Shown here: positions 1-64,000 of the stretch, in pieces | How the letters are laid out: the number at the start of each line of letters is the position of its first letter | Position numbering within the stretch: position 1 is the first letter of the stretch | NCBI GenBank assembly: GCA_018266355.1 | Contig: JAFEAP010000014.1 | Location: forward strand, 1-64,000 | Direction of reading: 5' to 3' | DNA: 64,000 nucleotides | Origin: Bdellovibrionales bacterium | GTDB lineage: Bacteria; Bdellovibrionota; UBA1018 | Notes under the pieces: model-generated | Told to the model about the DNA's origin: nothing | What the model saw: only the letters and a program-made list of their open reading frames with translations | Database searches by the model: none | Position numbers and translations under genes: made by a program

Positions 1-222
1 ATCGATTTCGAGGCTTCGACAGACGTCGTCTGCGTCTTTCAGGTCGGTAAACCAACCCTCAGCGCAGGGACCTGCCAATGCCCGCTCTCTCTTCAAAATT
101 ATTCATCGTTTTCAAAGAACAATCGCACGAAAACGGCTTCCGAATTTCTTCGGACTCCGTCCGTTTCTCGCGAAAATCGCGAGTCTGTTTTCGTGGGATT
201 TCGCCCGCCAAAAGCAGGCGTG
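1..222 (-). other. rRNA operon leader running off the left edge (inferred)
   Basis: Read on the minus strand, positions 120-108 give GTTCTTTGAAAAC, which closely matches the boxA antiterminator that precedes 16S rRNA in many bacteria. The leader holds nested hairpins, such as CAGGTC (41-46) with GACCTG (69-74), and CTCGCG with CGCGAG near 175, as expected for RNase III processing stems. No 16S sequence is inside the window, so the operon itself is inferred. I see no convincing protein gene in positions 1-500. Confidence 0.6.
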
Positions 223-228
223 AGGTTG

Positions 229-257
229 TGTATAGACGGCCTATTCAGAGCCGTCCA
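229..257 (-). promoter_or_regulatory. Probable rRNA operon promoter
   Basis: On the minus strand a -35 TGGACG (257-252) and a -10 TATACA (234-229) are separated by exactly 17 nt. An A/T tract (TTTTTTAT, about 280-272) lies where an UP element would sit. The predicted start near 222 would give a leader that contains boxA. Promoter elements are visible; the assignment to an rRNA operon depends on boxA. Confidence 0.5.
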
Positions 258-302
258 TACGAAATACGCGGATAAAAAACGGGTTCATTTTGGAGTTCCT
301 CG

Positions 303-328
303 AAGAGTCGTAACTCTTTGTTTTTTTT
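303..328 (+). terminator. Terminator-like hairpin with T-tract
   Basis: AAGAGT (303-308), loop CGTA, ACTCTT (313-318), then TG and eight T. It reads as an intrinsic terminator on the plus strand although no plus-strand gene precedes it. It may insulate the divergent rRNA promoter from the riboswitch region. The stretch 329-500 holds small inverted repeats (for example GGGCC/GGCCC at about 391-420) and a possible -10 TATAAC at 491-496, but no gene I can support. Confidence 0.4.
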
Positions 329-515
329 AGACTATAAGAAAAGAAAAGAAGACCCTTGAAAATGACGCGAAGCGGCGTAGAGTAAGAAATGGGCCGAGTT
401 CTTTTTGGGAGGCTGGCCCTGAAACAGGCTTAAACACTTAAAAGTTAAGCGCTTTTGGCCCACGGAGACGGGCCGTTGAAGAGGACGGGCTATAACCCTA
501 CCCCTTTTTGAAAAA

Positions 516-601
516 GGCAAACCTGGCGAAAGCCAGGGACGCAAAGCCCACGATGCTAAGAGTTCGTTCTAACCCCGCGAACTGATGCAGGTCGGGTTGC
601 C
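516..601 (+). ncRNA. Cyclic di-GMP-I (GEMM-I) riboswitch, apparently free-standing
   Basis: P1 is closed by GGCAA (516-520) and TTGCC (597-601). P2 is CCTGGC-GAAA-GCCAGG with a GNRA tetraloop, followed by the conserved GGGACGCAAAGCC, and P3 contains GTTCG/CGAAC. These are hallmark elements of the GEMM-I aptamer. Downstream come a weak hairpin with TTTTT (about 611-645), a G/C hairpin (651-671) and a 12-bp terminator (682-717), all before queE. The RNA therefore looks self-contained, as described for merRNA of Bdellovibrio bacteriovorus. A CCTTTTTGAAAAAGG hairpin (about 503-517) overlaps the 5' strand of P1 and could compete with it. Confidence 0.85.
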
Positions 602-681
602 AAATCGGAGTTCAACTGGCCAGACACCGGCTGAATCCAACTTTTTCTAGGGGGGTCCCCCAAAGACCCCCTCTTCACCTC

Positions 682-717
682 GAAGGCCGCAGCTCCAGAA
701 TGGATGCTGCGGCCTTC
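682..717 (+). terminator. Strong terminator after the riboswitch
   Basis: GAAGGCCGCAGC (682-693) pairs perfectly with GCTGCGGCCTTC (706-717), loop of 12 nt, followed by ACCTTTTC. A second hairpin (GGGGGTC/GACCCCC, 651-671) lies just upstream. Both separate the riboswitch from queE. Confidence 0.65.
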
Positions 718-802
718 ACCTTTTCAACTCTTCAACAATCGTTATAGAACGCGGAAAATCCCACGAAAGACACACCGGTCTTTTCTGTGCTACGTCTTCG
801 AC

Positions 803-1477
803 GTGCGCGAAACTCCGCTACTCGTCACCGAAATCTTCCACTCCCTTCAGGGCGAAACCTCGCTCGTCGGAGTGCCGTTCGTTTTCGTGCGATTGACCGG
901 GTGTAACTTGCGTTGCGCCTATTGCGACAGCGCCTATGCGTTCAAAGGCGGCACGAAATATTCGATCGCGGAAATCCTCGAGAAAGTGGCGGAGTTCAAG
1001 ACGAAGCACGTCTTACTCACCGGAGGCGAGCCGCTCCTCCAGCGCCCGGTCCCGGAACTTGCGTCCGCGCTCGCGCGCGCCGGTCACGCGGTTTCGATCG
1101 AGACGCACGGAGAAGCGTCCATCGAGAAAGTCGCCCCTCACGCGCGCATCATCATGGACGTGAAAACGCCGGCGAGTAAGATGAACCGCGGGAATTGGCG
1201 CGCGAACCTCCCCCATCTCAAGGCCGGAGACGAAGTGAAATTCGTGATCGCCTCGCCCGAGGATTACGCCTGGGCGCGCGGAGTGCTTCGCGAAACCGAC
1301 TTTCCGACGAGCGAAATTCTTTTCAGCCCCGTGATGCGGACGTCCGGTTCGCCGGGGGATTTTCCCGGCGTCGATCCGACTTGGCTCGCGGAACGCATCT
1401 TGGAGGACCGACTCCCCGTGCGGATGCAGGTCCAACTCCATAAAATCCTCTGGGGCAACGATCGACGCGGCGTTTAG
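803..1477 (+). CDS. queE: 7-carboxy-7-deazaguanine synthase QueE
   Basis: Radical-SAM enzyme of queuosine/7-deazaguanine synthesis; it converts 6-carboxytetrahydropterin to 7-carboxy-7-deazaguanine. The N-terminus LLVTEIFHSLQGE and the cluster motif GCNLRCAYC (CX3CX2C, Cys34/38/41) are typical, as is TGGEPLLQ. The 224-residue length fits the family. I chose the GTG at 803 because the family homology begins there; an in-frame ATG at 704 would add 33 unrelated residues and lies inside the terminator hairpin. No clear ribosome-binding site. No other queuosine gene is in the window. Confidence 0.9.
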   Translation: MRETPLLVTEIFHSLQGETSLVGVPFVFVRLTGCNLRCAYCDSAYAFKGGTKYSIAEILEKVAEFKTKHVLLTGGEPLLQRPVPELASALARAGHAVSIETHGEASIEKVAPHARIIMDVKTPASKMNRGNWRANLPHLKAGDEVKFVIASPEDYAWARGVLRETDFPTSEILFSPVMRTSGSPGDFPGVDPTWLAERILEDRLPVRMQVQLHKILWGNDRRGV

Positions 1478-1593
1478 CCAACCGCGCAAATCGGATCTCG
1501 GTCGCTCGCCCCCACGAAGGCGCCGGGGCATGTTTGACAAGATTCCTCGGAGGGGAGTACACCTAAAGCATCTTGCCGAAGGGCCTTCGACGG

Positions 1594-1669
1594 GGTGACG
1601 TGCCGGAATGGCTAACGGGACGGTTTGCAAAACCGTATTTTGTGAGTTCGATTCTCACCGTCACCTCCA
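1594..1669 (+). tRNA. tRNA-Cys (anticodon GCA)
   Basis: A 76-nt cloverleaf can be drawn fully: acceptor GGTGACG/CGTCACC, D-stem CCG/CGG, anticodon stem ACGGT/ACCGT with loop TTGCAAA (anticodon GCA), T-stem GTGAG/CTCAC with TTCGATT loop, discriminator T and encoded CCA. A run of T (1670-1676) follows. Confidence 0.97.
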
Positions 1670-1700
1670 TTTTTTGTCCGAAGATACGCTTTAGTTTGAG

Positions 1701-2783
1701 ATGAAATTTCGCGACTCCCAGACGCTGTACCGTCTTCTTCCTTTCCTCGTCGCGACTACGGCAGGAGCCGCCGTGCCTTGCGGTCCGGCAGTCGACCTTC
1801 GGAATTCCGCGGTCGCCGGACTTCCTTCGGCCGAACAGGGAGACACCTACGCATGCGGTTATTTCGCGAGCGCGACGTTCCTCGACAGTTTCCGAAAAAC
1901 TCACGGAGGAATCGAAGCCGGCACGCTCCCGGCTGATCCGATCGCCCTCGCCCTCGACGTGGCGATCGCGAATCCCCGTCCGCGCTGGTTGCCGATTCAA
2001 GTCACCACCGACCCGCTGAGCGAAACGAACGGTCGCCGAGGCTCTTTTCTCTGCGCTATCATCGATCAAGCGCGCGAATCCGGCGTCTGCGACCCGGGGG
2101 ATCCGCGCGTACTGGACCGCGAGTGGACGACCAAGCGCTCGAACCAGGCCCTCGTCCTCTACCGGACGCTTCACGCTTACGCCGGTGAGTCGAAGACTTC
2201 GCAGACCGCGAAACTTCACGAAACCGTCGGCTCCGTTCGTGCGGCGATCGCTCAGCTCGATACCCCGGCTTCGAACGAAGACCTAACCCGGATCGTGTGG
2301 GAATACCGGAACGATCCGTATCGCGCGATCCGCGCGCTGCTCTACCCGAGCTGCGCGGAGGGAAAACCGCGCCGTCCTTTCCGCGACCTCCCGAGCTGCG
2401 AAACCGATTGGTACCTCGGCCCGAGCGCGGTCGGAATCGGAAGCGGACGAGCACGTGGACGGGCCATCGCCTCCGACATCTCCGCTTCGTTCGACGAAAA
2501 ACTCCCGCTTCCCGTGCCGGTCCTCCACTGCTTCCAAGTCATGCGGGAAGGCCGAAAGTACGATGGGAGCAGCATCCTGAGCTCCGACTGTATCCTTCAC
2601 TACGTCAACGTGATCGGCCGGCGCGAACACGGGGGCACCTGCCAGTTCCTCGTGCGAAACAGCTACGATCCGAGCGACGAATACGCCGTTTCGAAAGACT
2701 GGGAGCGGGACGGAGTCGATTTCTGGGTGGACGCCGAAACGTTCGGTCGCAGCGCTTACGCCGTCCATTACTACGGCGAATAG
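1701..2783 (+). CDS. Secreted protein with papain-like Cys-His-Asn signature
   Basis: 360 residues with an N-terminal hydrophobic signal sequence (about 1-25). EQGDTYACGYFAS places a Cys (C52) after Gln-Gly as in papain-type active sites (QGxCGSCWAF). Near the C-terminus LHYVNVIG (H300) is followed 20 residues later by VRNSY (N320), recalling the HxVxxVG...NSW blocks of C1 peptidases. The fold assignment is inference from motif order only. It lies downstream of tRNA-Cys and converges on another protein with a similar signature, with only 6 bp between their stop codons. Confidence 0.6.
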   Translation: MKFRDSQTLYRLLPFLVATTAGAAVPCGPAVDLRNSAVAGLPSAEQGDTYACGYFASATFLDSFRKTHGGIEAGTLPADPIALALDVAIANPRPRWLPIQVTTDPLSETNGRRGSFLCAIIDQARESGVCDPGDPRVLDREWTTKRSNQALVLYRTLHAYAGESKTSQTAKLHETVGSVRAAIAQLDTPASNEDLTRIVWEYRNDPYRAIRALLYPSCAEGKPRRPFRDLPSCETDWYLGPSAVGIGSGRARGRAIASDISASFDEKLPLPVPVLHCFQVMREGRKYDGSSILSSDCILHYVNVIGRREHGGTCQFLVRNSYDPSDEYAVSKDWERDGVDFWVDAETFGRSAYAVHYYGE

Positions 2784-2789
2784 GTCGCC

Positions 2790-4082
2790 TTATTTACAGT
2801 ACTTCGCCGTAGACGAAACCGCGCAGAAGCGCTTCAGCGAGGTGATCATCTCGTCGTTCTCGCGCCGGTTCTCCGGCGTGATCCGCACCTGACCGAGCAT
2901 CGTGCTCTCCGCGGTCAGCTTCGGCGTTTCCTTTTTCTCGAACCACGGCGCGTAGTGGAGTTCCCGCCCCTTGCCCGGAACCTTCCGGACTTCGATCCAC
3001 TTCGGACTCTTCAAGTAGTCCTCGGCGTAGAAGTTGATGTCCCAGAGGAGGATTTTTCCCGATCCGTCCGGATTGATCTCGACGCCGGTCGCGAGCACCA
3101 CGTGCACGTCGGCCGTGCCGCCGAAGACCTTATGCGAGTTTTTCGCCGTGAACATGATCTTCGGAAGCTCACCGCGCTCCGTGCGTTTCTTCAGGTCCTC
3201 GAGAAGGGCGCCGATCTCGTCGTCTTTCAGCGGTTTCGTCGAAGTGAAAAAGGTTTTCAGCATATTCAGCGAGATCGCTCGTGCCGACCAAAGCTTCATC
3301 GCCTTCAGCTTGATGTAGAACTCGATTTCGGGGATCAGGGTAAAACTCCGGAAATCCTTGAAGCCTGGAATCAGCGCGGCCTTTCCGTCGAGGATTTGAT
3401 CGATCTTTTTCTCGTAGTAGCGGAACCAAACCTCGTTCTTCTCGAGGCCGCCCCACACGTAGCGCGGGAGGCCGTACGGAACCACGGTGTCGTCGAAGAA
3501 AGCGAGCTGGGCGAAGAAGCGATTGAAGGTCGCGAATCCCCAGCAATACCCGAACTCCCGATCCGAGATATTGCGATACTCGTAATCGCTGTTCACGATC
3601 GCGGGACCGTCCTCGGTCCGCATGTGTCCGGGGGTGTAGCGATCCCGGTGAAGCTCATAGAGTTTCAGCAAATCCGGGTCTTCGACGATCGCCTTTTCGA
3701 AGTTGAGCTTCGATTCGCCCTCGCGCTTCAAAAACGACGGTGTGGAAGTGATCGACTGCCAGGCCTGGTCCTTCGCGACCCCTTGCTGCTTTCGGAGCTC
3801 GGCGAGTTCGAAGTGGTATCCGAGAACGAGCGACGGGTCGCTGACCGGCTGCGAGCGTTCGGTTGCGAGTTCGTGGGGCGCCCAGTGTTTCCCGAGCGGT
3901 GCACGGTCGACGTCCCCCGGTTTCACGACGACATCGAGTCCCATCATCGAGTAAAGCGGTCGGCCGCCTTCCGGTATGATCGGTCCTCCCGCCGGATCGC
4001 GATCGGCCATCGGCGCGTGCGAGCACGCCGAAAGGAAAACGAAACCAAGCCCCACCCATCCGCATCCGTGCGAGATTTTCAC
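2790..4082 (-). CDS. Lipoprotein with Cys-His-Asp cysteine-protease/transglutaminase-like signature
   Basis: 430 residues. The signal sequence ends in lipobox LSAC (Cys20), so it should be lipidated. FGYCWGFATFNRF (C180) resembles the catalytic Cys block of papain or transglutaminase folds (GxCWxFA). DVHVVLATGVE (H327) is followed 21 residues later by LLWDINF (D348). The Cys/His/Asp order and spacing parallel the convergent neighbour at 1701-2783, though I see no other similarity between them. Function unknown; a hydrolase or a cross-linking enzyme is possible. Confidence 0.6.
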   Translation of the reverse strand: MKISHGCGWVGLGFVFLSACSHAPMADRDPAGGPIIPEGGRPLYSMMGLDVVVKPGDVDRAPLGKHWAPHELATERSQPVSDPSLVLGYHFELAELRKQQGVAKDQAWQSITSTPSFLKREGESKLNFEKAIVEDPDLLKLYELHRDRYTPGHMRTEDGPAIVNSDYEYRNISDREFGYCWGFATFNRFFAQLAFFDDTVVPYGLPRYVWGGLEKNEVWFRYYEKKIDQILDGKAALIPGFKDFRSFTLIPEIEFYIKLKAMKLWSARAISLNMLKTFFTSTKPLKDDEIGALLEDLKKRTERGELPKIMFTAKNSHKVFGGTADVHVVLATGVEINPDGSGKILLWDINFYAEDYLKSPKWIEVRKVPGKGRELHYAPWFEKKETPKLTAESTMLGQVRITPENRRENDEMITSLKRFCAVSSTAKYCK

Positions 4083-4163
4083 AGTTCTAGTTTGGCGGAC
4101 ATTTCGCCCGCGGAAAAGCTTTCGATTCTGGGTGACGGCGTCGTTTTCTTGACGAAGGCGCGA

Positions 4164-5327
4164 TCACCATACCGCTCGCCGATAGGCCCAAAACCCGAGC
4201 ACGAGCAGGAAGAGGTCCGGAATCAGCATCGCGAGGAAAGGCGGCAAGGTCCCCGTGTAGCCGGCGTTCTGACCGACCATCTGGAGGATGTAAGTCGGAA
4301 TGATCACGAGGAGCGAAACCAGTCCCGCGCTCGTCGCCGTCCCCCGCCCCCGAACCGTTCCGAGCCCCATCCCGATCAGGGCGAAAAAAATCGGTGTGAG
4401 AGCCGTCAACCAGCGCGAGAAGATCTCCGTCGAAAGCTCGTTTTTCATCCGCGGCGAAAGCGTGGCCCGGTCGACATGGAGGAGCTCCTCGATCGTGTAG
4501 TTCAAGAAGTTTCCGACGGCGTTATCCGCCCCGGCGGCGACCGCGAGATTCACCCGGTACTCCCGGAAGGTGGTTTTCTGGTAGGTCAGGGACGCCGTAT
4601 CGTTATGGTGGATCTCCCCGTCGTAGAGCTTCAGCGTGATCGACGCTCCGAGATCGGAACTCGTCTTGATCGGGATGATCTCCCCGACCGGAGCGACGAT
4701 CGCCCGCGCCGCCCTCGGATCACGGTCGTCGTAAATGAAGATGTTCGCCAGCCGGTTCGTTTTCGAATCCACCTTTTCGGCGAAGACGAGCAGCCCGAAA
4801 AAGCCCGTCGTAAAGGTGTTTTCGCGAATCGTCGCGATCGGCGTCGTATTCGTCAGCCGAATCAGGGTCGAGCGCCATCCGATCTTCGCGCGCGGCGCCC
4901 ACTCCATGTTCAAAGCGAGCGATCCCGCCGCCACGACGAAGGCGAGAAGGAACACCGGAAGCGCGAGCCGATGCATGCTCATGCCGTTTGCCTTCAGCGC
5001 GACGAGTTCCGAATCCGCAGAAAGCCGTCCGAAAGCGACCAACACCGAGAGCAGGAACGCGAGCGGCAGCACGATCGGCATAAAGGTGACGGAAAGGTAC
5101 CAGACGATCTTCAGGAGGATCGGAAGCGGGACCGAGTGCTCGATCATCGCCGACGCGAGTCGGAGCATTTGGAACATCAACAGGATGAAGGTGAAGAAGA
5201 CGACACCGCCCAAGAACGGGCCCATCACTTCGACGGCGAGGTAGCGGTCGAAGGAGATCGGCAGTAACCCCTTCAAAAACGATTTCCGCGGCGGATCGGT
5301 GCGCATCGCCGGCGCTTCTTCGGTCAT
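4164..5327 (-). CDS. LptF/LptG (YjgP/YjgQ) family permease
   Basis: 387 residues from the ATG at 5327. Layout matches lipopolysaccharide export permeases: three N-terminal membrane segments (about 40-130), a periplasmic beta-jellyroll region in the middle, and three C-terminal membrane segments ending near the C-terminus. FGRLSADSELVALKANGMS is the typical cytoplasmic coupling segment that contacts LptB. These proteins extract LPS from the inner membrane with LptB2 and LptC. Only one permease is here; the partner must lie elsewhere. In-frame starts upstream (5336, 5375) are possible. Confidence 0.85.
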   Translation of the reverse strand: MTEEAPAMRTDPPRKSFLKGLLPISFDRYLAVEVMGPFLGGVVFFTFILLMFQMLRLASAMIEHSVPLPILLKIVWYLSVTFMPIVLPLAFLLSVLVAFGRLSADSELVALKANGMSMHRLALPVFLLAFVVAAGSLALNMEWAPRAKIGWRSTLIRLTNTTPIATIRENTFTTGFFGLLVFAEKVDSKTNRLANIFIYDDRDPRAARAIVAPVGEIIPIKTSSDLGASITLKLYDGEIHHNDTASLTYQKTTFREYRVNLAVAAGADNAVGNFLNYTIEELLHVDRATLSPRMKNELSTEIFSRWLTALTPIFFALIGMGLGTVRGRGTATSAGLVSLLVIIPTYILQMVGQNAGYTGTLPPFLAMLIPDLFLLVLGFWAYRRAVW

Positions 5328-5414
5328 TGCCCCCATTATGCGGAGTCCGGCGGGCCGCGTCCACCGCCCCGACAACTCCCCGGGCGGAAATCTTCGCCCC
5401 GCCGGGCGCTCCTC

Positions 5415-5443
5415 TTGCGGGGGTCCGCCGGGACCATTACGCT
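5415..5443 (+). promoter_or_regulatory. Candidate promoter for the outer-membrane protein gene
   Basis: TTGCGG (5415-5420) and TACGCT (5438-5443) with a 17-nt spacer. The predicted start falls at about 5450, on the first possible codon of the following reading frame, so the transcript would have no 5' leader. Confidence 0.35.
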
Positions 5444-5449
5444 TAGTAC

Positions 5450-6292
5450 ATCCACACCCGAACGCGCCTCCTCACCCGTGTTTTACCGATCCTTTTCCTT
5501 CCCCTCGCCGCCCAGGCGGCGGGAAGCGAGTGGTATTTTTCGTGGGGTTACAACCGTGACTTTTGGGCGCCGAGCGATATCCACGTTTCCCAGCCCGGCC
5601 TCGGGAACGATTTCACCGTGCACGGGGTGAAAGCGCTCGATTACCCGCAATGGAACGACAGCGGCTCCGTCTTCAAAAAGGACATCACCGTCCCCCAATT
5701 CAATCTCCGCTTCGGATGGTTCCTCGAACAACAGCACCAGTGGGCCGTCGAGTTCAGTCTCGACCACACGAAATACAACACGACGATCAACCAATCCGCG
5801 CGAGTGACCGGTACGATCAACGGCCAACCCGTCGACCAGTGGGAGACCCTCACGGCGGACTATTTCAATTACCGGCTTCACAACGGCGCGAACCACATCA
5901 TGCTCAGCCTCGTGAAGCGCACGCCGCTTTGGGGCGAGTTGAACCAGAGTTGGACCGGCTCTTTCCTCGCGAAAGGCGGCCTAGGCGTCATGGTCCCGCA
6001 CGCCGAAAGCACGATCATGGGCAATCAAAGCGACGTCGGCCCGAAAACGCTCGGCAACTCGATCGGCACGAGTTCGGGCTGGTGGCAGCTGAACGGGTGG
6101 ACCGCCGGCGGCGAAGTCGCCGTTCGATTCATGCTTTTCCGGCCGATCTGGATCGAACTCTCGGACAAGGTCGCCTACGCGAAGCTTTGGAACGTGCCCG
6201 TCTATCAGGGGCGCGCCGATCAAACCCTCTGGATGAACGCCGTGCTCTTCGCGCTCGGTTTCACCGCCAACGACCGTAACGAGGGGCCCTGA
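5450..6292 (+). CDS. Outer-membrane protein, probable beta-barrel, no canonical start codon
   Basis: The frame is open from 5447 (after TAG at 5444). From about 5465 it encodes a signal peptide, RLLTRVLPILFLPLAAQA, then a mature protein beginning GSEWYFSWGYNRDFW. Alternating aromatic/polar strands and the lack of long hydrophobic helices suggest a beta-barrel. No ATG, GTG or TTG occurs in frame before 5618, which is inside the mature region, so the 5618 GTG start would remove the signal peptide. ATC at 5450 is the best placed candidate; a base error there is also possible. The next gene starts 1 bp after the stop. Confidence 0.55.
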   Translation: MHTRTRLLTRVLPILFLPLAAQAAGSEWYFSWGYNRDFWAPSDIHVSQPGLGNDFTVHGVKALDYPQWNDSGSVFKKDITVPQFNLRFGWFLEQQHQWAVEFSLDHTKYNTTINQSARVTGTINGQPVDQWETLTADYFNYRLHNGANHIMLSLVKRTPLWGELNQSWTGSFLAKGGLGVMVPHAESTIMGNQSDVGPKTLGNSIGTSSGWWQLNGWTAGGEVAVRFMLFRPIWIELSDKVAYAKLWNVPVYQGRADQTLWMNAVLFALGFTANDRNEGP

Positions 6293-6293
6293 T

Positions 6294-7328
6294 ATGAATC
6301 GCGCATCGCTCACCCCATGGCTCGCCTTATCGATGCTCGCGTTCAGCGGCTGCTCCGGGAAACCTCTCGTCCCAAAGATCGCGGACGCGGATCCGCAAGC
6401 GCTGCCCGCGGATCTGCGCACGAAATTCGAAGTCATCGAAGTCGGCCAACCCACGCCGTCCCCGACTCCCTCGCCGACGCCGGAGCCCAAGGGAAAGGGC
6501 CGGCACAAGAAAAAGAAAGCCCCCCCGGTCGCGAAACATTCCAAGAAAGCGCCGTTCGTCGTCCCGAACCGCCGCCCGAAGTCGGATCCGTTCTGGGTCG
6601 GTGAAAAGCAAACCCTCGAAGTCACTTATCTCGGTCTCGCCGCCGGCAACTTCTCGATGGAAGTCCTCCCGTCGAAGAAAATCGCGGAGCGAAACGTCTA
6701 CCACTTCAAAGGCATCGTGAAGAGTTCGGCCCTCCTCGACGTTTTCTACCGGCTCGACGACATGATCGAAAGCTTCTGGGACTACGAGGGACTCTACTCC
6801 CACCGGTTCCACATGGTGCTCGACGAGACGAAACAAGCGCGAGACGTGCTCGAGCTTTACGACCCGGAAAAGAAGAAAGCCTTCTACTGGAACCGTCGGA
6901 ACCAACCCGACAAGGCGCCCGTCGAAACGAAGGAATACTTCGACATGGTCCCGTTCGCCCAGGACAGTTTCACCGCCGTTTACTATCTGCGCACGCTCCC
7001 GCTCGAGGTCGGCAAGACCTACGTCTATCCGGTCGTCAGCGAAGGCAAGGGATGGGACTGCGTCGTCAACGTCGTCCGCAAGGAGATGATGGACACTCCC
7101 CTCGGGAAGAAGATGACGATCGTCGTCCACCCGCAGACGCGCTACAACGGCGTAATGAAACAGGAGAAAGGCGAAGGCACGATCTGGGTCACCGATGACG
7201 ACCGCCGTTTCATCGTCCGTCTCGAAGCGAAGGTGAAAATCGGAGCCGTCGCCGCCCAGCTCAAGGAAATCGAGCTCGGAGAAAAGCCCGCCGATGAACC
7301 GGCGCCTTCCGCTTCCCCGGCTCCGTGA
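6294..7328 (+). CDS. DUF3108 lipoprotein
   Basis: 344 residues. Signal peptide with lipobox FSGC (Cys20). A proline-rich spacer (PTPSPTPSPTPEP) and a Lys-rich stretch (about 55-85) precede a domain from about residue 105 (TLEVTYLGLAAGNFSMEV) that matches the DUF3108 pattern: envelope beta-rich proteins thought to bind lipid or polysaccharide. It starts 1 bp after the outer-membrane protein gene, so the two are probably one transcript. Molecular role unknown. Confidence 0.75.
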   Translation: MNRASLTPWLALSMLAFSGCSGKPLVPKIADADPQALPADLRTKFEVIEVGQPTPSPTPSPTPEPKGKGRHKKKKAPPVAKHSKKAPFVVPNRRPKSDPFWVGEKQTLEVTYLGLAAGNFSMEVLPSKKIAERNVYHFKGIVKSSALLDVFYRLDDMIESFWDYEGLYSHRFHMVLDETKQARDVLELYDPEKKKAFYWNRRNQPDKAPVETKEYFDMVPFAQDSFTAVYYLRTLPLEVGKTYVYPVVSEGKGWDCVVNVVRKEMMDTPLGKKMTIVVHPQTRYNGVMKQEKGEGTIWVTDDDRRFIVRLEAKVKIGAVAAQLKEIELGEKPADEPAPSASPAP

Positions 7329-8144
7329 TCAGAAGTCGATGACGGTGGCCGCGCCGTAATCCTTACCGGAAACGATCGGGACGAGCGCGACCGACCGGCC
7401 CGTCGCTTTGTCCGACCATACTGAATCCAGGCCGAAAGAATAACTCAAGCCGAGCCCCGCGCCGAAAAGGGTGTCGTGCAGGTAATGCGCGTTATCGTTC
7501 AAGCGCGAAAAACTCACGAAAGACGCGATCGCGAGGGCGGGAATGCCGGCCCACGGACCGTGGTTACGATAAATCGTGCCCGCGAAAGCGAAGGCGTTCG
7601 AAGCATGGCCGCTCGGAAACGAGGCTCGGTCCCCGTCCCGCCGCGGACGCTGCTCGAACTGCATCTCTTTCAATCCCGTGGTCACGAGCGCCGTGTAAAC
7701 GGACGCCCGGAGCATCAGCATGCTGTCGTCGATCGCCTTCGGACTGCTCGCCACGATCCCGTAACCGAGCGAAGTCAGGAAATACGCGACGTTGATCTTC
7801 CAAAGGCCGAGCTCGTAGCCGTACGGAGCGGACTTTCCGAGGGGCTTGTCACCCCCGACTTCCGTCGCGACGGATTTCCGGAACGGATAGGCCGCGAGCG
7901 CCGACCCGGCGCCGAAAAGAAGATAAGTCGATCCCGGACTCGTCAGCGGAGCCATCAAGTCGTGACCGATCTTCGGAATGAAACTCAGATCGAAGGTCGA
8001 CTGGGCCTCGAAGGTCGAGGCCGGATCGCGTTCGGCCTCGGCGCGAGCGGAAAACGCGGCGAACATTCCCACGCCGAAGAGCGCGAGAAGCGCGGAGACC
8101 GTCTTAGTCTTCGAGGTACGCGAATCCGTTCGCCACCGAATCAT
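7329..8144 (-). CDS. PAP2-family phosphatase, secreted or membrane
   Basis: 271 residues. All three phosphatase signatures are present: KEMQFEQRP (KX6RP), PSGHAS and NDNAHYLHD (SRX5HXXXD-like, with His and Asp kept). Likely removes phosphate from a lipid such as undecaprenyl pyrophosphate or phosphatidic acid at the periplasmic face. An N-terminal signal or anchor is present (ALLALFGVGMFAAFSARAEA). Its start overlaps the stop of the SIMPL gene by ATGA, and its stop abuts the convergent DUF3108 gene. Confidence 0.85.
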   Translation of the reverse strand: MIRWRTDSRTSKTKTVSALLALFGVGMFAAFSARAEAERDPASTFEAQSTFDLSFIPKIGHDLMAPLTSPGSTYLLFGAGSALAAYPFRKSVATEVGGDKPLGKSAPYGYELGLWKINVAYFLTSLGYGIVASSPKAIDDSMLMLRASVYTALVTTGLKEMQFEQRPRRDGDRASFPSGHASNAFAFAGTIYRNHGPWAGIPALAIASFVSFSRLNDNAHYLHDTLFGAGLGLSYSFGLDSVWSDKATGRSVALVPIVSGKDYGAATVIDF

Positions 8145-8857
8145 CTCAACATAAAGGTAACCTGGACATTCGTGGAAAGCTCGGTCTTTCCGGGCTCAAT
8201 CGTCGGCGCGGCCTTCATCGTGGCGTCCGCGGCCATCATCGCCGCCCCGAATCTCGGTTGGGGAGGAGGCGCGTCCGACGTCCCCGCCTCCGCGACCGTC
8301 AAAACATCGCCGACTTTCGCGCCGAGCGCCTTCGCGAGCGCATCGGCCTTCGCCCGCGCTTGTTCCGAGGCCTCCTTCAAGCAGGCCATCTTCTCCTCGA
8401 GCATCTTTTTCGTCGAAACGAAGTTCCGAAGCTCGCCGACGTCCTTGATCCCTTCGCGAGAGGCCGCGTCGATCACTTCTCCCAGGCGACCATGGTCGGA
8501 CGTTTCGACGCGAAGACCGATCCGAGTGTGGTACCCCCGCGAAACCATCCGGTTCTTTTCCCACTCCCGGATCTCCTCGGAAACGTACTCCGAAGTCGAA
8601 ATCTCCCCGTCGGACAACTTCAGAGCGTTCACCTTCGAACGAAGCGCCTCGTACTGCCGCGTGGCCGCGACTTGAGCCCGCTTCGCATCGGGGTCCTTCA
8701 CGTCGACGACGACGGTGACCGATCCCCGGTCGGGCACGACGTTCCGCACGCAGGAACCGGAGACCGAGACCGAGCGCGGAGGTTCGGCCGAAAACGCGAC
8801 CGCTCCGCTCGCGAAAAAAACCGTCGCCAAGAAACCGCCGTACATTCGTCTGGTCAT
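8141..8857 (-). CDS. SIMPL (DUF541) domain periplasmic protein
   Basis: 238 residues from the ATG at 8857, which has AGGAGAG 5 nt upstream; longer in-frame extensions lack homology. Signal peptide (YGGFLATVFFASGAVAFSA) then a domain with VSVSGSCVRNVVPDRGSVTVVV and a long helix-rich segment ending KADALAKALGAKVGDVLTV, typical of SIMPL proteins. Function of the family is poorly defined (envelope stress). Second-last gene of the motA/motB-like operon. Confidence 0.8.
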   Translation of the reverse strand: MTRRMYGGFLATVFFASGAVAFSAEPPRSVSVSGSCVRNVVPDRGSVTVVVDVKDPDAKRAQVAATRQYEALRSKVNALKLSDGEISTSEYVSEEIREWEKNRMVSRGYHTRIGLRVETSDHGRLGEVIDAASREGIKDVGELRNFVSTKKMLEEKMACLKEASEQARAKADALAKALGAKVGDVLTVAEAGTSDAPPPQPRFGAAMMAADATMKAAPTIEPGKTELSTNVQVTFMLR

Positions 8858-8874
8858 TCCGTCTCTCCTTATCG

Positions 8875-9615
8875 TCACGATTCCGCCCGCAAGATCACGA
8901 TCTCGATCCGGCGATTCGCCTGGGCGGGGCGCCCCGGCTTCGGTTCGAGGGGCCGGTATTTCCCGAAGCCGGCCGACTCGATCTTCACCGGATCGAGGTC
9001 GAATTTCCGCATCCAGTACTGGGCGAGCGCCGCGGATCTCGCCGCCGACAGCTCCCAAGTATTCGCGTAGTCGGAAGCCTTACGGGAGATCGCTTCCGCG
9101 TCGTCGAAATCCGCATGTCCCTCGATCCGGAGCCTCCGCCCGGATTTCACGATCAGTGCCCCGAGCCGATCGACGAACGGCCGGATCGCGGCGGTCACCT
9201 TCGCGCTGCCCGGGGCGAAAAGGTTCGGAGCCGCCACGCGCACGAGGAAGTCCCCGCTCGCGAGATCGAGCACCTCGACGTCGGACTGTTCCTTCGCCTT
9301 CTTCCCGTTCGCGTCGGTCGCGAGAAAAGCCCGAGCCTCGCCGAGGATCGCTTCCTGGAGATCCGCATTCGCGCCGGCGGCCTTCGCGGCGGCCCCGGAA
9401 TCCGCGGGCGCCTCTTTCGCGGGAGCGGCGGCCTTCGGCGGGGCGTTCTTCAATGCCGCGATTTCGTCTTGGAGCCGGCTCGCCTCCTTTTTCGAGAGCG
9501 AGTACCGACTCAAGCAAAGCGCGAAGAGCAACAGCATGACGATCGCGAACGCGAGCGTCCAGCGGTTCTCCGAAGGGGCGGAGCTCGAGACGCGGGCGGC
9601 GCGGGCGGAACTCAT
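8875..9615 (-). CDS. MotB-like protein: one membrane segment plus OmpA C-terminal domain
   Basis: 246 residues. One membrane helix (about 18-36), an Ala/Pro-rich linker, then an OmpA/MotB peptidoglycan-binding domain (FAPGSAKVTAAIRPF, RIEGHADFDD, LSAARSAALAQYW, GFGKYRPLEP, NRRIEIVI). It overlaps the MotA-like gene by ATGA, as in stator pairs. In MotB the membrane helix follows W-x-V-A-Y-A-D with a proton-carrying Asp; here WTLAFAIVM has Ile in that place. It may therefore not conduct protons. Confidence 0.75.
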   Translation of the reverse strand: MSSARAARVSSSAPSENRWTLAFAIVMLLLFALCLSRYSLSKKEASRLQDEIAALKNAPPKAAAPAKEAPADSGAAAKAAGANADLQEAILGEARAFLATDANGKKAKEQSDVEVLDLASGDFLVRVAAPNLFAPGSAKVTAAIRPFVDRLGALIVKSGRRLRIEGHADFDDAEAISRKASDYANTWELSAARSAALAQYWMRKFDLDPVKIESAGFGKYRPLEPKPGRPAQANRRIEIVILRAES

Positions 9616-10337
9616 CCGGCGACGACCTGTTTCAGGCGTTCCTCGATCAGGTGCGGGTTCAACCCTTCTTGGATGCCGAGGATCGCGGCCTTTACCATCT
9701 CGTCCGGTACGACGGAGTCTTCGAGAAGTTTGCGCCGTCGCGCCGCGAGCGGAGAAAAGACGAAGTTCGCGAAGAAGAATCCGTAGAGTACGGCGGACAT
9801 CGCCGCCGCGATCCCCCGGCCGAGCTGGGCCGGGTCGTCGAGCTTCGCGAGCGCCGTCAGGAGCCCGAGCGTCGCGCCGAGCGCGCCGATCGAAGGCGCC
9901 GCCGCGGCCGCGATGTCCCAGATCTTCACCGTCGCTTCGCCCTCGCGGATCCGCCGATCGATGCTCGCGTCGAAAAGACCGCGGATCGATCCTTGGTCGA
10001 AACCGGAAATCAGGTATTGGATCCCGTCCTTCAAGGAGGCGCGCGAAGCGCTCGCCCGAAACGAGTCGAGCGCGAGGAATCCCTCCTTGCGGGCGACGGA
10101 AGCGAGATCGGCGAGCTCCTTCTTCAACCCGCCGACGGAACCCGCCGCATCCGGAGCCGGCCGGAACGCGAGTCCGAACTCACCTTTCGGCGCGCTCAAG
10201 AAGGTCGAAAGAAAGGTTCCGAAAAGCACGAAGCAGAGGGAGGCCGGCTGGATCAGGTCGGTCAAGACGCCGCCATTCCAGAGGTGAACCACGACTACGA
10301 TGATCGCGCCGAATACGAGGCCTATGCCGGTCTTCAT
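9612..10337 (-). CDS. MotA/TolQ/ExbB-type proton-channel family protein, MotA-like
   Basis: 241 residues from the ATG at 10337 (AGGAGC just upstream); the longer frame to 10457 overlaps a divergent gene. Two N-terminal helices, a cytoplasmic loop and two C-terminal helices with IWDIAAAAAPSIGALGATLGLL and AAAMSAVLYGFFFANFVFSP match MotA. No flagellar gene is nearby, so this pair may be an orphan stator or a gliding/envelope motor. First gene of the operon with the MotB-like, SIMPL and PAP2 genes. Confidence 0.75.
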   Translation of the reverse strand: MKTGIGLVFGAIIVVVVHLWNGGVLTDLIQPASLCFVLFGTFLSTFLSAPKGEFGLAFRPAPDAAGSVGGLKKELADLASVARKEGFLALDSFRASASRASLKDGIQYLISGFDQGSIRGLFDASIDRRIREGEATVKIWDIAAAAAPSIGALGATLGLLTALAKLDDPAQLGRGIAAAMSAVLYGFFFANFVFSPLAARRRKLLEDSVVPDEMVKAAILGIQEGLNPHLIEERLKQVVAG

Positions 10338-10408
10338 CCGAAGCTCCTGTTTGCGAGATTTCACGCATAGTGTAACCTCTTCGAAGAAAGAGTCAAAGCG
10401 AGCGACGC

Positions 10409-11755
10409 ATGGCATCAGCACCCTCATCCGCTTCGCGAAACCGCGGAGCGCTGGCATTCGATTTTTGGCTCAGTCTCGGTCTCGTCGCGCTCGTTTCCGG
10501 CGCGCTCTCGCGTTCGGTGCGCTGGTCGCCACTGCTTCACCTCGGTCTCCCTCTCGTGCTCTTGCCTTTCCTTCGTTATGCCTTCTATCGGTTCACCGGC
10601 ACGACGCCGGGGCAGTTCCTCACCGGACTCGAGTTCCGACTTCCGGGCGGCGGTCGCGCCACTCGCCTTTATGACTGGCTCTTCAACATCCAATCGCAGC
10701 TCGCCGATGAACGCGCGGCTCCGATCCCGATGGTCGCCACGCTGATCGCCGGACTGATGTTCACCGGCGGCGCGACGGTCTTCCTCTGGATGCGAGATCC
10801 GACGCTTCGACCGCTAAGAACGGAGGTCGTGCCCCTCTTCGCGCCCGACTCCGCGAACGCGCGCGACTGGCAAATCCTCCCCTTCTTCTATGCGACCGGC
10901 GCGTTCCCCGTCCGGCTCTTCGCCCACGGCCAGCCCACGGCGGAAGAGAAAGGCGAGCTCAGCGTCGAGTTCGGTTTACCCTACGAAAAAGGACCGCCGA
11001 TCCGGTTCATCAAGAAGATGACCGCGTATTGGAGGGACCTCGACTCGCGCCTCACGCTCACGGGACCGCTCTCGGCGGCCTCGCCGGCGACGCCGGAAGC
11101 GCTTCACGAATGCTTCGCGGGATGGTTCCGCTGCGCCGGCGATCGACGGAAGATCTGGGAAAATCAGATCGCGCCTCAAATCACCGGTCGAGCGCTCGTC
11201 GAAAATTACTGGTTCACGACCGACAACCCGTTTCTCGCCGCCGACGAGCGCCCGCAAGGCATCTATTTCAAGACGTCCGTCGACCGCGGATTCGTCCGCG
11301 AAGCCTACGTCCTCGTCGGCCCCCGCATGGCGATCCAGTCCTTCGTCCTCGATCGCCCGGATCGGCCGGAGGGAGTCGCGGCGTCGGAGACGCTTCGGAA
11401 GGTCGTCGGCAGTCTCCGCATGTCGGGCGATCTCCAGGCCCCCCGCGCGTTCGTGAACCCGAAACTCGCCGCGCTTCGCATCGGGCCGAAGAGCACGCTC
11501 GCGGACCTCGTCGCGGCCGAGGGGTATCTCCTCGCGAAGGTTTCGATCGAACCGAAAGAGGCGGAGTCCTTCTACCACCTCGGCGGGCTCGCGCTCACTC
11601 TCTTTCATGCGGCGAAACGCGAAGGGCGGATCGAACTCGCGGCGAGCTCGAAGACGATCGTGAAGAGCGCGGTGCGTTTCGCCCGCGACGTCGATCCGAA
11701 CTCGAAACGACTTCCCGAGATGGAACGCTTCGAAGTCGAGGTCGAGGCGCCATGA
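10409..11755 (+). CDS. Membrane protein with RDD-like N-terminus
   Basis: 448 residues. Two to three N-terminal helices (about 14-60 and 105-125) enclose GTTPGQFLTGLEFRLPGG, which recalls the GxTxGKxLLGLRV block of RDD proteins. The larger C-terminal part (about 130-448) is probably extracytoplasmic and unknown to me. Its stop codon overlaps the start of a repeat peptide gene (CCATGAG). Divergent from the motA-like operon with 71 bp between start codons. Confidence 0.6.
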   Translation: MASAPSSASRNRGALAFDFWLSLGLVALVSGALSRSVRWSPLLHLGLPLVLLPFLRYAFYRFTGTTPGQFLTGLEFRLPGGGRATRLYDWLFNIQSQLADERAAPIPMVATLIAGLMFTGGATVFLWMRDPTLRPLRTEVVPLFAPDSANARDWQILPFFYATGAFPVRLFAHGQPTAEEKGELSVEFGLPYEKGPPIRFIKKMTAYWRDLDSRLTLTGPLSAASPATPEALHECFAGWFRCAGDRRKIWENQIAPQITGRALVENYWFTTDNPFLAADERPQGIYFKTSVDRGFVREAYVLVGPRMAIQSFVLDRPDRPEGVAASETLRKVVGSLRMSGDLQAPRAFVNPKLAALRIGPKSTLADLVAAEGYLLAKVSIEPKEAESFYHLGGLALTLFHAAKREGRIELAASSKTIVKSAVRFARDVDPNSKRLPEMERFEVEVEAP

Positions 11756-11850
11756 GCGAGCAATTCTGCAGAGGCGCCATGAGCGAGCAATTCTACAGAG
11801 GCGCCATGAGCAAACAATTCTGCGGAGGCTCCGTGAGCACGGCCCTATGA
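11752..11850 (+). CDS. 32-residue repeat peptide bridging two genes
   Basis: The frame starts with an ATG that overlaps the previous stop (ATGA) and ends with a TGA that overlaps the start of the pseudouridine synthase (ATGA at 11847). It encodes three 9-residue repeats, MSEQFCRGA, MSEQFYRGA and MSKQFCGGS, then VSTAL. Each DNA unit carries AGAGG four nt before an in-frame ATG, so each unit is itself a possible start site. The downstream gene lacks its own ribosome-binding site, so this frame may pass ribosomes on to it. Whether the peptide is functional is unknown. Confidence 0.55.
   Translation: MSEQFCRGAMSEQFYRGAMSKQFCGGSVSTAL
11752..11850 (+). repeat. 27-bp direct repeats, three units plus a partial fourth
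   Basis: Units begin at 11752, 11779, 11806 and 11833 (partial, 18 bp), each starting ATGAGC (GTGAGC in the last). Units 1 and 2 differ by one base (TGC/TAC); unit 3 has more changes. The unit duplicates the stop/start junction itself and keeps frame (27 = 9 codons). Confidence 0.9.
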
Positions 11851-12893
11851 ACTCCACCGCTCGCCTACGCGCCCGCGGGGACGGAAAACTGCGGACCGAG
11901 GAGCTCGTCGCCGAGGCGATTCGCGCCGTCGCCTCGTCGCCGGAGACCCTGGCCGATTTCGCCCGCCATCCGATCCTTTCCGCCCTCTCCCCCGTCACCC
12001 TCCTCGGAAAGGTTTCCCGCAAACGCGCGACCCGCCTGATCGAAAGCGGAATCCTGAGCGCCGAGTTCGAACTCGTCCCGGACACGATTTTCCCGCGGGG
12101 ACGGGAGCTCGACGTTTCGCTCCCGCTCGTGATCCTCCTCTCCGAACTCGACCTCCTCCCGCCGTCGGCCGCCGTCGGCGCACCACCGCTTCCGATCGTT
12201 TTCGAGAACGACGATTTTCTTGCCATCGACAAACCCGCCGGACTCCCCTCGGCGCCGCTGCGTTCGGACGATCCGGACTCGGCCGTCCAACGCGTGCTCG
12301 CCATCCGCCCGGCGATGCCGATCCTCCGGGGCAATCCCCTCGAACCCGGCCTCGTCCACCGACTCGACACGGGCACGAGCGGGGTCCTCCTCTTCGCGAA
12401 GACCGAAGGCGCGTTCGCCCACATCGACCGGGCTTGGAACTCGGGGGCCGTGCGAAAGATTTACCGCGCGCTTACGCGCGACGGAAAAGGCGGACTCCCG
12501 ATGGGGCGCATCACGCTCAAACTCGGTCACGACTTGAAATCGAAGAAACGCATGCGCGCGGTCGTAAGCGACGCCGACCGCAAGAAAATCCGCGGTGAAC
12601 CGCTCCCGACCGTGAGCGAAGTCTTGACGGTGAAGCGCGTCGTCCGGGCGCCGGACGACGCTCTGGCCGGCGGGCTGAGCGACGTCGAGATCCGCATCGA
12701 GACGGGCGTACACCACCAGGTCCGCGCCACGCTCGCGCACTTCAGCACCCCGATCCTCGGGGACTCCACCTACGGGGGAGCCCCGGAGGAAAGGGTGTGG
12801 TTGCATGCGTGGAAACTGGTACTGCCTACGGGCGATTCGGGGAAATCCCTCGAGATCGTCGCCCCTCTTCCGCCGGGTTGGTTCGGAAACTGA
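11847..12893 (+). CDS. RluA/RluD-family pseudouridine synthase
   Basis: 348 residues. The catalytic block GLVHRLDTGTSGVLLFAKT (Asp174) is diagnostic. IVFENDDFLAIDKPAGLPS and the C-terminal HHQVRATLAHFSTPILGDSTYGG also match. The first 110 residues have the place of an S4 RNA-binding domain but weak similarity (KVSRKRATRLIESGIL). It modifies uridines in rRNA or tRNA; exact target cannot be told. It depends on translational coupling, as it overlaps the repeat-peptide gene and has no ribosome-binding site. Confidence 0.85.
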   Translation: MNSTARLRARGDGKLRTEELVAEAIRAVASSPETLADFARHPILSALSPVTLLGKVSRKRATRLIESGILSAEFELVPDTIFPRGRELDVSLPLVILLSELDLLPPSAAVGAPPLPIVFENDDFLAIDKPAGLPSAPLRSDDPDSAVQRVLAIRPAMPILRGNPLEPGLVHRLDTGTSGVLLFAKTEGAFAHIDRAWNSGAVRKIYRALTRDGKGGLPMGRITLKLGHDLKSKKRMRAVVSDADRKKIRGEPLPTVSEVLTVKRVVRAPDDALAGGLSDVEIRIETGVHHQVRATLAHFSTPILGDSTYGGAPEERVWLHAWKLVLPTGDSGKSLEIVAPLPPGWFGN

Positions 12894-13097
12894 CCCGGGA
12901 CCTGGTTTCCGGAATCACGCGGGATGAGCGATCAAACGTGAGTCCTTCCCGAACGGGCGAAGGACGACGATCTCTCGGGTTGTCTGAAGATTCAGTCGGC
13001 CAGAAGTTCTAGTCGCTGAAGCTTTTGGGAAACGCGGTTGGGTACTCCGTTTGGTGAGTCGTTCGAAAATCGAGTGGACTGATTTTGATTTTACTCA

Positions 13098-13123
13098 GAG
13101 CGGGCCCCGGGAAGGGCCCGCTC
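13098..13123. terminator. Hairpin between convergent rluD-like and nrdJ genes
   Basis: GAGCGGGCCC pairs with GGGCCCGCTC around a 6-nt loop. Flanking tracts are not strongly T-rich on either strand, so termination strength is uncertain. The rest of 12894-13137 holds no gene I can support. Confidence 0.5.
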
Positions 13124-13137
13124 CTCAATTCTGGCCT

Positions 13138-16100
13138 TCAGCTGCAACCCATCGAGTTGCCGCAATTCAAGCACTTGTAACAAGCTCCGTTGCGTACGGT
13201 CGTGTGTCCGCATCCGTCGCACGGGGGTGCATCCCCCATCATGTCGGCAAGCAGTTGGTTATTGGACTGGTTCGTCGCTTCTGGCGCGGCCGCCGAAGCG
13301 CTCGCGGGGAGTTTCAGCTCCCCCTGACGCTCGATGCCCGCGATGGGAGCGCCCGAAGCGATCATCTTCGCCGGCTCCTTCGGGTAAATCGCGCCGCTCG
13401 CGCCTTTTTCGGTCGTGAGGTCGACCGGCGCGACCGCCGGCTTCACCTGGAGGAAGTCCGTGCGACCGAGGTACTCCATTCCGAGCACGCGGAAGATGTA
13501 GTCGACGATCGAGGTCGCCATCTTGATGTTCGGGTGCCCGTCGACGAGCCCGGACGGTTCGAACCGCGTGAAGGTGAACTTATCGACGTATTCCTTCAGC
13601 GGGACGCCGTACTGGAGCCCGAGGCTGACCGAGATCGCGAAGCAGTTCATCATCGAGCGGTAGGCGGCGCCTTCCTTGTGCATATCGATGAAAATCTCGC
13701 CGAGGCTTCCGTCCTGGTACTCGCCCGTGCGGATGTAGACCTTGTGGCCCGCGACGGACGATTCCTGGGTGATTCCCATGCGGCGGTTCGGGAGCTTTCT
13801 CCGGACCGGCGCGAAGGTCATCTGACCGGTCGCCGTATTGCTCGTCGCCGAAGCACCGAGCGCTGCCGCCGGGGCGGCTGCCACCGCGACCGCCGACTTC
13901 TTCTCTTCCTGGGCGTCTTCCTTCGTCTCGGACTTGGTCGAAAGCGGTTGGGAAAGCTTGCAGCCGTCGCGATAGAGGGCGACCGCCTTCAGGCCGAGCT
14001 TCCAGCCTTGGTAGTAGATGTCCTTGATTTCTTCCTTCGTAGTCTCGTTCGGGAGGTTCACCGTCTTCGAGATCGCGCCCGAGAGGAAGGGTTGGACGGC
14101 GCCCATCATGCGGATGTGGCCCATCGGCGCGATGAAGCGCGTTCCGGTCTTTCCGCATTTATTCGCGCAATCGAAAACCGGAAGGTGTTCCGGCTTCAGG
14201 TGCGGAGCGCCCTCGACGGTCATCGTTCCGCAGATCACCGTATTCGCGGCGTCGATCTCGGAATATTTCAGTCCCGCCCAGGTAAGGAAATTGAACGTCG
14301 GCTTCTTCGACTCCGACTCCGGCACTCCGAGCTTCGCGAGGAGTTCCGTTCCGAGCGCGTAGGCGCCGAATGCGCTCGAGATCTCGAAAGTGCCGGGAAG
14401 GGCCTTCTCGACCTTCGCGATATCGGCGTCGCCGAACCCTTTCGCGCGCAGCCATTCCGTATTCAGGTGCGGAGCGCCCTCGAAATTGAGCGTGCCGAGC
14501 ACGTAACGGAGGATGTCTTCGATCTGGTCGGCCGAGTAGCCGAGGTTACGCAGCGCCGGCGGAACCGACTGGTTCACGATCTTGAAGTAACCGCCGCCGG
14601 CGAGCTTCTTGAACTTCACGAGCGCGAAGTCGGGCTCGACGCCCGTCGTGTCGCAGTCCATGAGAAGTCCGATCGTGCCGGTCGGCGCGAGCACGGTGAC
14701 CTGCGCGTTCCGATAGCCGTTTTTCTCGCCGAGGCGAAGCGCTTCGTTCCAGCTCTCCTGCGCGGCTTTCACGAGGTCGGCCGGCGCCAGCTTAGCGTCG
14801 AGCTTCTTCGCCGCGTCCCGGTGCATGCCGATCACTTTCAGCATCGGCTCGCGGTTCATCGCGTAGCCCGGGAAAGCGCCCATCGTCGCGGCTTCTTCGG
14901 CCGAAACGGCGTAGGCGGTTCCGCACATCAGCGCGGTGAGCGCTCCGGCCCACGCACGCCCCTGCTCGGAATCGTACGGGATGCCTTTCAGCATCAGGAG
15001 CGTCCCGAGGTTCGCGTAACCGAGACCGAGCGGCCGGTAGTCGTGCGAGTTCTTCGCGATTTCTTCCGTCGGATAGCTCGAGAGATCGACCAGGATCTCC
15101 TGGGCGACGATGAACACGCGACAAGCCTTCGTGTACGCTTCGATATCGAACGAGCCGTCCTCGCGCAGGAACTTCACGAGGTTCAGCGACGAAAGATTGC
15201 ACGCGGTGTTGTCGAGGAACATGTATTCCGAGCACGGGTTCGACGCGTTGATGCGGTCCGTGTTCGCGGACGTGTGCCAGGCGTTGATCGTCGTGTCGTA
15301 CTGGAGCCCCGGATCCGCGCAGGACCAGGCGGCTTCGGCGATTTTATCCCAGAGTTCCTTCGCCTCGTAAGTGTTCACGACTTCGCCGGTCGTCCGGGCG
15401 ATCGTATTCCACTTCTCGCCCTTTTCCACCGCATGCATGAAGGCGTCGGAGACGCGAACGGAGTTGTTCGAGTTCTGGCCGGCGACCGTGCGATAGGCTT
15501 CGCCGTTGAAGTCGGACGAGTATCCGGCCGCGATGAGAGCGGCGACCTTGCGCTCTTCCCGCTGTTTCCAGGTGATGAACTCCATGATTTCCGGATGGTC
15601 CATATCGAGGCAGACCATCTTCGCCGCTCGGCGGGTGGTGCCGCCCGATTTCGTGGCACCGGCGCCGCGATCGAGCACCTCGAGGAAGCTCATGAGGCCG
15701 GAGGAAAGTCCCCCGCCCGCGAGTTTTTCCTGGCACCCGCGGATCTTCGAGAAGTTCGTGCCCGTGCCGGATCCGAACTTGAACAGGCGGGCTTCGTTCT
15801 TCATGAGCGTGAAGAGCGCCATGAGGTCGTCGTCGACCGCCTGGATGAAGCACGCCGAACACTGCGGGCTCGCGTAGGCGTCTTCCGTTTCACGGATGCG
15901 TTGCTGTTCGGTGTCCCAGTAGTAGTTCCCGCCCGATCCTTCGATGCCGTACTCGTGGTAAAGACCGAGGTTGAACCAAACCGGCGAATTGAAGGCGCCG
16001 CGCTGGGTGATGAGCAGGAAAGAGAGTTCGTCCTCGAACGTTTGGGCGTTCACGGCGTCGAAGTAGCCTTGGGCTTCGCCGTATTTCCGGATCGTGCGGG

Positions 16101-16467
16101 CGACGCGGCGGATGACTTGCTTCACGGAGACTTCGTGCCCGGTTCCCGGAACGCCGGCCTTCCGGAAATATTTCGAGACGAGGATGTCGACGGCGAGCTG
16201 CGACCACGCGGCCGGAACTTCGACGTCCTTCATCTCGAAGACGGTCTTCCCGTCGGTGTCCTTGATTTTCGACGTCGCCTTCGCGTACTCGACGCTCGCG
16301 AGAACGTCCGCGCCGGATTTCGTGAAGAAACGGTCCATCCGGATCGGCGCCTTTTTCACGCGCTCGCCCATCGTCTCGGCCACCGGACGGGTTTTCAGGT
16401 TCACTCCGCGCGCGGATTTGCGGGCGGACTTCAAAGACGACGACGATCCTTCGGTGATCTTTTCCAT
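13138..16467 (-). CDS. nrdJ: B12-dependent (class II) ribonucleoside-diphosphate reductase
   Basis: 1109 residues, the usual length for the long NrdJ subtype. It reduces ribonucleotides to deoxyribonucleotides using adenosylcobalamin. Visible motifs: FNSPVWFN near residue 160, SACFIQAVDDD, the NPCSEYMFLDNTACNLSSLNL active-site block (N-x-C-x-E), PTGTIGLLMDCDTTG, and a C-terminal Cys-rich tail CDGCGHTTVRNGACYKCLNCG that binds metal and/or relays thiols. Start ATG at 16467 has TAAGGGGAA upstream. Preceded by a long structured leader and tandem NrdR boxes. No other reductase is in the window. Confidence 0.96.
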   Translation of the reverse strand: MEKITEGSSSSLKSARKSARGVNLKTRPVAETMGERVKKAPIRMDRFFTKSGADVLASVEYAKATSKIKDTDGKTVFEMKDVEVPAAWSQLAVDILVSKYFRKAGVPGTGHEVSVKQVIRRVARTIRKYGEAQGYFDAVNAQTFEDELSFLLITQRGAFNSPVWFNLGLYHEYGIEGSGGNYYWDTEQQRIRETEDAYASPQCSACFIQAVDDDLMALFTLMKNEARLFKFGSGTGTNFSKIRGCQEKLAGGGLSSGLMSFLEVLDRGAGATKSGGTTRRAAKMVCLDMDHPEIMEFITWKQREERKVAALIAAGYSSDFNGEAYRTVAGQNSNNSVRVSDAFMHAVEKGEKWNTIARTTGEVVNTYEAKELWDKIAEAAWSCADPGLQYDTTINAWHTSANTDRINASNPCSEYMFLDNTACNLSSLNLVKFLREDGSFDIEAYTKACRVFIVAQEILVDLSSYPTEEIAKNSHDYRPLGLGYANLGTLLMLKGIPYDSEQGRAWAGALTALMCGTAYAVSAEEAATMGAFPGYAMNREPMLKVIGMHRDAAKKLDAKLAPADLVKAAQESWNEALRLGEKNGYRNAQVTVLAPTGTIGLLMDCDTTGVEPDFALVKFKKLAGGGYFKIVNQSVPPALRNLGYSADQIEDILRYVLGTLNFEGAPHLNTEWLRAKGFGDADIAKVEKALPGTFEISSAFGAYALGTELLAKLGVPESESKKPTFNFLTWAGLKYSEIDAANTVICGTMTVEGAPHLKPEHLPVFDCANKCGKTGTRFIAPMGHIRMMGAVQPFLSGAISKTVNLPNETTKEEIKDIYYQGWKLGLKAVALYRDGCKLSQPLSTKSETKEDAQEEKKSAVAVAAAPAAALGASATSNTATGQMTFAPVRRKLPNRRMGITQESSVAGHKVYIRTGEYQDGSLGEIFIDMHKEGAAYRSMMNCFAISVSLGLQYGVPLKEYVDKFTFTRFEPSGLVDGHPNIKMATSIVDYIFRVLGMEYLGRTDFLQVKPAVAPVDLTTEKGASGAIYPKEPAKMIASGAPIAGIERQGELKLPASASAAAPEATNQSNNQLLADMMGDAPPCDGCGHTTVRNGACYKCLNCGNSMGCS

Positions 16468-16760
16468 GATTTCAGCGTTCCCCTTACAGCAAGATTTTCG
16501 ACTCAGACTTCGACCGACAGACGTCCCTCGAAGCGTCAGGCTCCCACACCCTTCGCTTCTTCTGTGAACCGGGGGGCTTCCCCGCCCGGCTCGCTAAGGC
16601 TTCCGTTTCCGGAAGTGGTCTTCAGAAGAGATCCACTGTCTAAACCCAGAACCGCCGGCTCAGGCAAATCTTGGTCATCCTACGTCTGCGAAGCCCCCCG
16701 GCTCCGCACCCTAAAACCAAGCCCCAAACCAACTGCCCTTGTTCTATTAGCGTGGGCTGA
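16468..16760 (-). promoter_or_regulatory. Long structured 5' leader of nrdJ, candidate cis-regulatory RNA
   Basis: On the minus strand a 15-bp helix can form between segments near 16704-16690 (GAGCCGGGGGGCTTC) and 16580-16566 (GAAGCCCCCCGGTTC, one G-U), enclosing about 109 nt. Inside lie CTTCCG-GAAA-CGGAAG with a GNRA tetraloop and an AGTGG/CCACT hairpin. A further GAAGCG/CGCTTC hairpin (about 16529-16560) lies nearer the start codon. I looked for the cobalamin-riboswitch core and B12 box and did not find a convincing match, so the ligand, if any, is unknown. Confidence 0.5.
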
Positions 16761-16782
16761 ATCTCCGTCCCTGTCAAAGCAC

Positions 16783-16831
16783 ACCACTAGATATTGTGGT
16801 GGCTCAACCGGCGACGCACCACTTATAGCGT
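16783..16831. promoter_or_regulatory. Tandem NrdR boxes upstream of nrdJ
   Basis: Box 1, ACCACTAGATATTGTGGT (16783-16800), is a near-perfect dyad matching the NrdR consensus. Box 2, ACGCACCACTTATAGCGT (16814-16831), keeps the palindromic ends ACGC/GCGT. They lie 31 bp apart, three helical turns, the spacing known for NrdR operators. TATAAG on the minus strand within box 2 may be the -10. nrdR itself is not in the window. Confidence 0.75.
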
Positions 16832-16859
16832 TATTAGAAAGTCTTAGATGGTGAATTGA

Positions 16860-17176
16860 TTCGGTTTTCCGACCTATTTCCGAGCGCGAAAGTCACATTT
16901 TCTTAGAATTCGTGCGTTGCAGAAATCGAGAGGGGGTTGACCCAACCCATATTTTTCCGAGGCCGCTTTTCCTCGGAGGTTTACGGGTTTTCTCGGACGT
17001 TCCTCCCGATTTGCCGGGAAAACCGAAGCGTCCACGCGCGCAGGCCGCGATTCGCCGGCAAATGAAGGAAGTCCGCTCCTCTTCTTCAGTGACAAAGAGA
17101 GAAGAAACGGAGCCAAACGCCCCAAATTCCAGCGGATCCCCGCGCTCGGCGCTTCGCGTCGAACCGACGGTCGCGC
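16860..17176. other. Intergenic region without supported gene
   Basis: This 317-bp stretch lies between the nrdJ promoter and the 3' end of the SleB-like gene. Overlapping frames on both strands show no family features. A CCGAGG/CCTCGG hairpin lies near 16960. I see nothing else. Confidence 0.4.
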
Positions 17177-17851
17177 CTACAACCGATAGAAAGGCGAGCA
17201 CTTCTCGAGCGACGGCGCCGCCTTCGGCATCCGAACTTCGCGCTTCGGATCGAGCCAATCGGGACTCACACCCTTCCAGCGGCGACAATTCACGGACTCG
17301 TCGTAGTGGCGCGGGAAGAAATAGTGTTCAACTCCCCTGAGGGCCGCATCCGGCGCGGCTTTCGCGCGCCCCACCGCCGAGACGGAGGCTTTCCAAAGCG
17401 GGCTCGCGCCGTCGGGACAAAGGAACTCCCTCCGCTTCGCGCAGTCGCAGGTGCCGAACGTCGAGCGGTACTGGCGAACGCCGAAGACGACGCTTCGGGC
17501 ATCCTTCCCTTTCGGGGCGACCCGGCGAACATGATTCAAGATCGTGCGCGCGATCCCTTCCGTGAGCGCGTCCATGAGGCCGGCTTCGCCCGAGTAAAGA
17601 TCGAGACAACGCGAAGCGAGCGACTCCGCATAGACGAGCCGGGCGACGAGTTCGTCGTCGCCCGCGTCCCGGAGGAGGGGCGAAACGAGATTCTCCGGTT
17701 CGGGGCGCTTTCCGGAGCCCGACCATCCGGGTACCGGATCGGCGACGCATTTCGGACCGGACGCGGACGCGGGTATCGCCGCGAAGACCGCGAGCGAAAA
17801 CGCGAAAGCGCGCGCCGCCGTCCGCTTAGACGAACTTCTCACTGAATTCAC
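17177..17851 (-). CDS. Secreted SleB-like cell-wall hydrolase
   Basis: 224 residues with a signal peptide (AFAFSLAVFAAIPASA). LVARLVYAESLASR followed by GIARTILNHVRR and SVVFGVRQYRSTFG matches the pattern of SleB/CwlJ hydrolases (IYAEAR...AVAAVILNRV...VIYQPGAF), with the Glu of YAES as probable catalytic residue. Six or more Cys suggest disulfides. Start ATG at 17851 overlaps the last 26 bp of spoVR; GTG at 17842 is an alternative. Likely co-transcribed with the prkA operon. Confidence 0.65.
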   Translation of the reverse strand: MNSVRSSSKRTAARAFAFSLAVFAAIPASASGPKCVADPVPGWSGSGKRPEPENLVSPLLRDAGDDELVARLVYAESLASRCLDLYSGEAGLMDALTEGIARTILNHVRRVAPKGKDARSVVFGVRQYRSTFGTCDCAKRREFLCPDGASPLWKASVSAVGRAKAAPDAALRGVEHYFFPRHYDESVNCRRWKGVSPDWLDPKREVRMPKAAPSLEKCSPFYRL

Positions 17852-19355
17852 CTTCGGAAGCGCCGTCCGCCGCCGGGACGTACGTGTAGACCTTCTTCTG
17901 GTTTTCGTTCTCGGTCTCGAGATTCACCGGACGCTTCCAGATCGCCGAGAGCGAACGCATCGTCTCGCGCGTCCATTTCACGTCGAGGTCCATCCCCATG
18001 TGCTTGTGCCAGAGGAGGAGCTCGCCCTTGTTCTGGAAATTCCCGTCCGTGACGTAGATGAAGGGCTGACCGCGGTTCGTGAGTTGGAAGAGCATCTTCT
18101 CTTTCACTTTTTTATAATCGCGGTCGACGATCTCGTACTGGTTCGTGCGGCGGTTGAAAGCGTAGTTATACAGCTTCTGCCTTTCGCAGAAATCCTCGGT
18201 CATGTACTGGTCGAGGAAGGTGATGTCGTTGCAGACCTTGCGAACTTCGAAGATCTTCTGCCGACCGAGGCCGAGTTTCTTGTCCCAGCGCGCTTTCGCG
18301 CGGATGTCGTCGTTCTCTTCGTATTCCTTGCCGAAGGCGCCGCGGTCCCACCGGTCCTCGATGTCGCGGAAAAGCTCGATGCCGATCTTGTACGGATTCA
18401 ACCGGCCCGGCTGGGTCACGAGCGTCCCGGCGTGGGAATCGCAGAAGTCGATGACTTCGGAGGCCTTGAGCGCCTTCGTCGTCATGATCTTCGAGTGCCA
18501 ATACGAGGCCCACCCCTCGTTCATGATTTTCGTCTGGGCCTGGGGCGCGAAGTAGTACGCCTCGTCCCGGAGCATCGAGAGCACGTCGTGTTCCCAGGTG
18601 TCGAGCGGCGCGTTCTCGAGGAGGAAAAGGAGGACGTCTTTCTGCGGCTCGGCCGGGTTCTTCTGCTCGGCCTTCGCGGCGGTCGCGGCTTTCCGGCGCT
18701 GCTCCTCGAGGAATTCCGGCGGATTGATGAACTTCTCCATGTAGCCGCGGTCGACTTTCAAGCGCCCACCTTCCGACGCGGGCTTTTCCTTCTCCTCGTC
18801 AAGCGCGCTACCGCGCGCCTCCGCGCGGGGGGCGAACGGCATGAACGGATCGATCAGGTTCTCGATCGCGAGCACGCGATCGATGAAGTCCTCGACGCGC
18901 TCCTGGCCGAGCTTGTCCATCAGGTTCCGGATGCGGACGGCGTGGTTCGCCATCGTGTCGAGCATCTTGCGGTTCGTCTTCGAGAACCAGTAGTTGTTCT
19001 TGAAGAAGTCGACGTGGCCGTAGACGTGGGCCATGACCGTCTTCTGCTCGACCATCGTGTTCGACTTCATCAGGTAGGCGTACGAGGGATTCGTGTTGAT
19101 GACCATCTCGTAGATCTTCTGGAGGCCGTACTCGTAACCCTTCGCGAGCTGGTCGAAGTCCATGCCGAAGCGCCAATGCGGATAGCGCACGGGGAATCCG
19201 CCGTAGGCCGCGAAGGCATTCATCTGATCGTGGTCGATCATCTCGAAGATCGTGTCGAAGAAATCGAGGCCGTAGCCGCGGGCGTAGCCCTCGATCTCGT
19301 CGCGGACGCGTTTCAGTTCGGGAGTGAGTTCGGAAGAGTCGAATCCGTATGCCAT
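17826..19355 (-). CDS. spoVR: SpoVR family protein
   Basis: 509 residues, the normal length. The N-terminal half (GYGLDFFDTIFEMIDHDQMNAFAAYGGFP, YEYGLQKIYEMVINTNPSYAYL) and the rest align by eye with SpoVR/YcgB. Cytoplasmic; the biochemical role is not established, but it almost always travels with PrkA and YeaH. In Bacillus it acts in spore cortex formation, in enterobacteria in stationary-phase stress. Third gene of prkA-yeaH-spoVR, 27 bp after yeaH. An internal charged insert at about 190-240 (KPASEGG...AKAEQKNPAEP) looks lineage-specific. Confidence 0.95.
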   Translation of the reverse strand: MAYGFDSSELTPELKRVRDEIEGYARGYGLDFFDTIFEMIDHDQMNAFAAYGGFPVRYPHWRFGMDFDQLAKGYEYGLQKIYEMVINTNPSYAYLMKSNTMVEQKTVMAHVYGHVDFFKNNYWFSKTNRKMLDTMANHAVRIRNLMDKLGQERVEDFIDRVLAIENLIDPFMPFAPRAEARGSALDEEKEKPASEGGRLKVDRGYMEKFINPPEFLEEQRRKAATAAKAEQKNPAEPQKDVLLFLLENAPLDTWEHDVLSMLRDEAYYFAPQAQTKIMNEGWASYWHSKIMTTKALKASEVIDFCDSHAGTLVTQPGRLNPYKIGIELFRDIEDRWDRGAFGKEYEENDDIRAKARWDKKLGLGRQKIFEVRKVCNDITFLDQYMTEDFCERQKLYNYAFNRRTNQYEIVDRDYKKVKEKMLFQLTNRGQPFIYVTDGNFQNKGELLLWHKHMGMDLDVKWTRETMRSLSAIWKRPVNLETENENQKKVYTYVPAADGASEGEFSEKFV

Positions 19356-19382
19356 ATGAGGTTCGTCACGCGGTCGCGCGAC

Positions 19383-20504
19383 TCATTTCCCCTTCCCCAG
19401 AAAATCCTTGATCGACTGAAGGATGCCTTCCTTATTCTCGATGCGGGAGAGAAGGACCTCCTCGTGCTCGGCGCCGAAGTGCTCGACGAGGTCCTTGTAG
19501 AACTGTCCCGAACCGTAGCGCGATTCGACCTGGCCGTAGCAGAACGTGTTCACCTTCGGGAGGAGCGAGTTCGCGAGCATGTCGAGGCAGAGCTTCGTGT
19601 CCTCGCCCGACCAGTTATCGCCGTCGGAGAAATGGAACGGGTAGATGTTCCAATCGGAGGGCGGGTAATCCGTTTCGATGATCTTTTCGCAGAGCTTGTA
19701 CGCGGACGAGATGAGCGTCCCCCCCGATTCGCGGGTCCGGTAGAAAGTGTCCTCGTCGACCTCGCGCGCGGTCGCGTCGTGGATGATGTACCGGGTTTCG
19801 ATGCCCTTATACTGCGAGCGAAGCCATGTATCGATCCAGAACGCCTCCGTCCGGACGATCTCCTTCTGCTCGTCGCCCATCGAACCCGAGACGTCCATCA
19901 TGTAGATGATGACCGCCGAGTTCTCGTGCTTCACGTCGGCCTTCCACGAGCGATAGCGGAAGTCCTTCTTGATCGGCACGATGATCGGCTTGTCGGGGTT
20001 GTATTGGCCCGAGGCGATTTGCCGCTTCAGCGCTTCCTTGAAAGTCCGCTTGAAGTGCCGGAGCGAGTTCGGCCCCTGGGAGGCGATCGAGGTGTACTTA
20101 TCGACCCGCGACTTGAGCGTCTTGTGCCCGCGCGGCTCGATCTTCGGAAGCTGGAGCTGTTCGCCCAGGATCTCCGCGAGTTCCGCGAGCGAGAGTTCGA
20201 CCTCGAGCTCGTGCTTCCCTTCCGCCTGGCCGGCTTCGCCCTGGCCCGGCTCGTCGCCGTCCTGCGGATCACCTTGACCGATCGAATCGCCCGGTTCGCC
20301 TTCGCCCTGACCGACCCCGCCCTGCTCCTTATCTCCGAAGCGGAAACGCGGGATCTCGATCTGCGGGACGGGAATGGACACGAGTTCCTTCCCCTTCCGG
20401 CCGATCATCTCGCCGTGGGTGATGTACTTTTTCAGGTCTTTCTTGATCATCCCCTTTACGATGTTCCGGAAACGGGAGTGATCCTGGCGGATGGATGAGC
20501 TCAA
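19383..20504 (-). CDS. yeaH: YeaH/YhbH family protein (DUF444, VWA domain)
   Basis: 373 residues. N-terminal [19 protein letters not shown], an acidic Gly/Gln-rich linker (about 60-120), then a von Willebrand A-type domain with the metal-site motif [11 protein letters not shown]. Works with PrkA kinase and SpoVR in the stress module. The first codon is TTG, with GGAGG nine nt upstream; an internal ATG (MIKKDLKK) is a less likely alternative. Confidence 0.93.
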
Positions 20505-20546
20505 TCTATGGCGCCTCCACGGCGTACCCGCCCCTCGCGGGCCGGG

Positions 20547-22625
<2,079 letters not shown>

Positions 22626-22681
22626 CTGGAGTTCCTTTTCTGCCGTTTACCCACCGAATCCGGATGGCGGGTCTTTCCTAG

Positions 22682-22711
22682 ATTTTAGCTTTGCAGTCGC
22701 ACAGTTGTAAA
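22682..22711 (-). promoter_or_regulatory. prkA operon promoter
   Basis: On the minus strand TTTACA (22711-22706) and TAAAAT (22687-22682) are 18 nt apart, giving a leader of about 50 nt before prkA. Confidence 0.55.
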
Positions 22712-22719
22712 GTTACGCT
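22691..22719 (+). promoter_or_regulatory. pmbA promoter, near-leaderless
   Basis: TTGCAG (22691-22696), 17-nt spacer, TACGCT (22714-22719). The -10 ends 8 nt before the ATG at 22728, so the mRNA would have almost no leader. It overlaps the divergent prkA promoter. Confidence 0.45.
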
Positions 22720-22727
22720 CTCAGCAT

Positions 22728-24107
22728 ATGGCTAAGCCCGCCGGATCAGGACTGGACACGGCGCTCGACACCGCTCGGGCCGCGGTGGAAAAAGCGACCG
22801 CGAAACTCGGAGAGAAACCCGGGGCGGTCCAATACGAAATCTTCCTGAACCGCTCCTCCTCGACCAAGATCGAGTCCAAGGACCAAAAGGTCGAATCCTT
22901 CACCCGCTCCGAAGACGTCGGGCTATCCATCCGAGTGAAGCGTCAAAATCGTGTCGGCTTCAGTTTCACGACGTCGCTGGCGGATGACGCGATCATTCGG
23001 GCGGCCGACTCCGCCTTCCAGGTAGCCGAAGTCATGCCCGAGGAACCCGACGTCGACCTCGGCGGGTTCGACGCGAAACTTCCGACGCTCGAGAACCGAT
23101 TCGACGACGCCGGCCTCGCCGTCGCGGTCGAAGAGAAAATCGCGCTCGCGAAGCGCCTCGAAAAACTTTGCCGCGAGGCCGATCCTCGCGTGAAATCGCT
23201 CCGCAGCGCCGCTTTTTCCGAAAACGAAGGCGAATACCTTCTCGCCTCCCACGAGGGCGCGGTCCTCCGGCACCGCGGGACGATGTTCTCGGCCTCCCTC
23301 GCCTGCAAGGCCGAGGAAAACGGCGACGCCCAGATGGGCTACGAGTACGTCTTCTCCCCGTTCCTTTCGAAACTCGACCTCGAGTTCTGCGCGAAAGGCG
23401 GTGCGCAGTCGGCGACCGAGCTCCTCGGCGCGACGAAACCGCGATCGATGAAATGTCCGGCCGTGATCCGGAACGACGTGGTATCCGAATTGGTCGAATT
23501 CATCGCGGGCAGCTTCGCCGGAGACGAGATCGAAAAAGGAAAGAGCCTGCTCCAAGGCAAGCACGGCGAGAAAGTCTTCGCCGACTTCATCCAGATCCTC
23601 GACGACGGGCTCCGCCCGGGCGGTCTCGCGACCCGGCCCTTCGACGCGGAAGGCACCGCTTCGCGCACGACGAAAGTCGTCGAGAACGGCGTCTTCAAAT
23701 CGATGCTCCTCGACCGGAAGTACGCGAAACGCTTCAAGCTCGCGCCGACCGGCAACTCCTCGCGCGGTGTGAAAGCCCCCCCGAGCATCTCGACGACGAA
23801 CTTTTACCTCGAACCCGGGACCCGATCGCTCGCGGACCTCGTCCGCGACGTCGGCAACGGCATCCTGATCACGAACCTGATGGGCGTGCACACCGCGAAC
23901 TCGGTCACCGGGAATTTCTCGGTCGGCGCGAGCGGGATCCTGATCGAGAACGGCAAGCTCGCGAAGCCCGTGAAAGGTTTCGCGGTCGCCGGGAACGTCC
24001 TCGGGCTCTTCCGGGACGCGAAGGCGCTCGGCTCCGACCTGCGGTTTTTCGGCACGGTCGGCGCGCCGTCGCTTTTGATCCCCGAGTTAGCGGTCAGCGG
24101 AGACTGA
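22728..24107 (+). CDS. pmbA: TldD/PmbA family metallopeptidase subunit, PmbA (TldE) type
   Basis: 459 residues. The sequence follows PmbA/TldE: RSSSTKIESKDQKVESFTRSE, an AYxGGR-free central part, and GNSSRGVKAPPSISTTNFYLEPG plus MGVHTANSVTGNFSVGASGILIENG near the C-terminus. No HExxxH zinc motif is present, which separates PmbA/TldE from the catalytic TldD partner. With TldD it cleaves unfolded peptides and matures small peptides. tldD is not in the window. Confidence 0.88.
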   Translation: MAKPAGSGLDTALDTARAAVEKATAKLGEKPGAVQYEIFLNRSSSTKIESKDQKVESFTRSEDVGLSIRVKRQNRVGFSFTTSLADDAIIRAADSAFQVAEVMPEEPDVDLGGFDAKLPTLENRFDDAGLAVAVEEKIALAKRLEKLCREADPRVKSLRSAAFSENEGEYLLASHEGAVLRHRGTMFSASLACKAEENGDAQMGYEYVFSPFLSKLDLEFCAKGGAQSATELLGATKPRSMKCPAVIRNDVVSELVEFIAGSFAGDEIEKGKSLLQGKHGEKVFADFIQILDDGLRPGGLATRPFDAEGTASRTTKVVENGVFKSMLLDRKYAKRFKLAPTGNSSRGVKAPPSISTTNFYLEPGTRSLADLVRDVGNGILITNLMGVHTANSVTGNFSVGASGILIENGKLAKPVKGFAVAGNVLGLFRDAKALGSDLRFFGTVGAPSLLIPELAVSGD

Positions 24108-24123
24108 CGAAGGAAAGCGACGA

Positions 24124-24918
24124 ATGACGGCTCAGCTCGAAGCTTTCCTCCTCAGCGACATCGGCCGGCGCCGGGCCCAAAACCAGGACTCGGGCGGATC
24201 CTTTCCCGAGATCGGCCTCTTCGTCGTCGCCGACGGGATGGGCGGCCATCGCGGCGGCGAAGTCGCCTCGAAGATCGCCGTCGACACGATCCACGAAGTC
24301 GCCGCGACGAACCTGAAACACGGAAAATCCTCCGCCGAAGCCCTCACCGAAGGCGCGAAGCACGCGAACCTCCGGATCATGGACCGGGCGAAGAAGGAAC
24401 CCGACCTCGAAGGCATGGGCACGACGACGACGTCGCTGCGCTTCGAGGACGGAAAGGTGTTCATCGGCCACGTCGGCGATTCGCGCTGCTACCTCCTGAA
24501 ACGCGAAGGGATCTGGCAGCTCACCCGCGACCATTCGCTCGTGCAGGAAAAACTCCGCGCCGGGATGATCACGCGCGAGCAGCTGAAGACCGACCGAATG
24601 AAGAACGTCATCACCCGCTCGGTCGGTTTCGACCTCCACTTCGGGATCGACGTTTACGAGTACGCCCCCGAGGCCGGCGATTTGTTCCTGCTCTGCTCCG
24701 ACGGGCTCACGGGGCCCCTCGAAGACGCCGACATCCACGAGATCGCGACGCGGATCTATTACGCCGCGATCGATACCGACGAGTTCAAGGGACGCGAGCA
24801 CGGATTCGAACCCCTCCTGAAAAGCCTCGCCGAATCGCTCGTCGCGGCCGCGAACGACCGCGGGGGCGACGACAACATCACCGCGCTCATCGCGCGCTAT
24901 CCGGGGAAATCTCCATGA
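24124..24918 (+). CDS. PP2C-family serine/threonine protein phosphatase
   Basis: 264 residues. Motifs in order: SDIGRRRAQNQDSGG, VVADGMGGHRGGEVAS (metal Asp and Gly), GHVGDSRCYLL, TRDHSLVQ, LFLLCSDGLTGPL and NDRGGDDNITALI. Stp/PrpC-type Mn2+-dependent phosphatase reversing Ser/Thr phosphorylation; soluble. No Hanks-type kinase is adjacent; PrkA lies nearby but on the other strand. Its end overlaps the LytM gene by ATGA. Confidence 0.93.
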   Translation: MTAQLEAFLLSDIGRRRAQNQDSGGSFPEIGLFVVADGMGGHRGGEVASKIAVDTIHEVAATNLKHGKSSAEALTEGAKHANLRIMDRAKKEPDLEGMGTTTTSLRFEDGKVFIGHVGDSRCYLLKREGIWQLTRDHSLVQEKLRAGMITREQLKTDRMKNVITRSVGFDLHFGIDVYEYAPEAGDLFLLCSDGLTGPLEDADIHEIATRIYYAAIDTDEFKGREHGFEPLLKSLAESLVAAANDRGGDDNITALIARYPGKSP

Positions 24919-25886
24919 AATCTTCCGCGAACCGTTTCTACACGATCATGATCGTGCCCGAGAAGACCACGCAGGTCCGGAAGATCCTCGTCCCCGCTTG
25001 GCTCGTCCGCCTCGGCGCCGTCGCGATCGCGGTCACCCTCGTCCTCGTCGGCGTCATGGTCGCGAATTACGGCTACGTCATGAGCCAGGTCGGCGAAAAC
25101 AACGAACTCAAGACCGAGAACCGTCGCCTTCGCCAGTCCGTCCAGGTCTTCAAGGGCAAGATGAGCACGCTCGAGAGCGCAATGGAACGCGTGAAGACTT
25201 TCTCGACCCGCCTGAAGGTCATCACCGGCGCCGAGGACCGCGGCGGCGTGGCCGCGCTCATGAAGAACATCCCGGACGCGTCCGCGATCGCTTCCGCGCC
25301 GAAGACGATGCCGGCCGAAGTCGCCGCGATCGAGGCCGAACTCGATCCGCGCGATCCGGAGCACGAGGAACTCCAGTCGCAGTACCAGGAACTCGATTTG
25401 AAAATCACCTCCATGACCGCGGAATCCCTCGCACTCGAGCAGAATCTTCAGGACCAATACGAGCACCTCGTCGACCAGAAGGCGTTCCTCGCCGCACTGC
25501 CGACGCGCAAGCCCGCGATCGGCTACTACACCTCAGGCTTCGGAACGCGCCGTGCGCCGTTCGGCGGAAAAGTGAAGATGCACGAGGGTGTCGACATCGC
25601 GAACCACCCCGGCACGCCGATCAAGGCGACGGCGGACGGCGTCGTCACTTTCGCGAACACGAAAGCCGGTTACGGCCAAACGGTCATTCTCGATCACGGC
25701 TACGGCCTGCAGACGTGGTACGCGCACACGCGGAAAATCTTGGTGAAAAATGGACAGAAAGTACGCCGCGGGGACACTGTGGCGCTCCTCGGCAATACGG
25801 GCCGCTCGACCGGACCCCACTGCCACTACGAGGTGCGCGTGAACGGAATTCCGGTCGACCCGCTCTCGTACATTCTCGAAAACTGA
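24915..25886 (+). CDS. Membrane-anchored M23 (LytM) peptidase with coiled coil
   Basis: 323 residues: cytoplasmic start, one membrane helix (about 31-52), a coiled coil (about 60-100 and 135-190), then a LytM domain from about 200. Zinc ligands are visible: H223 and D227 (HEGVD) and H304 in HCHYEV (with H302 before it). A likely active periplasmic endopeptidase cutting peptidoglycan crosslinks. Overlaps the PP2C gene by ATGA. Confidence 0.9.
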   Translation: MKSSANRFYTIMIVPEKTTQVRKILVPAWLVRLGAVAIAVTLVLVGVMVANYGYVMSQVGENNELKTENRRLRQSVQVFKGKMSTLESAMERVKTFSTRLKVITGAEDRGGVAALMKNIPDASAIASAPKTMPAEVAAIEAELDPRDPEHEELQSQYQELDLKITSMTAESLALEQNLQDQYEHLVDQKAFLAALPTRKPAIGYYTSGFGTRRAPFGGKVKMHEGVDIANHPGTPIKATADGVVTFANTKAGYGQTVILDHGYGLQTWYAHTRKILVKNGQKVRRGDTVALLGNTGRSTGPHCHYEVRVNGIPVDPLSYILEN

Positions 25887-26000
25887 TACTTTCGGGAGAA
25901 TCGGCCGCCTCAGGTTGACACGGCGCAATTCCGTCTCAACTTTAGCCCATTCTTAATGACTTTGAGGGTTTAGAACCCTAAACTCATCGGACACTTACCT

Positions 26001-28901
26001 ATGGCGATCTTAAAGAGCGTACAGAAAATTTTTGGCACCCAGAACGACCGCGAATTGAAGGCGATCGCGCCCCTCGTAAACCGAATCAACGAGCTCGAAA
26101 AGTCGATTTCGACGCTGACCGATCCCGAGCTCCAAGCGAAGACCGCGGAGTTCCGTGAACGGATCTCGCGTGGCCAGTCCCTCGACGCGATCCTCCCCGA
26201 GGCGTTCGCCGTCTGTCGCGAAGCTTCGAAGCGCGTGCTCGGCCAACGCCACTACGACGTCCAGCTCGTCGGCGGAATCACGCTCCACAAGGGCCGCATC
26301 GCGGAAATGAAAACCGGCGAAGGGAAAACCCTCACCGCCACCGCGCCGATGTACCTGAACGGGCTTTCGGGCAAAGGCGCCCATCTCGTCACCGTGAACG
26401 ACTACCTCGCCCGCCGCGACAGCGAGCACATGGGCCAGGTCTACGGATTCCTCGGCCTCCGCACGGGCATCATCGTCCACGGCCTCACCGACGTTCAGCG
26501 GAAGCAGAACTACGGCGCCGACATCACTTACGGCACGAACAACGAATTCGGATTCGACTACCTCCGCGACAACATGAAATTCCGCCTCGAGGACTACGTC
26601 CAGCGCGAACTGAACTTCGCCGTCGTCGACGAAGTCGACTCGATCTTGATCGACGAAGCCCGCACGCCGCTCATCATCTCGGGCCCCTCCGACGACTCGA
26701 GCCACCTCTACACGGAGATCGACGCCCACATCCGCGCCGGCGGCGGCCTCGTGAAGGAAGAAGACTACACGATCGACGAGAAGCAAAAGTCCGCGTCGCT
26801 GACCGAAAAGGGCATCGACAAGATGGAATCGCGGATGGGCATGCAGAATCTCTACGATCCGCGGAACATCGAAGTGCTCCACCACGTGAACCAGGCCCTC
26901 CGCGCGCACGTGATCTACAAGCGCGACGTCGATTACGTCGTCCGCGACGGCGAAGTCATGATCGTCGACGAGTTCACCGGCCGCCTCATGCCGGGCCGCC
27001 GCTGGTCGGACGGCCTCCACCAGGCGATCGAAGCGAAGGAAGGCGTCGACATCGAGAGCGAGAACCAGACGCTCGCGACGATCACCTTCCAGAACTACTT
27101 CCGGATGTACAACAAACTCGCCGGCATGACCGGTACCGCGGATACGGAAGCCGCCGAATTCAAGCAGATCTACAAGCTCGACGTGACCGTCATTCCGACG
27201 AACCGGCCGATGATCCGGATCGACAACGCCGACGTCATCTACAAGAACCAGCGCGGGAAATACAAAGCCGCCGTCGAAGAGATCAAGCGGCTGCACGAGA
27301 AGGGCCAGCCGGTCCTCGTCGGCACGACCTCGGTCGAAAAGTCCGAAGTCATTCACAACCTCCTCAAGCAAGACGGCATCCGCCACTCCGTTCTGAACGC
27401 GAAACAGCACGAGCGCGAAGCGTACGTCGTCGCCCAAGCGGGCCGTAAGGGCGCGATCACGATCGCGACGAACATGGCCGGCCGCGGAACCGACATCCTG
27501 CTCGGCGGGAACCCCGACCTCCTCGCGGAAGAAGAAGTCGGCAAACTCGCCTCGGGCGCGACGGCCGAAGAACGCGCCGAGTGGGAGACGAAGTACGAAG
27601 AAGCTCGGGCGAAGTGGAAGGCCTCGTGCGCGACGGAACGCGACGAAGTGAAGGCCGCCGGCGGTCTTTTCATCCTCGGGACCGAGCGCCACGAATCGCG
27701 CCGGATCGATAACCAGCTCCGCGGCCGTTCCGGGCGTCAGGGCGACGCGGGCGGATCGCGCTTCTACCTCTCGTTCGAGGACGACCTCCTCCGCATCTTC
27801 GGCCACTCCTCGCTCCTCCAAGCGACCGTGCAGAAGATGGAAGAAGACGAACCGGTCGAACACCGCTGGACCACGAAGGCGATCGAGAACGCGCAGAAGA
27901 AGGTCGAAGGCCACAACTACGACATCCGGAAGCACCTCCTCGAATACGACGACGTGATGAACCAGCAGCGTAAGATCATCTACGCGCTCCGGAAAGAGGT
28001 CCTTTCGAACGAAAGCCTCCGCGACATGGTCTTCTCGTTCCTCTCCGACATGGGTCGGAACATGGGCCAGGATTTCTTCCCGAACGGGAAGCTTCGGCGG
28101 AACGAACGCGGCATGGCCGAGTTGAACATGAACGAGCTGAAGAACGCGTTCGCGACCACGCTCCAGTTCATGCCGGACATCGCGGAAAAGGACATCCAGC
28201 CGTTCAATCACGTCGCCATCGAGAAACTCCTCCTGAAGCTCGGCGAGCAACGCTACGGCGAAAAGGAAAAACTCTTCGGCACCGAGATGCTCCGGCACCT
28301 CGAGAAGATGATCCTCCTCACGACGATCGACCAGCTCTGGAAAGACCACCTTCTCGCGATGGACCACCTCCGCGACGGCGTCGGCCTCCAGGGCTACGGC
28401 CAAAAAGATCCGATCGTCGTCTATAAGATGGAGGCCTTCCGCTTCTTCGAGATGATGATGGATTCGATCACGACCGACGTCGTGCGCAAGCTCTTCGCGG
28501 TTCAAGTCGCTCCGAACGAAACGGCCGACGAGATCGAGGAAGAAATCGCGCGCGAGGAAGCGTCGCTCACCGGCGGCGGAAACTTCCAGTACAACCTCAC
28601 CGCCGACGGCGAGCTCGTCCCGACGGAGAAACCGGCGGGCGCTCCCCTAGCCGGCCCGGCGAAAGCCGGCAATACGCCTCCGATGGACCTCTCGCACTTG
28701 CACAAGGCGCCCCGCCAGATGCAGCTTTCGCGCGGCCCGGTCGGAAGCCCGTTCGCGAATCCCGAGATGGCGACGGCCGGCGGCCCCGCGGGCGGCGGCT
28801 CGTCCGGATACGTGGGCGACGTCGACAAGGTCGGACGGAACGATCCGTGTCCGTGCGGTAGCGGCAAAAAATACAAGAAGTGCCACGGACAATCGTCGTA
28901 A
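26001..28901 (+). CDS. secA: Preprotein translocase ATPase SecA
   Basis: 966 residues, slightly longer than average. Walker [75 protein letters not shown] and the C-terminal zinc site [14 protein letters not shown] are all present. A charged insert near 505-550 ([19 protein letters not shown]) is common in proteobacterial SecA. It drives secretion through SecYEG. ATG at 26001; a TTGACA occurs at 25915-25920 but no good -10 pairs with it. Confidence 0.98.
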
Positions 28902-28952
28902 GGATGGTCGCCGCGGAATAGCGGCGTTCCCCTGCCTGACGCGCGCCCCGCC

Positions 28953-30761
28953 CTAACCCCGCGGATCCCGGCCGAGGTACGTCGCCCAGTCGGGGCTAAC
29001 CGCGAACGCGGCGTTGATCAGTCCGACGTGCGAGTATGCCTGCGGGAAGTTCCCGAGCTGCGTCTTCGTCGCCGGATCGAAGTGCTCCGCGAAGAGCCTC
29101 AGGTGGTTCGCCGAAGTCATCACGTTTTCCATCAACCCGAGCGCGCGTTCCCGGTCGCCGATCGACGCGAGCGCCTCGATCAACCAGAACGAACAGATCA
29201 TGAACGCCGAACTCGGCGACCCGAAATCGTCGGGACGCCGATAACGGTAGAGGAATCCCGGTGCGAGCGAGAGCTCGCGTTCGATGCGCTCGACGGTCGC
29301 GCGCACCGCCTTTTCGTCCGAAAACGCGAAGTGAGCCATCTGGAGGAGCGAGGAGTCGAGCGTCGCGTCCCGAGGCCCGTTTTGGATCACCCCGTCCGGC
29401 CCGATCGCCGCCCGCACGGCGGCTTCGGCGCGTTCGGCGGCCTTCTTCCATTCCTTTTCCTTCACGCCTTCGAGAAGCCCCTGGGCGCGAAGGCGTTCGA
29501 GCGATCGAAGCGCGGTCAAGCAGACGAGGTTCGTGAACGAGTGGACTTGATTATCGCCGCGGATCTCCCAGAGTCCCGCGTCCGGCTGGTCGACGCTCCG
29601 GTCGCAGAGCTTCCCGAGGTATTCGACGATGCGGTCGAGGTCCGGCGTGCGCATGTCGGAAAAGCGTTCGTCTAGGTAAAGCGGCAGGATCGCGAGGATC
29701 ATCTCGCCGTAGACGTCGTTTTGGACGTGCTCGGCGGCCTGGTTTCCGCTCCGCACGGGACGCGCGTCGTGCCTTCCTCGCCAGGCGCCGTGTTCGAGTT
29801 CCGGGAGCGGCAGCGCGCGGGAGAGCGAGTAAACCGGGGCGAGGCGCTTCAAATCCGCCTCGTTCTCCTTCACGAGCGCGAGCAGGTACTGCAGGAACCC
29901 CTCGACCTCCTCGAAATGCCCGAGATTCCGGAACGCCGAGAGCGTGTAAAACGCGTCCCGGAGCCAGCAGAAGCGGTAATCCCAGTTCCGCACTTCGCCC
30001 GGCGCTTCGGGCAGACTCGTCGTGAGCGCGGCGAGAATCGCTCCCGTCTCTTCGTAGACGTGAAGTTTCAGCGCGAGCGCCGACCGGATCGTCTCTTTCT
30101 GGAAGTAAGTGGGAATCGAACAATGGCGAACCCAAGTACGCCAATAGCGAAGCGTCCGCTCGAGAAACCCTTCATAAACGGTGACGAGATCGTCCTCGAG
30201 ACTCACGCCCCAAGTGAGCGCGAAATACGCGCCTTTCGCGTTCACGATCTGACCGCGCCCCTCTTCGAGCTCGACGAGCGAAACGTTCGTGAGGAGCCGG
30301 AGCTCGCCGTCTTCGAGATCGTAACGAAAATGGGAATTCCCCCGCTCGGCCTTCGCCGGGACCTTCGACCATCCTCGGACCGGATTCACGCGGAAGCGCA
30401 CGAGCGGGCTGCCTTCGATCGCGCGCACCCGCCGAAACAGGGAGAGCGGCCGGTACATCCGTCCGAACTGCTCGAACCGCGGAAAAAAATCGACGATCTC
30501 GATCGATTCGCGCGCGCCGCTCGGGAGTTTCCAAGCGAGGACGGTTCGAAGCACGTTCGTATTCTCTAAATATTCCTGATGCTGCTCGATATTCGCGGCG
30601 TTTTCCGGGGGCGAAATCGAAAATGCCCCACCTTCGGGGTCGAGTAATGCGCCGAAAATCGGCGACGAATCCGGCCGTGGCAGACAAAGCCACTCGATTG
30701 CCCCGTTTTTCCCCACTAATGCCGAAGCATTGCAATTTCCAATTAATCCGTATGCGTACAT
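28953..30761 (-). CDS. GH15-family glucoamylase/trehalase-like hydrolase
   Basis: 602 residues, the usual size for bacterial GH15 proteins. YGLIGNCNASALVGKNGAIEWLCLPRPDS at the start, RNWDYRFCWLRDAFYTLSA in the middle, GLWEIRGDNQVHSFTNLVC and LGNFPQAYSHVGLINAA at the end are typical blocks with the Trp/Arg/Asp/Glu active-site residues. It hydrolyses terminal alpha-glucosides or trehalose. It is divergent from the trehalose-phosphate synthase gene, 44 bp between starts, which favours a trehalose role. Confidence 0.88.
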   Translation of the reverse strand: MYAYGLIGNCNASALVGKNGAIEWLCLPRPDSSPIFGALLDPEGGAFSISPPENAANIEQHQEYLENTNVLRTVLAWKLPSGARESIEIVDFFPRFEQFGRMYRPLSLFRRVRAIEGSPLVRFRVNPVRGWSKVPAKAERGNSHFRYDLEDGELRLLTNVSLVELEEGRGQIVNAKGAYFALTWGVSLEDDLVTVYEGFLERTLRYWRTWVRHCSIPTYFQKETIRSALALKLHVYEETGAILAALTTSLPEAPGEVRNWDYRFCWLRDAFYTLSAFRNLGHFEEVEGFLQYLLALVKENEADLKRLAPVYSLSRALPLPELEHGAWRGRHDARPVRSGNQAAEHVQNDVYGEMILAILPLYLDERFSDMRTPDLDRIVEYLGKLCDRSVDQPDAGLWEIRGDNQVHSFTNLVCLTALRSLERLRAQGLLEGVKEKEWKKAAERAEAAVRAAIGPDGVIQNGPRDATLDSSLLQMAHFAFSDEKAVRATVERIERELSLAPGFLYRYRRPDDFGSPSSAFMICSFWLIEALASIGDRERALGLMENVMTSANHLRLFAEHFDPATKTQLGNFPQAYSHVGLINAAFAVSPDWATYLGRDPRG

Positions 30762-30805
30762 CGAAACGATTTTATTTTACGACGCCGACGAAGTAAACTC
30801 ATCCG

Positions 30806-33076
30806 ATGCGATTCTCGATACGTCTCGCGCTACCTCTAGCGCTCGTGATCGCCGCCGTCGCTTTCGTCGTCACTCCGCTGATCGATCGCTACACCCAGAA
30901 ATGGTTCGTGCGGGATTTGGATATTCGTTCACGCCTCGTTTCGGAGGTGTTGCGGGACGAGCTCGCGACTTTCGACGCGAAAGAGATCGCGACCGCGAGC
31001 TCCCGCGCCCGCGTGCAGCGCACCCTCGACCGGCTCGTTCGCGACGAGCGGATCTACGCCCTCGCCATTTGCGATGCGAACCGGCAAAAAATCGCGGCCA
31101 CCGACACCTTCGCGGCCGCGCTCACCTGCAACGAAGCGACTTCGAATCCCGCCGACCGCGGCGAGGTCGTCCAGGCGAAAAACGGACCGCTTCACCTCTT
31201 CATCGCCGATCTCTCGCTGAGCGACGGAACCGTGGTTCACTCCGTCGTCGCCCACGACGTGAGCTTCATGACGAAACGTTCCCAGGAGACCCGCCGGGCC
31301 TTCTTCGGCCTTTTCCTCTTTCTCCTCGTCCTCGTCGCCTCGCTCTCCGTCCTCGTGGCCCACCTTACCTGGAAGGGGTGGCTCCGAGGGGTGCGTGAAC
31401 TCCTCGACCTCGCGAAGTCGACCCCGAAAATCAGCCGAAAACTGCTCGCGCGCGCGGTTCCCGAGCTCCGTCCGATCGCGCGCGACCTTCGCGACTGGGC
31501 CCATGAGGCCGCTCGCGCCAGCGGGCAGCGCGATCCGAGTCAGATCACCTGGTCCCCCGAAGCGCTCCGATCGATCCTCCAAAAGGAACTCTCCGGAGAG
31601 GAAATCCTCATCGTTTCGAATCGAGAACCCTACATCCACACTCGCGTCGGCGACACGATCCAAGTCCAAGTCCCCGCGAGCGGCCTCGTCACGGCGCTCG
31701 AGCCGGTCATGCGCGCATGCTCGGGAACGTGGATCGCGCACGGCTCCGGAAGCGCCGACCGCGAGACGGTCGACCGTGGCGATCACGTGCGGGTCCCCCC
31801 GAAGAAACCCGCCTACCAAATCCGGCGCGTTTGGCTCACGCCCGAGGAAGAGAAGGGCTACTACTACGGTTTCGCGAACGAGGGACTTTGGCCCCTCTGC
31901 CATATCGCCCATACGCGCCCGACTTTCCGTTCCGAGGATTTCGAGCAGTACCGGAAGGTGAACGCGCTCTTCGCGAAGGCCGTCCTCGAAGAAGCGAAGA
32001 CCCAAAACCCCGTTATTCTCGTGCAGGATTATCACCTCGCCCTGCTTCCGCGGCTCATCCGCGAAAAGCTCCCCGAAGCGACGATCATCACGTTTTGGCA
32101 CATCCCTTGGCCGAATTCCGAAGCGTTCGGGATCTGCCCGTGGCGCGAGGAAATCCTCGCCGGCTTGCTCGGATCGAGCATCCTCGGCTTCCACACCCGC
32201 TTCCACTGCCATAACTTCCTCGACTCCGTCGATCGCTACCTCGAAGCCCGCATCGAGCGCGAGACGATGACGATTTCCTACGGCAGCGAGCTCACGAAGT
32301 TGAACGCCTACCCGATCTCGATCGACTGGCCGCCGCGCCGGCTCGAGGAGGTCGCGACGACCGAGGAATGCCGGAGGCGGGTGCGCGAACGTCATCACCT
32401 CTCCGCGGGAACGCTGCTCGCCATCGGCGTCGATCGGCTCGATTATACGAAGGGCATCCTCGAGCGTTTCAACGGCGTCGAACGCTTCCTCGACTTGAAT
32501 CCCTCCTTCCGGGGACGGTTCTCCCTCGTGCAGATCGGCGCGCCGACTCGGTCGAATATCTTCCAATACCGACAGTTCGTCGAACAAGTCCGGGCCGAGG
32601 CCGAACGAATCAACACGAAATTCGCCGCGGACGGTTCGCCGACGATCCTGCTGCTCGAGCGTCACCACGAGCCCGAGGAGATCTTCGAGTATTTCCGCGC
32701 GGCCGAGATGTGCCTTGTGACGAGCCTGCACGACGGAATGAACCTCGTGGCGAAAGAATTCATCGGCGCCCGCGACGACGAGGACGGGGTCTTGATCCTG
32801 AGCCAGTTCGCCGGGGCCGCGCGGGAACTCCCGGAGGCGATCGTCGTGAATCCTTACGACGTCGACCAGTGCGCGGACGCGATCCGCCTCGCCCTCGCGC
32901 TTCCGATCGAAGAACGCCGAATGCGCATGAAGTCGATGCGCGCTTACGTCCAGGAGTTCAACGTCTACCGGTGGGCCGGCCGAATGCTGATCGACGCCGC
33001 CCGCCTCCGCCGCCTCGCGGGATTGAAACGCAGCCGTACCGAAGGGCTCGAGGCGTCCTTTTCGGATTTCCGATGA
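30806..33076 (+). CDS. otsA: Trehalose-6-phosphate synthase (GT20) fused to a membrane sensor-like N-terminus
   Basis: 756 residues against about 470 for soluble OtsA. Residues 1-260 form a receptor-like module: membrane helix (about 7-25), periplasmic domain (about 26-162), second helix (about 165-187) and a HAMP-like amphipathic linker. From about 265 a GT20 domain follows: [60 protein letters not shown]. It makes trehalose-6-P from UDP-glucose and glucose-6-P. TAAACT 6 nt before the ATG suggests a leaderless mRNA. Overlaps otsB by ATGA. A related product such as glucosylglycerol-P cannot be excluded. Confidence 0.9.
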
Positions 33077-33846
33077 AAACGAGCGCCGATGTCCGACTCC
33101 GGAAGATCCTCCGCGTTCTTCTCGCGAAGCCGGGGCCGCGCCTGCTCGCTTTCGACTTCGACGGCACGCTCGTCGGATTCCGCGACGATCCGAGGGCGGT
33201 CGAACTCTCGCGCACCCAAGCCGAACTCCTGCGCAAGCTCGCCTCGCGTTTCCCGGTCGCGATCCTTTCCGGCCGATCGCGCGCGGACCTGCGCAAGAAA
33301 TTCAGCGGCATTCCCGTCCGCTACCTCGTCGGGAATCACGGCCTCGAAAACGGCGGGGCGGTCGGAGAGAAATGGAAGCGCGACGCACGGACTTGGGCGC
33401 GCGCCTTTCGGAAGGAACTCGCGAGGCGCCCCGAATGGCGGGGGGTTTACCTCGAGGACAAACGACATTCCGTCAGCCTCCACTTCCGAAAAGTTCGGGA
33501 CTCCCGTCGGGTCGAGGCCGAACTGCGGAAATGGGCGAAAAGCCTTCGCCCCGCGCCCCGCGTCGTGCCGGGATTCAACGTCCTGAACGTCGTTCCCGCC
33601 CGGGGAGACGACAAGGGCCGGGCCTTGCGCCGACTCCTGAAGGAACAGGGCTATCGTTCGGCATTTTTCGCCGGCGACGACGTCACCGACGAGGACGTAT
33701 TTCGGCTGCGGAATCCGCGGATTCTCACCGTCCGGATCGGAAGACCCTCCGTTCCGACGGCAGCCCGCTACCGGCTCGGACGCCGAGGGGAACTGACCCG
33801 TTTCCTCCGCCTATTGCTCCGCGAATCGACTCTCGATCCGCCTTGA
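33073..33846 (+). CDS. otsB: Trehalose-6-phosphate phosphatase
   Basis: 257 residues. HAD-superfamily motifs: LLAFDFDGTLVGF (Asp28, Asp30), ILSGRSRADL, the OtsB block GNHGLENGG, and KGRALRRLL with AFFAGDDVTDEDVF. It removes phosphate from trehalose-6-P made by the preceding enzyme. The ATG at 33073 overlaps the synthase stop; longer in-frame extensions upstream are inside the synthase gene. Confidence 0.93.
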   Translation: MKTSADVRLRKILRVLLAKPGPRLLAFDFDGTLVGFRDDPRAVELSRTQAELLRKLASRFPVAILSGRSRADLRKKFSGIPVRYLVGNHGLENGGAVGEKWKRDARTWARAFRKELARRPEWRGVYLEDKRHSVSLHFRKVRDSRRVEAELRKWAKSLRPAPRVVPGFNVLNVVPARGDDKGRALRRLLKEQGYRSAFFAGDDVTDEDVFRLRNPRILTVRIGRPSVPTAARYRLGRRGELTRFLRLLLRESTLDPP

Positions 33847-33889
33847 AAGCCGCAGGGCCCCGGCGCACAATAAAAGACGGAGGCACCGC

Positions 33890-35128
33890 GTGACGGACGA
33901 TCCGAACGAGAAGAAGACGGGCGACCTGACCGCGCTGAGCGACTTACCGCTCGGCGAGGAAGTACCTGGATCCGCGCCGACGATGGACCTCCCCGCGCCG
34001 CCGGCGCTCGAAGGTCTCGACGACCTCCTAAGCCCGATGAGTCCGACGTCGACGGGACTCGGCGCGGGTGAACCGAACTCCTCGTCGTTCACCTTTTCCC
34101 CGGATCCGAACGCTCCGCCCCCCGAGATGCTCACCGGTCTCGGCGACGATGCGTTCAACGACCCGCTTAAGGACCCGATCGCGAACTTGCCCCCGGTCGA
34201 CGCCGACACCCTCGCCGCGGCCTCGGGTACCGACGAACTCCCGAGCCTTTCCCCGGAAGGGTTCGAGGCGCCTGCGGACTTCTCGGCCGACGCTCCGATG
34301 CAGCCATCCTCCGCCGCGATTCTCGACGATCCGTCGATCGAAAGCGCGAGCACCCCGTCCCGCGTCGAAGGCACCGCCGTCGGCCAGGCGATCGCGGGCG
34401 CCCTTTCGGCGATTTCCGCGACCGCGACGACGAACGCGCCGACCACGATGGAATCCGTGCGCGCTTATTCCGATCACGTCGCGCCTTCCGCCACGCCGTC
34501 CGTCGCCGAGACGCCTTACTCGCTCGCGATCGAGGGCGCGATCCGCCAGCACGAACGCGAAGCGCTCGTGAACATCCTCACCCGCGAAAACCTCGGGATT
34601 CGCGAAGTCGAGCTCGAACCCCAGTTCGCCGCCGGCCACATCCTCATTCCCCGCATCAGCGAGTACGCGGGAGTGATGATCGTCCAGGCTCTCCGGAACA
34701 CGACGGCGAAGATCCGCCTCGGTCCTTCCGAGCGCATCTTCGTCTCTCGGGAAGCCGCGGACTCGAACGACACGCTCGTCATGCCGCCGTCTCCGGAGTC
34801 CGAAGTCTTCATCACCGAAGAATCCGAGGAGACCGCGGACGACACGATCGTGCTCACTTCCGCCGATTCGATCCCCGGCCGGAAACTCCTCGCCGCGATC
34901 GATACGCTCCATAACTCGATGAACCTGAAGGCCTTCAGCCTTTCGCAGCCCCAGTCGCCGATCTTCCAGGACGCGATCGAACGGCTGAAGAAGCAGCTGA
35001 AGTACCAAGCCCACCACCGCGGCGCGAACGCGCTCGTCGGCTTCAAGTACACCCTCCATCCGCTCGAGGGCCAAACGATGTACAAACTCGTCGTCGAGGC
35101 CCGCGCGGTAAAAGTCGGCCAGGCGTGA
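33890..35128 (+). CDS. Protein with disordered acidic N-terminus and YbjQ-like C-terminal domain
   Basis: 412 residues. The first 200 are rich in Pro, Ser, Asp and Ala and predicted disordered by composition. From about 205 the chain becomes ordered, and the end ([25 protein letters not shown]...VVEARAVKV) resembles the YbjQ/UPF0145 family (GANAVIGVRF...GTAV). Function unknown. GTG start with GGAGG six nt upstream. Its stop overlaps the speD-speE start by GTGA. Confidence 0.6.
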
Positions 35129-36423
35129 GCGAGAATTCCGCGCTTGGACGGCACCTCCTCGTCGAAATGAACGGATGCGATCCGGCGACGCTCGACGATC
35201 CGACGGCGATCGAGCGCGCGATGGTCGAGGCGGCCGAACTCGCGGGAGCGACCCTCGTCAGCTCGAGCTTCCACCATTTCTCGCCTTACGGCGTTTCGGG
35301 CGTCGTCGTGATCCAGGAAAGCCACCTCGCGATCCACACCTGGCCCGAGTACGGACACGCGGCGATCGACCTTTTCACCTGCGGCGACACGATCGACTCC
35401 GAACGCGCGTTCACGCACCTCGAACGCCGGCTTCGGGCCGGGAGTCATTCGAGACTCGATCTCCCGCGCGGCTCCCTCGCGTCCCTCACGCGGAACGATT
35501 TCCGCCCCGCGCTTCTTCGGAAGAAGGAACGCCCGGTCCCGCGCTTCGACCGCAGCCACTGGTTCACCGATCGCGACGCGAACCAGGCGCTCTCGCTGCG
35601 GACGACCGGCGCTCCGCTCTTCGCGGAAAAATCCCCGCACCAATTCGTGCGCGTCTTCCAAAGTCCGGCCTACGGGAAATTCCTCGCGCTCGACGGCGCG
35701 ATCATGGTCGCCGAACGCGACGAAGCCCATTACCACGAGATGCTCGTGCATCCCCTCGCTGCGGTCGCCCTCGCGCGCGCTTCGAAGCCGCTCGACGTGC
35801 TCGTCATCGGCGGCGGCGACGGCGGCGCGCTCCGCGAAGTGCTTCGCTATCCGGAAGTCCGGCGCGTCGTCGCGGTCGAACTCGACGAGACGGTGGTCCG
35901 CGCGGTGAAAGCCCACTTTCCCCGGCAGTCGGCGGCCTTCGCCGACCCGCGAGTCGAGCTCCGCATCGCGGACGGCACGCGCTACGTGGCCGAAGCGCCG
36001 GGAGCGAGTTTCGATTGGATCTTGATCGACAGCGCCGATCCGCAGGGTCCCGCGGAAGGTCTCTTCGGGCCGGAGTTCTTTCGGGAATGCCGCAGACTTT
36101 TACGCGACGACGGGTGGATCGCGGCCCAGGGCGAGTCCCCGATCTCGCATGAAGCCGCGTTCGTCGGCCTTCACCGCTGCCTTCGGGACCTCTTCGGGGA
36201 GGGCGCCGCCCACGTCGGCCTTTTCCACGCGACGACCTATCCCTCGGGGATGTGGAGCGTCCATCTCGCCGGAAAGACGCCGTTTTCGCCGACCGAAGCC
36301 TTCGACCCGGTCCGGACCGCCCGTTTCGCCCGGGATCAGGAACTCCACTATTATAATGAGGCGATTCACCGGGGAACCTTCGCTTTACCGAACTTCGTCT
36401 CTCGGTTACTGTCCCGGCCATGA
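35125..36423 (+). CDS. speDE: S-adenosylmethionine decarboxylase-spermidine synthase fusion (SpeD-SpeE)
   Basis: 432 residues. Residues 1-120 are bacterial Spe[24 protein letters not shown] holds the Ser that self-cleaves to pyruvoyl, with His and Cys that act in processing and catalysis. Residues 140-432 are spermidine synthase: [14 protein letters not shown] (SAM-type binding), [19 protein letters not shown] and [16 protein letters not shown]. The fused protein could make decarboxylated SAM and transfer its aminopropyl group to putrescine. GTG start. Overlaps the agmatinase gene, which would supply putrescine. Confidence 0.92.
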
Positions 36424-37466
36424 GCGAAATCGATCCGAACGGCGTAGCCATCAAGAACGACGCGTTTTTCAGCCTCGACGGCGACCCCGCGGAATCCGAC
36501 ATCCTTTTCCTTTCGATTCCGTGGGACGTGACGACCTCCTATCGTCCGGGCACGCGCAGCGGGCCGAAAGAAATCCTGGTCGCCTCGCGCCAGCTCGACC
36601 TCTTTTCGCCGTTTCTCGACCGGGCGTGGGAGATGAAGCTCTCGACGCTGCCCTATCCGACGGAATGGGACGCGAAGAGCGAAGCGCTCCGGAAGAAGAC
36701 GTCGCGCTATATCGGCTTCCTCGAAGACGGCGGTGCCGCGGAGGACGACAAGGAAATGAGCGCGATCCTCGCCGAAGCGAATCGCGAAGCCGACGCGCTT
36801 TATCGCTGGTCGTACGCGGAGACGAAGAACTGGCTCGCGAAAGGAAAACGCGTCCTCACCGTCGGCGGCGACCACGCGACTTCACGCGGCCCGATCGCGG
36901 CCCACGCCGAGAAATATCCCGGGCTTTCGGTCCTTCATTTCGACGCTCACGCCGACCTGCGGGTCGCTTACGAGGGCTTCCCGAACTCGCACGCTTCGAT
37001 TATGGACCACGTCGTCCAGATGCCGGGCGTATCGAAGCTGGTCCAAGTCGGGATCCGCGACGTTTCGCCGGGCGAGGTCGAACGCATCCGCGCGAGCGAG
37101 AAGTCGGACAAGAAAATCTCGACCTATTTCGATTGGGACCTCCAATCCCGCAAGCTGCGCGGCGAATCGTGGGACGCGATCTGCACGGACATCGTGGCGA
37201 AGCTCGGCGAGACGGTCTACGTCTCGTTCGACATCGACGGCCTCGACCCGAAACTCTGCCCCTCGACCGGGACGCCGGTGCCGGGCGGTCTCGAGTTCAT
37301 GGAAGCGGTTTACCTCGTCCAAAAAGTCGTCGCCTCCGGCAAACGCGTCGTCGGCGCCGATCTCGTCGAGGTCGCGCCGAATCCCTCCGGCGATCCGTGG
37401 GACGGAAACGTCGGCGCGCGAATGCTCTATCAGCTCACGCTCGCGGTGGCGAAGTCGCTGCGATAA
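36420..37466 (+). CDS. speB: Ureohydrolase, probable agmatinase
   Basis: 348 residues. Mn2+ ligand motifs are intact: [30 protein letters not shown] and [22 protein letters not shown]. Context with speD-speE makes agmatine-to-putrescine the likely reaction; arginase or guanidinobutyrase cannot be excluded. A stretch of about 30-40 residues before GGDH ([18 protein letters not shown]) is longer than usual. ATGA overlap with the fusion gene. No arginine decarboxylase gene is in the window. Confidence 0.88.
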
Positions 37467-37476
37467 GGCGGCCGAG

Positions 37477-38091
37477 ATGCGCAAACGCCGGAAGAACATC
37501 GCGAGATCCCACGAAATCGGGTTGATCTGGAGCAAGCGGGCGCCGCTCGGACCCTACCCGCTCATCCTCGTGCTCGACGGGCTCAAGGCGTCGTTCAACG
37601 TCGGAAAGATCGTGCGCACGGCGAACGCCCTCGGCGTGCGCGAGGTTTTCCTCGTCGGCATCCCGCCGTGGGATCCGGTGCTCGCGCGGGGAGCGCTGAA
37701 GGCGACTCGCACGCGGACGTTCGCGGAAATGAAGGACGCGATCGCGGCGCTCCGGGAGGAAGGCTACGCGCTCTATGCCCTCCACCCGAGGGGAGAAGCC
37801 GCGTTCGGTAGCGTTTCTTTCCCGGAGAAGACGGCGTTCCTCGTCGGCCACGAGGAATTCGGACTCAGCGTCGACGTCGCCGACTACCCCGAGATCACCC
37901 TCATCCAGGTCCCTCAGGTCGGCATCGTCGAATCGCTGAACGTCTCGGTCGCCGCTTCGATCGCGGCCTACGACTACCTCCGCGACCGGAAGCTCCTCGG
38001 CACCGCGAAGCCCCTCGTCCCCGCGGAAAAAGCGCCGTCGCCGCGCGCGCCCCGCGTGCGTCCGCTCCCGGTCGCGCCGAACCTGCCTTAG
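37477..38091 (+). CDS. SpoU/TrmH-family RNA 2'-O-methyltransferase
   Basis: 204 residues. Three SPOUT knot motifs are visible: NVGKIVRTANALGV, TAFLVGHEEFGLS and PQVGIVESLNVSVAASIAAYDYLR. It methylates ribose in tRNA or rRNA; target unknown. The C-terminal tail is Pro/Arg-rich and basic. Ten bp after the agmatinase gene. Confidence 0.88.
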   Translation: MRKRRKNIARSHEIGLIWSKRAPLGPYPLILVLDGLKASFNVGKIVRTANALGVREVFLVGIPPWDPVLARGALKATRTRTFAEMKDAIAALREEGYALYALHPRGEAAFGSVSFPEKTAFLVGHEEFGLSVDVADYPEITLIQVPQVGIVESLNVSVAASIAAYDYLRDRKLLGTAKPLVPAEKAPSPRAPRVRPLPVAPNLP

Positions 38092-38102
38092 GACCGAAGA
38101 CG

Positions 38103-39089
38103 ATGATCCGCCGGACGCTTTACGTCGTTCCCGAAACGCCGAAGGAAGTCCGAGAGGAATTCCGTCGCGAAGCCGCCCGCCGGGGCGTGCGGTTCCTTTT
38201 CGAATCGGGCGAATATTTCCTCGCCGAGGAAAACGCGCCCGATCTCGCTTGGGCGACGGACATCGCGTGGGAAGCGTACGAAGTCGACGCGGCCTCGATC
38301 ACCGCGGCGGCGAAGAATCTGAAACAAACCGCGCACGACCTCGGGAAAAAAAGCACGCGCTGGCTCCGGCTCGAAGGGCTCCATCATCGCCGGGCGGCGC
38401 TCGTCGCCGAAAACCTCGCGACCGGCGAAGCGCCGTCTCTCTCGTATCGGCGGGGCGCGAATCGCCCCGACTCGCTCCGTCCGTCCGAGGGCAAGCCGGC
38501 CCTCGCCGGTTTTTTCCTGCTCTCCCCGGAGCGGGCACTGGCCGTTTTCGATTCGCTCACGCCGTACCCGGGCGGAAGCGCGCCGTTCGCGGAGGAAAAG
38601 CACGGCCCGCCGAGCCGGGCCTACCTGAAACTCTGGGAGATCTGCGCCCGCCTCGAGCGCGCCGGTCTCGGGATTCCGAAGCCCGGCGAGACCGCGCTCG
38701 ACCTCGGCAGCTGCCCGGGCGGGTGGACGTGGGCGCTCGCGGAGCTCGGAGCGCGCGTCGCGAGTTTCGACGGCGCGCCGCTCGACCCCGCGGTCGCGAA
38801 GCGGCCCGAAGTCGCCTACGAAAAGGCCGACGCCTTCCGCCTCGTCCCGCGCGCGGCCGATTGGTTCTTTTCCGACATGATCTGCGAGCCGAAGCGCCTG
38901 CCCGAACTCCTCGCGCGGTGGCGGGACGCGGGCTGCGCGCGTTTCGCGGTCTCCGTGAAGTTCAAGGGCGAGGCCGACGAAGCGGCCCTCGCGCGGCTGC
39001 GCGAGATCCCGGGCGCGAGGCTTCGTCACCTCCGCCAGAACAAACACGAACTCACGTGGTTCCTCGCGCCCGATTTGAAACGGATTTAA
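38103..39089 (+). CDS. RlmM-like FtsJ-fold 23S rRNA 2'-O-methyltransferase
   Basis: 328 residues. TALDLGSCPGGWTWALAELGARV is the SAM site and is very close to RlmM. The presumed catalytic tetrad residues are visible in FSDMIC (Asp), VKFKG (Lys) and KHELTWF (Glu). The N-terminal half (about 1-150) is a likely RNA-binding THUMP-like region. By homology it methylates C2498 of 23S rRNA; that target is inference. Confidence 0.8.
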   Translation: MIRRTLYVVPETPKEVREEFRREAARRGVRFLFESGEYFLAEENAPDLAWATDIAWEAYEVDAASITAAAKNLKQTAHDLGKKSTRWLRLEGLHHRRAALVAENLATGEAPSLSYRRGANRPDSLRPSEGKPALAGFFLLSPERALAVFDSLTPYPGGSAPFAEEKHGPPSRAYLKLWEICARLERAGLGIPKPGETALDLGSCPGGWTWALAELGARVASFDGAPLDPAVAKRPEVAYEKADAFRLVPRAADWFFSDMICEPKRLPELLARWRDAGCARFAVSVKFKGEADEAALARLREIPGARLRHLRQNKHELTWFLAPDLKRI

Positions 39090-39103
39090 GCGCCGAGAAA
39101 AAG

Positions 39104-39136
39104 AAAAAGGCCGCTCCCTCGCGAGAGCGGCCTTTC
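39104..39136. terminator. Bidirectional terminator between convergent genes
   Basis: AAGGCCGCTC (39107-39116) pairs with GAGCGGCCTT (39125-39134). The minus-strand side runs into TTTTTCTTTTT, so it best serves the gene at 39158-39682. Confidence 0.8.
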
Positions 39137-39157
39137 AGATTCGTCGGAAGCGCGATC

Positions 39158-39682
39158 TTAGTGAACGTCGCTCGAGCTCTCGAGGTCGAGGTCGGTCTTC
39201 GTCACTTCGCCGCAGCCGCGGGCGTAAGTGCCGTTGCCGAGGTAGTTCGAGGTGATCTTCGCGCGGTAAGCCGTCTTGACCGGCTTTTGGATCACGCCGC
39301 CGAAGGAGCTCGTGGAGATTTCGACCACGTGGTAGGTCGAGGACATCACGCCCTTGTCGTCTTTTTCTTGGTCTTCAAGCTTGATGTCGGCTTGGAAGGT
39401 CATGTCGACCGAACGCGGAGCCGAGTTCAGGATGAGGTGATCGCCGGCTTCGAGCTGAAGGTGATCGCGGACGACCGGGACGTACTTCACTTGGGTCGGC
39501 TGGCCGTCGACGCCCGGGACGCTCTTCTTCACGTAGACGCTGCGAGTGATGATGCCGTCGGCGTTCAGGCTGAGGAGTTTGATGTTCAGGGTCTGGCCCG
39601 CGCAAGCGTGGGCGGCGGCGGTCATGCCGAGAGCGGCGACGGCCGAGAAAGCGATCATCGAGAGTTGGCGGATCATGGACAT
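39158..39682 (-). CDS. Secreted protein, paralog of the next gene upstream
   Basis: 174 residues with a signal peptide ending near AAAHAC. Of unknown family. It shares a clear plan with the protein at 39890-40411: Cys soon after the signal, D-G-x-x-TRS, LEAGDHLILNSAPRSVD, DQEKDDKGVMSSTYHVVEI and SNYLGNGTYARGCGEV. Two conserved Cys may form a disulfide. Own ATG with a strong ribosome-binding site (AGGAGA) and own terminator. Confidence 0.8.
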   Translation of the reverse strand: MSMIRQLSMIAFSAVAALGMTAAAHACAGQTLNIKLLSLNADGIITRSVYVKKSVPGVDGQPTQVKYVPVVRDHLQLEAGDHLILNSAPRSVDMTFQADIKLEDQEKDDKGVMSSTYHVVEISTSSFGGVIQKPVKTAYRAKITSNYLGNGTYARGCGEVTKTDLDLESSSDVH

Positions 39683-39797
39683 TTCTCCTGTTGAGAGGTG
39701 GGACGACGTAAAGCGAATAAGTCGTCCCGAGTGTTGCCAAAGTTCGGGGGACTTCGCAACCCGCCGGCCGCGCTTTAGGGAATCCTGACAAAACGCA

Positions 39798-39846
39798 GAA
39801 GACCCGCTCTTTCGTCCTCGCCTAGCGGCCAGGAGAGCGGGTCTTC
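39798..39846 (-). terminator. Long hairpin after the second secreted paralog
   Basis: GAAGACCCGCTCT (39798-39810) pairs perfectly with AGAGCGGGTCTTC (39834-39846). The 23-nt loop is itself partly self-complementary. Confidence 0.7.
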
Positions 39847-39889
39847 GGCTAATCGCTTCGCGTCAAATCCAAGGATTCGGCGCGTCGAA

Positions 39890-40411
39890 TCAGAACTTTT
39901 TCGGAGCCGGTTTCTTCGCCGGCGCGACTTCGACGACTTCGAAACGGCCGCACTCGTGGGAGCGTTTTCCTTCGCCGAGGTAGTTCGAGTGAACGGTGAC
40001 GAGCGAGTTCTTTTGGGTTTCGCGCGGGCCGCCCCAACCGGACGTCCAGATTTCCTTCACCGCGTAGGTCGTCGAGAAGATGCCGTCTTGATCGGCCTTC
40101 TGGTCTTGGACCTTCACGACGACGTGGATCGACGCGTCCATCATGTTCGGAGCCGCGTTCAAGCGGATTTCGTCGCCGGATTCCAGCGTGATTCTATCGA
40201 TGACGACGTTTTGGAATTCCTTCTTCTCGGTGCCGTCCGCGCTCTTCACGGAGACTTCGCGCATCTCGCTCCGGGTGACCGTGCCGTTCGCGTCGAGGGC
40301 GACTTGGAAATTTTCGTAGTTTTCGCCGGTGCAAGCGAGGGCGGAAGCGGACAGGATTCCGGCGGCGAGCAGAATGGACGAGAAAAGGACTTTTTTCATG
40401 GTCGACCTCAT
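39890..40411 (-). CDS. Secreted protein, tandem paralog of 39158-39682
   Basis: 173 residues with signal peptide (KKVLFSSILLAAGILSASALA). It shares with its neighbour the blocks LESGDEIRLNAAPNMMD, DQKADQDGIFSTTYAVKEIWTS, HSNYLGEGKRSHECGRFEVVEV. The tail is Lys/Pro-rich. Unknown family, probably a periplasmic or surface beta-rich protein. Separate terminators imply separate regulation of the two copies. Confidence 0.8.
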   Translation of the reverse strand: MRSTMKKVLFSSILLAAGILSASALACTGENYENFQVALDANGTVTRSEMREVSVKSADGTEKKEFQNVVIDRITLESGDEIRLNAAPNMMDASIHVVVKVQDQKADQDGIFSTTYAVKEIWTSGWGGPRETQKNSLVTVHSNYLGEGKRSHECGRFEVVEVAPAKKPAPKKF

Positions 40412-40522
40412 CGGGGATTAAAAGGTTTTAGGCTTGGGCCGTTTTTTACGGGCGGAACGCCAGAGAATCAACACATTCCTTCCTCACCCCGAGCGCGCCG
40501 TGGTGAAAGGCCCCGTTTTCGT

Positions 40523-40538
40523 CGGCATATCGCTTGCT
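40523..40538 (+). promoter_or_regulatory. Candidate sigma-54 promoter for the ferritin-like gene
   Basis: CGGCATATCGCTTGCT: GG (40524-40525) and GC (40536-40537) have the exact -24/-12 spacing and the -12 element TTGCT is perfect; the -24 element matches 4 of 7. Predicted start about 40549, leader about 73 nt. The rest of 40412-40621 shows no gene. Confidence 0.45.
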
Positions 40539-40621
40539 CTTTCATTACCCGAGATCCCGGGGATTCCGGTGATCGCCCCGACCGTGGTTTTAAGGACGAA
40601 ATCATCAAAGGAGAGCCCGTT

Positions 40622-41137
40622 ATGGACCAAATCGACGCGACACTCATGAACCCCGTGGACGTGGTGCGCGGCCAATACCTTCCCCCCGAGATCGATCAGG
40701 CGAAGTTCGCCGATAAGATCCTGCGCGGAGAACTGAGCGCGATCGAGGCCTACGATCGGGTGATCGAGGCCGCCATCCGCGAGCCCGACGCGCCGATCAC
40801 GACGCTCGCGCAGATCCGGAACGAGCACCAACGCTCCTGCGAGAGCCTCCGCCACCTCGTCGAGAAGAAAGGCGAGCACCCGAGCGAGGACTCGGGCGCG
40901 TGGGGAACGATCGTCACGGCGCTCATCAACGTGAGAAGTTTCTTCGGTCCGATGGCGGCCCTCCGAACGCTGCGGACCGGCGAGGAGCACGGCTTGAAGC
41001 TATATCAAGACGCGCTCGATTTAGAACTCGGCGATCGAGAAAGGGCCGTGATCCGGGATGTGCTCATCCCGCGCCAGGTGCGGCACATGGCCCAGCTCGA
41101 CTCGCTCATCGATTCCGGGGAACGCTTTACAGAATAG
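40622..41137 (+). CDS. Ferritin-like four-helix protein (DUF2383, PA2169-type)
   Basis: 171 residues from the ATG at 40622, with AAGGAGAG upstream. Helical throughout, with LRGELSAIEAYDRVIEAA, IRNEHQRSCESLRHLV and EEHGLKLYQDALD giving the E...ExxH/E...ExH pattern of ferritin-like bundles in the PA2169 family. Function unknown, often stress- or stationary-phase-linked. A sigma-54-type promoter precedes it. Confidence 0.75.
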   Translation: MDQIDATLMNPVDVVRGQYLPPEIDQAKFADKILRGELSAIEAYDRVIEAAIREPDAPITTLAQIRNEHQRSCESLRHLVEKKGEHPSEDSGAWGTIVTALINVRSFFGPMAALRTLRTGEEHGLKLYQDALDLELGDRERAVIRDVLIPRQVRHMAQLDSLIDSGERFTE

Positions 41138-41228
41138 CGTAAGGCATCTCCGGTGGGATCCCCTCTGTATCTTCAGAATCGGTTCTGGTGACTGGATCTG
41201 GAACGACAGCAAAAGGGATCCAAGAGGC

Positions 41229-41253
41229 GGGAAGCCCCCAAAAAGGGCTTCCC
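41229..41253 (+). terminator. Terminator between convergent genes
   Basis: GGGAAGCCC (41229-41237) pairs with GGGCTTCCC (41245-41253); GTTCTATTTC follows. It lies 8 bp before the thioredoxin stop on the other strand. Confidence 0.7.
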
Positions 41254-41261
41254 GTTCTATT

Positions 41262-41585
41262 TCACGCCCGCAATCTTCGGATCAGCTCTTCGAACGCCGG
41301 AGCCGGCAGCAGCCCGGGTTGCTCGAATACGAGGTCAGCGTTCTTGAACGCCATCAGCGTCGGGATCGAACGGACTTGGAAGGCGGCGGCGAGATCGGTC
41401 GCCGCTTCCGTGTCGACCTTTCCGAAGTAGATATCCGGATGCGCGGCCGCGACCGCCTCGAAGAGCGGGGCGAAGATCTTACACGGGCCGCACCACGCGG
41501 CCCAGAAATCGAGGATGACGATCGGATGCGAATCGACGACGGTCTCGAAATTTTCCATCGTCACGACTTGGGTCTGGCCGTTCAT
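41262..41585 (-). CDS. trxA: Thioredoxin
   Basis: 107 residues from the ATG at 41585 (GGAGAAACGC upstream). Active site WAAWCGPCKIFAP (Cys32, Cys35), cis-Pro block VRSIPTLMAFKN. A cytoplasmic disulfide reductase by sequence, with no signal peptide. The longer open frame upstream to 41930 shows no homology and is a shadow of the divergent gene. Confidence 0.92.
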   Translation of the reverse strand: MNGQTQVVTMENFETVVDSHPIVILDFWAAWCGPCKIFAPLFEAVAAAHPDIYFGKVDTEAATDLAAAFQVRSIPTLMAFKNADLVFEQPGLLPAPAFEELIRRLRA

Positions 41586-41793
41586 GCGTTTCTCCCGGAG
41601 ACGTAAGAGTTCCCCTTCAAGATATACCGGAGCGGAAGGTCTTTCGCATCCTCTGCGCGCATCACGCGCATGCGATTTCCGGATTCCTTGACGTTTCCTT
41701 GACGAAGCCCTGACCGGAGCTTGAACCCCCTTTTTCGTTTTCCGCGCTAAACCTCGGCTCACTAAAACGTAGAAAAACAGAAAGAAGAACCCT

Positions 41794-42243
41794 ATGAAAA
41801 AACAAATCGTCCTCCTCTCGATCCTCTCCTCCCTCGTCGCCTTCTCGGCTTCCGCGAAGGAAATCCTCGTCCATGAAGAAGCTTCGGCGCTCACCGCTCC
41901 GCTCGTTTCCGCGGAATTCGAAGTGAACAAGGACCTCGGCCGCGTGTGGATCGCGATCGGCGTTTCGGATCAGTTCCGCGAAGCCGGCGCCGGCGCGATG
42001 AGCGACGTGCGCGTGAAGCTTCCGGGCCTCACCTACGACGCCGCCCGCGGCGAGATCGCCTACGAAGGCACGGTCTGCGCGATCGCGAAACAGAACGCGC
42101 TCGACAAAGTCTTCCACGCCGTTCGCATTAAGCCGACGAAGGCGTGCAAGCTCACGAGCCGCTCGATCTACCGCGACGTCGACAACGGATACGAGATCGA
42201 GAAGACGCAGTACCTCCAGGTTTACCTGAGCGTCCGCGAGTAA
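41794..42243 (+). CDS. Small secreted protein of unknown family
   Basis: 149 residues. Signal peptide KKQIVLLSILSSLVAFSASA, then an all-beta-looking mature part with two Cys (VCAIA and ACKLT) that may form a disulfide. ATG preceded by AGAAAGAAGAA. Followed by a strong terminator, so it is a single-gene unit. Confidence 0.75.
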   Translation: MKKQIVLLSILSSLVAFSASAKEILVHEEASALTAPLVSAEFEVNKDLGRVWIAIGVSDQFREAGAGAMSDVRVKLPGLTYDAARGEIAYEGTVCAIAKQNALDKVFHAVRIKPTKACKLTSRSIYRDVDNGYEIEKTQYLQVYLSVRE

Positions 42244-42267
42244 CCCGCGGATCCGAAAACGATAAAT

Positions 42268-42306
42268 GCCGAAGGCCGCCCGGACGCTTTCCGGACGGCC
42301 TTCGGG
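42268..42306. terminator. Bidirectional terminator
   Basis: GCCGAAGGCCG pairs with CGGCCTTCGGGC, extended by an inner CCGG/CCGG. It lies between convergent genes. Confidence 0.75.
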
Positions 42307-42315
42307 CGTTCGGGC

Positions 42316-43065
42316 TCAGATTTGGCCGAGGCCGCCGTCGGCGACGATATCGGCGCCGAGCAGGTAGCTCGAATCGGACGACGCGAGGAAGAGCGCGACG
42401 TTCGCCATCTCTTCGGGCCGTCCGAGGCGGCGGGCCGGAATCGATTTCTTCATGCCTTCGGTGAAACCCGCCGCTTGTTCGGCGGTGAGCCCCATCTTGC
42501 CGAAGATCGGCGTCTCGATCGGGCCCGGGGAAAGGACGTTGAAACGGGCTTTCTCGGCTGGAATTTCCGCCGTCCAGCTCCGCGCGAAACTCCGCACGGC
42601 GGCCTTCGTCGCGGAATAGACGGAAGACCCGTCGAACCCTTTCGAGGCGACGACCGAGGCGTTCAGGACGACCGAACTTCCCGGACGCAGGAGCGGCAGC
42701 GCCTTCGTCACGGTAAAATAGAGGCCGCGGACGTTCGTATCGAAGTGGCGGTCGAAGAACTCGGCGGTCGAGTCGGTCGACGGAGCGAAGGCGGCGACGC
42801 CCGCGTTCGCGAAGATCACGTCGAGGCCGTCGTATTTCGATTTGATGTGGGCGTAGAGCCGGTCGAGATCCTCGAGCTTGCTCACGTCGGTCTGGACGAC
42901 GTCGAAAAGATCGCCGTATTCCTTCTTCGCCTTCGCGTACGTCTCCGGGGAGCGCGCGGTGACGATGACTTTCGCCCCCTGCTCCCGAAAGAGTTTCGCC
43001 GTCGCGAGACCGATGCCCGAATTGCCGCCCGTGACGAGCGCCGTTTTACCTTGGAGTTTGTTCAT
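42316..43065 (-). CDS. Short-chain dehydrogenase/reductase
   Basis: 249 residues, classical SDR. TGGNSGIG cofactor motif, NAG (FANAGVA), catalytic Ser in NASVVAS and YSATK (Tyr-x-x-x-Lys). NAD(P)-dependent oxidoreductase; substrate unknown. The gene is divergent from a TetR regulator and two identical-type operators lie between them, so the regulator most likely represses this gene. Confidence 0.92.
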   Translation of the reverse strand: MNKLQGKTALVTGGNSGIGLATAKLFREQGAKVIVTARSPETYAKAKKEYGDLFDVVQTDVSKLEDLDRLYAHIKSKYDGLDVIFANAGVAAFAPSTDSTAEFFDRHFDTNVRGLYFTVTKALPLLRPGSSVVLNASVVASKGFDGSSVYSATKAAVRSFARSWTAEIPAEKARFNVLSPGPIETPIFGKMGLTAEQAAGFTEGMKKSIPARRLGRPEEMANVALFLASSDSSYLLGADIVADGGLGQI

Positions 43066-43100
43066 GATGCGTTTTCCTTTGCTGGTTTCAAATCTCAGTT

Positions 43101-43118
43101 TTGAACTGATTGGTTCAA
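43101..43118. promoter_or_regulatory. Operator 1 of the SDR/TetR pair
   Basis: TTGAACTGATTGGTTCAA: perfect 6-bp arms around 6 nt. It overlaps a minus-strand -10 TATATT for the SDR gene (-35 TTGCAA, 16-nt spacer). Confidence 0.8.
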
Positions 43119-43151
43119 TATACCCGCGTCCGAGGCGTTTGCAATCTTATA

Positions 43152-43181
43152 TTGAACTAACCGGTTCAATATGTTTATAAT
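43152..43181 (+). promoter_or_regulatory. Operator 2 overlapping the tetR promoter
   Basis: TTGAACTAACCGGTTCAA (43152-43169) is the same palindrome; with flanks its arms reach 9 bp (ATATTGAAC/GTTCAATAT). TTGAAC also serves as -35, with TATAAT at 43176-43181 (18-nt spacer). The ATG at 43187 is only 5 nt beyond the -10, so the mRNA is predicted leaderless. The two operators are 51 bp apart. Confidence 0.8.
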
Positions 43182-43186
43182 GGGGT

Positions 43187-43732
43187 ATGGGACGGCCCAA
43201 GTGCTTCAACCGAGAACAGGTCCTCGCCGACGCGCTCCCGCTCTTCCTCGAGAAGGGTTTCGCGGACACGAGCGTGCAGGATCTCGAACGCGCGACCGGA
43301 GTGAATAAATCCGGCCTCTATTCGGAGTTCGAGGATAAAGAGGATCTCTACCTTTCGAGCCTCGCCCAGTACGTCGAGAATCCCGCGGCGGCGGAAGTCC
43401 TTTCCGCGAAGCCCCTCGGGTGGGCGAATGTCGAGCGCTTCTTGAGGATGGCTTTCGAGTGCCGCGCGCAGAAAGGCTGCTTCGTGGTGAATTCCGTACG
43501 CGAACTCTCGATTCTCCCCCCGCGGGCGAAGTCGATCATCACGAACCACCTGAAACGGGTCCGCGGGATGCTCGTCGATAACCTCGAGGGAAAGACGAAG
43601 GCCGATCCGGGCGTCGTCGCCGACATCATCCTCACCTTCAATTCCGGGACCTCGCTCGAACAGAACCTTCGGTCGCTCGAGAAATCGGGCGAGCGCGTCG
43701 ACGTCTTCATGCGCATGCTCCGCTCCCTTTGA
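43187..43732 (+). CDS. TetR-family transcriptional regulator
   Basis: 181 residues. N-terminal helix-turn-helix GRPKCFNREQVLADALPLFLEKGFADTSVQDLERATGVNKSGLYSEFEDKEDLY is typical; the C-terminal ligand domain is divergent. Probably represses itself and the divergent SDR through the two TTGAAC-N6-GTTCAA sites. Leaderless start predicted. Confidence 0.9.
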   Translation: MGRPKCFNREQVLADALPLFLEKGFADTSVQDLERATGVNKSGLYSEFEDKEDLYLSSLAQYVENPAAAEVLSAKPLGWANVERFLRMAFECRAQKGCFVVNSVRELSILPPRAKSIITNHLKRVRGMLVDNLEGKTKADPGVVADIILTFNSGTSLEQNLRSLEKSGERVDVFMRMLRSL

Positions 43733-43766
43733 TCGTTTTCGGGGTTTGTGCTATGCTCGAACGCCT

Positions 43767-44113
43767 GGGGACGTCCTGGCTTCGACAGAAGTGCTGAAAC
43801 CTCAGAGGCATGTCGTGGCGCCGGAGGCCACGTAAAAACCGGCACCTTGTATTTGGCAACGAATACGCTCTTGCTGCTTAATTAATTAAGCAACACGTCT
43901 ACCCGAGACACTCCCTCGGTCCCGGGATAGACGCCATTTAGAGGGATAGTCCCGGTTTCATCGCAGGCGGTTCCGGGGCGAAACTTTAGTCGGCGGAGGA
44001 TCCGGGTAGGTTGTCGGCCGTCGCCCCGGATTCAATCTAAACGACCGACTACACATGTAGAATCTGTGGCGGATCGCTTTTGGACGAGGGTTCGATTCCC
44101 TCCGTCTCCACCA
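43767..44113 (+). ncRNA. ssrA: tmRNA
   Basis: 347 nt. The ends form the tRNA-like acceptor (GGGGACG with CGTCTCC, one G-U) with TTCGATT T-loop and encoded CCA. The reading frame GGC AAC GAA TAC GCT CTT GCT GCT TAA gives the tag (A)GNEYALAA, with a run of UAA codons behind it. Rescues stalled ribosomes with SmpB. The resume codon encodes Gly where Ala is more usual. Confidence 0.96.
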
Positions 44114-44239
44114 CTTCAACCCGCCGAAGCCACAAAGCTTCGGCGGGTTCTTAGTTTTCGTCTACACGAAGGAATCGAACCCTCCGGAGGATCGTCCGCG
44201 GGGAACGCCGAAGGCGTTTCGCGCGGACCGTCGCGCAGG
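44085..44239 (+). repeat. Direct repeat copy 1: tmRNA 3' end, terminator and flank
   Basis: 155 bp, identical to 44297-44451 except at 44195. It contains the tmRNA T-arm and acceptor 3' strand with CCA, the terminator, and an inverted copy of the T-arm core (GGAATCGAACCCTCC at about 44171-44185). Confidence 0.95.
44120..44147 (+). terminator. tmRNA terminator
   Basis: CCCGCCGAAGC (44120-44130) pairs with GCTTCGGCGGG (44137-44147), followed by TTCTTAGTTTTCG. An identical copy lies at 44332-44359 inside the second repeat. Confidence 0.85.
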
Positions 44240-44296
44240 AAGCGCGACGGAGATCCGCAGGCGTACCCGCAGATCCCGCGCGGATGCGCGGGAGCG

Positions 44297-44451
44297 CGAG
44301 GGTTCGATTCCCTCCGTCTCCACCACTTCAACCCGCCGAAGCCACAAAGCTTCGGCGGGTTCTTAGTTTTCGTCTACACGAAGGAATCGAACCCTCCGGA
44401 GGATCGGCCGCGGGGAACGCCGAAGGCGTTTCGCGCGGACCGTCGCGCAGG
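44297..44451 (+). repeat. Direct repeat copy 2: duplicated tmRNA 3' end
   Basis: Begins exactly with the tmRNA T-arm (CGAGGGTTCGATTCCCTC), goes through acceptor and CCA and the terminator, and matches copy 1 at 154 of 155 positions, 212 bp away. The 57 bp between the copies (44240-44296) are unique and G/C-rich with small dyads. Open frames in 44066-44580 are artefacts of these repeats. Confidence 0.95.
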
Positions 44452-44565
44452 CGAACCCCCGCGATCGAAATCTCCGTCGATATCGTCCGAAACTCCTGAC
44501 GTCGCGGGCGCGCACGCGCCGGGATGAGACTTGCCAGCCGACTCCGGATGCCCCAAAATCCCAAC

Positions 44566-45000
44566 ATGCCGAAAATCACGCCCTGCCTCCTCTACACGAA
44601 AGACGCCGCCAAGGCCGCCCGCTACTACGCCTCGATCTTCAAGGACTCGAAAATTTACAGCGCCGACTCGCTGATGGCGAGTTTCCGCATCGGCGGAATG
44701 GACTTCCTCGCCCTGAACGGCCCCGCCTCGAAGTTCACCTGGAACATCTCCTTCATGATCGACTGCAAAGACCAAAAAGAAGTCGATCATTTCTGGAACA
44801 AACTGAAACGCGGCGGAAAGGAACTCCGCTGCGGGTGGGTCGAGGACAAATTCGGAATGGCTTGGCAGGTCGTTCCCTCGGCCATGCCGAAATTCCTCGG
44901 CGCGAAAGATCGGACGAAAGCCGATCGCGCGTTCCAAGCCATGCTGAAAATGAAGAAGCTCGACATCGCGAAGCTCAAGGCCGCTTTCGACGGGAAGTAA
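44566..45000 (+). CDS. VOC-family (PhnB-like) protein
   Basis: 144 residues from the ATG at 44566 ([30 protein letters not shown]). The pattern of [12 protein letters not shown]...FLALNGP...[28 protein letters not shown] matches the 3-demethylubiquinone-methyltransferase-like/PhnB group of VOC proteins, with beta-alpha-beta-beta-beta units. Substrate unknown. Two upstream in-frame ATGs (44524, 44548) are possible but add no homology. Confidence 0.85.
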
Positions 45001-45007
45001 CCGCCGG

Positions 45008-46786
45008 GTGTACCAGCTCCGAGACTACCAGCGCGAAGCCGTGAACCGCGTCGTCGGCTACTTCCGGAAGCGACGCGACCCGATCCTCGTCGTCCTTCCG
45101 ACGGGCGCCGGAAAGAGCCTCGTCATCGCCGAGCTCGCGCGCCTCGCGAAGGGTCGCGTCCTCGTCCTCGCGCACGTGAAGGAACTCGTCGAACAGAACC
45201 ACCAGAAGTACACGAGCTACGGCCTCGAAGCCGGCATCTACTCCGCCGGGCTCGGAAAGAAAGAACACGGCCAAAAGGCGATCTTCGGCAGCGTCCAGTC
45301 GATCGCCCGCGCGCCGGACGCGTTCTTCGAAGACTTCTCCCTCCTCGTCATCGACGAATGTCACCGGGTCGCCGACGACGGCGACACCCAGTACCGCGCC
45401 ATCATCGATAAACTCCGCGCCCGGAATCCCGAGCTCTGCGTCCTCGGACTCACCGCGACCCCGTACCGGCTCGGCGTCGGATGGATCTACGAATACGCCC
45501 AAACGGGCGAGCTCCGCTCCGAAACCCCGCGCTTCTTCAAACAGTCCGTCTACGAGCTCCCCCTCTCTTCGATGATCAAGAACCGTTACCTCACCGTCCC
45601 GGTGAAGGTCGACATCCCGGTCACGAGCTACGACTTCTCGGAACTCGTCGAGAACGATCGTCCCTTCACCGTCTCCGAGATCGAAGAAGTGCTGAAAAAC
45701 CAAAAGCGCCTCACGCCGCTCATCATCCGGAACGTGATGGACATCGTCGAGCGCTACGACCGGAAAGGCGTCATGATCTTCAGCGCCTCCGTCCGCCACG
45801 CGGAAGAGATCCTCTCCTATCTTCCGCCCGAAGACGCCCGTCTCGTCGTCGGCGACACGAGCCACGCCGAACGCCAGTCGACGATCGAGGATTTCAAGCT
45901 CCGCAAATTCAAGTACCTCGTGAACGTCTCCGTGCTCACGACCGGATTCGACGCGCCTCACGTCGACGTGATCGCGATCCTCCGTCCGACCGAGTCGAAT
46001 AGCCTCTACCAGCAGATCGTCGGCCGCGGCCTGCGGCTCTCCGAAGGAAAGAAAGACTGCTACGTCCTCGATTACACCGGGATGGGCCACGACATCTACG
46101 CGCCCGAGATCCGCGACAAACGTCCCGCCCCCGACGTCGTACCCGTGAAGGTCGCTTGTCCGGCGTGCGCGTTCGAAAACGATTTTTGGGGCTACGCCGA
46201 CGAGGACGGCGTCGTGCTCGAACACTTCGGACGGAAATGCAAAGGGGCGACCCAAGATCCGGCAACCCTCGCGATCACGCCGTGCGGGTTCCGCTTCCGG
46301 TTGAAACTCTGTCCCGGGTGCGGAGCCGAGAACGACCTCTCGGCCCGCGCCTGTGTCCAGTGCGCGGCGACGCTCGTCGACGCCGACGCGAAGCTCAAAC
46401 AAGCGAAGCTCTCGAAGAACGCGCACGTCCTCACGCCCGACCGGATCACGTTCGAGGAGCGCCTCGACAAGAACGCGAAACCGTTTCTCGAAATCAAATA
46501 CTACGACGCCGACGGGAAGTACCTCAGCGAGGCGCACTTCTTCTCGAACCCGACGTCGATCAAGAAGTTCAACATCAACTTCCTCCGCTCCCATCTCCGC
46601 CGCCCGGAACTCGCCGTCGACCTCACCACCCCCGCCGAAGTCGTGCGCTACCAGCGGCTCTTCCGGCTGCCCGCCTTCGTCATCGCGCGGAAACAGGACA
46701 AATACTGGAAAATCACCGAGAAGGTCTTTTCCGAGGAACTCCCCTCCCACCGCTCGCGCCCGGTCGGCGTTTCCGACGAAATTTAA
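45008..46786 (+). CDS. radD: RadD-like superfamily 2 helicase
   Basis: 592 residues, close to RadD/YejH (about 586). Helicase motifs: [15 protein letters not shown] (Walker A), [11 protein letters not shown] (DECH), [34 protein letters not shown] and [16 protein letters not shown] Cys-rich zinc region at about 382-455 ([29 protein letters not shown]) and a C-terminal domain follow as in RadD, a DNA-repair factor acting with RecA/SSB. GTG start 8 bp after the VOC gene. Confidence 0.88.
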
Positions 46787-46813
46787 GCCGTTTTACTGGC
46801 GGAAAAACGCGGC

Positions 46814-46843
46814 TTGACAGGTAACCCTTTGGTTACCTATACT
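46814..46843 (+). promoter_or_regulatory. arsR-type promoter with operator filling the spacer
   Basis: TTGACA (46814-46819), 18-nt spacer, TATACT (46838-46843). The palindrome AGGTAACCCTTTGGTTACCT (46819-46838) spans the whole spacer, so a bound repressor would exclude polymerase. ATG at 46850 is 6 nt past the -10, so the mRNA is predicted leaderless. Confidence 0.8.
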
Positions 46844-46849
46844 GACCCT

Positions 46850-47194
46850 ATGAACGACGTCTTCAAAGCGCTCGCCGACGAAACCCGGCGGGAAATCCTC
46901 GATACTCTCTACGCGAAAAGCGGACAGACGCTCGGGGAACTCTACGCGCCGTACGCGAAGTCGATGAGCCGCCAGGCCGTGATGAAACACCTCGGAATCC
47001 TCGAGGCGGCGAACCTCGTCGCGATCGTCTGGAGCGGGCGCGAGAAACGTCATTACCTGAACCCGATCCCGATCCACGCGATCCAAGACCGCTGGATCAA
47101 GAAGTTCGAACGGCAGCGCATGGACGCACTCGCCGCGCTGAAAACCGCCCTGGAAGGCTCCGAACCGAAAGGAAAAAAACATGTCCAATCGTGA
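46850..47194 (+). CDS. ArsR-family transcriptional regulator
   Basis: 114 residues from the ATG at 46850. KALADETRREILDTLYAKSGQTLGEL and MSRQAVMKHLGILEAANLVAIVWSGREKRHYLNP are a winged helix of the ArsR/SmtB type. No metal-binding Cys cluster is visible; members of this subgroup are paired with AHSA1 proteins. Autoregulation is likely through the palindrome in its promoter. Overlaps the next gene by 14 bp. Confidence 0.9.
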   Translation: MNDVFKALADETRREILDTLYAKSGQTLGELYAPYAKSMSRQAVMKHLGILEAANLVAIVWSGREKRHYLNPIPIHAIQDRWIKKFERQRMDALAALKTALEGSEPKGKKHVQS

Positions 47195-47630
47195 TCCCGA
47201 CTTCGTTTACGTGACCTACATTAAGACCACTCCCGAAAAACTTTGGGAGGCGCTGACCTCGTCGACGTTCACGCGCCAATACTGGTTCGGCTGCGAAGTC
47301 ACCAGCGACTGGAAAGTCGGATCGCCGATGACTTACGTCATGAACGGCGAGAAGAAAGTCGAAGGAAAGGTCCTCGTCGCCGATCGCCCGAAGCTCCTCT
47401 CCTACACCTTCCGCGAGGCGTTCGGCGAATCGGCGAAGGAACCGCCGACGAAGGTCACCCTCGAACTCGAGCCCGAGGCCGGCACCGAAACCGTACGCCT
47501 CACCGTCACCCACACCGACTTCATCGCGGGCTCGAAGCACCGTCCGTCGATCTCAGGCGGATGGCCGGCGGTCCTCAGCAACCTCAAATCCTTCCTCGAA
47601 ACGGGCAAAACCCTCGAATTCGAGATGTAA
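47181..47630 (+). CDS. SRPBCC/AHSA1 (Aha1-like) domain protein
   Basis: 149 residues. VTYIKTTPEKLWEALTSSTFTRQYWFGCEVTSDWKVGSPMTYV and SGGWPAVLSNLKSFLETGK are classic for the AHSA1 domain of the START/SRPBCC fold, a hydrophobic-ligand pocket. Second gene of the ArsR operon; ligand unknown. Confidence 0.9.
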   Translation: MSNRDPDFVYVTYIKTTPEKLWEALTSSTFTRQYWFGCEVTSDWKVGSPMTYVMNGEKKVEGKVLVADRPKLLSYTFREAFGESAKEPPTKVTLELEPEAGTETVRLTVTHTDFIAGSKHRPSISGGWPAVLSNLKSFLETGKTLEFEM

Positions 47631-47651
47631 GGACGCGACGAATCAGAACGG

Positions 47652-47683
47652 AAAGGCCGGGCGGATGCGCCCGGCCTTTTTTT
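47652..47683 (+). terminator. Strong intrinsic terminator of the arsR operon
   Basis: AAAGGCCGGGCG-GATG-CGCCCGGCC followed by seven T. Confidence 0.95.
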
Positions 47684-47733
47684 CGCGCGGACCGTCGTTT
47701 TTCGATATCCTCGGGACTTAGGAGAATCTGTCC

Positions 47734-47928
47734 ATGGACGAAAACGACTTCGAAGGAACCCTCGTGCTCGAAAAGCTGGCGGAAATCGACGAAGTCGACG
47801 CGTTCTTCGAGGCGATCGACGCCGACGACTTCGACCGGGCAAAGGCGCTCATGAAACGCGCCTGCGTCGACGCGGAAACGATCGCCGTCGTCCTGAAGAA
47901 AATGGCGGCGGCCGACGGAGAGCATTGA
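47734..47928 (+). CDS. Small acidic protein, unknown
   Basis: 64 residues, very acidic in the first half (MDENDFEGTLVLEKLAEIDEVDAFFEAIDADDFDRA) and helical throughout by composition. AGGAG nine nt before the ATG. No family recognised. Codon use resembles neighbouring genes, which supports a real gene. Confidence 0.55.
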   Translation: MDENDFEGTLVLEKLAEIDEVDAFFEAIDADDFDRAKALMKRACVDAETIAVVLKKMAAADGEH

Positions 47929-48010
47929 CCGGTTATTCGGCCCAAGCAATACTCCCTCCACTCGCATTTTAACCGGCTGATTATCCTCGCGAGAGGATGG
48001 AGAGGACCTT

Positions 48011-48529
48011 ATGAAACATACGCTCAAGAGCATGCTGCTCATCGTTGCGATCACGACCCTGACCCTGGGTTGCGGCGGCAAAAAAGTGAAGTACGACGCG
48101 AAGGACAACACGATCGCGAAGGATAACGTCGCGTCCCTGACGATCATCAGCTTGAAAGACAAAGGCAAGAAGGCCGACATCTGGATCACGGTCTCGAACT
48201 TGAGCGACCAGTTCGAAGAGATTCCGTGGTCGGACTTCGTTTGCAAGCGCAACGGCATCTCCGGCACCTCGAAGGTGCTGAACTCCGGCATGGGCTTCGA
48301 CTTCAACCAAGTGAAGAACCAGCTCGGCAACACGTTCGGCAACAACTTCAAGCTCTCGCCGAAGGAAATCCGCAAGGTCGGCTTCCAGTGCGTGTTCGAC
48401 AACGACGACAAGGGTCAGTTCGAATTCATGATCCGCACCGTCTATCAGAACAAGAACAAAGACGGCGACGGCAACGACCTCGTGAAGGTCGCCGACACCA
48501 TGAACTGGAAGAACACGGTCACCGAGTAA
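48011..48529 (+). CDS. Lipoprotein of unknown family
   Basis: 172 residues. Signal peptide with lipobox LTLGC (Cys21), then a Lys-rich start and a beta-rich domain (ADIWITVSNLSDQFEEIPWSDFVCKRNG...KVGFQCVFDNDD) with two Cys that could pair. The pattern resembles an immunoglobulin-like/DUF4352-type extracellular domain; uncertain. Own ribosome-binding site (GAGAGGA) and strong terminator. Confidence 0.75.
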   Translation: MKHTLKSMLLIVAITTLTLGCGGKKVKYDAKDNTIAKDNVASLTIISLKDKGKKADIWITVSNLSDQFEEIPWSDFVCKRNGISGTSKVLNSGMGFDFNQVKNQLGNTFGNNFKLSPKEIRKVGFQCVFDNDDKGQFEFMIRTVYQNKNKDGDGNDLVKVADTMNWKNTVTE

Positions 48530-48554
48530 TCGGTCCCGTCATCACGAATCGCCG

Positions 48555-48590
48555 AAGGCCCGCTCCCCGGAGCGGGCCTTTCGTTTTTTT
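48555..48590 (+). terminator. Strong intrinsic terminator
   Basis: AAGGCCCGCTCC (48555-48566) with GGAGCGGGCCTT (48569-48580), then TCG and seven T. Confidence 0.92.
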
Positions 48591-48616
48591 CGCCCTCCCG
48601 TGGTAGGATAGAGAGG

Positions 48617-48952
48617 ATGGGCCTCGCGCGAAAACCCCTCGCCTTTCTCCTCCTGCTCGCGGTCGGTTCGGCGGCTTTCGCACCGACTTCCCCCGCGCCG
48701 CTCGCGACCTCCCGGGCCCCGGAGGCCGCTTTCCACGCCGAGCTCGTGACCCTCGCGGCCGTCTCCGAATCGGCCTTCCATCCGAAACCTTCCTCGCGCG
48801 CGATCCATCGCGACTTTTTCGGCGTCCTCTCCGCGTCCGAACCGCGCCTACCGACCGCGGGCGTCCGCGATCTCGAAACGCTTCCCGGCGCCGCGTTCGG
48901 CCCCTCGCCCGCGTTCACCCCGAACGCCCGCGCTCCTCCGCGCGCCGGTTGA
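48617..48952 (+). CDS. Possible small exported protein
   Basis: 111 residues. N-terminal hydrophobic segment (KPLAFLLLLAVGSAAFA) looks like a signal peptide; the rest is Ala/Pro-rich with no recognised family. AGAGAGG lies just before the ATG. Low-complexity composition makes it less certain. The 96 bp after it hold a weak CGCCC/GGGCG hairpin followed by TTTTTT. Confidence 0.45.
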   Translation: MGLARKPLAFLLLLAVGSAAFAPTSPAPLATSRAPEAAFHAELVTLAAVSESAFHPKPSSRAIHRDFFGVLSASEPRLPTAGVRDLETLPGAAFGPSPAFTPNARAPPRAG

Positions 48953-49048
48953 TCCCATAAACCTTTCCCGATTCGGCCGCCCATCGCCGGGCGCGCCCTA
49001 TTTTTTCGCGCGCGCCGCGCCCTCGTGGCCCGCGCCTAAGGAGCTTCC

Positions 49049-49171
49049 ATGTCGAACGAAAAATCGAATCCCGAATCCCCCCGCCCGAAGAGCGCCGTTT
49101 GGGTCCTGCTCGTGATGGGAGGGCTGATGGCCCTCATCTTCATCGGCGATTACCTGAAATCCCGCGGATAG
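49049..49171 (+). CDS. 40-residue single-span membrane protein
   Basis: ATG at 49049 with AAGGAG six nt upstream. The product has a polar N-terminus (MSNEKSNPESPRPKSAVW), one membrane helix (VLLVMGGLMALIFIGDYL) and a short basic tail, KSRG. Unknown function; comparable small proteins assist membrane complexes. Confidence 0.6.
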   Translation: MSNEKSNPESPRPKSAVWVLLVMGGLMALIFIGDYLKSRG

Positions 49172-49278
49172 TCCGTCGAAGGGGGACGGCGGGGAATTCC
49201 CCCGTCCCCCTCACCAACCAGGATTGCGAAAACGGCGGTCTCGCCTTCTAATAGAGGGAACCCTTCGGAGGATCCGCC

Positions 49279-49812
49279 ATGTTGAAAAAAATCCTGCTCG
49301 CGCTCGTGCTCGCCCTCCTCGCCTTCGTCGGCTACGCCGCCACGCGTGACGGTCACTTCCGATACGAGCGCAGCGGCGTGATCGAAGCCCCGGCCGAGAA
49401 GATTTACGCCTACATCAGCGACTTCCACCGCGGGAACGAATGGTCCCCCTACATGCAGAAAGACCCGTCGATGAAACTCGCCTATAGCGGCACCGACGGC
49501 CAACCGGGCGCGAAACTCGAGTTCGACGGAAACAAGGACACCGGCTCCGGCACCCTCGAGATCCTCCGCACGGTTCCGAACCGCGAAGTCGACATCCGCC
49601 TCACCATGACGAAACCCTTCCACGCCGAAAACCTCATCGAGTATCGGTTGGTCCCGGAAGGAACCGGCACCCGGTTTTCCTGGGCGATGTCCGGCGACGG
49701 CGGATTGCCCGGAAAAATCATGGCGCTGCTCATCGACTGCGAAAAGATGGTCACGAAGGACTTCGAAACCGGCATCGCGAATCTTAAGCGCGTCGTCGAA
49801 TCGGCGAAGTAG
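49279..49812 (+). CDS. SRPBCC-family protein with N-terminal membrane anchor
   Basis: 177 residues. One N-terminal helix (ILLALVLALLAFVGYAAT) then a polyketide-cyclase/START-like domain: YERSGVIEAPAEKIYAYISDFHRGNEWSPYMQKDP and GTRFSWAMSGDGGLPGKIMALLIDCEKMVTKDFETGIANLK. Ligand unknown. GGAGGATCCGCC precedes the ATG. Confidence 0.85.
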   Translation: MLKKILLALVLALLAFVGYAATRDGHFRYERSGVIEAPAEKIYAYISDFHRGNEWSPYMQKDPSMKLAYSGTDGQPGAKLEFDGNKDTGSGTLEILRTVPNREVDIRLTMTKPFHAENLIEYRLVPEGTGTRFSWAMSGDGGLPGKIMALLIDCEKMVTKDFETGIANLKRVVESAK

Positions 49813-49824
49813 GCGCCGCCGCAC

Positions 49825-50505
49825 TCACGGGTGCGGGCCGCAAACCGGAGCCGCCCCCCGGGCGGCCGCGGTCGCCGCGAATCCGTCGATTCGCGGACCG
49901 AGCGTCACGAGCGTCGTGACGAGCAGGACGAACGCCGCCGTCCGCCGGAACGCCGCGCCCGGAAAACGAGCGCGCAGGGAATGAAAGGCGACCGCGGCCG
50001 CCAGGAGCGCGGGTAAAGCCCCCGCCCACAGCGAGACGAATACGAGCGAACCGAGGACCGGCGAGCCGGTTGCGGCCGCGATCCATCCGAAGTACGCGAA
50101 CCATCCGCAAGGGACGAACGCGGTCGCGAGTCCGTAACCGAACGCGCCCCCGCTCCGGGCGAACTTCGACCGGAGTTTCGCGAGCGGAATTCCCCACCTC
50201 GCTCCGGCCGAAAGCGCCCCGGTCCAAACGCGCCAGAACTGGAACCCGAGCGCTCCGAGGAAAACGAAAAAGACCGCGAGTTGCCACCCGGGATGGTTTC
50301 CGAGGAAAGCGAACATCGCCTTTCCGAACGCTCCCGCGACCGCGCCGATCGCCGCGTATCCGATCAGCCGCCCCGCGTGGTAAGCGGGTGCCCGCGAGAT
50401 ACCCGCCATCGCGGCGATCCCGCCGCACATGCCGAAGCAATGTCCCCCGCCGAGCAGGGCGACCCCGAGCGTCGAGAGCAGAAGGGATCCTTCAGAGAGG
50501 CCCAA
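49825..50505 (-). CDS. Sulfite exporter TauE/SafE-type membrane protein of cbb3 loci
   Basis: 226 residues, about six membrane helices. GVALLGGGHCFGMCGGIAAM is the signature of the SafE-like proteins that accompany cbb3 oxidase assembly genes, probably in copper or thiol handling. Last gene of the cco operon, overlapping ccoG by 14 bp. Confidence 0.85.
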   Translation of the reverse strand: MGLSEGSLLLSTLGVALLGGGHCFGMCGGIAAMAGISRAPAYHAGRLIGYAAIGAVAGAFGKAMFAFLGNHPGWQLAVFFVFLGALGFQFWRVWTGALSAGARWGIPLAKLRSKFARSGGAFGYGLATAFVPCGWFAYFGWIAAATGSPVLGSLVFVSLWAGALPALLAAAVAFHSLRARFPGAAFRRTAAFVLLVTTLVTLGPRIDGFAATAAARGAAPVCGPHP

Positions 50506-51943
50506 TCAGTACCACCTTCTTCGTCTGCACTTCCCTTCCCGGATTTCCGGGACCGCTGCTCGCGGCCGAGGCTTCGATCCGCAGGGCGATCTCGCGCTTT
50601 CCATCGACGAGTCCCGCGCGCGAAAACCGAACGGTGAACGGTTGGCGCAAGAGTTCCCCTTCCCCCACCTCGATCGGATTGTTCGGCATCACGAGCTCGA
50701 CGTCTTCGGCCCCGGCTTTTCCGGCACCCCCACCGGCGGTGGTATCGAGCGAAAATGCGACGCGCAGCTTACCGTTCGTCCTCCCGGCGACCTCCGCCAT
50801 GAAAAGGTTCCCGAAGCCGCGGGAAGAACCGTCCTCGTAAGTCGCGTACGGCGCGCCCTTCACCTTGAAGATTTCGACCATCGCGAGCGTCCGACTCTCG
50901 CCGATCCCCACGACCGCCGCGACGACGATCGCGAGCGGAACGAGATAGAGCAGCGTCCGGCCTCGACGCCACGTCGGCGTCGGCCGCCGAGTCTCGAGTT
51001 CCTCGAGCGATACGTAACGGATCAAACCGGGCGGCCGTTTCGTGCGGGTCATGACCTCGTCGCACGCGTCCATACACGCCGTGCACGCGATGCATTCGAG
51101 CTGGGAGGAGCCGTTCCGAATGTCGATTCCCGTCGGACAAACCTGTACGCATCGCGAGCAATCGACGCAGTCGCCTCGCGGGCCCGCGACCGACTCCTTT
51201 CGGATCGGACCGCGCGGTTCTCCTCGATTCGCGTCGTAGGCCACCGTGCGCGTCTTCGTGTCCTGGAACACGGACTGGATCCGTCCGTACGGACACGCGA
51301 CGATGCAGAACTGCTCCCTGAACCACCCGAAATCGAAAAGGATGATCGCGCTCGAGACGAGAACGAAAAGGAATGCCCGAGGCGACGCGTCCGGTCCGGC
51401 GGCGATCATCGCCCCGAGCTTCTCGGGACCGACGAAGAGCGCGAGGAACGAATGCGTGATGACGAGGGTCACGGCGAAGTACGCCGTCCACTTCGCCACC
51501 GCCCTACCGACGCGCTCGGCGCTCCATCCCGCGGCGGCCGCCTTGCGCCGTTCGAACGCGTTCCCCTCGATCCATCCTTCGATCCTCCGGAAGACGCCCT
51601 CGACGAACACGGTCTGCGGACACGCCCAACCGCACCAGACCCGGCCGAAAAGCGCGGTGAGAAGTCCCACCACGAGCACGAATCCGATGACGAACAAAAA
51701 GAGCAGCGGAACGTCATGCGCCTGGAAGACCACCCCCAGGACCGAAAACCGCCGATCGAAGATGTCGAGCAGGAGGAGCGGACGCCCTCCGATCGAAATC
51801 CACGGCAAGACGAGGAAGAACGCGATCAAGATGTACTGGACGACTGCCCGCCGCGAATGCCACTTTCCGCGCACCTCCGTCGGGTGAATCGCCCGATGGT
51901 GCCCTTCCTCGTCGAGGGATCTCGTCCGGTGGTCGACGCCCAT
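50492..51943 (-). CDS. ccoG: cbb3 oxidase accessory protein CcoG (FixG)
   Basis: 483 residues. Membrane helices, two 4Fe-4S motifs (CVDCSRCVQVCP and CIACTACMDACD) and a C-terminal immunoglobulin-like domain in the periplasm. Reduces Cu(II) for delivery to the oxidase copper site. Follows ccoP by 3 bp. Confidence 0.95.
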   Translation of the reverse strand: MGVDHRTRSLDEEGHHRAIHPTEVRGKWHSRRAVVQYILIAFFLVLPWISIGGRPLLLLDIFDRRFSVLGVVFQAHDVPLLFLFVIGFVLVVGLLTALFGRVWCGWACPQTVFVEGVFRRIEGWIEGNAFERRKAAAAGWSAERVGRAVAKWTAYFAVTLVITHSFLALFVGPEKLGAMIAAGPDASPRAFLFVLVSSAIILFDFGWFREQFCIVACPYGRIQSVFQDTKTRTVAYDANRGEPRGPIRKESVAGPRGDCVDCSRCVQVCPTGIDIRNGSSQLECIACTACMDACDEVMTRTKRPPGLIRYVSLEELETRRPTPTWRRGRTLLYLVPLAIVVAAVVGIGESRTLAMVEIFKVKGAPYATYEDGSSRGFGNLFMAEVAGRTNGKLRVAFSLDTTAGGGAGKAGAEDVELVMPNNPIEVGEGELLRQPFTVRFSRAGLVDGKREIALRIEASAASSGPGNPGREVQTKKVVLIGPL

Positions 51944-51946
51944 ACG

Positions 51947-52537
51947 CTAGAAGTCCGCCTTCGGTTCGACCACGTCCCCTTGGGGCGCCTTCGGCTTCGC
52001 CGGCGTCGTTCCGCGAAGCGAACGGACGAACGACGCCGCCGCCATCACCTCTTCGCGCTTCAGGATCGGTCCCCACGGCGGCATTCCCTTCTCCGGAACG
52101 CCTTCCCGCACGACTTTCAAGATCGCTCCGATCGAGCCGTCGCCGTGCAACCAGTGCTTGTCCGTCAGGTTCGGGCCGATCCCGCCTCCGCCGTCGACCG
52201 CGTGGCAGGACGCGCAGTTCTTCGTGAAGACCGCCTTCCCGGAAGCGAGGCGATTCGGGTCCGTGTAAATCGCCTTCAATTCGGCCAATTCCTGTTCGGG
52301 CGACGCGTTCGGCCGCACGTCTTTCGCCGCGAGCTCGGCCAGCTCCTGCTGGAGCGCCTCCTTCCGCGACATCCCGCTTCCGCCGAGGTAGTAGCCCGCA
52401 TAACCGATCGCCCAAACGATCGACGCGTAGAAGATCGCCTGCCACCAAAACGGAGCCGGATGGTTCAACTCGACGATCCCGTCGATCTCATGCACCGGTT
52501 CGTCGGGGTTCACTTTTCTCTCATCGGCCATTTTCAT
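51947..52537 (-). CDS. ccoP: cbb3 oxidase cytochrome c subunit CcoP, single-haem form
   Basis: 196 residues against about 300 for standard CcoP. One membrane helix (WWQAIFYASIVWAIGYAGYYL) after the typical DGIVELNHPAPFWW, then a single haem domain with NCASCH and the Met ligand in GMPPWG. The second CXXCH domain of usual CcoP is missing. Start overlaps ccoQ by ATGA; MADERKV (52531) is an alternative start. Confidence 0.92.
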   Translation of the reverse strand: MKMADERKVNPDEPVHEIDGIVELNHPAPFWWQAIFYASIVWAIGYAGYYLGGSGMSRKEALQQELAELAAKDVRPNASPEQELAELKAIYTDPNRLASGKAVFTKNCASCHAVDGGGGIGPNLTDKHWLHGDGSIGAILKVVREGVPEKGMPPWGPILKREEVMAAASFVRSLRGTTPAKPKAPQGDVVEPKADF

Positions 52538-52710
52538 TGCTCCTTTTCGTCGAACGGGAGACGGCTCGCCCGGTCGAATAGCGGTTTCGATTCTTTCCGC
52601 AGCGCCCAGGCCGCGATCACCACGAAGAAGGCCGCGACGACGAGCAGAACCACGATCGCCGCGTCGGCCACTCCGGAACGGAGGACGGTTTCCTTCAAAA
52701 TCGCGCCCAT
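52534..52710 (-). CDS. ccoQ: cbb3 oxidase subunit CcoQ
   Basis: 58 residues from the ATG at 52710, two nt after the ccoNO stop, with GAGG upstream. One membrane helix (AAIVVLLVVAAFFVVIAAWAL) and a charged tail with FDRASRLPFDEKEQ. Size, position between ccoNO and ccoP and topology identify CcoQ. Confidence 0.85.
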   Translation of the reverse strand: MGAILKETVLRSGVADAAIVVLLVVAAFFVVIAAWALRKESKPLFDRASRLPFDEKEQ

Positions 52711-52712
52711 CC

Positions 52713-54908
52713 TCAGTTCCCTCCGACCTTCGTCGGCGCGGGAGTCATCTTCCCGAGCGTTTGGAGGTACGCGATCAGCGCGACGATCTCGCGCGTCTCG
52801 GTCCCGGCGGGCGCCCCGTCGCTGGCCAGTTTCGCCGCGATCTCGCCGGACTGGGTCCGCGCGTCCGCTTCGGCGTTCGCGACGTCCGCGTCGGAATACG
52901 GAACCCCGACCCGCCGGAGCGCGCGGAGCTTCGTCGGAAGCTCGGCGAAGTCGAGCGTCTGACGATAGAGCCACGGATACGTCGGCATGATCGACTGCGG
53001 ACTCACGTCGCGCGGGTCGCGCATGTGCCGGTAATGCCAGCTATCCGGATATTTCCCGCCGACGCGGGCGAGATCCGGTCCCGTCCGTTTCGAGCCCCAC
53101 TGGAACGGATGGTCCCACATGGATTCTTCCGGCGTGGAGGCCGGGCCGTACCGAAGCACGTCGAACGGCAACTGACGGATCATCTGCGAGTGGCAAAGGT
53201 AGCAGCCTTCCCGGACGTAGATGTCGCGTCCCGCGACCTCGAGGGGACGGTAGGTCCGCGGAATCGCTCCCGCCGCGCCGTTCACGGCGTTCCACGTCAC
53301 CTCGTCGTGATACGCGGCCCCCGTCAAGATCGGAACGAGCTCGATCAACGAACCCGCGAGGACGCCGAGGAACGCGAGCGTGAGCAGCGCGACCGGCAAA
53401 CCCTCGAGGATCCGGTGCGGCTTCTGGTCTTGGAACCACTCCCGCCCGACCTTGAAGATCGCCGGGGCGCGGACGGTCTCGTCGGCGGGCACCGTCTTGG
53501 CCGACGCGATCGTCTTCGCGACGTTCACCGCCATGACGACGAATCCCGCGAGGTACATCGTGCCGCCGAGCGCCCGCACGTAATAGAGAGGAACGATGCG
53601 CAGGACCGTTTCGACGAAGTCCGGGTAGACGAGCTTGCCGCTCGCGTGATCGATCGCCATCCACATCATCCCTTGGGTGATGCCGGCAACCCACATCGAA
53701 ACGACGTAAAGCACGATCCCGATCGTCGCGAGCCAGAAGTGGGTATTGATCCAGCTTTTCCGGTACATCTCCTTGCCCCAGAGCTTCGGCACGAGGAAGT
53801 AGACCATCCCGAAGGAAAGGAATCCGTTCCAGCCGAGCGCTCCGCCGTGGACGTGCCCGATGATCCAGTCGGTATAGTGACCGAGCGCGCTGACCGACTT
53901 GATCGAAAGGAGCGGCCCTTCGAACGTCGCCATCCCGTAGGCGATCAGGGCGGCGGCGAAGAACCGCAGGATCGGTTCCTCGCGCACGCGGTGCCAAGCC
54001 TGACGGACGGTGAAGAGGCCGTTGATCATCCCACCCCAACTCGGGATCCACAGCATGACCGAGAACGCCATCCCGACGGTCTGCGCCCATTCGGGCAGCG
54101 CGGTGTTCAGCAGATGGTGCGGCCCCGCCCAGATATAGATCAGGATGAGCGACCAAAAGTGGACGACCGAGAGTCGATAGGAGTAGATCGGCTCTTTCGC
54201 GACTTTCGGCACGAAGTAATACATCAGGCCAAGGAACGGCGTCGTCAGGAAGAACGCGACGGCGTTGTGCCCGTACCACCACTGCACGAGCGCGTCCTGG
54301 ACGCCGGCGTAAACCGGATAACTCTTCAGGAAAGAAACCGGGATTTCGACGGAGTTCACGACGTGGAGGAGCGCGATGGTCGCGAACGTCGCGAGGTAGA
54401 ACCAGATCGCGACGTAGAGATGCGGTTCGCGCCGACGCCGCACCATAGAAATCATGTTCGCGCCGAAGGCGATCCAAACCACCGCGATCGCGATATCGAT
54501 CGGCCATTCGAGTTCGGCGTACTCCTTACCCGTCGTGAAACCGAACGGCAGCGTGAGCGCCGCCGAGACGATGATCAGCTGCCAACCCCAGAAGTGGAAC
54601 TTCGAGAGCCCGTCGACGGCGCGCGTCTTCAGCAGGCGCTGCATCGAATAGTAAATTCCCGCGAAAATCGCGTTCCCCGCGAACGCGAAGATCACCGCGT
54701 TCGTGTGCAGGGGCCGTAACCGGCCGAACGTCAGCCACGGCAATCCGAAGTTCAGCGCTGGAATCGCGAGTTGGAGCGCGACGACGAGACCGACGAGGAA
54801 CCCGACGCCGGCCCAAACGAGGGTGGCGAGGGTGAAGTTTCGAACGGTTTGGTCGTCGTAGCGGACGAGATCCGGTAATTCCTGTTCAGGCTTTTCGTGG
54901 GCGGTCAT
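52713..54908 (-). CDS. ccoNO: Fused cbb3 oxidase catalytic and cytochrome subunit CcoN-CcoO
   Basis: 731 residues. The first 490 or so are CcoN (12 helices, HTNAVIFAFAGNAIFAG, GHNAVAFFLTTPFLGLMYY with copper/haem His, HVHGGALGWNGFLSFGM). A further helix leads into a CcoO domain from about 535: EVAGRDIYVREGCYLCHSQMIR (haem c), WGSKRTGPDLARVGGKY and the Met ligand in SIMPTYPWL. One chain thus holds both subunits, which are separate in most species. Oxygen-reducing terminal oxidase with high affinity. Confidence 0.95.
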   Translation of the reverse strand: MTAHEKPEQELPDLVRYDDQTVRNFTLATLVWAGVGFLVGLVVALQLAIPALNFGLPWLTFGRLRPLHTNAVIFAFAGNAIFAGIYYSMQRLLKTRAVDGLSKFHFWGWQLIIVSAALTLPFGFTTGKEYAELEWPIDIAIAVVWIAFGANMISMVRRRREPHLYVAIWFYLATFATIALLHVVNSVEIPVSFLKSYPVYAGVQDALVQWWYGHNAVAFFLTTPFLGLMYYFVPKVAKEPIYSYRLSVVHFWSLILIYIWAGPHHLLNTALPEWAQTVGMAFSVMLWIPSWGGMINGLFTVRQAWHRVREEPILRFFAAALIAYGMATFEGPLLSIKSVSALGHYTDWIIGHVHGGALGWNGFLSFGMVYFLVPKLWGKEMYRKSWINTHFWLATIGIVLYVVSMWVAGITQGMMWMAIDHASGKLVYPDFVETVLRIVPLYYVRALGGTMYLAGFVVMAVNVAKTIASAKTVPADETVRAPAIFKVGREWFQDQKPHRILEGLPVALLTLAFLGVLAGSLIELVPILTGAAYHDEVTWNAVNGAAGAIPRTYRPLEVAGRDIYVREGCYLCHSQMIRQLPFDVLRYGPASTPEESMWDHPFQWGSKRTGPDLARVGGKYPDSWHYRHMRDPRDVSPQSIMPTYPWLYRQTLDFAELPTKLRALRRVGVPYSDADVANAEADARTQSGEIAAKLASDGAPAGTETREIVALIAYLQTLGKMTPAPTKVGGN

Positions 54909-55095
54909 CGTTTTTCCCTTTCTCGGAAATGGATTCGGAACGGTGGTCGATCTCGGGCTCGGCGTCGAGGAGCGCGCGAAGCGCCGGCGTGTCGAGATCC
55001 TGGAATTGGCCGTCGTCGACGGCTCGGAAGAACGCGAGAACGAAACCTCCGGCCAGTAGCAAAGAGAGCGGCGCGAGTAGGTAGACGATCGTCAT
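54886..55095 (-). CDS. ccoS: cbb3 oxidase maturation protein CcoS
   Basis: 69 residues: one helix (IVYLLAPLSLLLAGGFVLAFF) followed by AVDDGQFQDLDTPALRALLD, the CcoS signature. Needed for cofactor insertion. Overlaps ccoI by 4 bp and ccoNO by 23 bp. Confidence 0.92.
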   Translation of the reverse strand: MTIVYLLAPLSLLLAGGFVLAFFRAVDDGQFQDLDTPALRALLDAEPEIDHRSESISEKGKNDDRPRKA

Positions 55096-57518
55096 TTGGC
55101 CGTCCTTTCTCGCTCGTGCACGCGTAGGCCGATGGCCGTCGAGAGGAAGACGGTGAGCGCGCTCGCCGGCATGGCGATCGCGGCGACGAGCGGATGGACG
55201 AAGCCGAGTACCGCCAGCGTCGCGCCCGCGAAGTTATAGGCGACCGAAATCGCGGCGTTTCGCGCGAGCGTCCTCCGGTAGCGGCGGGCGACGTCGACGA
55301 AGTCGGCGACCGCTGCGAGTTCTCCGCGAATCGCCGCCACCGCGCTCGACGCGAGCAGAGCCTCGACCGGCTCGCCGGCGCCCCGCGCGAAGGCGAAACC
55401 GACCGACGCACGGCCGAGGGCGACCGCGTCGTTCACGCCGTCGCCGACCACGATCGCGCCGCGGTGTCGCGGATCGGCGACGACCTCCGCCTTCGATTCC
55501 GGAGTCGCGCGAGCCGTCCACTCGTCCGCGCCGATCCGACGGGCGACGGCCTCGACCGCGGGTTCCGAATCTCCGGACAGAACTTCGATTCCGAGCCCCT
55601 GCGCCCGCAGGCGCGCGACGGTACGCTCGGCCTCCGGACGGACCGACTCGCGAAAGTGGATGCGCGCGAGCAGGACACCGTCCCGTCGAAACTCGACCCC
55701 CGCTTCGTCGGACGCGGCCTCGAGCGTGAAGAGGCGTCCGCCCCATGCCGCACGGACGCCGCGACGGGGAGATTCCCCGACCTCGAGGGAATCGCAGAGC
55801 CAAACACCGGGAAGGTTCTCGAGATACCGGACGATCGCTCGCGCGTAGGGATGCTTCGCCACGGTCTCCGCCGAATAGGCGATCGACGCGAACTCCTCCC
55901 GCTCGCTTCCACTCGCCCCGTCGGCCCAAATCCACTCGGCGACTTCGGGATTTCCCGTCGTCAGCGTCCCGGTCTTATCGAAAACCACGCGATCGGCTTT
56001 CGCCGCCCGATCGAAGGCGTCGAGATCGCGCACCACCACTCCGCGGGCCGCGGCCGCGCGGAACGCGCGCGCGAGGGTCAACGGCGTCGCGAGCGCGAGC
56101 GCACAAGGACAAGCGACGATCAAAAGCGAAAGCGAACGCCGAATCGCCTCGTCGAGGTGCTCCGAGCCGAAGGCGAAAAAGAGCGTGAAGGCGAGTCCGA
56201 GAACGACGGCTAGGAACGCCTGGGCGATCCGATCGGCCACTTCCGTGCGCGCGTTCGCGCGGGGCGGAACCCGCTCGAGGCGAGCCTCGATGCCGCCGAG
56301 CCGAGTCTCCGCTCCCTTCGCCGCCACCCGCGCGACGAATTCTCCGTTGAGCACCCGCGCGCCGGCATAAATCCGATCCCCGACCGCGACCGGAACGGGT
56401 TTCGTCTCACCGCTAAGGAACGAAAGGTCGAGCGCTCCGCTCCCGGTCTCGAGGTTCCCGTCGAATCCGATCCGCTCGCCCGCGCGAACCCGCACGCGGT
56501 CCCCGATGCCGAGCGCCGCGACGCGGACCTCCTCGATCCTTCCGGCGGAATCGACGCGAAATGCGCGGGCCGGAAGCAGAGATCCGAGCAGGCCGGCTTT
56601 GGCCGTTTCCGCGCGCTCGAGACGGGCGAGCGCGTAGCGACTCAGGAGCATGAGAAACACGAGACTCGTGACCGAATCGAGGTAAACGAGATTCGTTCCG
56701 AGAAAGATCTGGCGGAGGCTTTCCGCGAACCCTCCGACGAAGGCGAGCGCGATCGGAAGATCGATCGAGATGCGTTTTCCGCGCAACGCCCGGTAAGCGC
56801 TTCCGTAGAACGGCCACGCCGAGTAGGTCAGCGCGGGCAATGCCAGCGCGACGGAGAGCCATCGGAATAGCGTCGCGTAACCGCCGGTCACGCCCGCGTA
56901 GAGCGCGACGGAATAAAGCATCACGTTCATCGCCGAGAAAGCGGCGATGCCGATCCGCTTCACCGTCGCCCGGTCCGCGCGTGCGAGACGCTCTTCGGCT
57001 TCTCGAGCGCCGCGCACGGGATGGACCCGGTACCCGAGCCGGACGAGGGTCTCGGCGACCGCCGCGAACCGCCCCTCCGGACGTACGACCACGGAAAGGA
57101 GGGCCCGCCCCGCGTCGAGCCGAGCGGCGGCGACTCCGGGCACCATTTCGGGCAGTCGCTCGAGGATCCAAACGCAAGCCGCGCAGTGCACTCCCTCGAC
57201 GAAAAAGTCGAGCGCCGCCTCGCCCGCGGAATGGCGAAAAGGCGCCTCGTCGAGAGCCGAAAAGTCATCGCCCCCTTCGGACGGGGCGAAAGGCTTGCTC
57301 CGTCCGGGCGCCGCCGGGCCTCGAAGCGCGTAATAATCGCGATCGAGTCGGCATTCGGCGAGAAACGCGTGAACCGCCGCGCAGCCCGCGCAGCAGAACG
57401 CATCGCCCGCCCGCCACCTCGCCGCCGGTATGGCGTCGCCACAATGACGGCAAAGCTCCGGTCGCTTTTCCGGCGCCGCCACGCTCGCGAACTCCGCTCG
57501 CTTCGAACCCATGTCCAT
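55092..57518 (-). CDS. ccoI: Copper-translocating P-type ATPase CcoI (FixI)
   Basis: 808 residues. N-terminal Cys-rich block (CRHCGDAIPAARW, FCCAGCAAVHAF), a heavy-metal domain with CAACVWILE, CPCALALATPL in the sixth helix, phosphorylation site FDKTGTLTTG and hinge VVGDGVNDAVAL. Exports copper for oxidase assembly. First gene of the cco operon; ATG at 57518 or 57512. Confidence 0.95.
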   Translation of the reverse strand: MDMGSKRAEFASVAAPEKRPELCRHCGDAIPAARWRAGDAFCCAGCAAVHAFLAECRLDRDYYALRGPAAPGRSKPFAPSEGGDDFSALDEAPFRHSAGEAALDFFVEGVHCAACVWILERLPEMVPGVAAARLDAGRALLSVVVRPEGRFAAVAETLVRLGYRVHPVRGAREAEERLARADRATVKRIGIAAFSAMNVMLYSVALYAGVTGGYATLFRWLSVALALPALTYSAWPFYGSAYRALRGKRISIDLPIALAFVGGFAESLRQIFLGTNLVYLDSVTSLVFLMLLSRYALARLERAETAKAGLLGSLLPARAFRVDSAGRIEEVRVAALGIGDRVRVRAGERIGFDGNLETGSGALDLSFLSGETKPVPVAVGDRIYAGARVLNGEFVARVAAKGAETRLGGIEARLERVPPRANARTEVADRIAQAFLAVVLGLAFTLFFAFGSEHLDEAIRRSLSLLIVACPCALALATPLTLARAFRAAAARGVVVRDLDAFDRAAKADRVVFDKTGTLTTGNPEVAEWIWADGASGSEREEFASIAYSAETVAKHPYARAIVRYLENLPGVWLCDSLEVGESPRRGVRAAWGGRLFTLEAASDEAGVEFRRDGVLLARIHFRESVRPEAERTVARLRAQGLGIEVLSGDSEPAVEAVARRIGADEWTARATPESKAEVVADPRHRGAIVVGDGVNDAVALGRASVGFAFARGAGEPVEALLASSAVAAIRGELAAVADFVDVARRYRRTLARNAAISVAYNFAGATLAVLGFVHPLVAAIAMPASALTVFLSTAIGLRVHERERTAK

Positions 57519-57531
57519 GAAAAAGGATTAA

Positions 57532-57570
57532 GCAGCGGCCGTACCGGCCTAGGACCCGGTATAACGGGTT
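57532..57570 (-). promoter_or_regulatory. Candidate sigma-54-like promoter and palindrome before ccoI
   Basis: On the minus strand CGGTACGGCCGCTGCT (57547-57532) keeps GG and GC at -24/-12 spacing (5 of 7 and 4 of 5 matches). The predicted start is only about 3 nt before the first ATG. A 16-bp dyad ACCCGGTATAACGGGT lies at 57555-57570. No FNR box (TTGAT-N4-ATCAA) is seen. Confidence 0.35.
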
Positions 57571-57622
57571 AGAAGACGCCTGTATGACAGATTGTCTCAC
57601 GGGCGCGGGCCCGAAGGACAAA

Positions 57623-58729
57623 TCAGCCGACGAGCGATTGGGGAGGAAACGCGAGGACGAAGGCGGTTCCGACGTCGACCGTCGATTCGACGCTCACCCG
57701 CCCGCCCATCTCGGAGAGCAGCTGGGCGACGATGGCGAGCCCGAGCCCCGTCCCCTGGCCGACGTCCTTCGTCGTGAAAAAGGGTTTAAAAAGATGGCGT
57801 TGGTTCTCGGCCGAAATCCCGCAGCCGGTATCTTCGACGCGTATCCGCGCCCCGCCCTCCGCCCTTTCCGCGCGGATGCGCAGACGATGGGGTCCGGCGC
57901 GCCCGTCTTGCTTCGCCTTCTGGATCGCATGGAGGGCATTCATCGCCAGATTCAAAAAAACCTGCTCGAGCCGCGAGTGATCGGCACGCAGCACGAAGTC
58001 CGCGGGAACCTCGATCGCGATTTCCGCATCTTCCTTCCGGAAATGCTGACCGACGAGCGAGATGACCTCCTGGGCGACGTCGAGCACCGACACGTCGCCG
58101 ACGACCGCGTCGCTGAACCCGCGGCTGACCCGCAGGAGCGAGCGGATCAGCTTCGAGATTCGGTCGGCTTGGGCCGTGATGACTTCGAGCTCTCGCCGGG
58201 CTTCGGGATCGTTTATCTTCATCATGAGGAACTCGGCGCGCCCGCGAACGACGCCGAGCGGGGTGCCGATCTCGTGGGCGAGGCCGCTGGCGAGGGTCCC
58301 GATCGAGGCGAGACGATCCTGATGGGCGATCTGGGCCTCCATCTCCTTCATCGCTCGAAGATCGACGGCGATGCCCATGAATCCGCGGATCTCCTTCTCC
58401 GGACTGCGCACGGGAGTGATCGTGAGCAGGACCGGGACGAGCGAGCCGTCTTTCGCCTTGTTCACGATCTCGCCCCGCCAGTGACCGACCGCCGGATCAA
58501 GGATCTGCTTCCAAACGCCGGCGTAAAATTCCTTCGACTGGTGACCGGACCGGAGGATCCGGGAAGTCTGCCCGACCGCCTCTTCACGCGAGAACCCGTA
58601 CGCGCGCGTCCAGGCCGGATTCACGTAGACGAGCCGCCCGCCGAAGTCCGAGATCATGATGGCCTCGTTGCAGTCCTCGACGCAGCGATAATAGACGTCG
58701 TCGACGTCCGCGAAGCCGAGCGACTTCAA
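57623..58729 (-). CDS. Soluble PAS-domain sensor histidine kinase
   Basis: 368 residues, no membrane helix. PAS domain (about 10-130: CVEDCNEAIMISDFGGRLVYVNPAW), then HisKA with LASGLAHEIGTPLGVVRGRAE, N-box NLAMNALHAI, VEDTGCGIS and GQGTGLGLAIV. A cytoplasmic signal, possibly redox or oxygen through the PAS pocket (no haem ligand can be shown). Overlaps the activator gene by ATGA, forming a two-component pair next to the cbb3 operon. Confidence 0.92.
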   Translation of the reverse strand: MKSLGFADVDDVYYRCVEDCNEAIMISDFGGRLVYVNPAWTRAYGFSREEAVGQTSRILRSGHQSKEFYAGVWKQILDPAVGHWRGEIVNKAKDGSLVPVLLTITPVRSPEKEIRGFMGIAVDLRAMKEMEAQIAHQDRLASIGTLASGLAHEIGTPLGVVRGRAEFLMMKINDPEARRELEVITAQADRISKLIRSLLRVSRGFSDAVVGDVSVLDVAQEVISLVGQHFRKEDAEIAIEVPADFVLRADHSRLEQVFLNLAMNALHAIQKAKQDGRAGPHRLRIRAERAEGGARIRVEDTGCGISAENQRHLFKPFFTTKDVGQGTGLGLAIVAQLLSEMGGRVSVESTVDVGTAFVLAFPPQSLVG

Positions 58730-60162
58730 GCCTCGTCCTCCTCTGCCCCTTCGGCACCTTCCGCCTCCGAAGTGGACGTCACTCCGTACTCATTCAGCTT
58801 CCGGTAGAGCGTCCGGCGATTCACGCCGAGGATTTGCGAAGCCTTATCGCGCCGCCCCCCCGTTTTCTGCAGGACCATGAGGATATACCTCCGTTCGAGC
58901 TCGTCGACGGTCGGAAAACTAGCGGCGGCGGTGCCGAAGAACGCGTCCGCGGTTTCGGCTTCCTGGGTCGGGATATCGTCGGCGTCGAGAAGCTCGCCCG
59001 TCGCGAGGACGACGGCGCGTTCGATCACGTTCTCGAGTTCGCGGACGTTTCCTTCCCACCGCATCTCGAGCAACTTCGCGACCGCCCGTTTCGTGAATCC
59101 CCGCACGTTCGCATGGTTCGTCGCCGCGTACTTCTTCAGGAAATGCTCGGCGAGGAGCGGGATATCTTCCTTCCGGTGGCGGAGGGGCGGAATCGGGATC
59201 GGAATCACGCTCAACCGGTAGAAGAGATCCTCGCGGAACCGCTCGTCCTTGATCGCGGCCTTCAGGTCCTTGTGCGTGGCCGCGATGATCCGGACGTCCA
59301 CGTCGCGCGCGACGTTTTCACCGACCGCGCGAACCTTTCGTTCCTGGATCACGCGGAGGAGCTTCGCTTGGAGCGCGACGTTCATGTCCCCGATTTCGTC
59401 GAGGAAGAGCGTTCCGCCCTCGGCTTCCTCGAAGAGGCCCCGTTTGCGGTTGATCGCGCCCGTAAAGGAGCCCTTCGCGTGGCCGAAGAGTTCGCTCTCG
59501 AGGAGGCTCTCGGGAATCGCCGTGCAGTTGATCGCGACGAAGGGTTTCCGCGCGCGCGGGCCGGTTTCGTGGATCGCGCGCGCGACCATCTCTTTACCGG
59601 TCCCGCTCTCGCCGGTGATCAGCACGTTCGCCGTGGCCTGGGAAACTCGCGCGACAAGATCGAAGACCGCGCGCATGCCCGGGCTCTTTCCGAGCACGCC
59701 GGCCATCCCCCAGCTCCGCTTCACTTCCTGGCGAAGGGCCGTGTTGTCCCGGAGGAGCTTCCGGTGCTCGACGGCGCGGTCGACGTTCACCGCCATCTCG
59801 GCGAGCTTGAACGGCTTCACGACGTAATGGAAAGCGCCGCGCTTCATCGCCTCGATCGCGGTTTCGATCGAACCGAACGCGGTGATGAGGATCGTCGGAA
59901 TCTCGGGACGAAGACTCCGCAGCCTGGCCGCGAACTCGAGGCCGTCGACTTGGGGCATCTTGATATCGGAAATGATGGCGTCGATGTCCCCGAGGTCCTG
60001 GTCGGCGGCGTGCCGCCCGCCCGGGCTAAGCGCCGCGATCGCGTCGACCGCGGAATCGAACGGAAAAACTTGATACCCCTGACTCGAGAAAAAATCGTTC
60101 AGTAGCGAACGCATCTCGAGTTCGTCGTCCACTACCAGAATCCGGCCCTTCAACTCGCCCAT
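58726..60162 (-). CDS. NtrC-family sigma-54 response regulator
   Basis: 478 residues from the ATG at 60162. Receiver domain (RILVVDDELEMR, phospho-Asp in IISDIKMP), AAA domain with Walker A GESGTGKEMVARA, the sigma-54 contact loop GSFTGA (GAFTGA variant), LFLDEIGDM, and a C-terminal Fis-type helix-turn-helix (RRDKASQILGVNRRTLYRKL). Activates RpoN promoters when phosphorylated by the PAS kinase. A TTG at 60198 could extend it by 12 residues. A sigma-54 promoter lies upstream. Confidence 0.95.
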   Translation of the reverse strand: MGELKGRILVVDDELEMRSLLNDFFSSQGYQVFPFDSAVDAIAALSPGGRHAADQDLGDIDAIISDIKMPQVDGLEFAARLRSLRPEIPTILITAFGSIETAIEAMKRGAFHYVVKPFKLAEMAVNVDRAVEHRKLLRDNTALRQEVKRSWGMAGVLGKSPGMRAVFDLVARVSQATANVLITGESGTGKEMVARAIHETGPRARKPFVAINCTAIPESLLESELFGHAKGSFTGAINRKRGLFEEAEGGTLFLDEIGDMNVALQAKLLRVIQERKVRAVGENVARDVDVRIIAATHKDLKAAIKDERFREDLFYRLSVIPIPIPPLRHRKEDIPLLAEHFLKKYAATNHANVRGFTKRAVAKLLEMRWEGNVRELENVIERAVVLATGELLDADDIPTQEAETADAFFGTAAASFPTVDELERRYILMVLQKTGGRRDKASQILGVNRRTLYRKLNEYGVTSTSEAEGAEGAEEDEA

Positions 60163-60284
60163 GCCCAAGTCGCCCTTTCGTCCCTCGATAGGGGACAATT
60201 TAGCCTACGACAGGACGAAGTGTCACCCGGCAAACCCGCCGGATATCCCCTTGCCCGCGATGAGGCTTTTCGAGGCTATTGAAG

Positions 60285-60300
60285 AGCGAACGGCGTGCCA
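60285..60300 (-). promoter_or_regulatory. Sigma-54 promoter of the two-component operon
   Basis: Minus strand TGGCACG-CCGT-TCGCT (60300-60285): the -24 element is perfect, the -12 element matches 4 of 5, GG-to-GC spacing is exact. Start about 60274, leader about 110 nt. Implies autoactivation of the NtrC-type gene. Confidence 0.65.
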
Positions 60301-60307
60301 ATCCCGC

Positions 60308-60634
60308 CTACAGGACCCTGCGGATCGGTTTTCGGAAATAGCGAAAAGCGTACTCCGCCACGGCCTGGTCCTCGGCTTCGGCCAAGGTCTCACAGCCGAC
60401 CACCCGCGCGGCCCGACTCGGGTCGGCCCGACGGAGCGAGTCCGCGAAACGCGCGCCCGCCGCGCCGGGGCTCAAAACCAGGATTTGGGTCGCCGATGCG
60501 ACCTGTCGGCCGAGGTTCGCGTCGTTTTCCTCGGGCGCACCGCCGAGCCGAAGCAGTCGCCGCTCCATCCGGAACTCCGAGAAATCGTAAATCTTCGCCA
60601 GATTTTCATCCAACCACACGATCGAGATCGACAT
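60308..60634 (-). CDS. Small soluble protein, eRF1/translational-machinery-like
   Basis: 108 residues. MSISIVWLDENLAKIYDFSEFRMERRLL recalls the N-terminal VVWIDHKEARIF block of bacterial proteins annotated as translational machinery/host-factor proteins related to eRF1 domain 1. The family link is tentative. It starts 3 bp after the cytochrome gene and ends the CBS-cytochrome operon. Confidence 0.6.
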   Translation of the reverse strand: MSISIVWLDENLAKIYDFSEFRMERRLLRLGGAPEENDANLGRQVASATQILVLSPGAAGARFADSLRRADPSRAARVVGCETLAEAEDQAVAEYAFRYFRKPIRRVL

Positions 60635-60637
60635 GAC

Positions 60638-61846
60638 TTACCTCAATTCCGCGGGAGACGCCTTCGGATCGGGCTCCGGCACCGAGAGCAATTCGAGCGC
60701 GTTCAGCCGAGCCCGGACGTCGGAGGGGATGTAGGTCCCGCCGCTACCCGTGTAACCGAAGTAGACGCTCTCTTCGTAGCGCCGATAGCATTCGCGCGCG
60801 AGATTCGTATGGGGAGTCGTGCGGATACAAGCGCGGTAGTAGAACTCCCCGAAATCCCGAACGCCGTAATCGTAGAGTACGTCGTAGGAAAGCCCTGCGA
60901 GGTAGAGCGCCTTCGCCGCCGTCTCGCCCTTCGGACCGAGCCCGAGGACTTCGTGCACGACGCCGCTCGCCCTGAGATAATAGATGTCGGCCGAGCGATC
61001 GGCCGGGAATTTTTGGACCGAGCGCGCCTTCTCGACCAGCCGGGCTCCTTCGGCGAGGAGTTTCTCGGCGTCGCCTCCCGCCGCCGGCTTCTCGGCCTTC
61101 CACTCCGCGATGGACTTCTTCCAATCCGCGGCCTGGGCCTTCAGATAATACGGGGCCTTCGCGTTTTTCATCGCGGCTTCGACGAGCCGGAGCGCGACGT
61201 CGGGGTCGCGCTTCACGCGAACCGCGATGCTGAGTCCGTACCGGAGCGCCCGCTCGTAGTCGTATACGTCACCCTCCATCTTCGTGCCGTCGCCGACGAT
61301 CCGCTCGAATTCCGCGAGAGCCCGGTCGAACTCGCGGATGGCCGCGAGGGTGCTTCCCTTGGCGAGCGCCGGGAGTTTTTCGATCCGCGAATCGATCTTC
61401 AGGGCGTTGAAACTCGGACCGGTATTCGTCCGCGTATGACAGGCGACGCAATAGTTCGTCATGGTTCCGAGGATCACCCGCGCGTAGGCGCGATGGCCGG
61501 CCTTGAGGGTCTTCACCGCTTGGTCCGCCTCCTGGGCGAAGTCGGAGCCGACCATCCCGAGCCCCTGGTCGTGGTCGGGAGCGGTCGACGTTTCATCGCC
61601 GACCGAATGAGCGAGTTTCGCGAAACGGACGGCATCGGCTTCGATCTTCTTGAAGTTCTTCTTGTCGTCGAAGCGGGCGTCGCTCGAGATATCGAAGAGC
61701 ACGTCGCCGAGGGCGGCCTCGAGCTCGCGCATCTTCGCGCTCCATGCCTTCGGCTTTTTCTCCGTCTTCTTCTCCGCCGCGGGCACCGTCCCAAGCGCGA
61801 GACCGAGACCGACCGCCATTCCCGCCAGCCAAAGTTTCGTCTTCAT
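60638..61846 (-). CDS. Periplasmic mono-haem cytochrome c-type protein
   Basis: 402 residues from the ATG at 61846. Signal peptide (LWLAGMAVGLGLALGTVPAA). A helical N-terminal domain (about 40-155) ends in TNYCVACHTRTNTG, one CXXCH as in c'-like or cytochrome b562-like folds. A longer C-terminal TPR-like helical part follows (LRYGLSIAVRVKRDPDVALRLVEAAMK, LGPKGETAAKALYLAGLSYDVL). May sense or pass electrons in the periplasm. Overlaps the CBS gene by ATGA. Confidence 0.8.
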   Translation of the reverse strand: MKTKLWLAGMAVGLGLALGTVPAAEKKTEKKPKAWSAKMRELEAALGDVLFDISSDARFDDKKNFKKIEADAVRFAKLAHSVGDETSTAPDHDQGLGMVGSDFAQEADQAVKTLKAGHRAYARVILGTMTNYCVACHTRTNTGPSFNALKIDSRIEKLPALAKGSTLAAIREFDRALAEFERIVGDGTKMEGDVYDYERALRYGLSIAVRVKRDPDVALRLVEAAMKNAKAPYYLKAQAADWKKSIAEWKAEKPAAGGDAEKLLAEGARLVEKARSVQKFPADRSADIYYLRASGVVHEVLGLGPKGETAAKALYLAGLSYDVLYDYGVRDFGEFYYRACIRTTPHTNLARECYRRYEESVYFGYTGSGGTYIPSDVRARLNALELLSVPEPDPKASPAELR

Positions 61847-62280
61847 CCGTGACTCCGCACGTGAGCATCGGCGTCCGCCGGCCGGTAGAACGCGTCGAGC
61901 TGATCGGCCAACACCCGCAGACCGTCGTTCGCGGTGAAGATCCCGACCACTTTGCCGTTCTCCTGCTGGACGACCGCGCACCCGTACTTCTTCTCGGCCA
62001 TCTCCGAGACGACGCGATTCACCGGCGCTTCGGGCAATACCGAGTAAGGCTCCGGAGTCATCACGTCGTCGACGGTCAACTCCTCCGAATCCGCGAACGA
62101 AGCACCGAGTTTCACGTCGCGGTCGGAAAGGACGCCGACGAGTTTTCCGCCGTCGAGCACCGGAAGGTGACGGATGCGGTGCTGACGCATGATTTCGAGG
62201 GCTCGGTTCAGCGGCTGGTCCGAACCGATCGTATGGGGCATGGCACTCATGAACTTCAGAATATGGGGCATCGATTTCAT
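61843..62280 (-). CDS. Tandem CBS-domain protein
   Basis: 145 residues made of two CBS units: IGSDQPLNRALEIMRQHRIRHLPVLDGGKLVGVLSDRD and VLPEAPVNRVVSEMAEKKYGCAVVQQENGKVVGIFTAND. Probably binds adenine nucleotides. AAGGAGA seven nt before the ATG. First gene of the CBS-cytochrome-small protein operon under a sigma-54-type promoter. Confidence 0.93.
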   Translation of the reverse strand: MKSMPHILKFMSAMPHTIGSDQPLNRALEIMRQHRIRHLPVLDGGKLVGVLSDRDVKLGASFADSEELTVDDVMTPEPYSVLPEAPVNRVVSEMAEKKYGCAVVQQENGKVVGIFTANDGLRVLADQLDAFYRPADADAHVRSHG

Positions 62281-62321
62281 AAAAATCTCCTTCGGGCGAC
62301 TCGCGCCCTTTCCTTCTCATG

Positions 62322-62337
62322 AGCATCGCCCGGGCCA
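62322..62337 (-). promoter_or_regulatory. Sigma-54 promoter of the CBS-cytochrome operon
   Basis: Minus strand TGGCCCG-GGCG-ATGCT (62337-62322): 6 of 7 and 4 of 5 matches with exact spacing. Start about 62311, leader about 30 nt with a good ribosome-binding site. Between it and the divergent promoter at 62519 lie dyads TTCGG-CA-CCGAA and CGGGA-TG-TCCCG that could be activator sites. Confidence 0.65.
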
Positions 62338-62518
62338 CCGTTCGGCGTTTCCTCGCCGAGGGCGAAGGGATTGAAACTTAAGGCGAATCGGGTTCGCGAG
62401 GGTTTCGGCACCGAATGCCGTCCGAGAGGTCGTGAGTCGGGATGTCCCGCGGGCCGGGCGATTCGTCATTCGCTGCGGCCGCTCCCCGACCCTTTTCGTT
62501 TATAGAGCGGCTTCGGGA

Positions 62519-62534
62519 TGGCACGCCCGCTGCT
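62519..62534 (+). promoter_or_regulatory. Sigma-54 promoter of the small membrane protein
   Basis: TGGCACG-CCCG-CTGCT: perfect -24, 4 of 5 at -12, exact spacing. Start about 62546, 20-nt leader with GGAG before the ATG at 62565. Confidence 0.7.
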
Positions 62535-62564
62535 CTATCTCCGTCTGAAAGATCGGAGAATCCT

Positions 62565-62801
62565 ATGCAAAGCTTATTGTCCTTCGTACTGAAATCCGCC
62601 CTCGGCATCGGCATCGTCGCCTCAGTACTGACCATCATTTACGCCGTTTTCGTCGTACCGGCCCTGGTCGCGCCGGCCTTCGTCGCGCTCTTCACGCTCA
62701 GCTTGTGCGCGATTCCGACATTTTACGCCGACGAGCTCCGCGCGACCTACGACGATCACCTCGCGCCCGCCGCGACCTCGAGCAAGCGCGACGCCGCCTA
62801 A
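62565..62801 (+). CDS. Small membrane protein
   Basis: 78 residues from the ATG at 62565. Two membrane helices (SVLTIIYAVFVVPALVA region and AFVALFTLSLCAIPTF) and a charged tail. Unknown family. Its sigma-54 promoter and place opposite the CBS-cytochrome operon suggest shared control. Confidence 0.65.
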   Translation: MQSLLSFVLKSALGIGIVASVLTIIYAVFVVPALVAPAFVALFTLSLCAIPTFYADELRATYDDHLAPAATSSKRDAA

Positions 62802-62868
62802 GGTCGAGGTCAATCCGCTGACGGCGAATCTCCGAAAGGTCCTTCGCCGTTCTGACGAAAGGAAGGAG

Positions 62869-63417
62869 ATGCGTTTCGGACTCCGTCGCGCCTTTTCCTG
62901 CCTGCTCGCGATCGCGACGATCGTCGCGTGCGCGGGCGCCTTCCCGACGACGGCCCATGCGACCGCCTCGAAGCACCTCTCATCGAAGAAGCGCGTGAAA
63001 ATGCACGCGAAGAAACACGCGAAGAAAAAAGCGAAGGGCGCGAAGAAGAGAAGGAAAACCCGGAAGCAAAAGCGAACCCGCCGTCGTCCGATACCGACTC
63101 GCAAACGGAATCCGCGTCCGCGGTCGCTCGCTCCGAACGTCGTCCGTCACGCTCCGCCTCCGACCGTCGCTACGCCGAACGCCTATAGCGGAAGTCCGGC
63201 CGAAACCACCCCGCCCGCACCGCCGCCCGGAGCGATCCCCCTGCACGATCCCTCGGCTCCGGCGGAGGAACGACGCGTCCACCTCGACATGACGAGACCT
63301 TACGGCCAAGCCACGCCGACGCCGAAGGCGGAACCCGAACGCGGACTCGCCTCGGTGCCGGCCGAGCCGGAACCGGCACTTGTCGAGCCGACGCCGGTCC
63401 CGATCCCGACGCCCTGA
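62869..63417 (+). CDS. Secreted Lys/Arg- then Pro-rich protein
   Basis: 182 residues. Signal peptide (LLAIATIVACAGAFPTTAHA), a highly basic stretch (about 40-75, with HAKKHAKKKAKGAKKRRK-type repeats) and a Pro/Thr/Ala-rich tail. No domain recognised. Could bind DNA, LPS or cell wall through charge. GGAAGGAG before the ATG. Confidence 0.6.
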   Translation: MRFGLRRAFSCLLAIATIVACAGAFPTTAHATASKHLSSKKRVKMHAKKHAKKKAKGAKKRRKTRKQKRTRRRPIPTRKRNPRPRSLAPNVVRHAPPPTVATPNAYSGSPAETTPPAPPPGAIPLHDPSAPAEERRVHLDMTRPYGQATPTPKAEPERGLASVPAEPEPALVEPTPVPIPTP

Positions 63418-63489
63418 TTCGAAACCGCGCGGACTCCTGTTTACGCCCGGGCACCCTCCGTGTTTTAACGTCGTTAGACGGAGCGAACC

Positions 63490-63990
63490 ATGCCACTGAA
63501 AAAATACCCGGAGCTGCTGAACTTCCTCGTCGCCGTTTTTCCCGATCGCGATCCCGAAACGGACGTCGAAGCGGCGGCGGACTTCGTCCGGACGGCCGAC
63601 TCCGACCTCGTAGCGAAAATCGCCGGCCAACTCGAAGCACTCCTTGTCGCGGGCGCGATTCCGACGGAAGAGTTCGGCTCGGAAGCGAATCGATGGTTCG
63701 CCTCCGAAGACGAAGCCCGCGATTGGGTGGGACGGATCGGCGAGGCGTTCGCCGCCGGAGCCGGCGCGTCCGAGGACGGCGTCATCGTGAAAGACTCGAA
63801 CGGGACGCCGCTCGCCGAAGGCGATTCGGTCACCGTGATCAAGGACCTCAAGGTGAAAGGCGGCTCGAGCGACCTTAAGCGCGGCACGCTCATCAAGAAA
63901 ATCCACCTCATCGGCGACCCTGCGAACATCGAATGCCGCGTCGACGGCAGCACGCTCGTTTTGAAGACGATTTTCCTTAAGAAGGCTTAG
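63490..63990 (+). CDS. PhnA/YjdM-like C-terminal domain joined to a CdiI_4-like N-terminal domain
   Basis: 166 residues. From about 98 (VIVKDSNGTPLAEGDSVTVIKDL...KRGTLIKKIHLIGDPANIECRVDGSTLVLKTIFLKK) it matches the C-terminal domain of PhnA/YjdM, without the zinc ribbon normally before it. Residues 1-90 (YPELLNFLVAVFPDRDPETDVEAAADF...WVGRIGEAF) resemble small helical CDI-immunity-like domains. The first match is fairly secure, the second tentative. Confidence 0.65.
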   Translation: MPLKKYPELLNFLVAVFPDRDPETDVEAAADFVRTADSDLVAKIAGQLEALLVAGAIPTEEFGSEANRWFASEDEARDWVGRIGEAFAAGAGASEDGVIVKDSNGTPLAEGDSVTVIKDLKVKGGSSDLKRGTLIKKIHLIGDPANIECRVDGSTLVLKTIFLKKA

Positions 63991-64000
63991 GCGAGGCGCG

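Follow-up and report, generated by a model that had tools for sequence, protein, structure and literature searches.

Between a membrane-protein gene and the gene for an RluA-like pseudouridine synthase, the window (the whole 64,000-nucleotide stretch of DNA analyzed here) carries a 27-bp tandem array that forms a 32-codon micro-frame sharing an ATGA with each of its two neighbors. We consider it probable that this array is a lineage-specific tandem duplication that has been tolerated at the junction, that coupling between the two genes is roughly kept by the frame of the array, and that the encoded peptide is a by-product.

Architecture of the junction

The features of the junction are collected in Table 1. 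The membrane gene and the micro-frame meet in the ATGA at 11752-11755, and the micro-frame and the synthase gene in the ATGA at 11847-11850, where the micro-frame stop (TGA, 11848-11850) overlaps the synthase ATG (11847). The micro-frame translates as MSEQFCRGA MSEQFYRGA MSKQFCGGS VSTAL, and an earlier reading made from the sequence alone (the sequence-only reading), in which ATGA overlaps join a membrane-protein gene, a 32-residue repeat frame and a pseudouridine synthase gene, describes the sequence correctly. The stop/start overlap typical of a translationally coupled gene pair is thus present as ATGA at two sites, and in congeners the two genes overlap directly.

Table 1. Coordinates of the features at the junction (window numbering).
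Feature	Position	Strand	Basis or remark
Upstream gene: 448-aa membrane protein, RDD-like N-terminal region	10409..11755	+	ORF; stop TGA 11753-11755 within ATGA
27-bp tandem array, unit GAGGCGCCATGAGCGAGCAATTCTGCA, ~3.5 units	11744..11838	+	TRF score 148
Bridging micro-frame: 32 codons, ATGA overlap at each end	11752..11850	+	Sequence
Repeat unit 1: ATG start, CGAGG before it in the last codons of the membrane gene	11752..11778	+	
Repeat unit 2: ATG after AGAGG; 1 difference from unit 1	11779..11805	+	
Repeat unit 3: ATG after AGAGG; 4 differences from unit 1	11806..11832	+	
Partial unit 4: GTG after GGAGG; ends in the ATGA shared with the synthase	11833..11850	+	
Downstream gene: 348-aa RluA-like pseudouridine synthase	11847..12893	+	Pfam PF00849, E 2.5e-19

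Both neighboring loci lie on the minus strand: a MotA/ExbB-like plus OmpA-domain gene pair (8875-10337) is divergent from the membrane gene, and a class II ribonucleotide reductase gene (13138-16467) is convergent with the synthase gene, and the membrane gene and synthase gene therefore form a two-gene unit. Homologues of the membrane protein occur order-wide and were found in 43 of the 58 related genomes; Pfam gives no match for the protein encoded in the window, and a homologue in a congener matches Pfam RDD at its N-terminus with 24.7 bits against a cut-off of 24.1. The synthase protein scores 106 bits against NCBIfam TIGR00005, under the cut-off of 192.7. At five of the loci examined, the window's included, a member of this membrane-protein family adjoins a pseudouridine synthase gene.

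The array stands out in the window by far, with a TRF period of 27 bp, 3.5 copies, 89% match and a score of 148, compared with 54 for the second-best array and with a best score of 79 across 20 dinucleotide shuffles of the window. Its unit contains the end of the membrane gene (GAGGCGCCATGA), and every copy therefore re-creates a Shine-Dalgarno (SD)-like motif together with a start. The sequence-only reading had taken each unit for an SD-like motif plus a start codon, which is borne out by CGAGG, AGAGG and AGAGG with ATG in the three full units and by GGAGG with GTG in the partial one, the spacing from motif to start being 4 nt at all four unit starts. These motifs were judged as SD-like by their sequence, an exact-pattern search for the 16S 3' end having given no match. 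RNA structure at the junction is no more stable than in shuffles (z 0.38).

Congener junctions and the origin of the array

The gene pair is also present in two genomes of the same genus, and in both the genes overlap directly: the junction in L005 is CAATAATGAAC, a TAATG type with a 1-nt overlap, and that in L006 is AAATGATGC, an ATGATG type in which the overlap is 4 or 1 nt. The C-termini of the membrane proteins from the window and the two congeners (..PEMERFEVEVEAP, ..PEMERFGLEVQ and ..PEMEKFQAEVDAK) align closely by eye, as do the N-termini of the synthases (MNSTARLRARGDGK, MNTLISLSLRGDGT and MQTLVTLEIKGDGK). The synthase start at 11847, which was set by alignment with the N-termini of the two congeners, is therefore the right one as judged from these alignments. 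In L006 the end of the membrane gene includes a GGAGG immediately before the start of the synthase; at the matching place the window has CGAGG, which now precedes the micro-frame instead of the synthase.

Because both congeners have the direct overlap, the array is most simply interpreted as a lineage-specific insertion of ~91 nt at a coupled-type junction, dated by these two congeners alone at 52-55% protein identity; the reverse direction, with loss in both congeners, would be less simple. The 1- or 4-nt overlap of the two genes in both congeners, where the protein ends align, favors the tolerated duplication. With the reductase as query, a metagenome assembly labelled Oligoflexia bacterium came up as a close relative, at 79% identity in the reductase, and a scan with the membrane protein for further relatives found none.

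Proposed coupling across the array

In the explanation we favor, the membrane gene and the synthase gene would have overlapped directly in the ancestral state, and a tandem duplication would then have arisen at their junction. Ribosomes ending the membrane gene would restart at the first ATGA and read 32 codons, ribosomes starting at the inner units would join in the same frame, and all of them would terminate at the second ATGA and reinitiate on the synthase gene. Since the 27-bp unit is stop-free in the micro-frame, ribosomes could pass in this way from the membrane gene to the synthase. Reporters in E. coli and Haloferax show that reinitiation requires overlaps or very short gaps, with a loss of at least 80% across a 38-nt gap in E. 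coli (PMC10666635), so an unbridged gap of 91 nt should break coupling; SD motifs aid reinitiation to a varying degree (PMC6728339). The 4-nt spacing between SD-like motif and start is short, which counts against the favored explanation. Overlapping junctions of the -4/-1 type are common in this genome, at 43 of 201 co-directional pairs, and coupling in this organism is therefore plausible; an SD motif accompanies 19 of these 43 junctions, compared with a background of 13.7%.

To what extent the double overlap itself speaks for coupling can be gauged from its frequency. Frames that overlap both an upstream stop and a downstream start bridge 16 of 691 co-directional pairs in 1.35 Mb, compared with ~9.5 expected from shuffled gaps, and the excess is smaller than it appears because alternative starts were admitted in the observed count but not in the expected one. 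The double ATGA bridge is therefore unremarkable in itself, close to chance, and no evidence of design; the uncommon feature is the array. An intact double overlap has a considerable probability of arising by chance, which also counts against the favored explanation: coupling, if preserved, may be a coincidence and not a product of selection.

This near-chance rate also favors the alternative that the array broke coupling, that synthase translation now begins independently, either weakly or by way of other features, and that the bridging frame is coincidental. The many starts in this genome that have no SD, and the ordinary RNA structure noted above, point the same way. The sequence-only reading was right that the synthase gene has no ribosome-binding site of its own, the nearest SD-like motif being 19 nt upstream of its start, but such a start is common at overlaps in this genome: in 425 kb, 23 of the 37 ATGA-type junctions have a start without an SD. 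Against broken coupling stand the lack of an SD at a normal distance from the synthase start and the overlap in the congeners, and the final ATGA, with an SD-bearing start upstream, is well placed for reinitiation. We consider this alternative unlikely.

A second alternative, raised by the sequence-only reading, is a re-initiation relay in which the SD-start units would act as extra ribosome entry points, the number of units would tune downstream translation, and strains would differ in that number. Every unit does pair an SD-like motif with a start codon in the common frame, which ends at one final TGA, and the unit length preserves the frame whatever the copy number. However, unit 3 is diverged, which argues against frequent expansion, and a search of 1.35 Mb of the genome found no other array with a score of at least 80 at a co-directional gene junction. 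We regard such a relay as quite unlikely, and very unlikely the adjustable form in which in-frame gain or loss of SD-start modules would set downstream output in a graded way; graded tuning by copy number is possible but unsupported. The same reading had also suggested a phase-variable element, which does not hold for switching by frame: the unit length of 27 bp is divisible by three, gain or loss of a unit keeps the frame where a phase-variable repeat would switch it, and on/off switching by frame is therefore excluded.

The micro-frame as a possible protein

In the tolerated duplication the peptide would have no function. The rival proposal, that the product of the 32-residue frame is a small protein with a function, can draw on an open frame that has starts and SD-like motifs, and its other properties speak against it. 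Its codon score is poor at -4.0, where real coding stretches of equal length have a 5th percentile of 1.1 and a median of 10.5; off-frame stretches have 95th percentiles of about -2 and -4.6, and the micro-frame falls in the upper tail of out-of-frame stretches. It is the tail of a 379-codon open frame that crosses the membrane gene in another reading frame, and long open frames of this kind are frequent in GC-rich DNA. The three full units differ from one another by 4 nonsynonymous changes and 1 synonymous change, which matches the expectation without selection, in which 84% would be nonsynonymous at random. Searches for the micro-peptide found no second occurrence in its own genome, no homologue among the 58 genomes from its class and no match in Pfam, and on these grounds a small protein family was rejected. 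We thus see neither the homologues nor the purifying selection of a conserved small protein gene and no sign that the micro-frame is a selected protein, a comparison to which 32 repeated codons give little power; the evolving small protein suggested by the sequence-only reading is accordingly unsupported as a protein under selection, and a functional product appears most improbable.

That the array is an artefact of a metagenome-type assembly is almost certainly wrong, since its units are non-identical, which makes a false expansion unlikely, even though the genome is in 30 contigs at ~93% completeness and tandem copies can be mis-counted in short-read assemblies; the true copy number could be higher.

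Relation to known systems

The 4-nt overlaps at both ends of the micro-frame, and the plain overlap of the congener genes by 1-4 nt, resemble termination-reinitiation pairs of the ATGA/TGATG kind (Huber et al. 2019, PMC6728339; 2023, PMC10666635), from which the junction differs in that a micro-frame made of repeats has been inserted to give two successive overlaps. As in cis-acting short upstream or minigene ORFs, such as the two-codon minigene of axe-txe (PMC8708949), a short frame lies directly before a gene that it may influence; here, in contrast, the frame has 32 tandem-repeat codons that overlap both neighbors, and its effect is putative. The TAACTGA direct repeats of Beggiatoaceae are also tandem repeats directly upstream of start codons, often without an SD, and have been proposed to affect translation (PMC4679880). 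Those repeats are 7 bp long, have stops in all frames and occur at many genes, whereas the window has a single 27-bp array whose micro-frame is stop-free and which carries SD-like motifs. The literature on tandem repeats at coupled junctions yielded no closer precedent.

If coupling is kept, the junction would be a natural case of an operon junction in which a 91-nt insertion is tolerated through the growth of a bridging frame, and an example of a new short coding frame derived from duplication of a gene end; if coupling is not kept, it would be a neutral duplication. Either outcome alters current understanding little.

Further copies and other arrays

With up to 3 mismatches allowed, the repeat unit was found in its own genome at the junction locus only, and the other genomes of the family gave two weak 3-mismatch DNA matches, on which basis a dispersed or mobile repeat was rejected. 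The 58 genomes of the class hold no comparable match to the unit, and this absence from the relatives searched is what the sequence-only reading had named as a sign of neutral duplication. Phage or plasmid origin was rejected, with no match in a phage or plasmid collection and none in viral contigs. Array positions in genome G002 were left uninterpreted, the gene caller's codon model (trained on the window's own genome) having called few genes there, 58 in 329 kb.

Other arrays occur elsewhere in the window's own genome (G000). The whole of one 4591-base contig, G000:C18 (L179), is mostly several tandem arrays with periods of 436, 182, 92, 45, 29 and 2; it is partly AT-rich and has no gene called, compared with a genome of 62% GC, and is possibly a mis-binned contig. 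A 17-bp array, TTGCTCGCGCAAGTCAT, lies in 6.9 copies between convergent genes on G000:C12 (L167:12613-12730), and its unit holds the short inverted repeat TTGC-TCGC-GCAA. On G000:C13 (L171:945-1003), an 18-bp array, CCGACAGGCAAGTCAAAC, lies in 3.3 copies, likewise between convergent genes.
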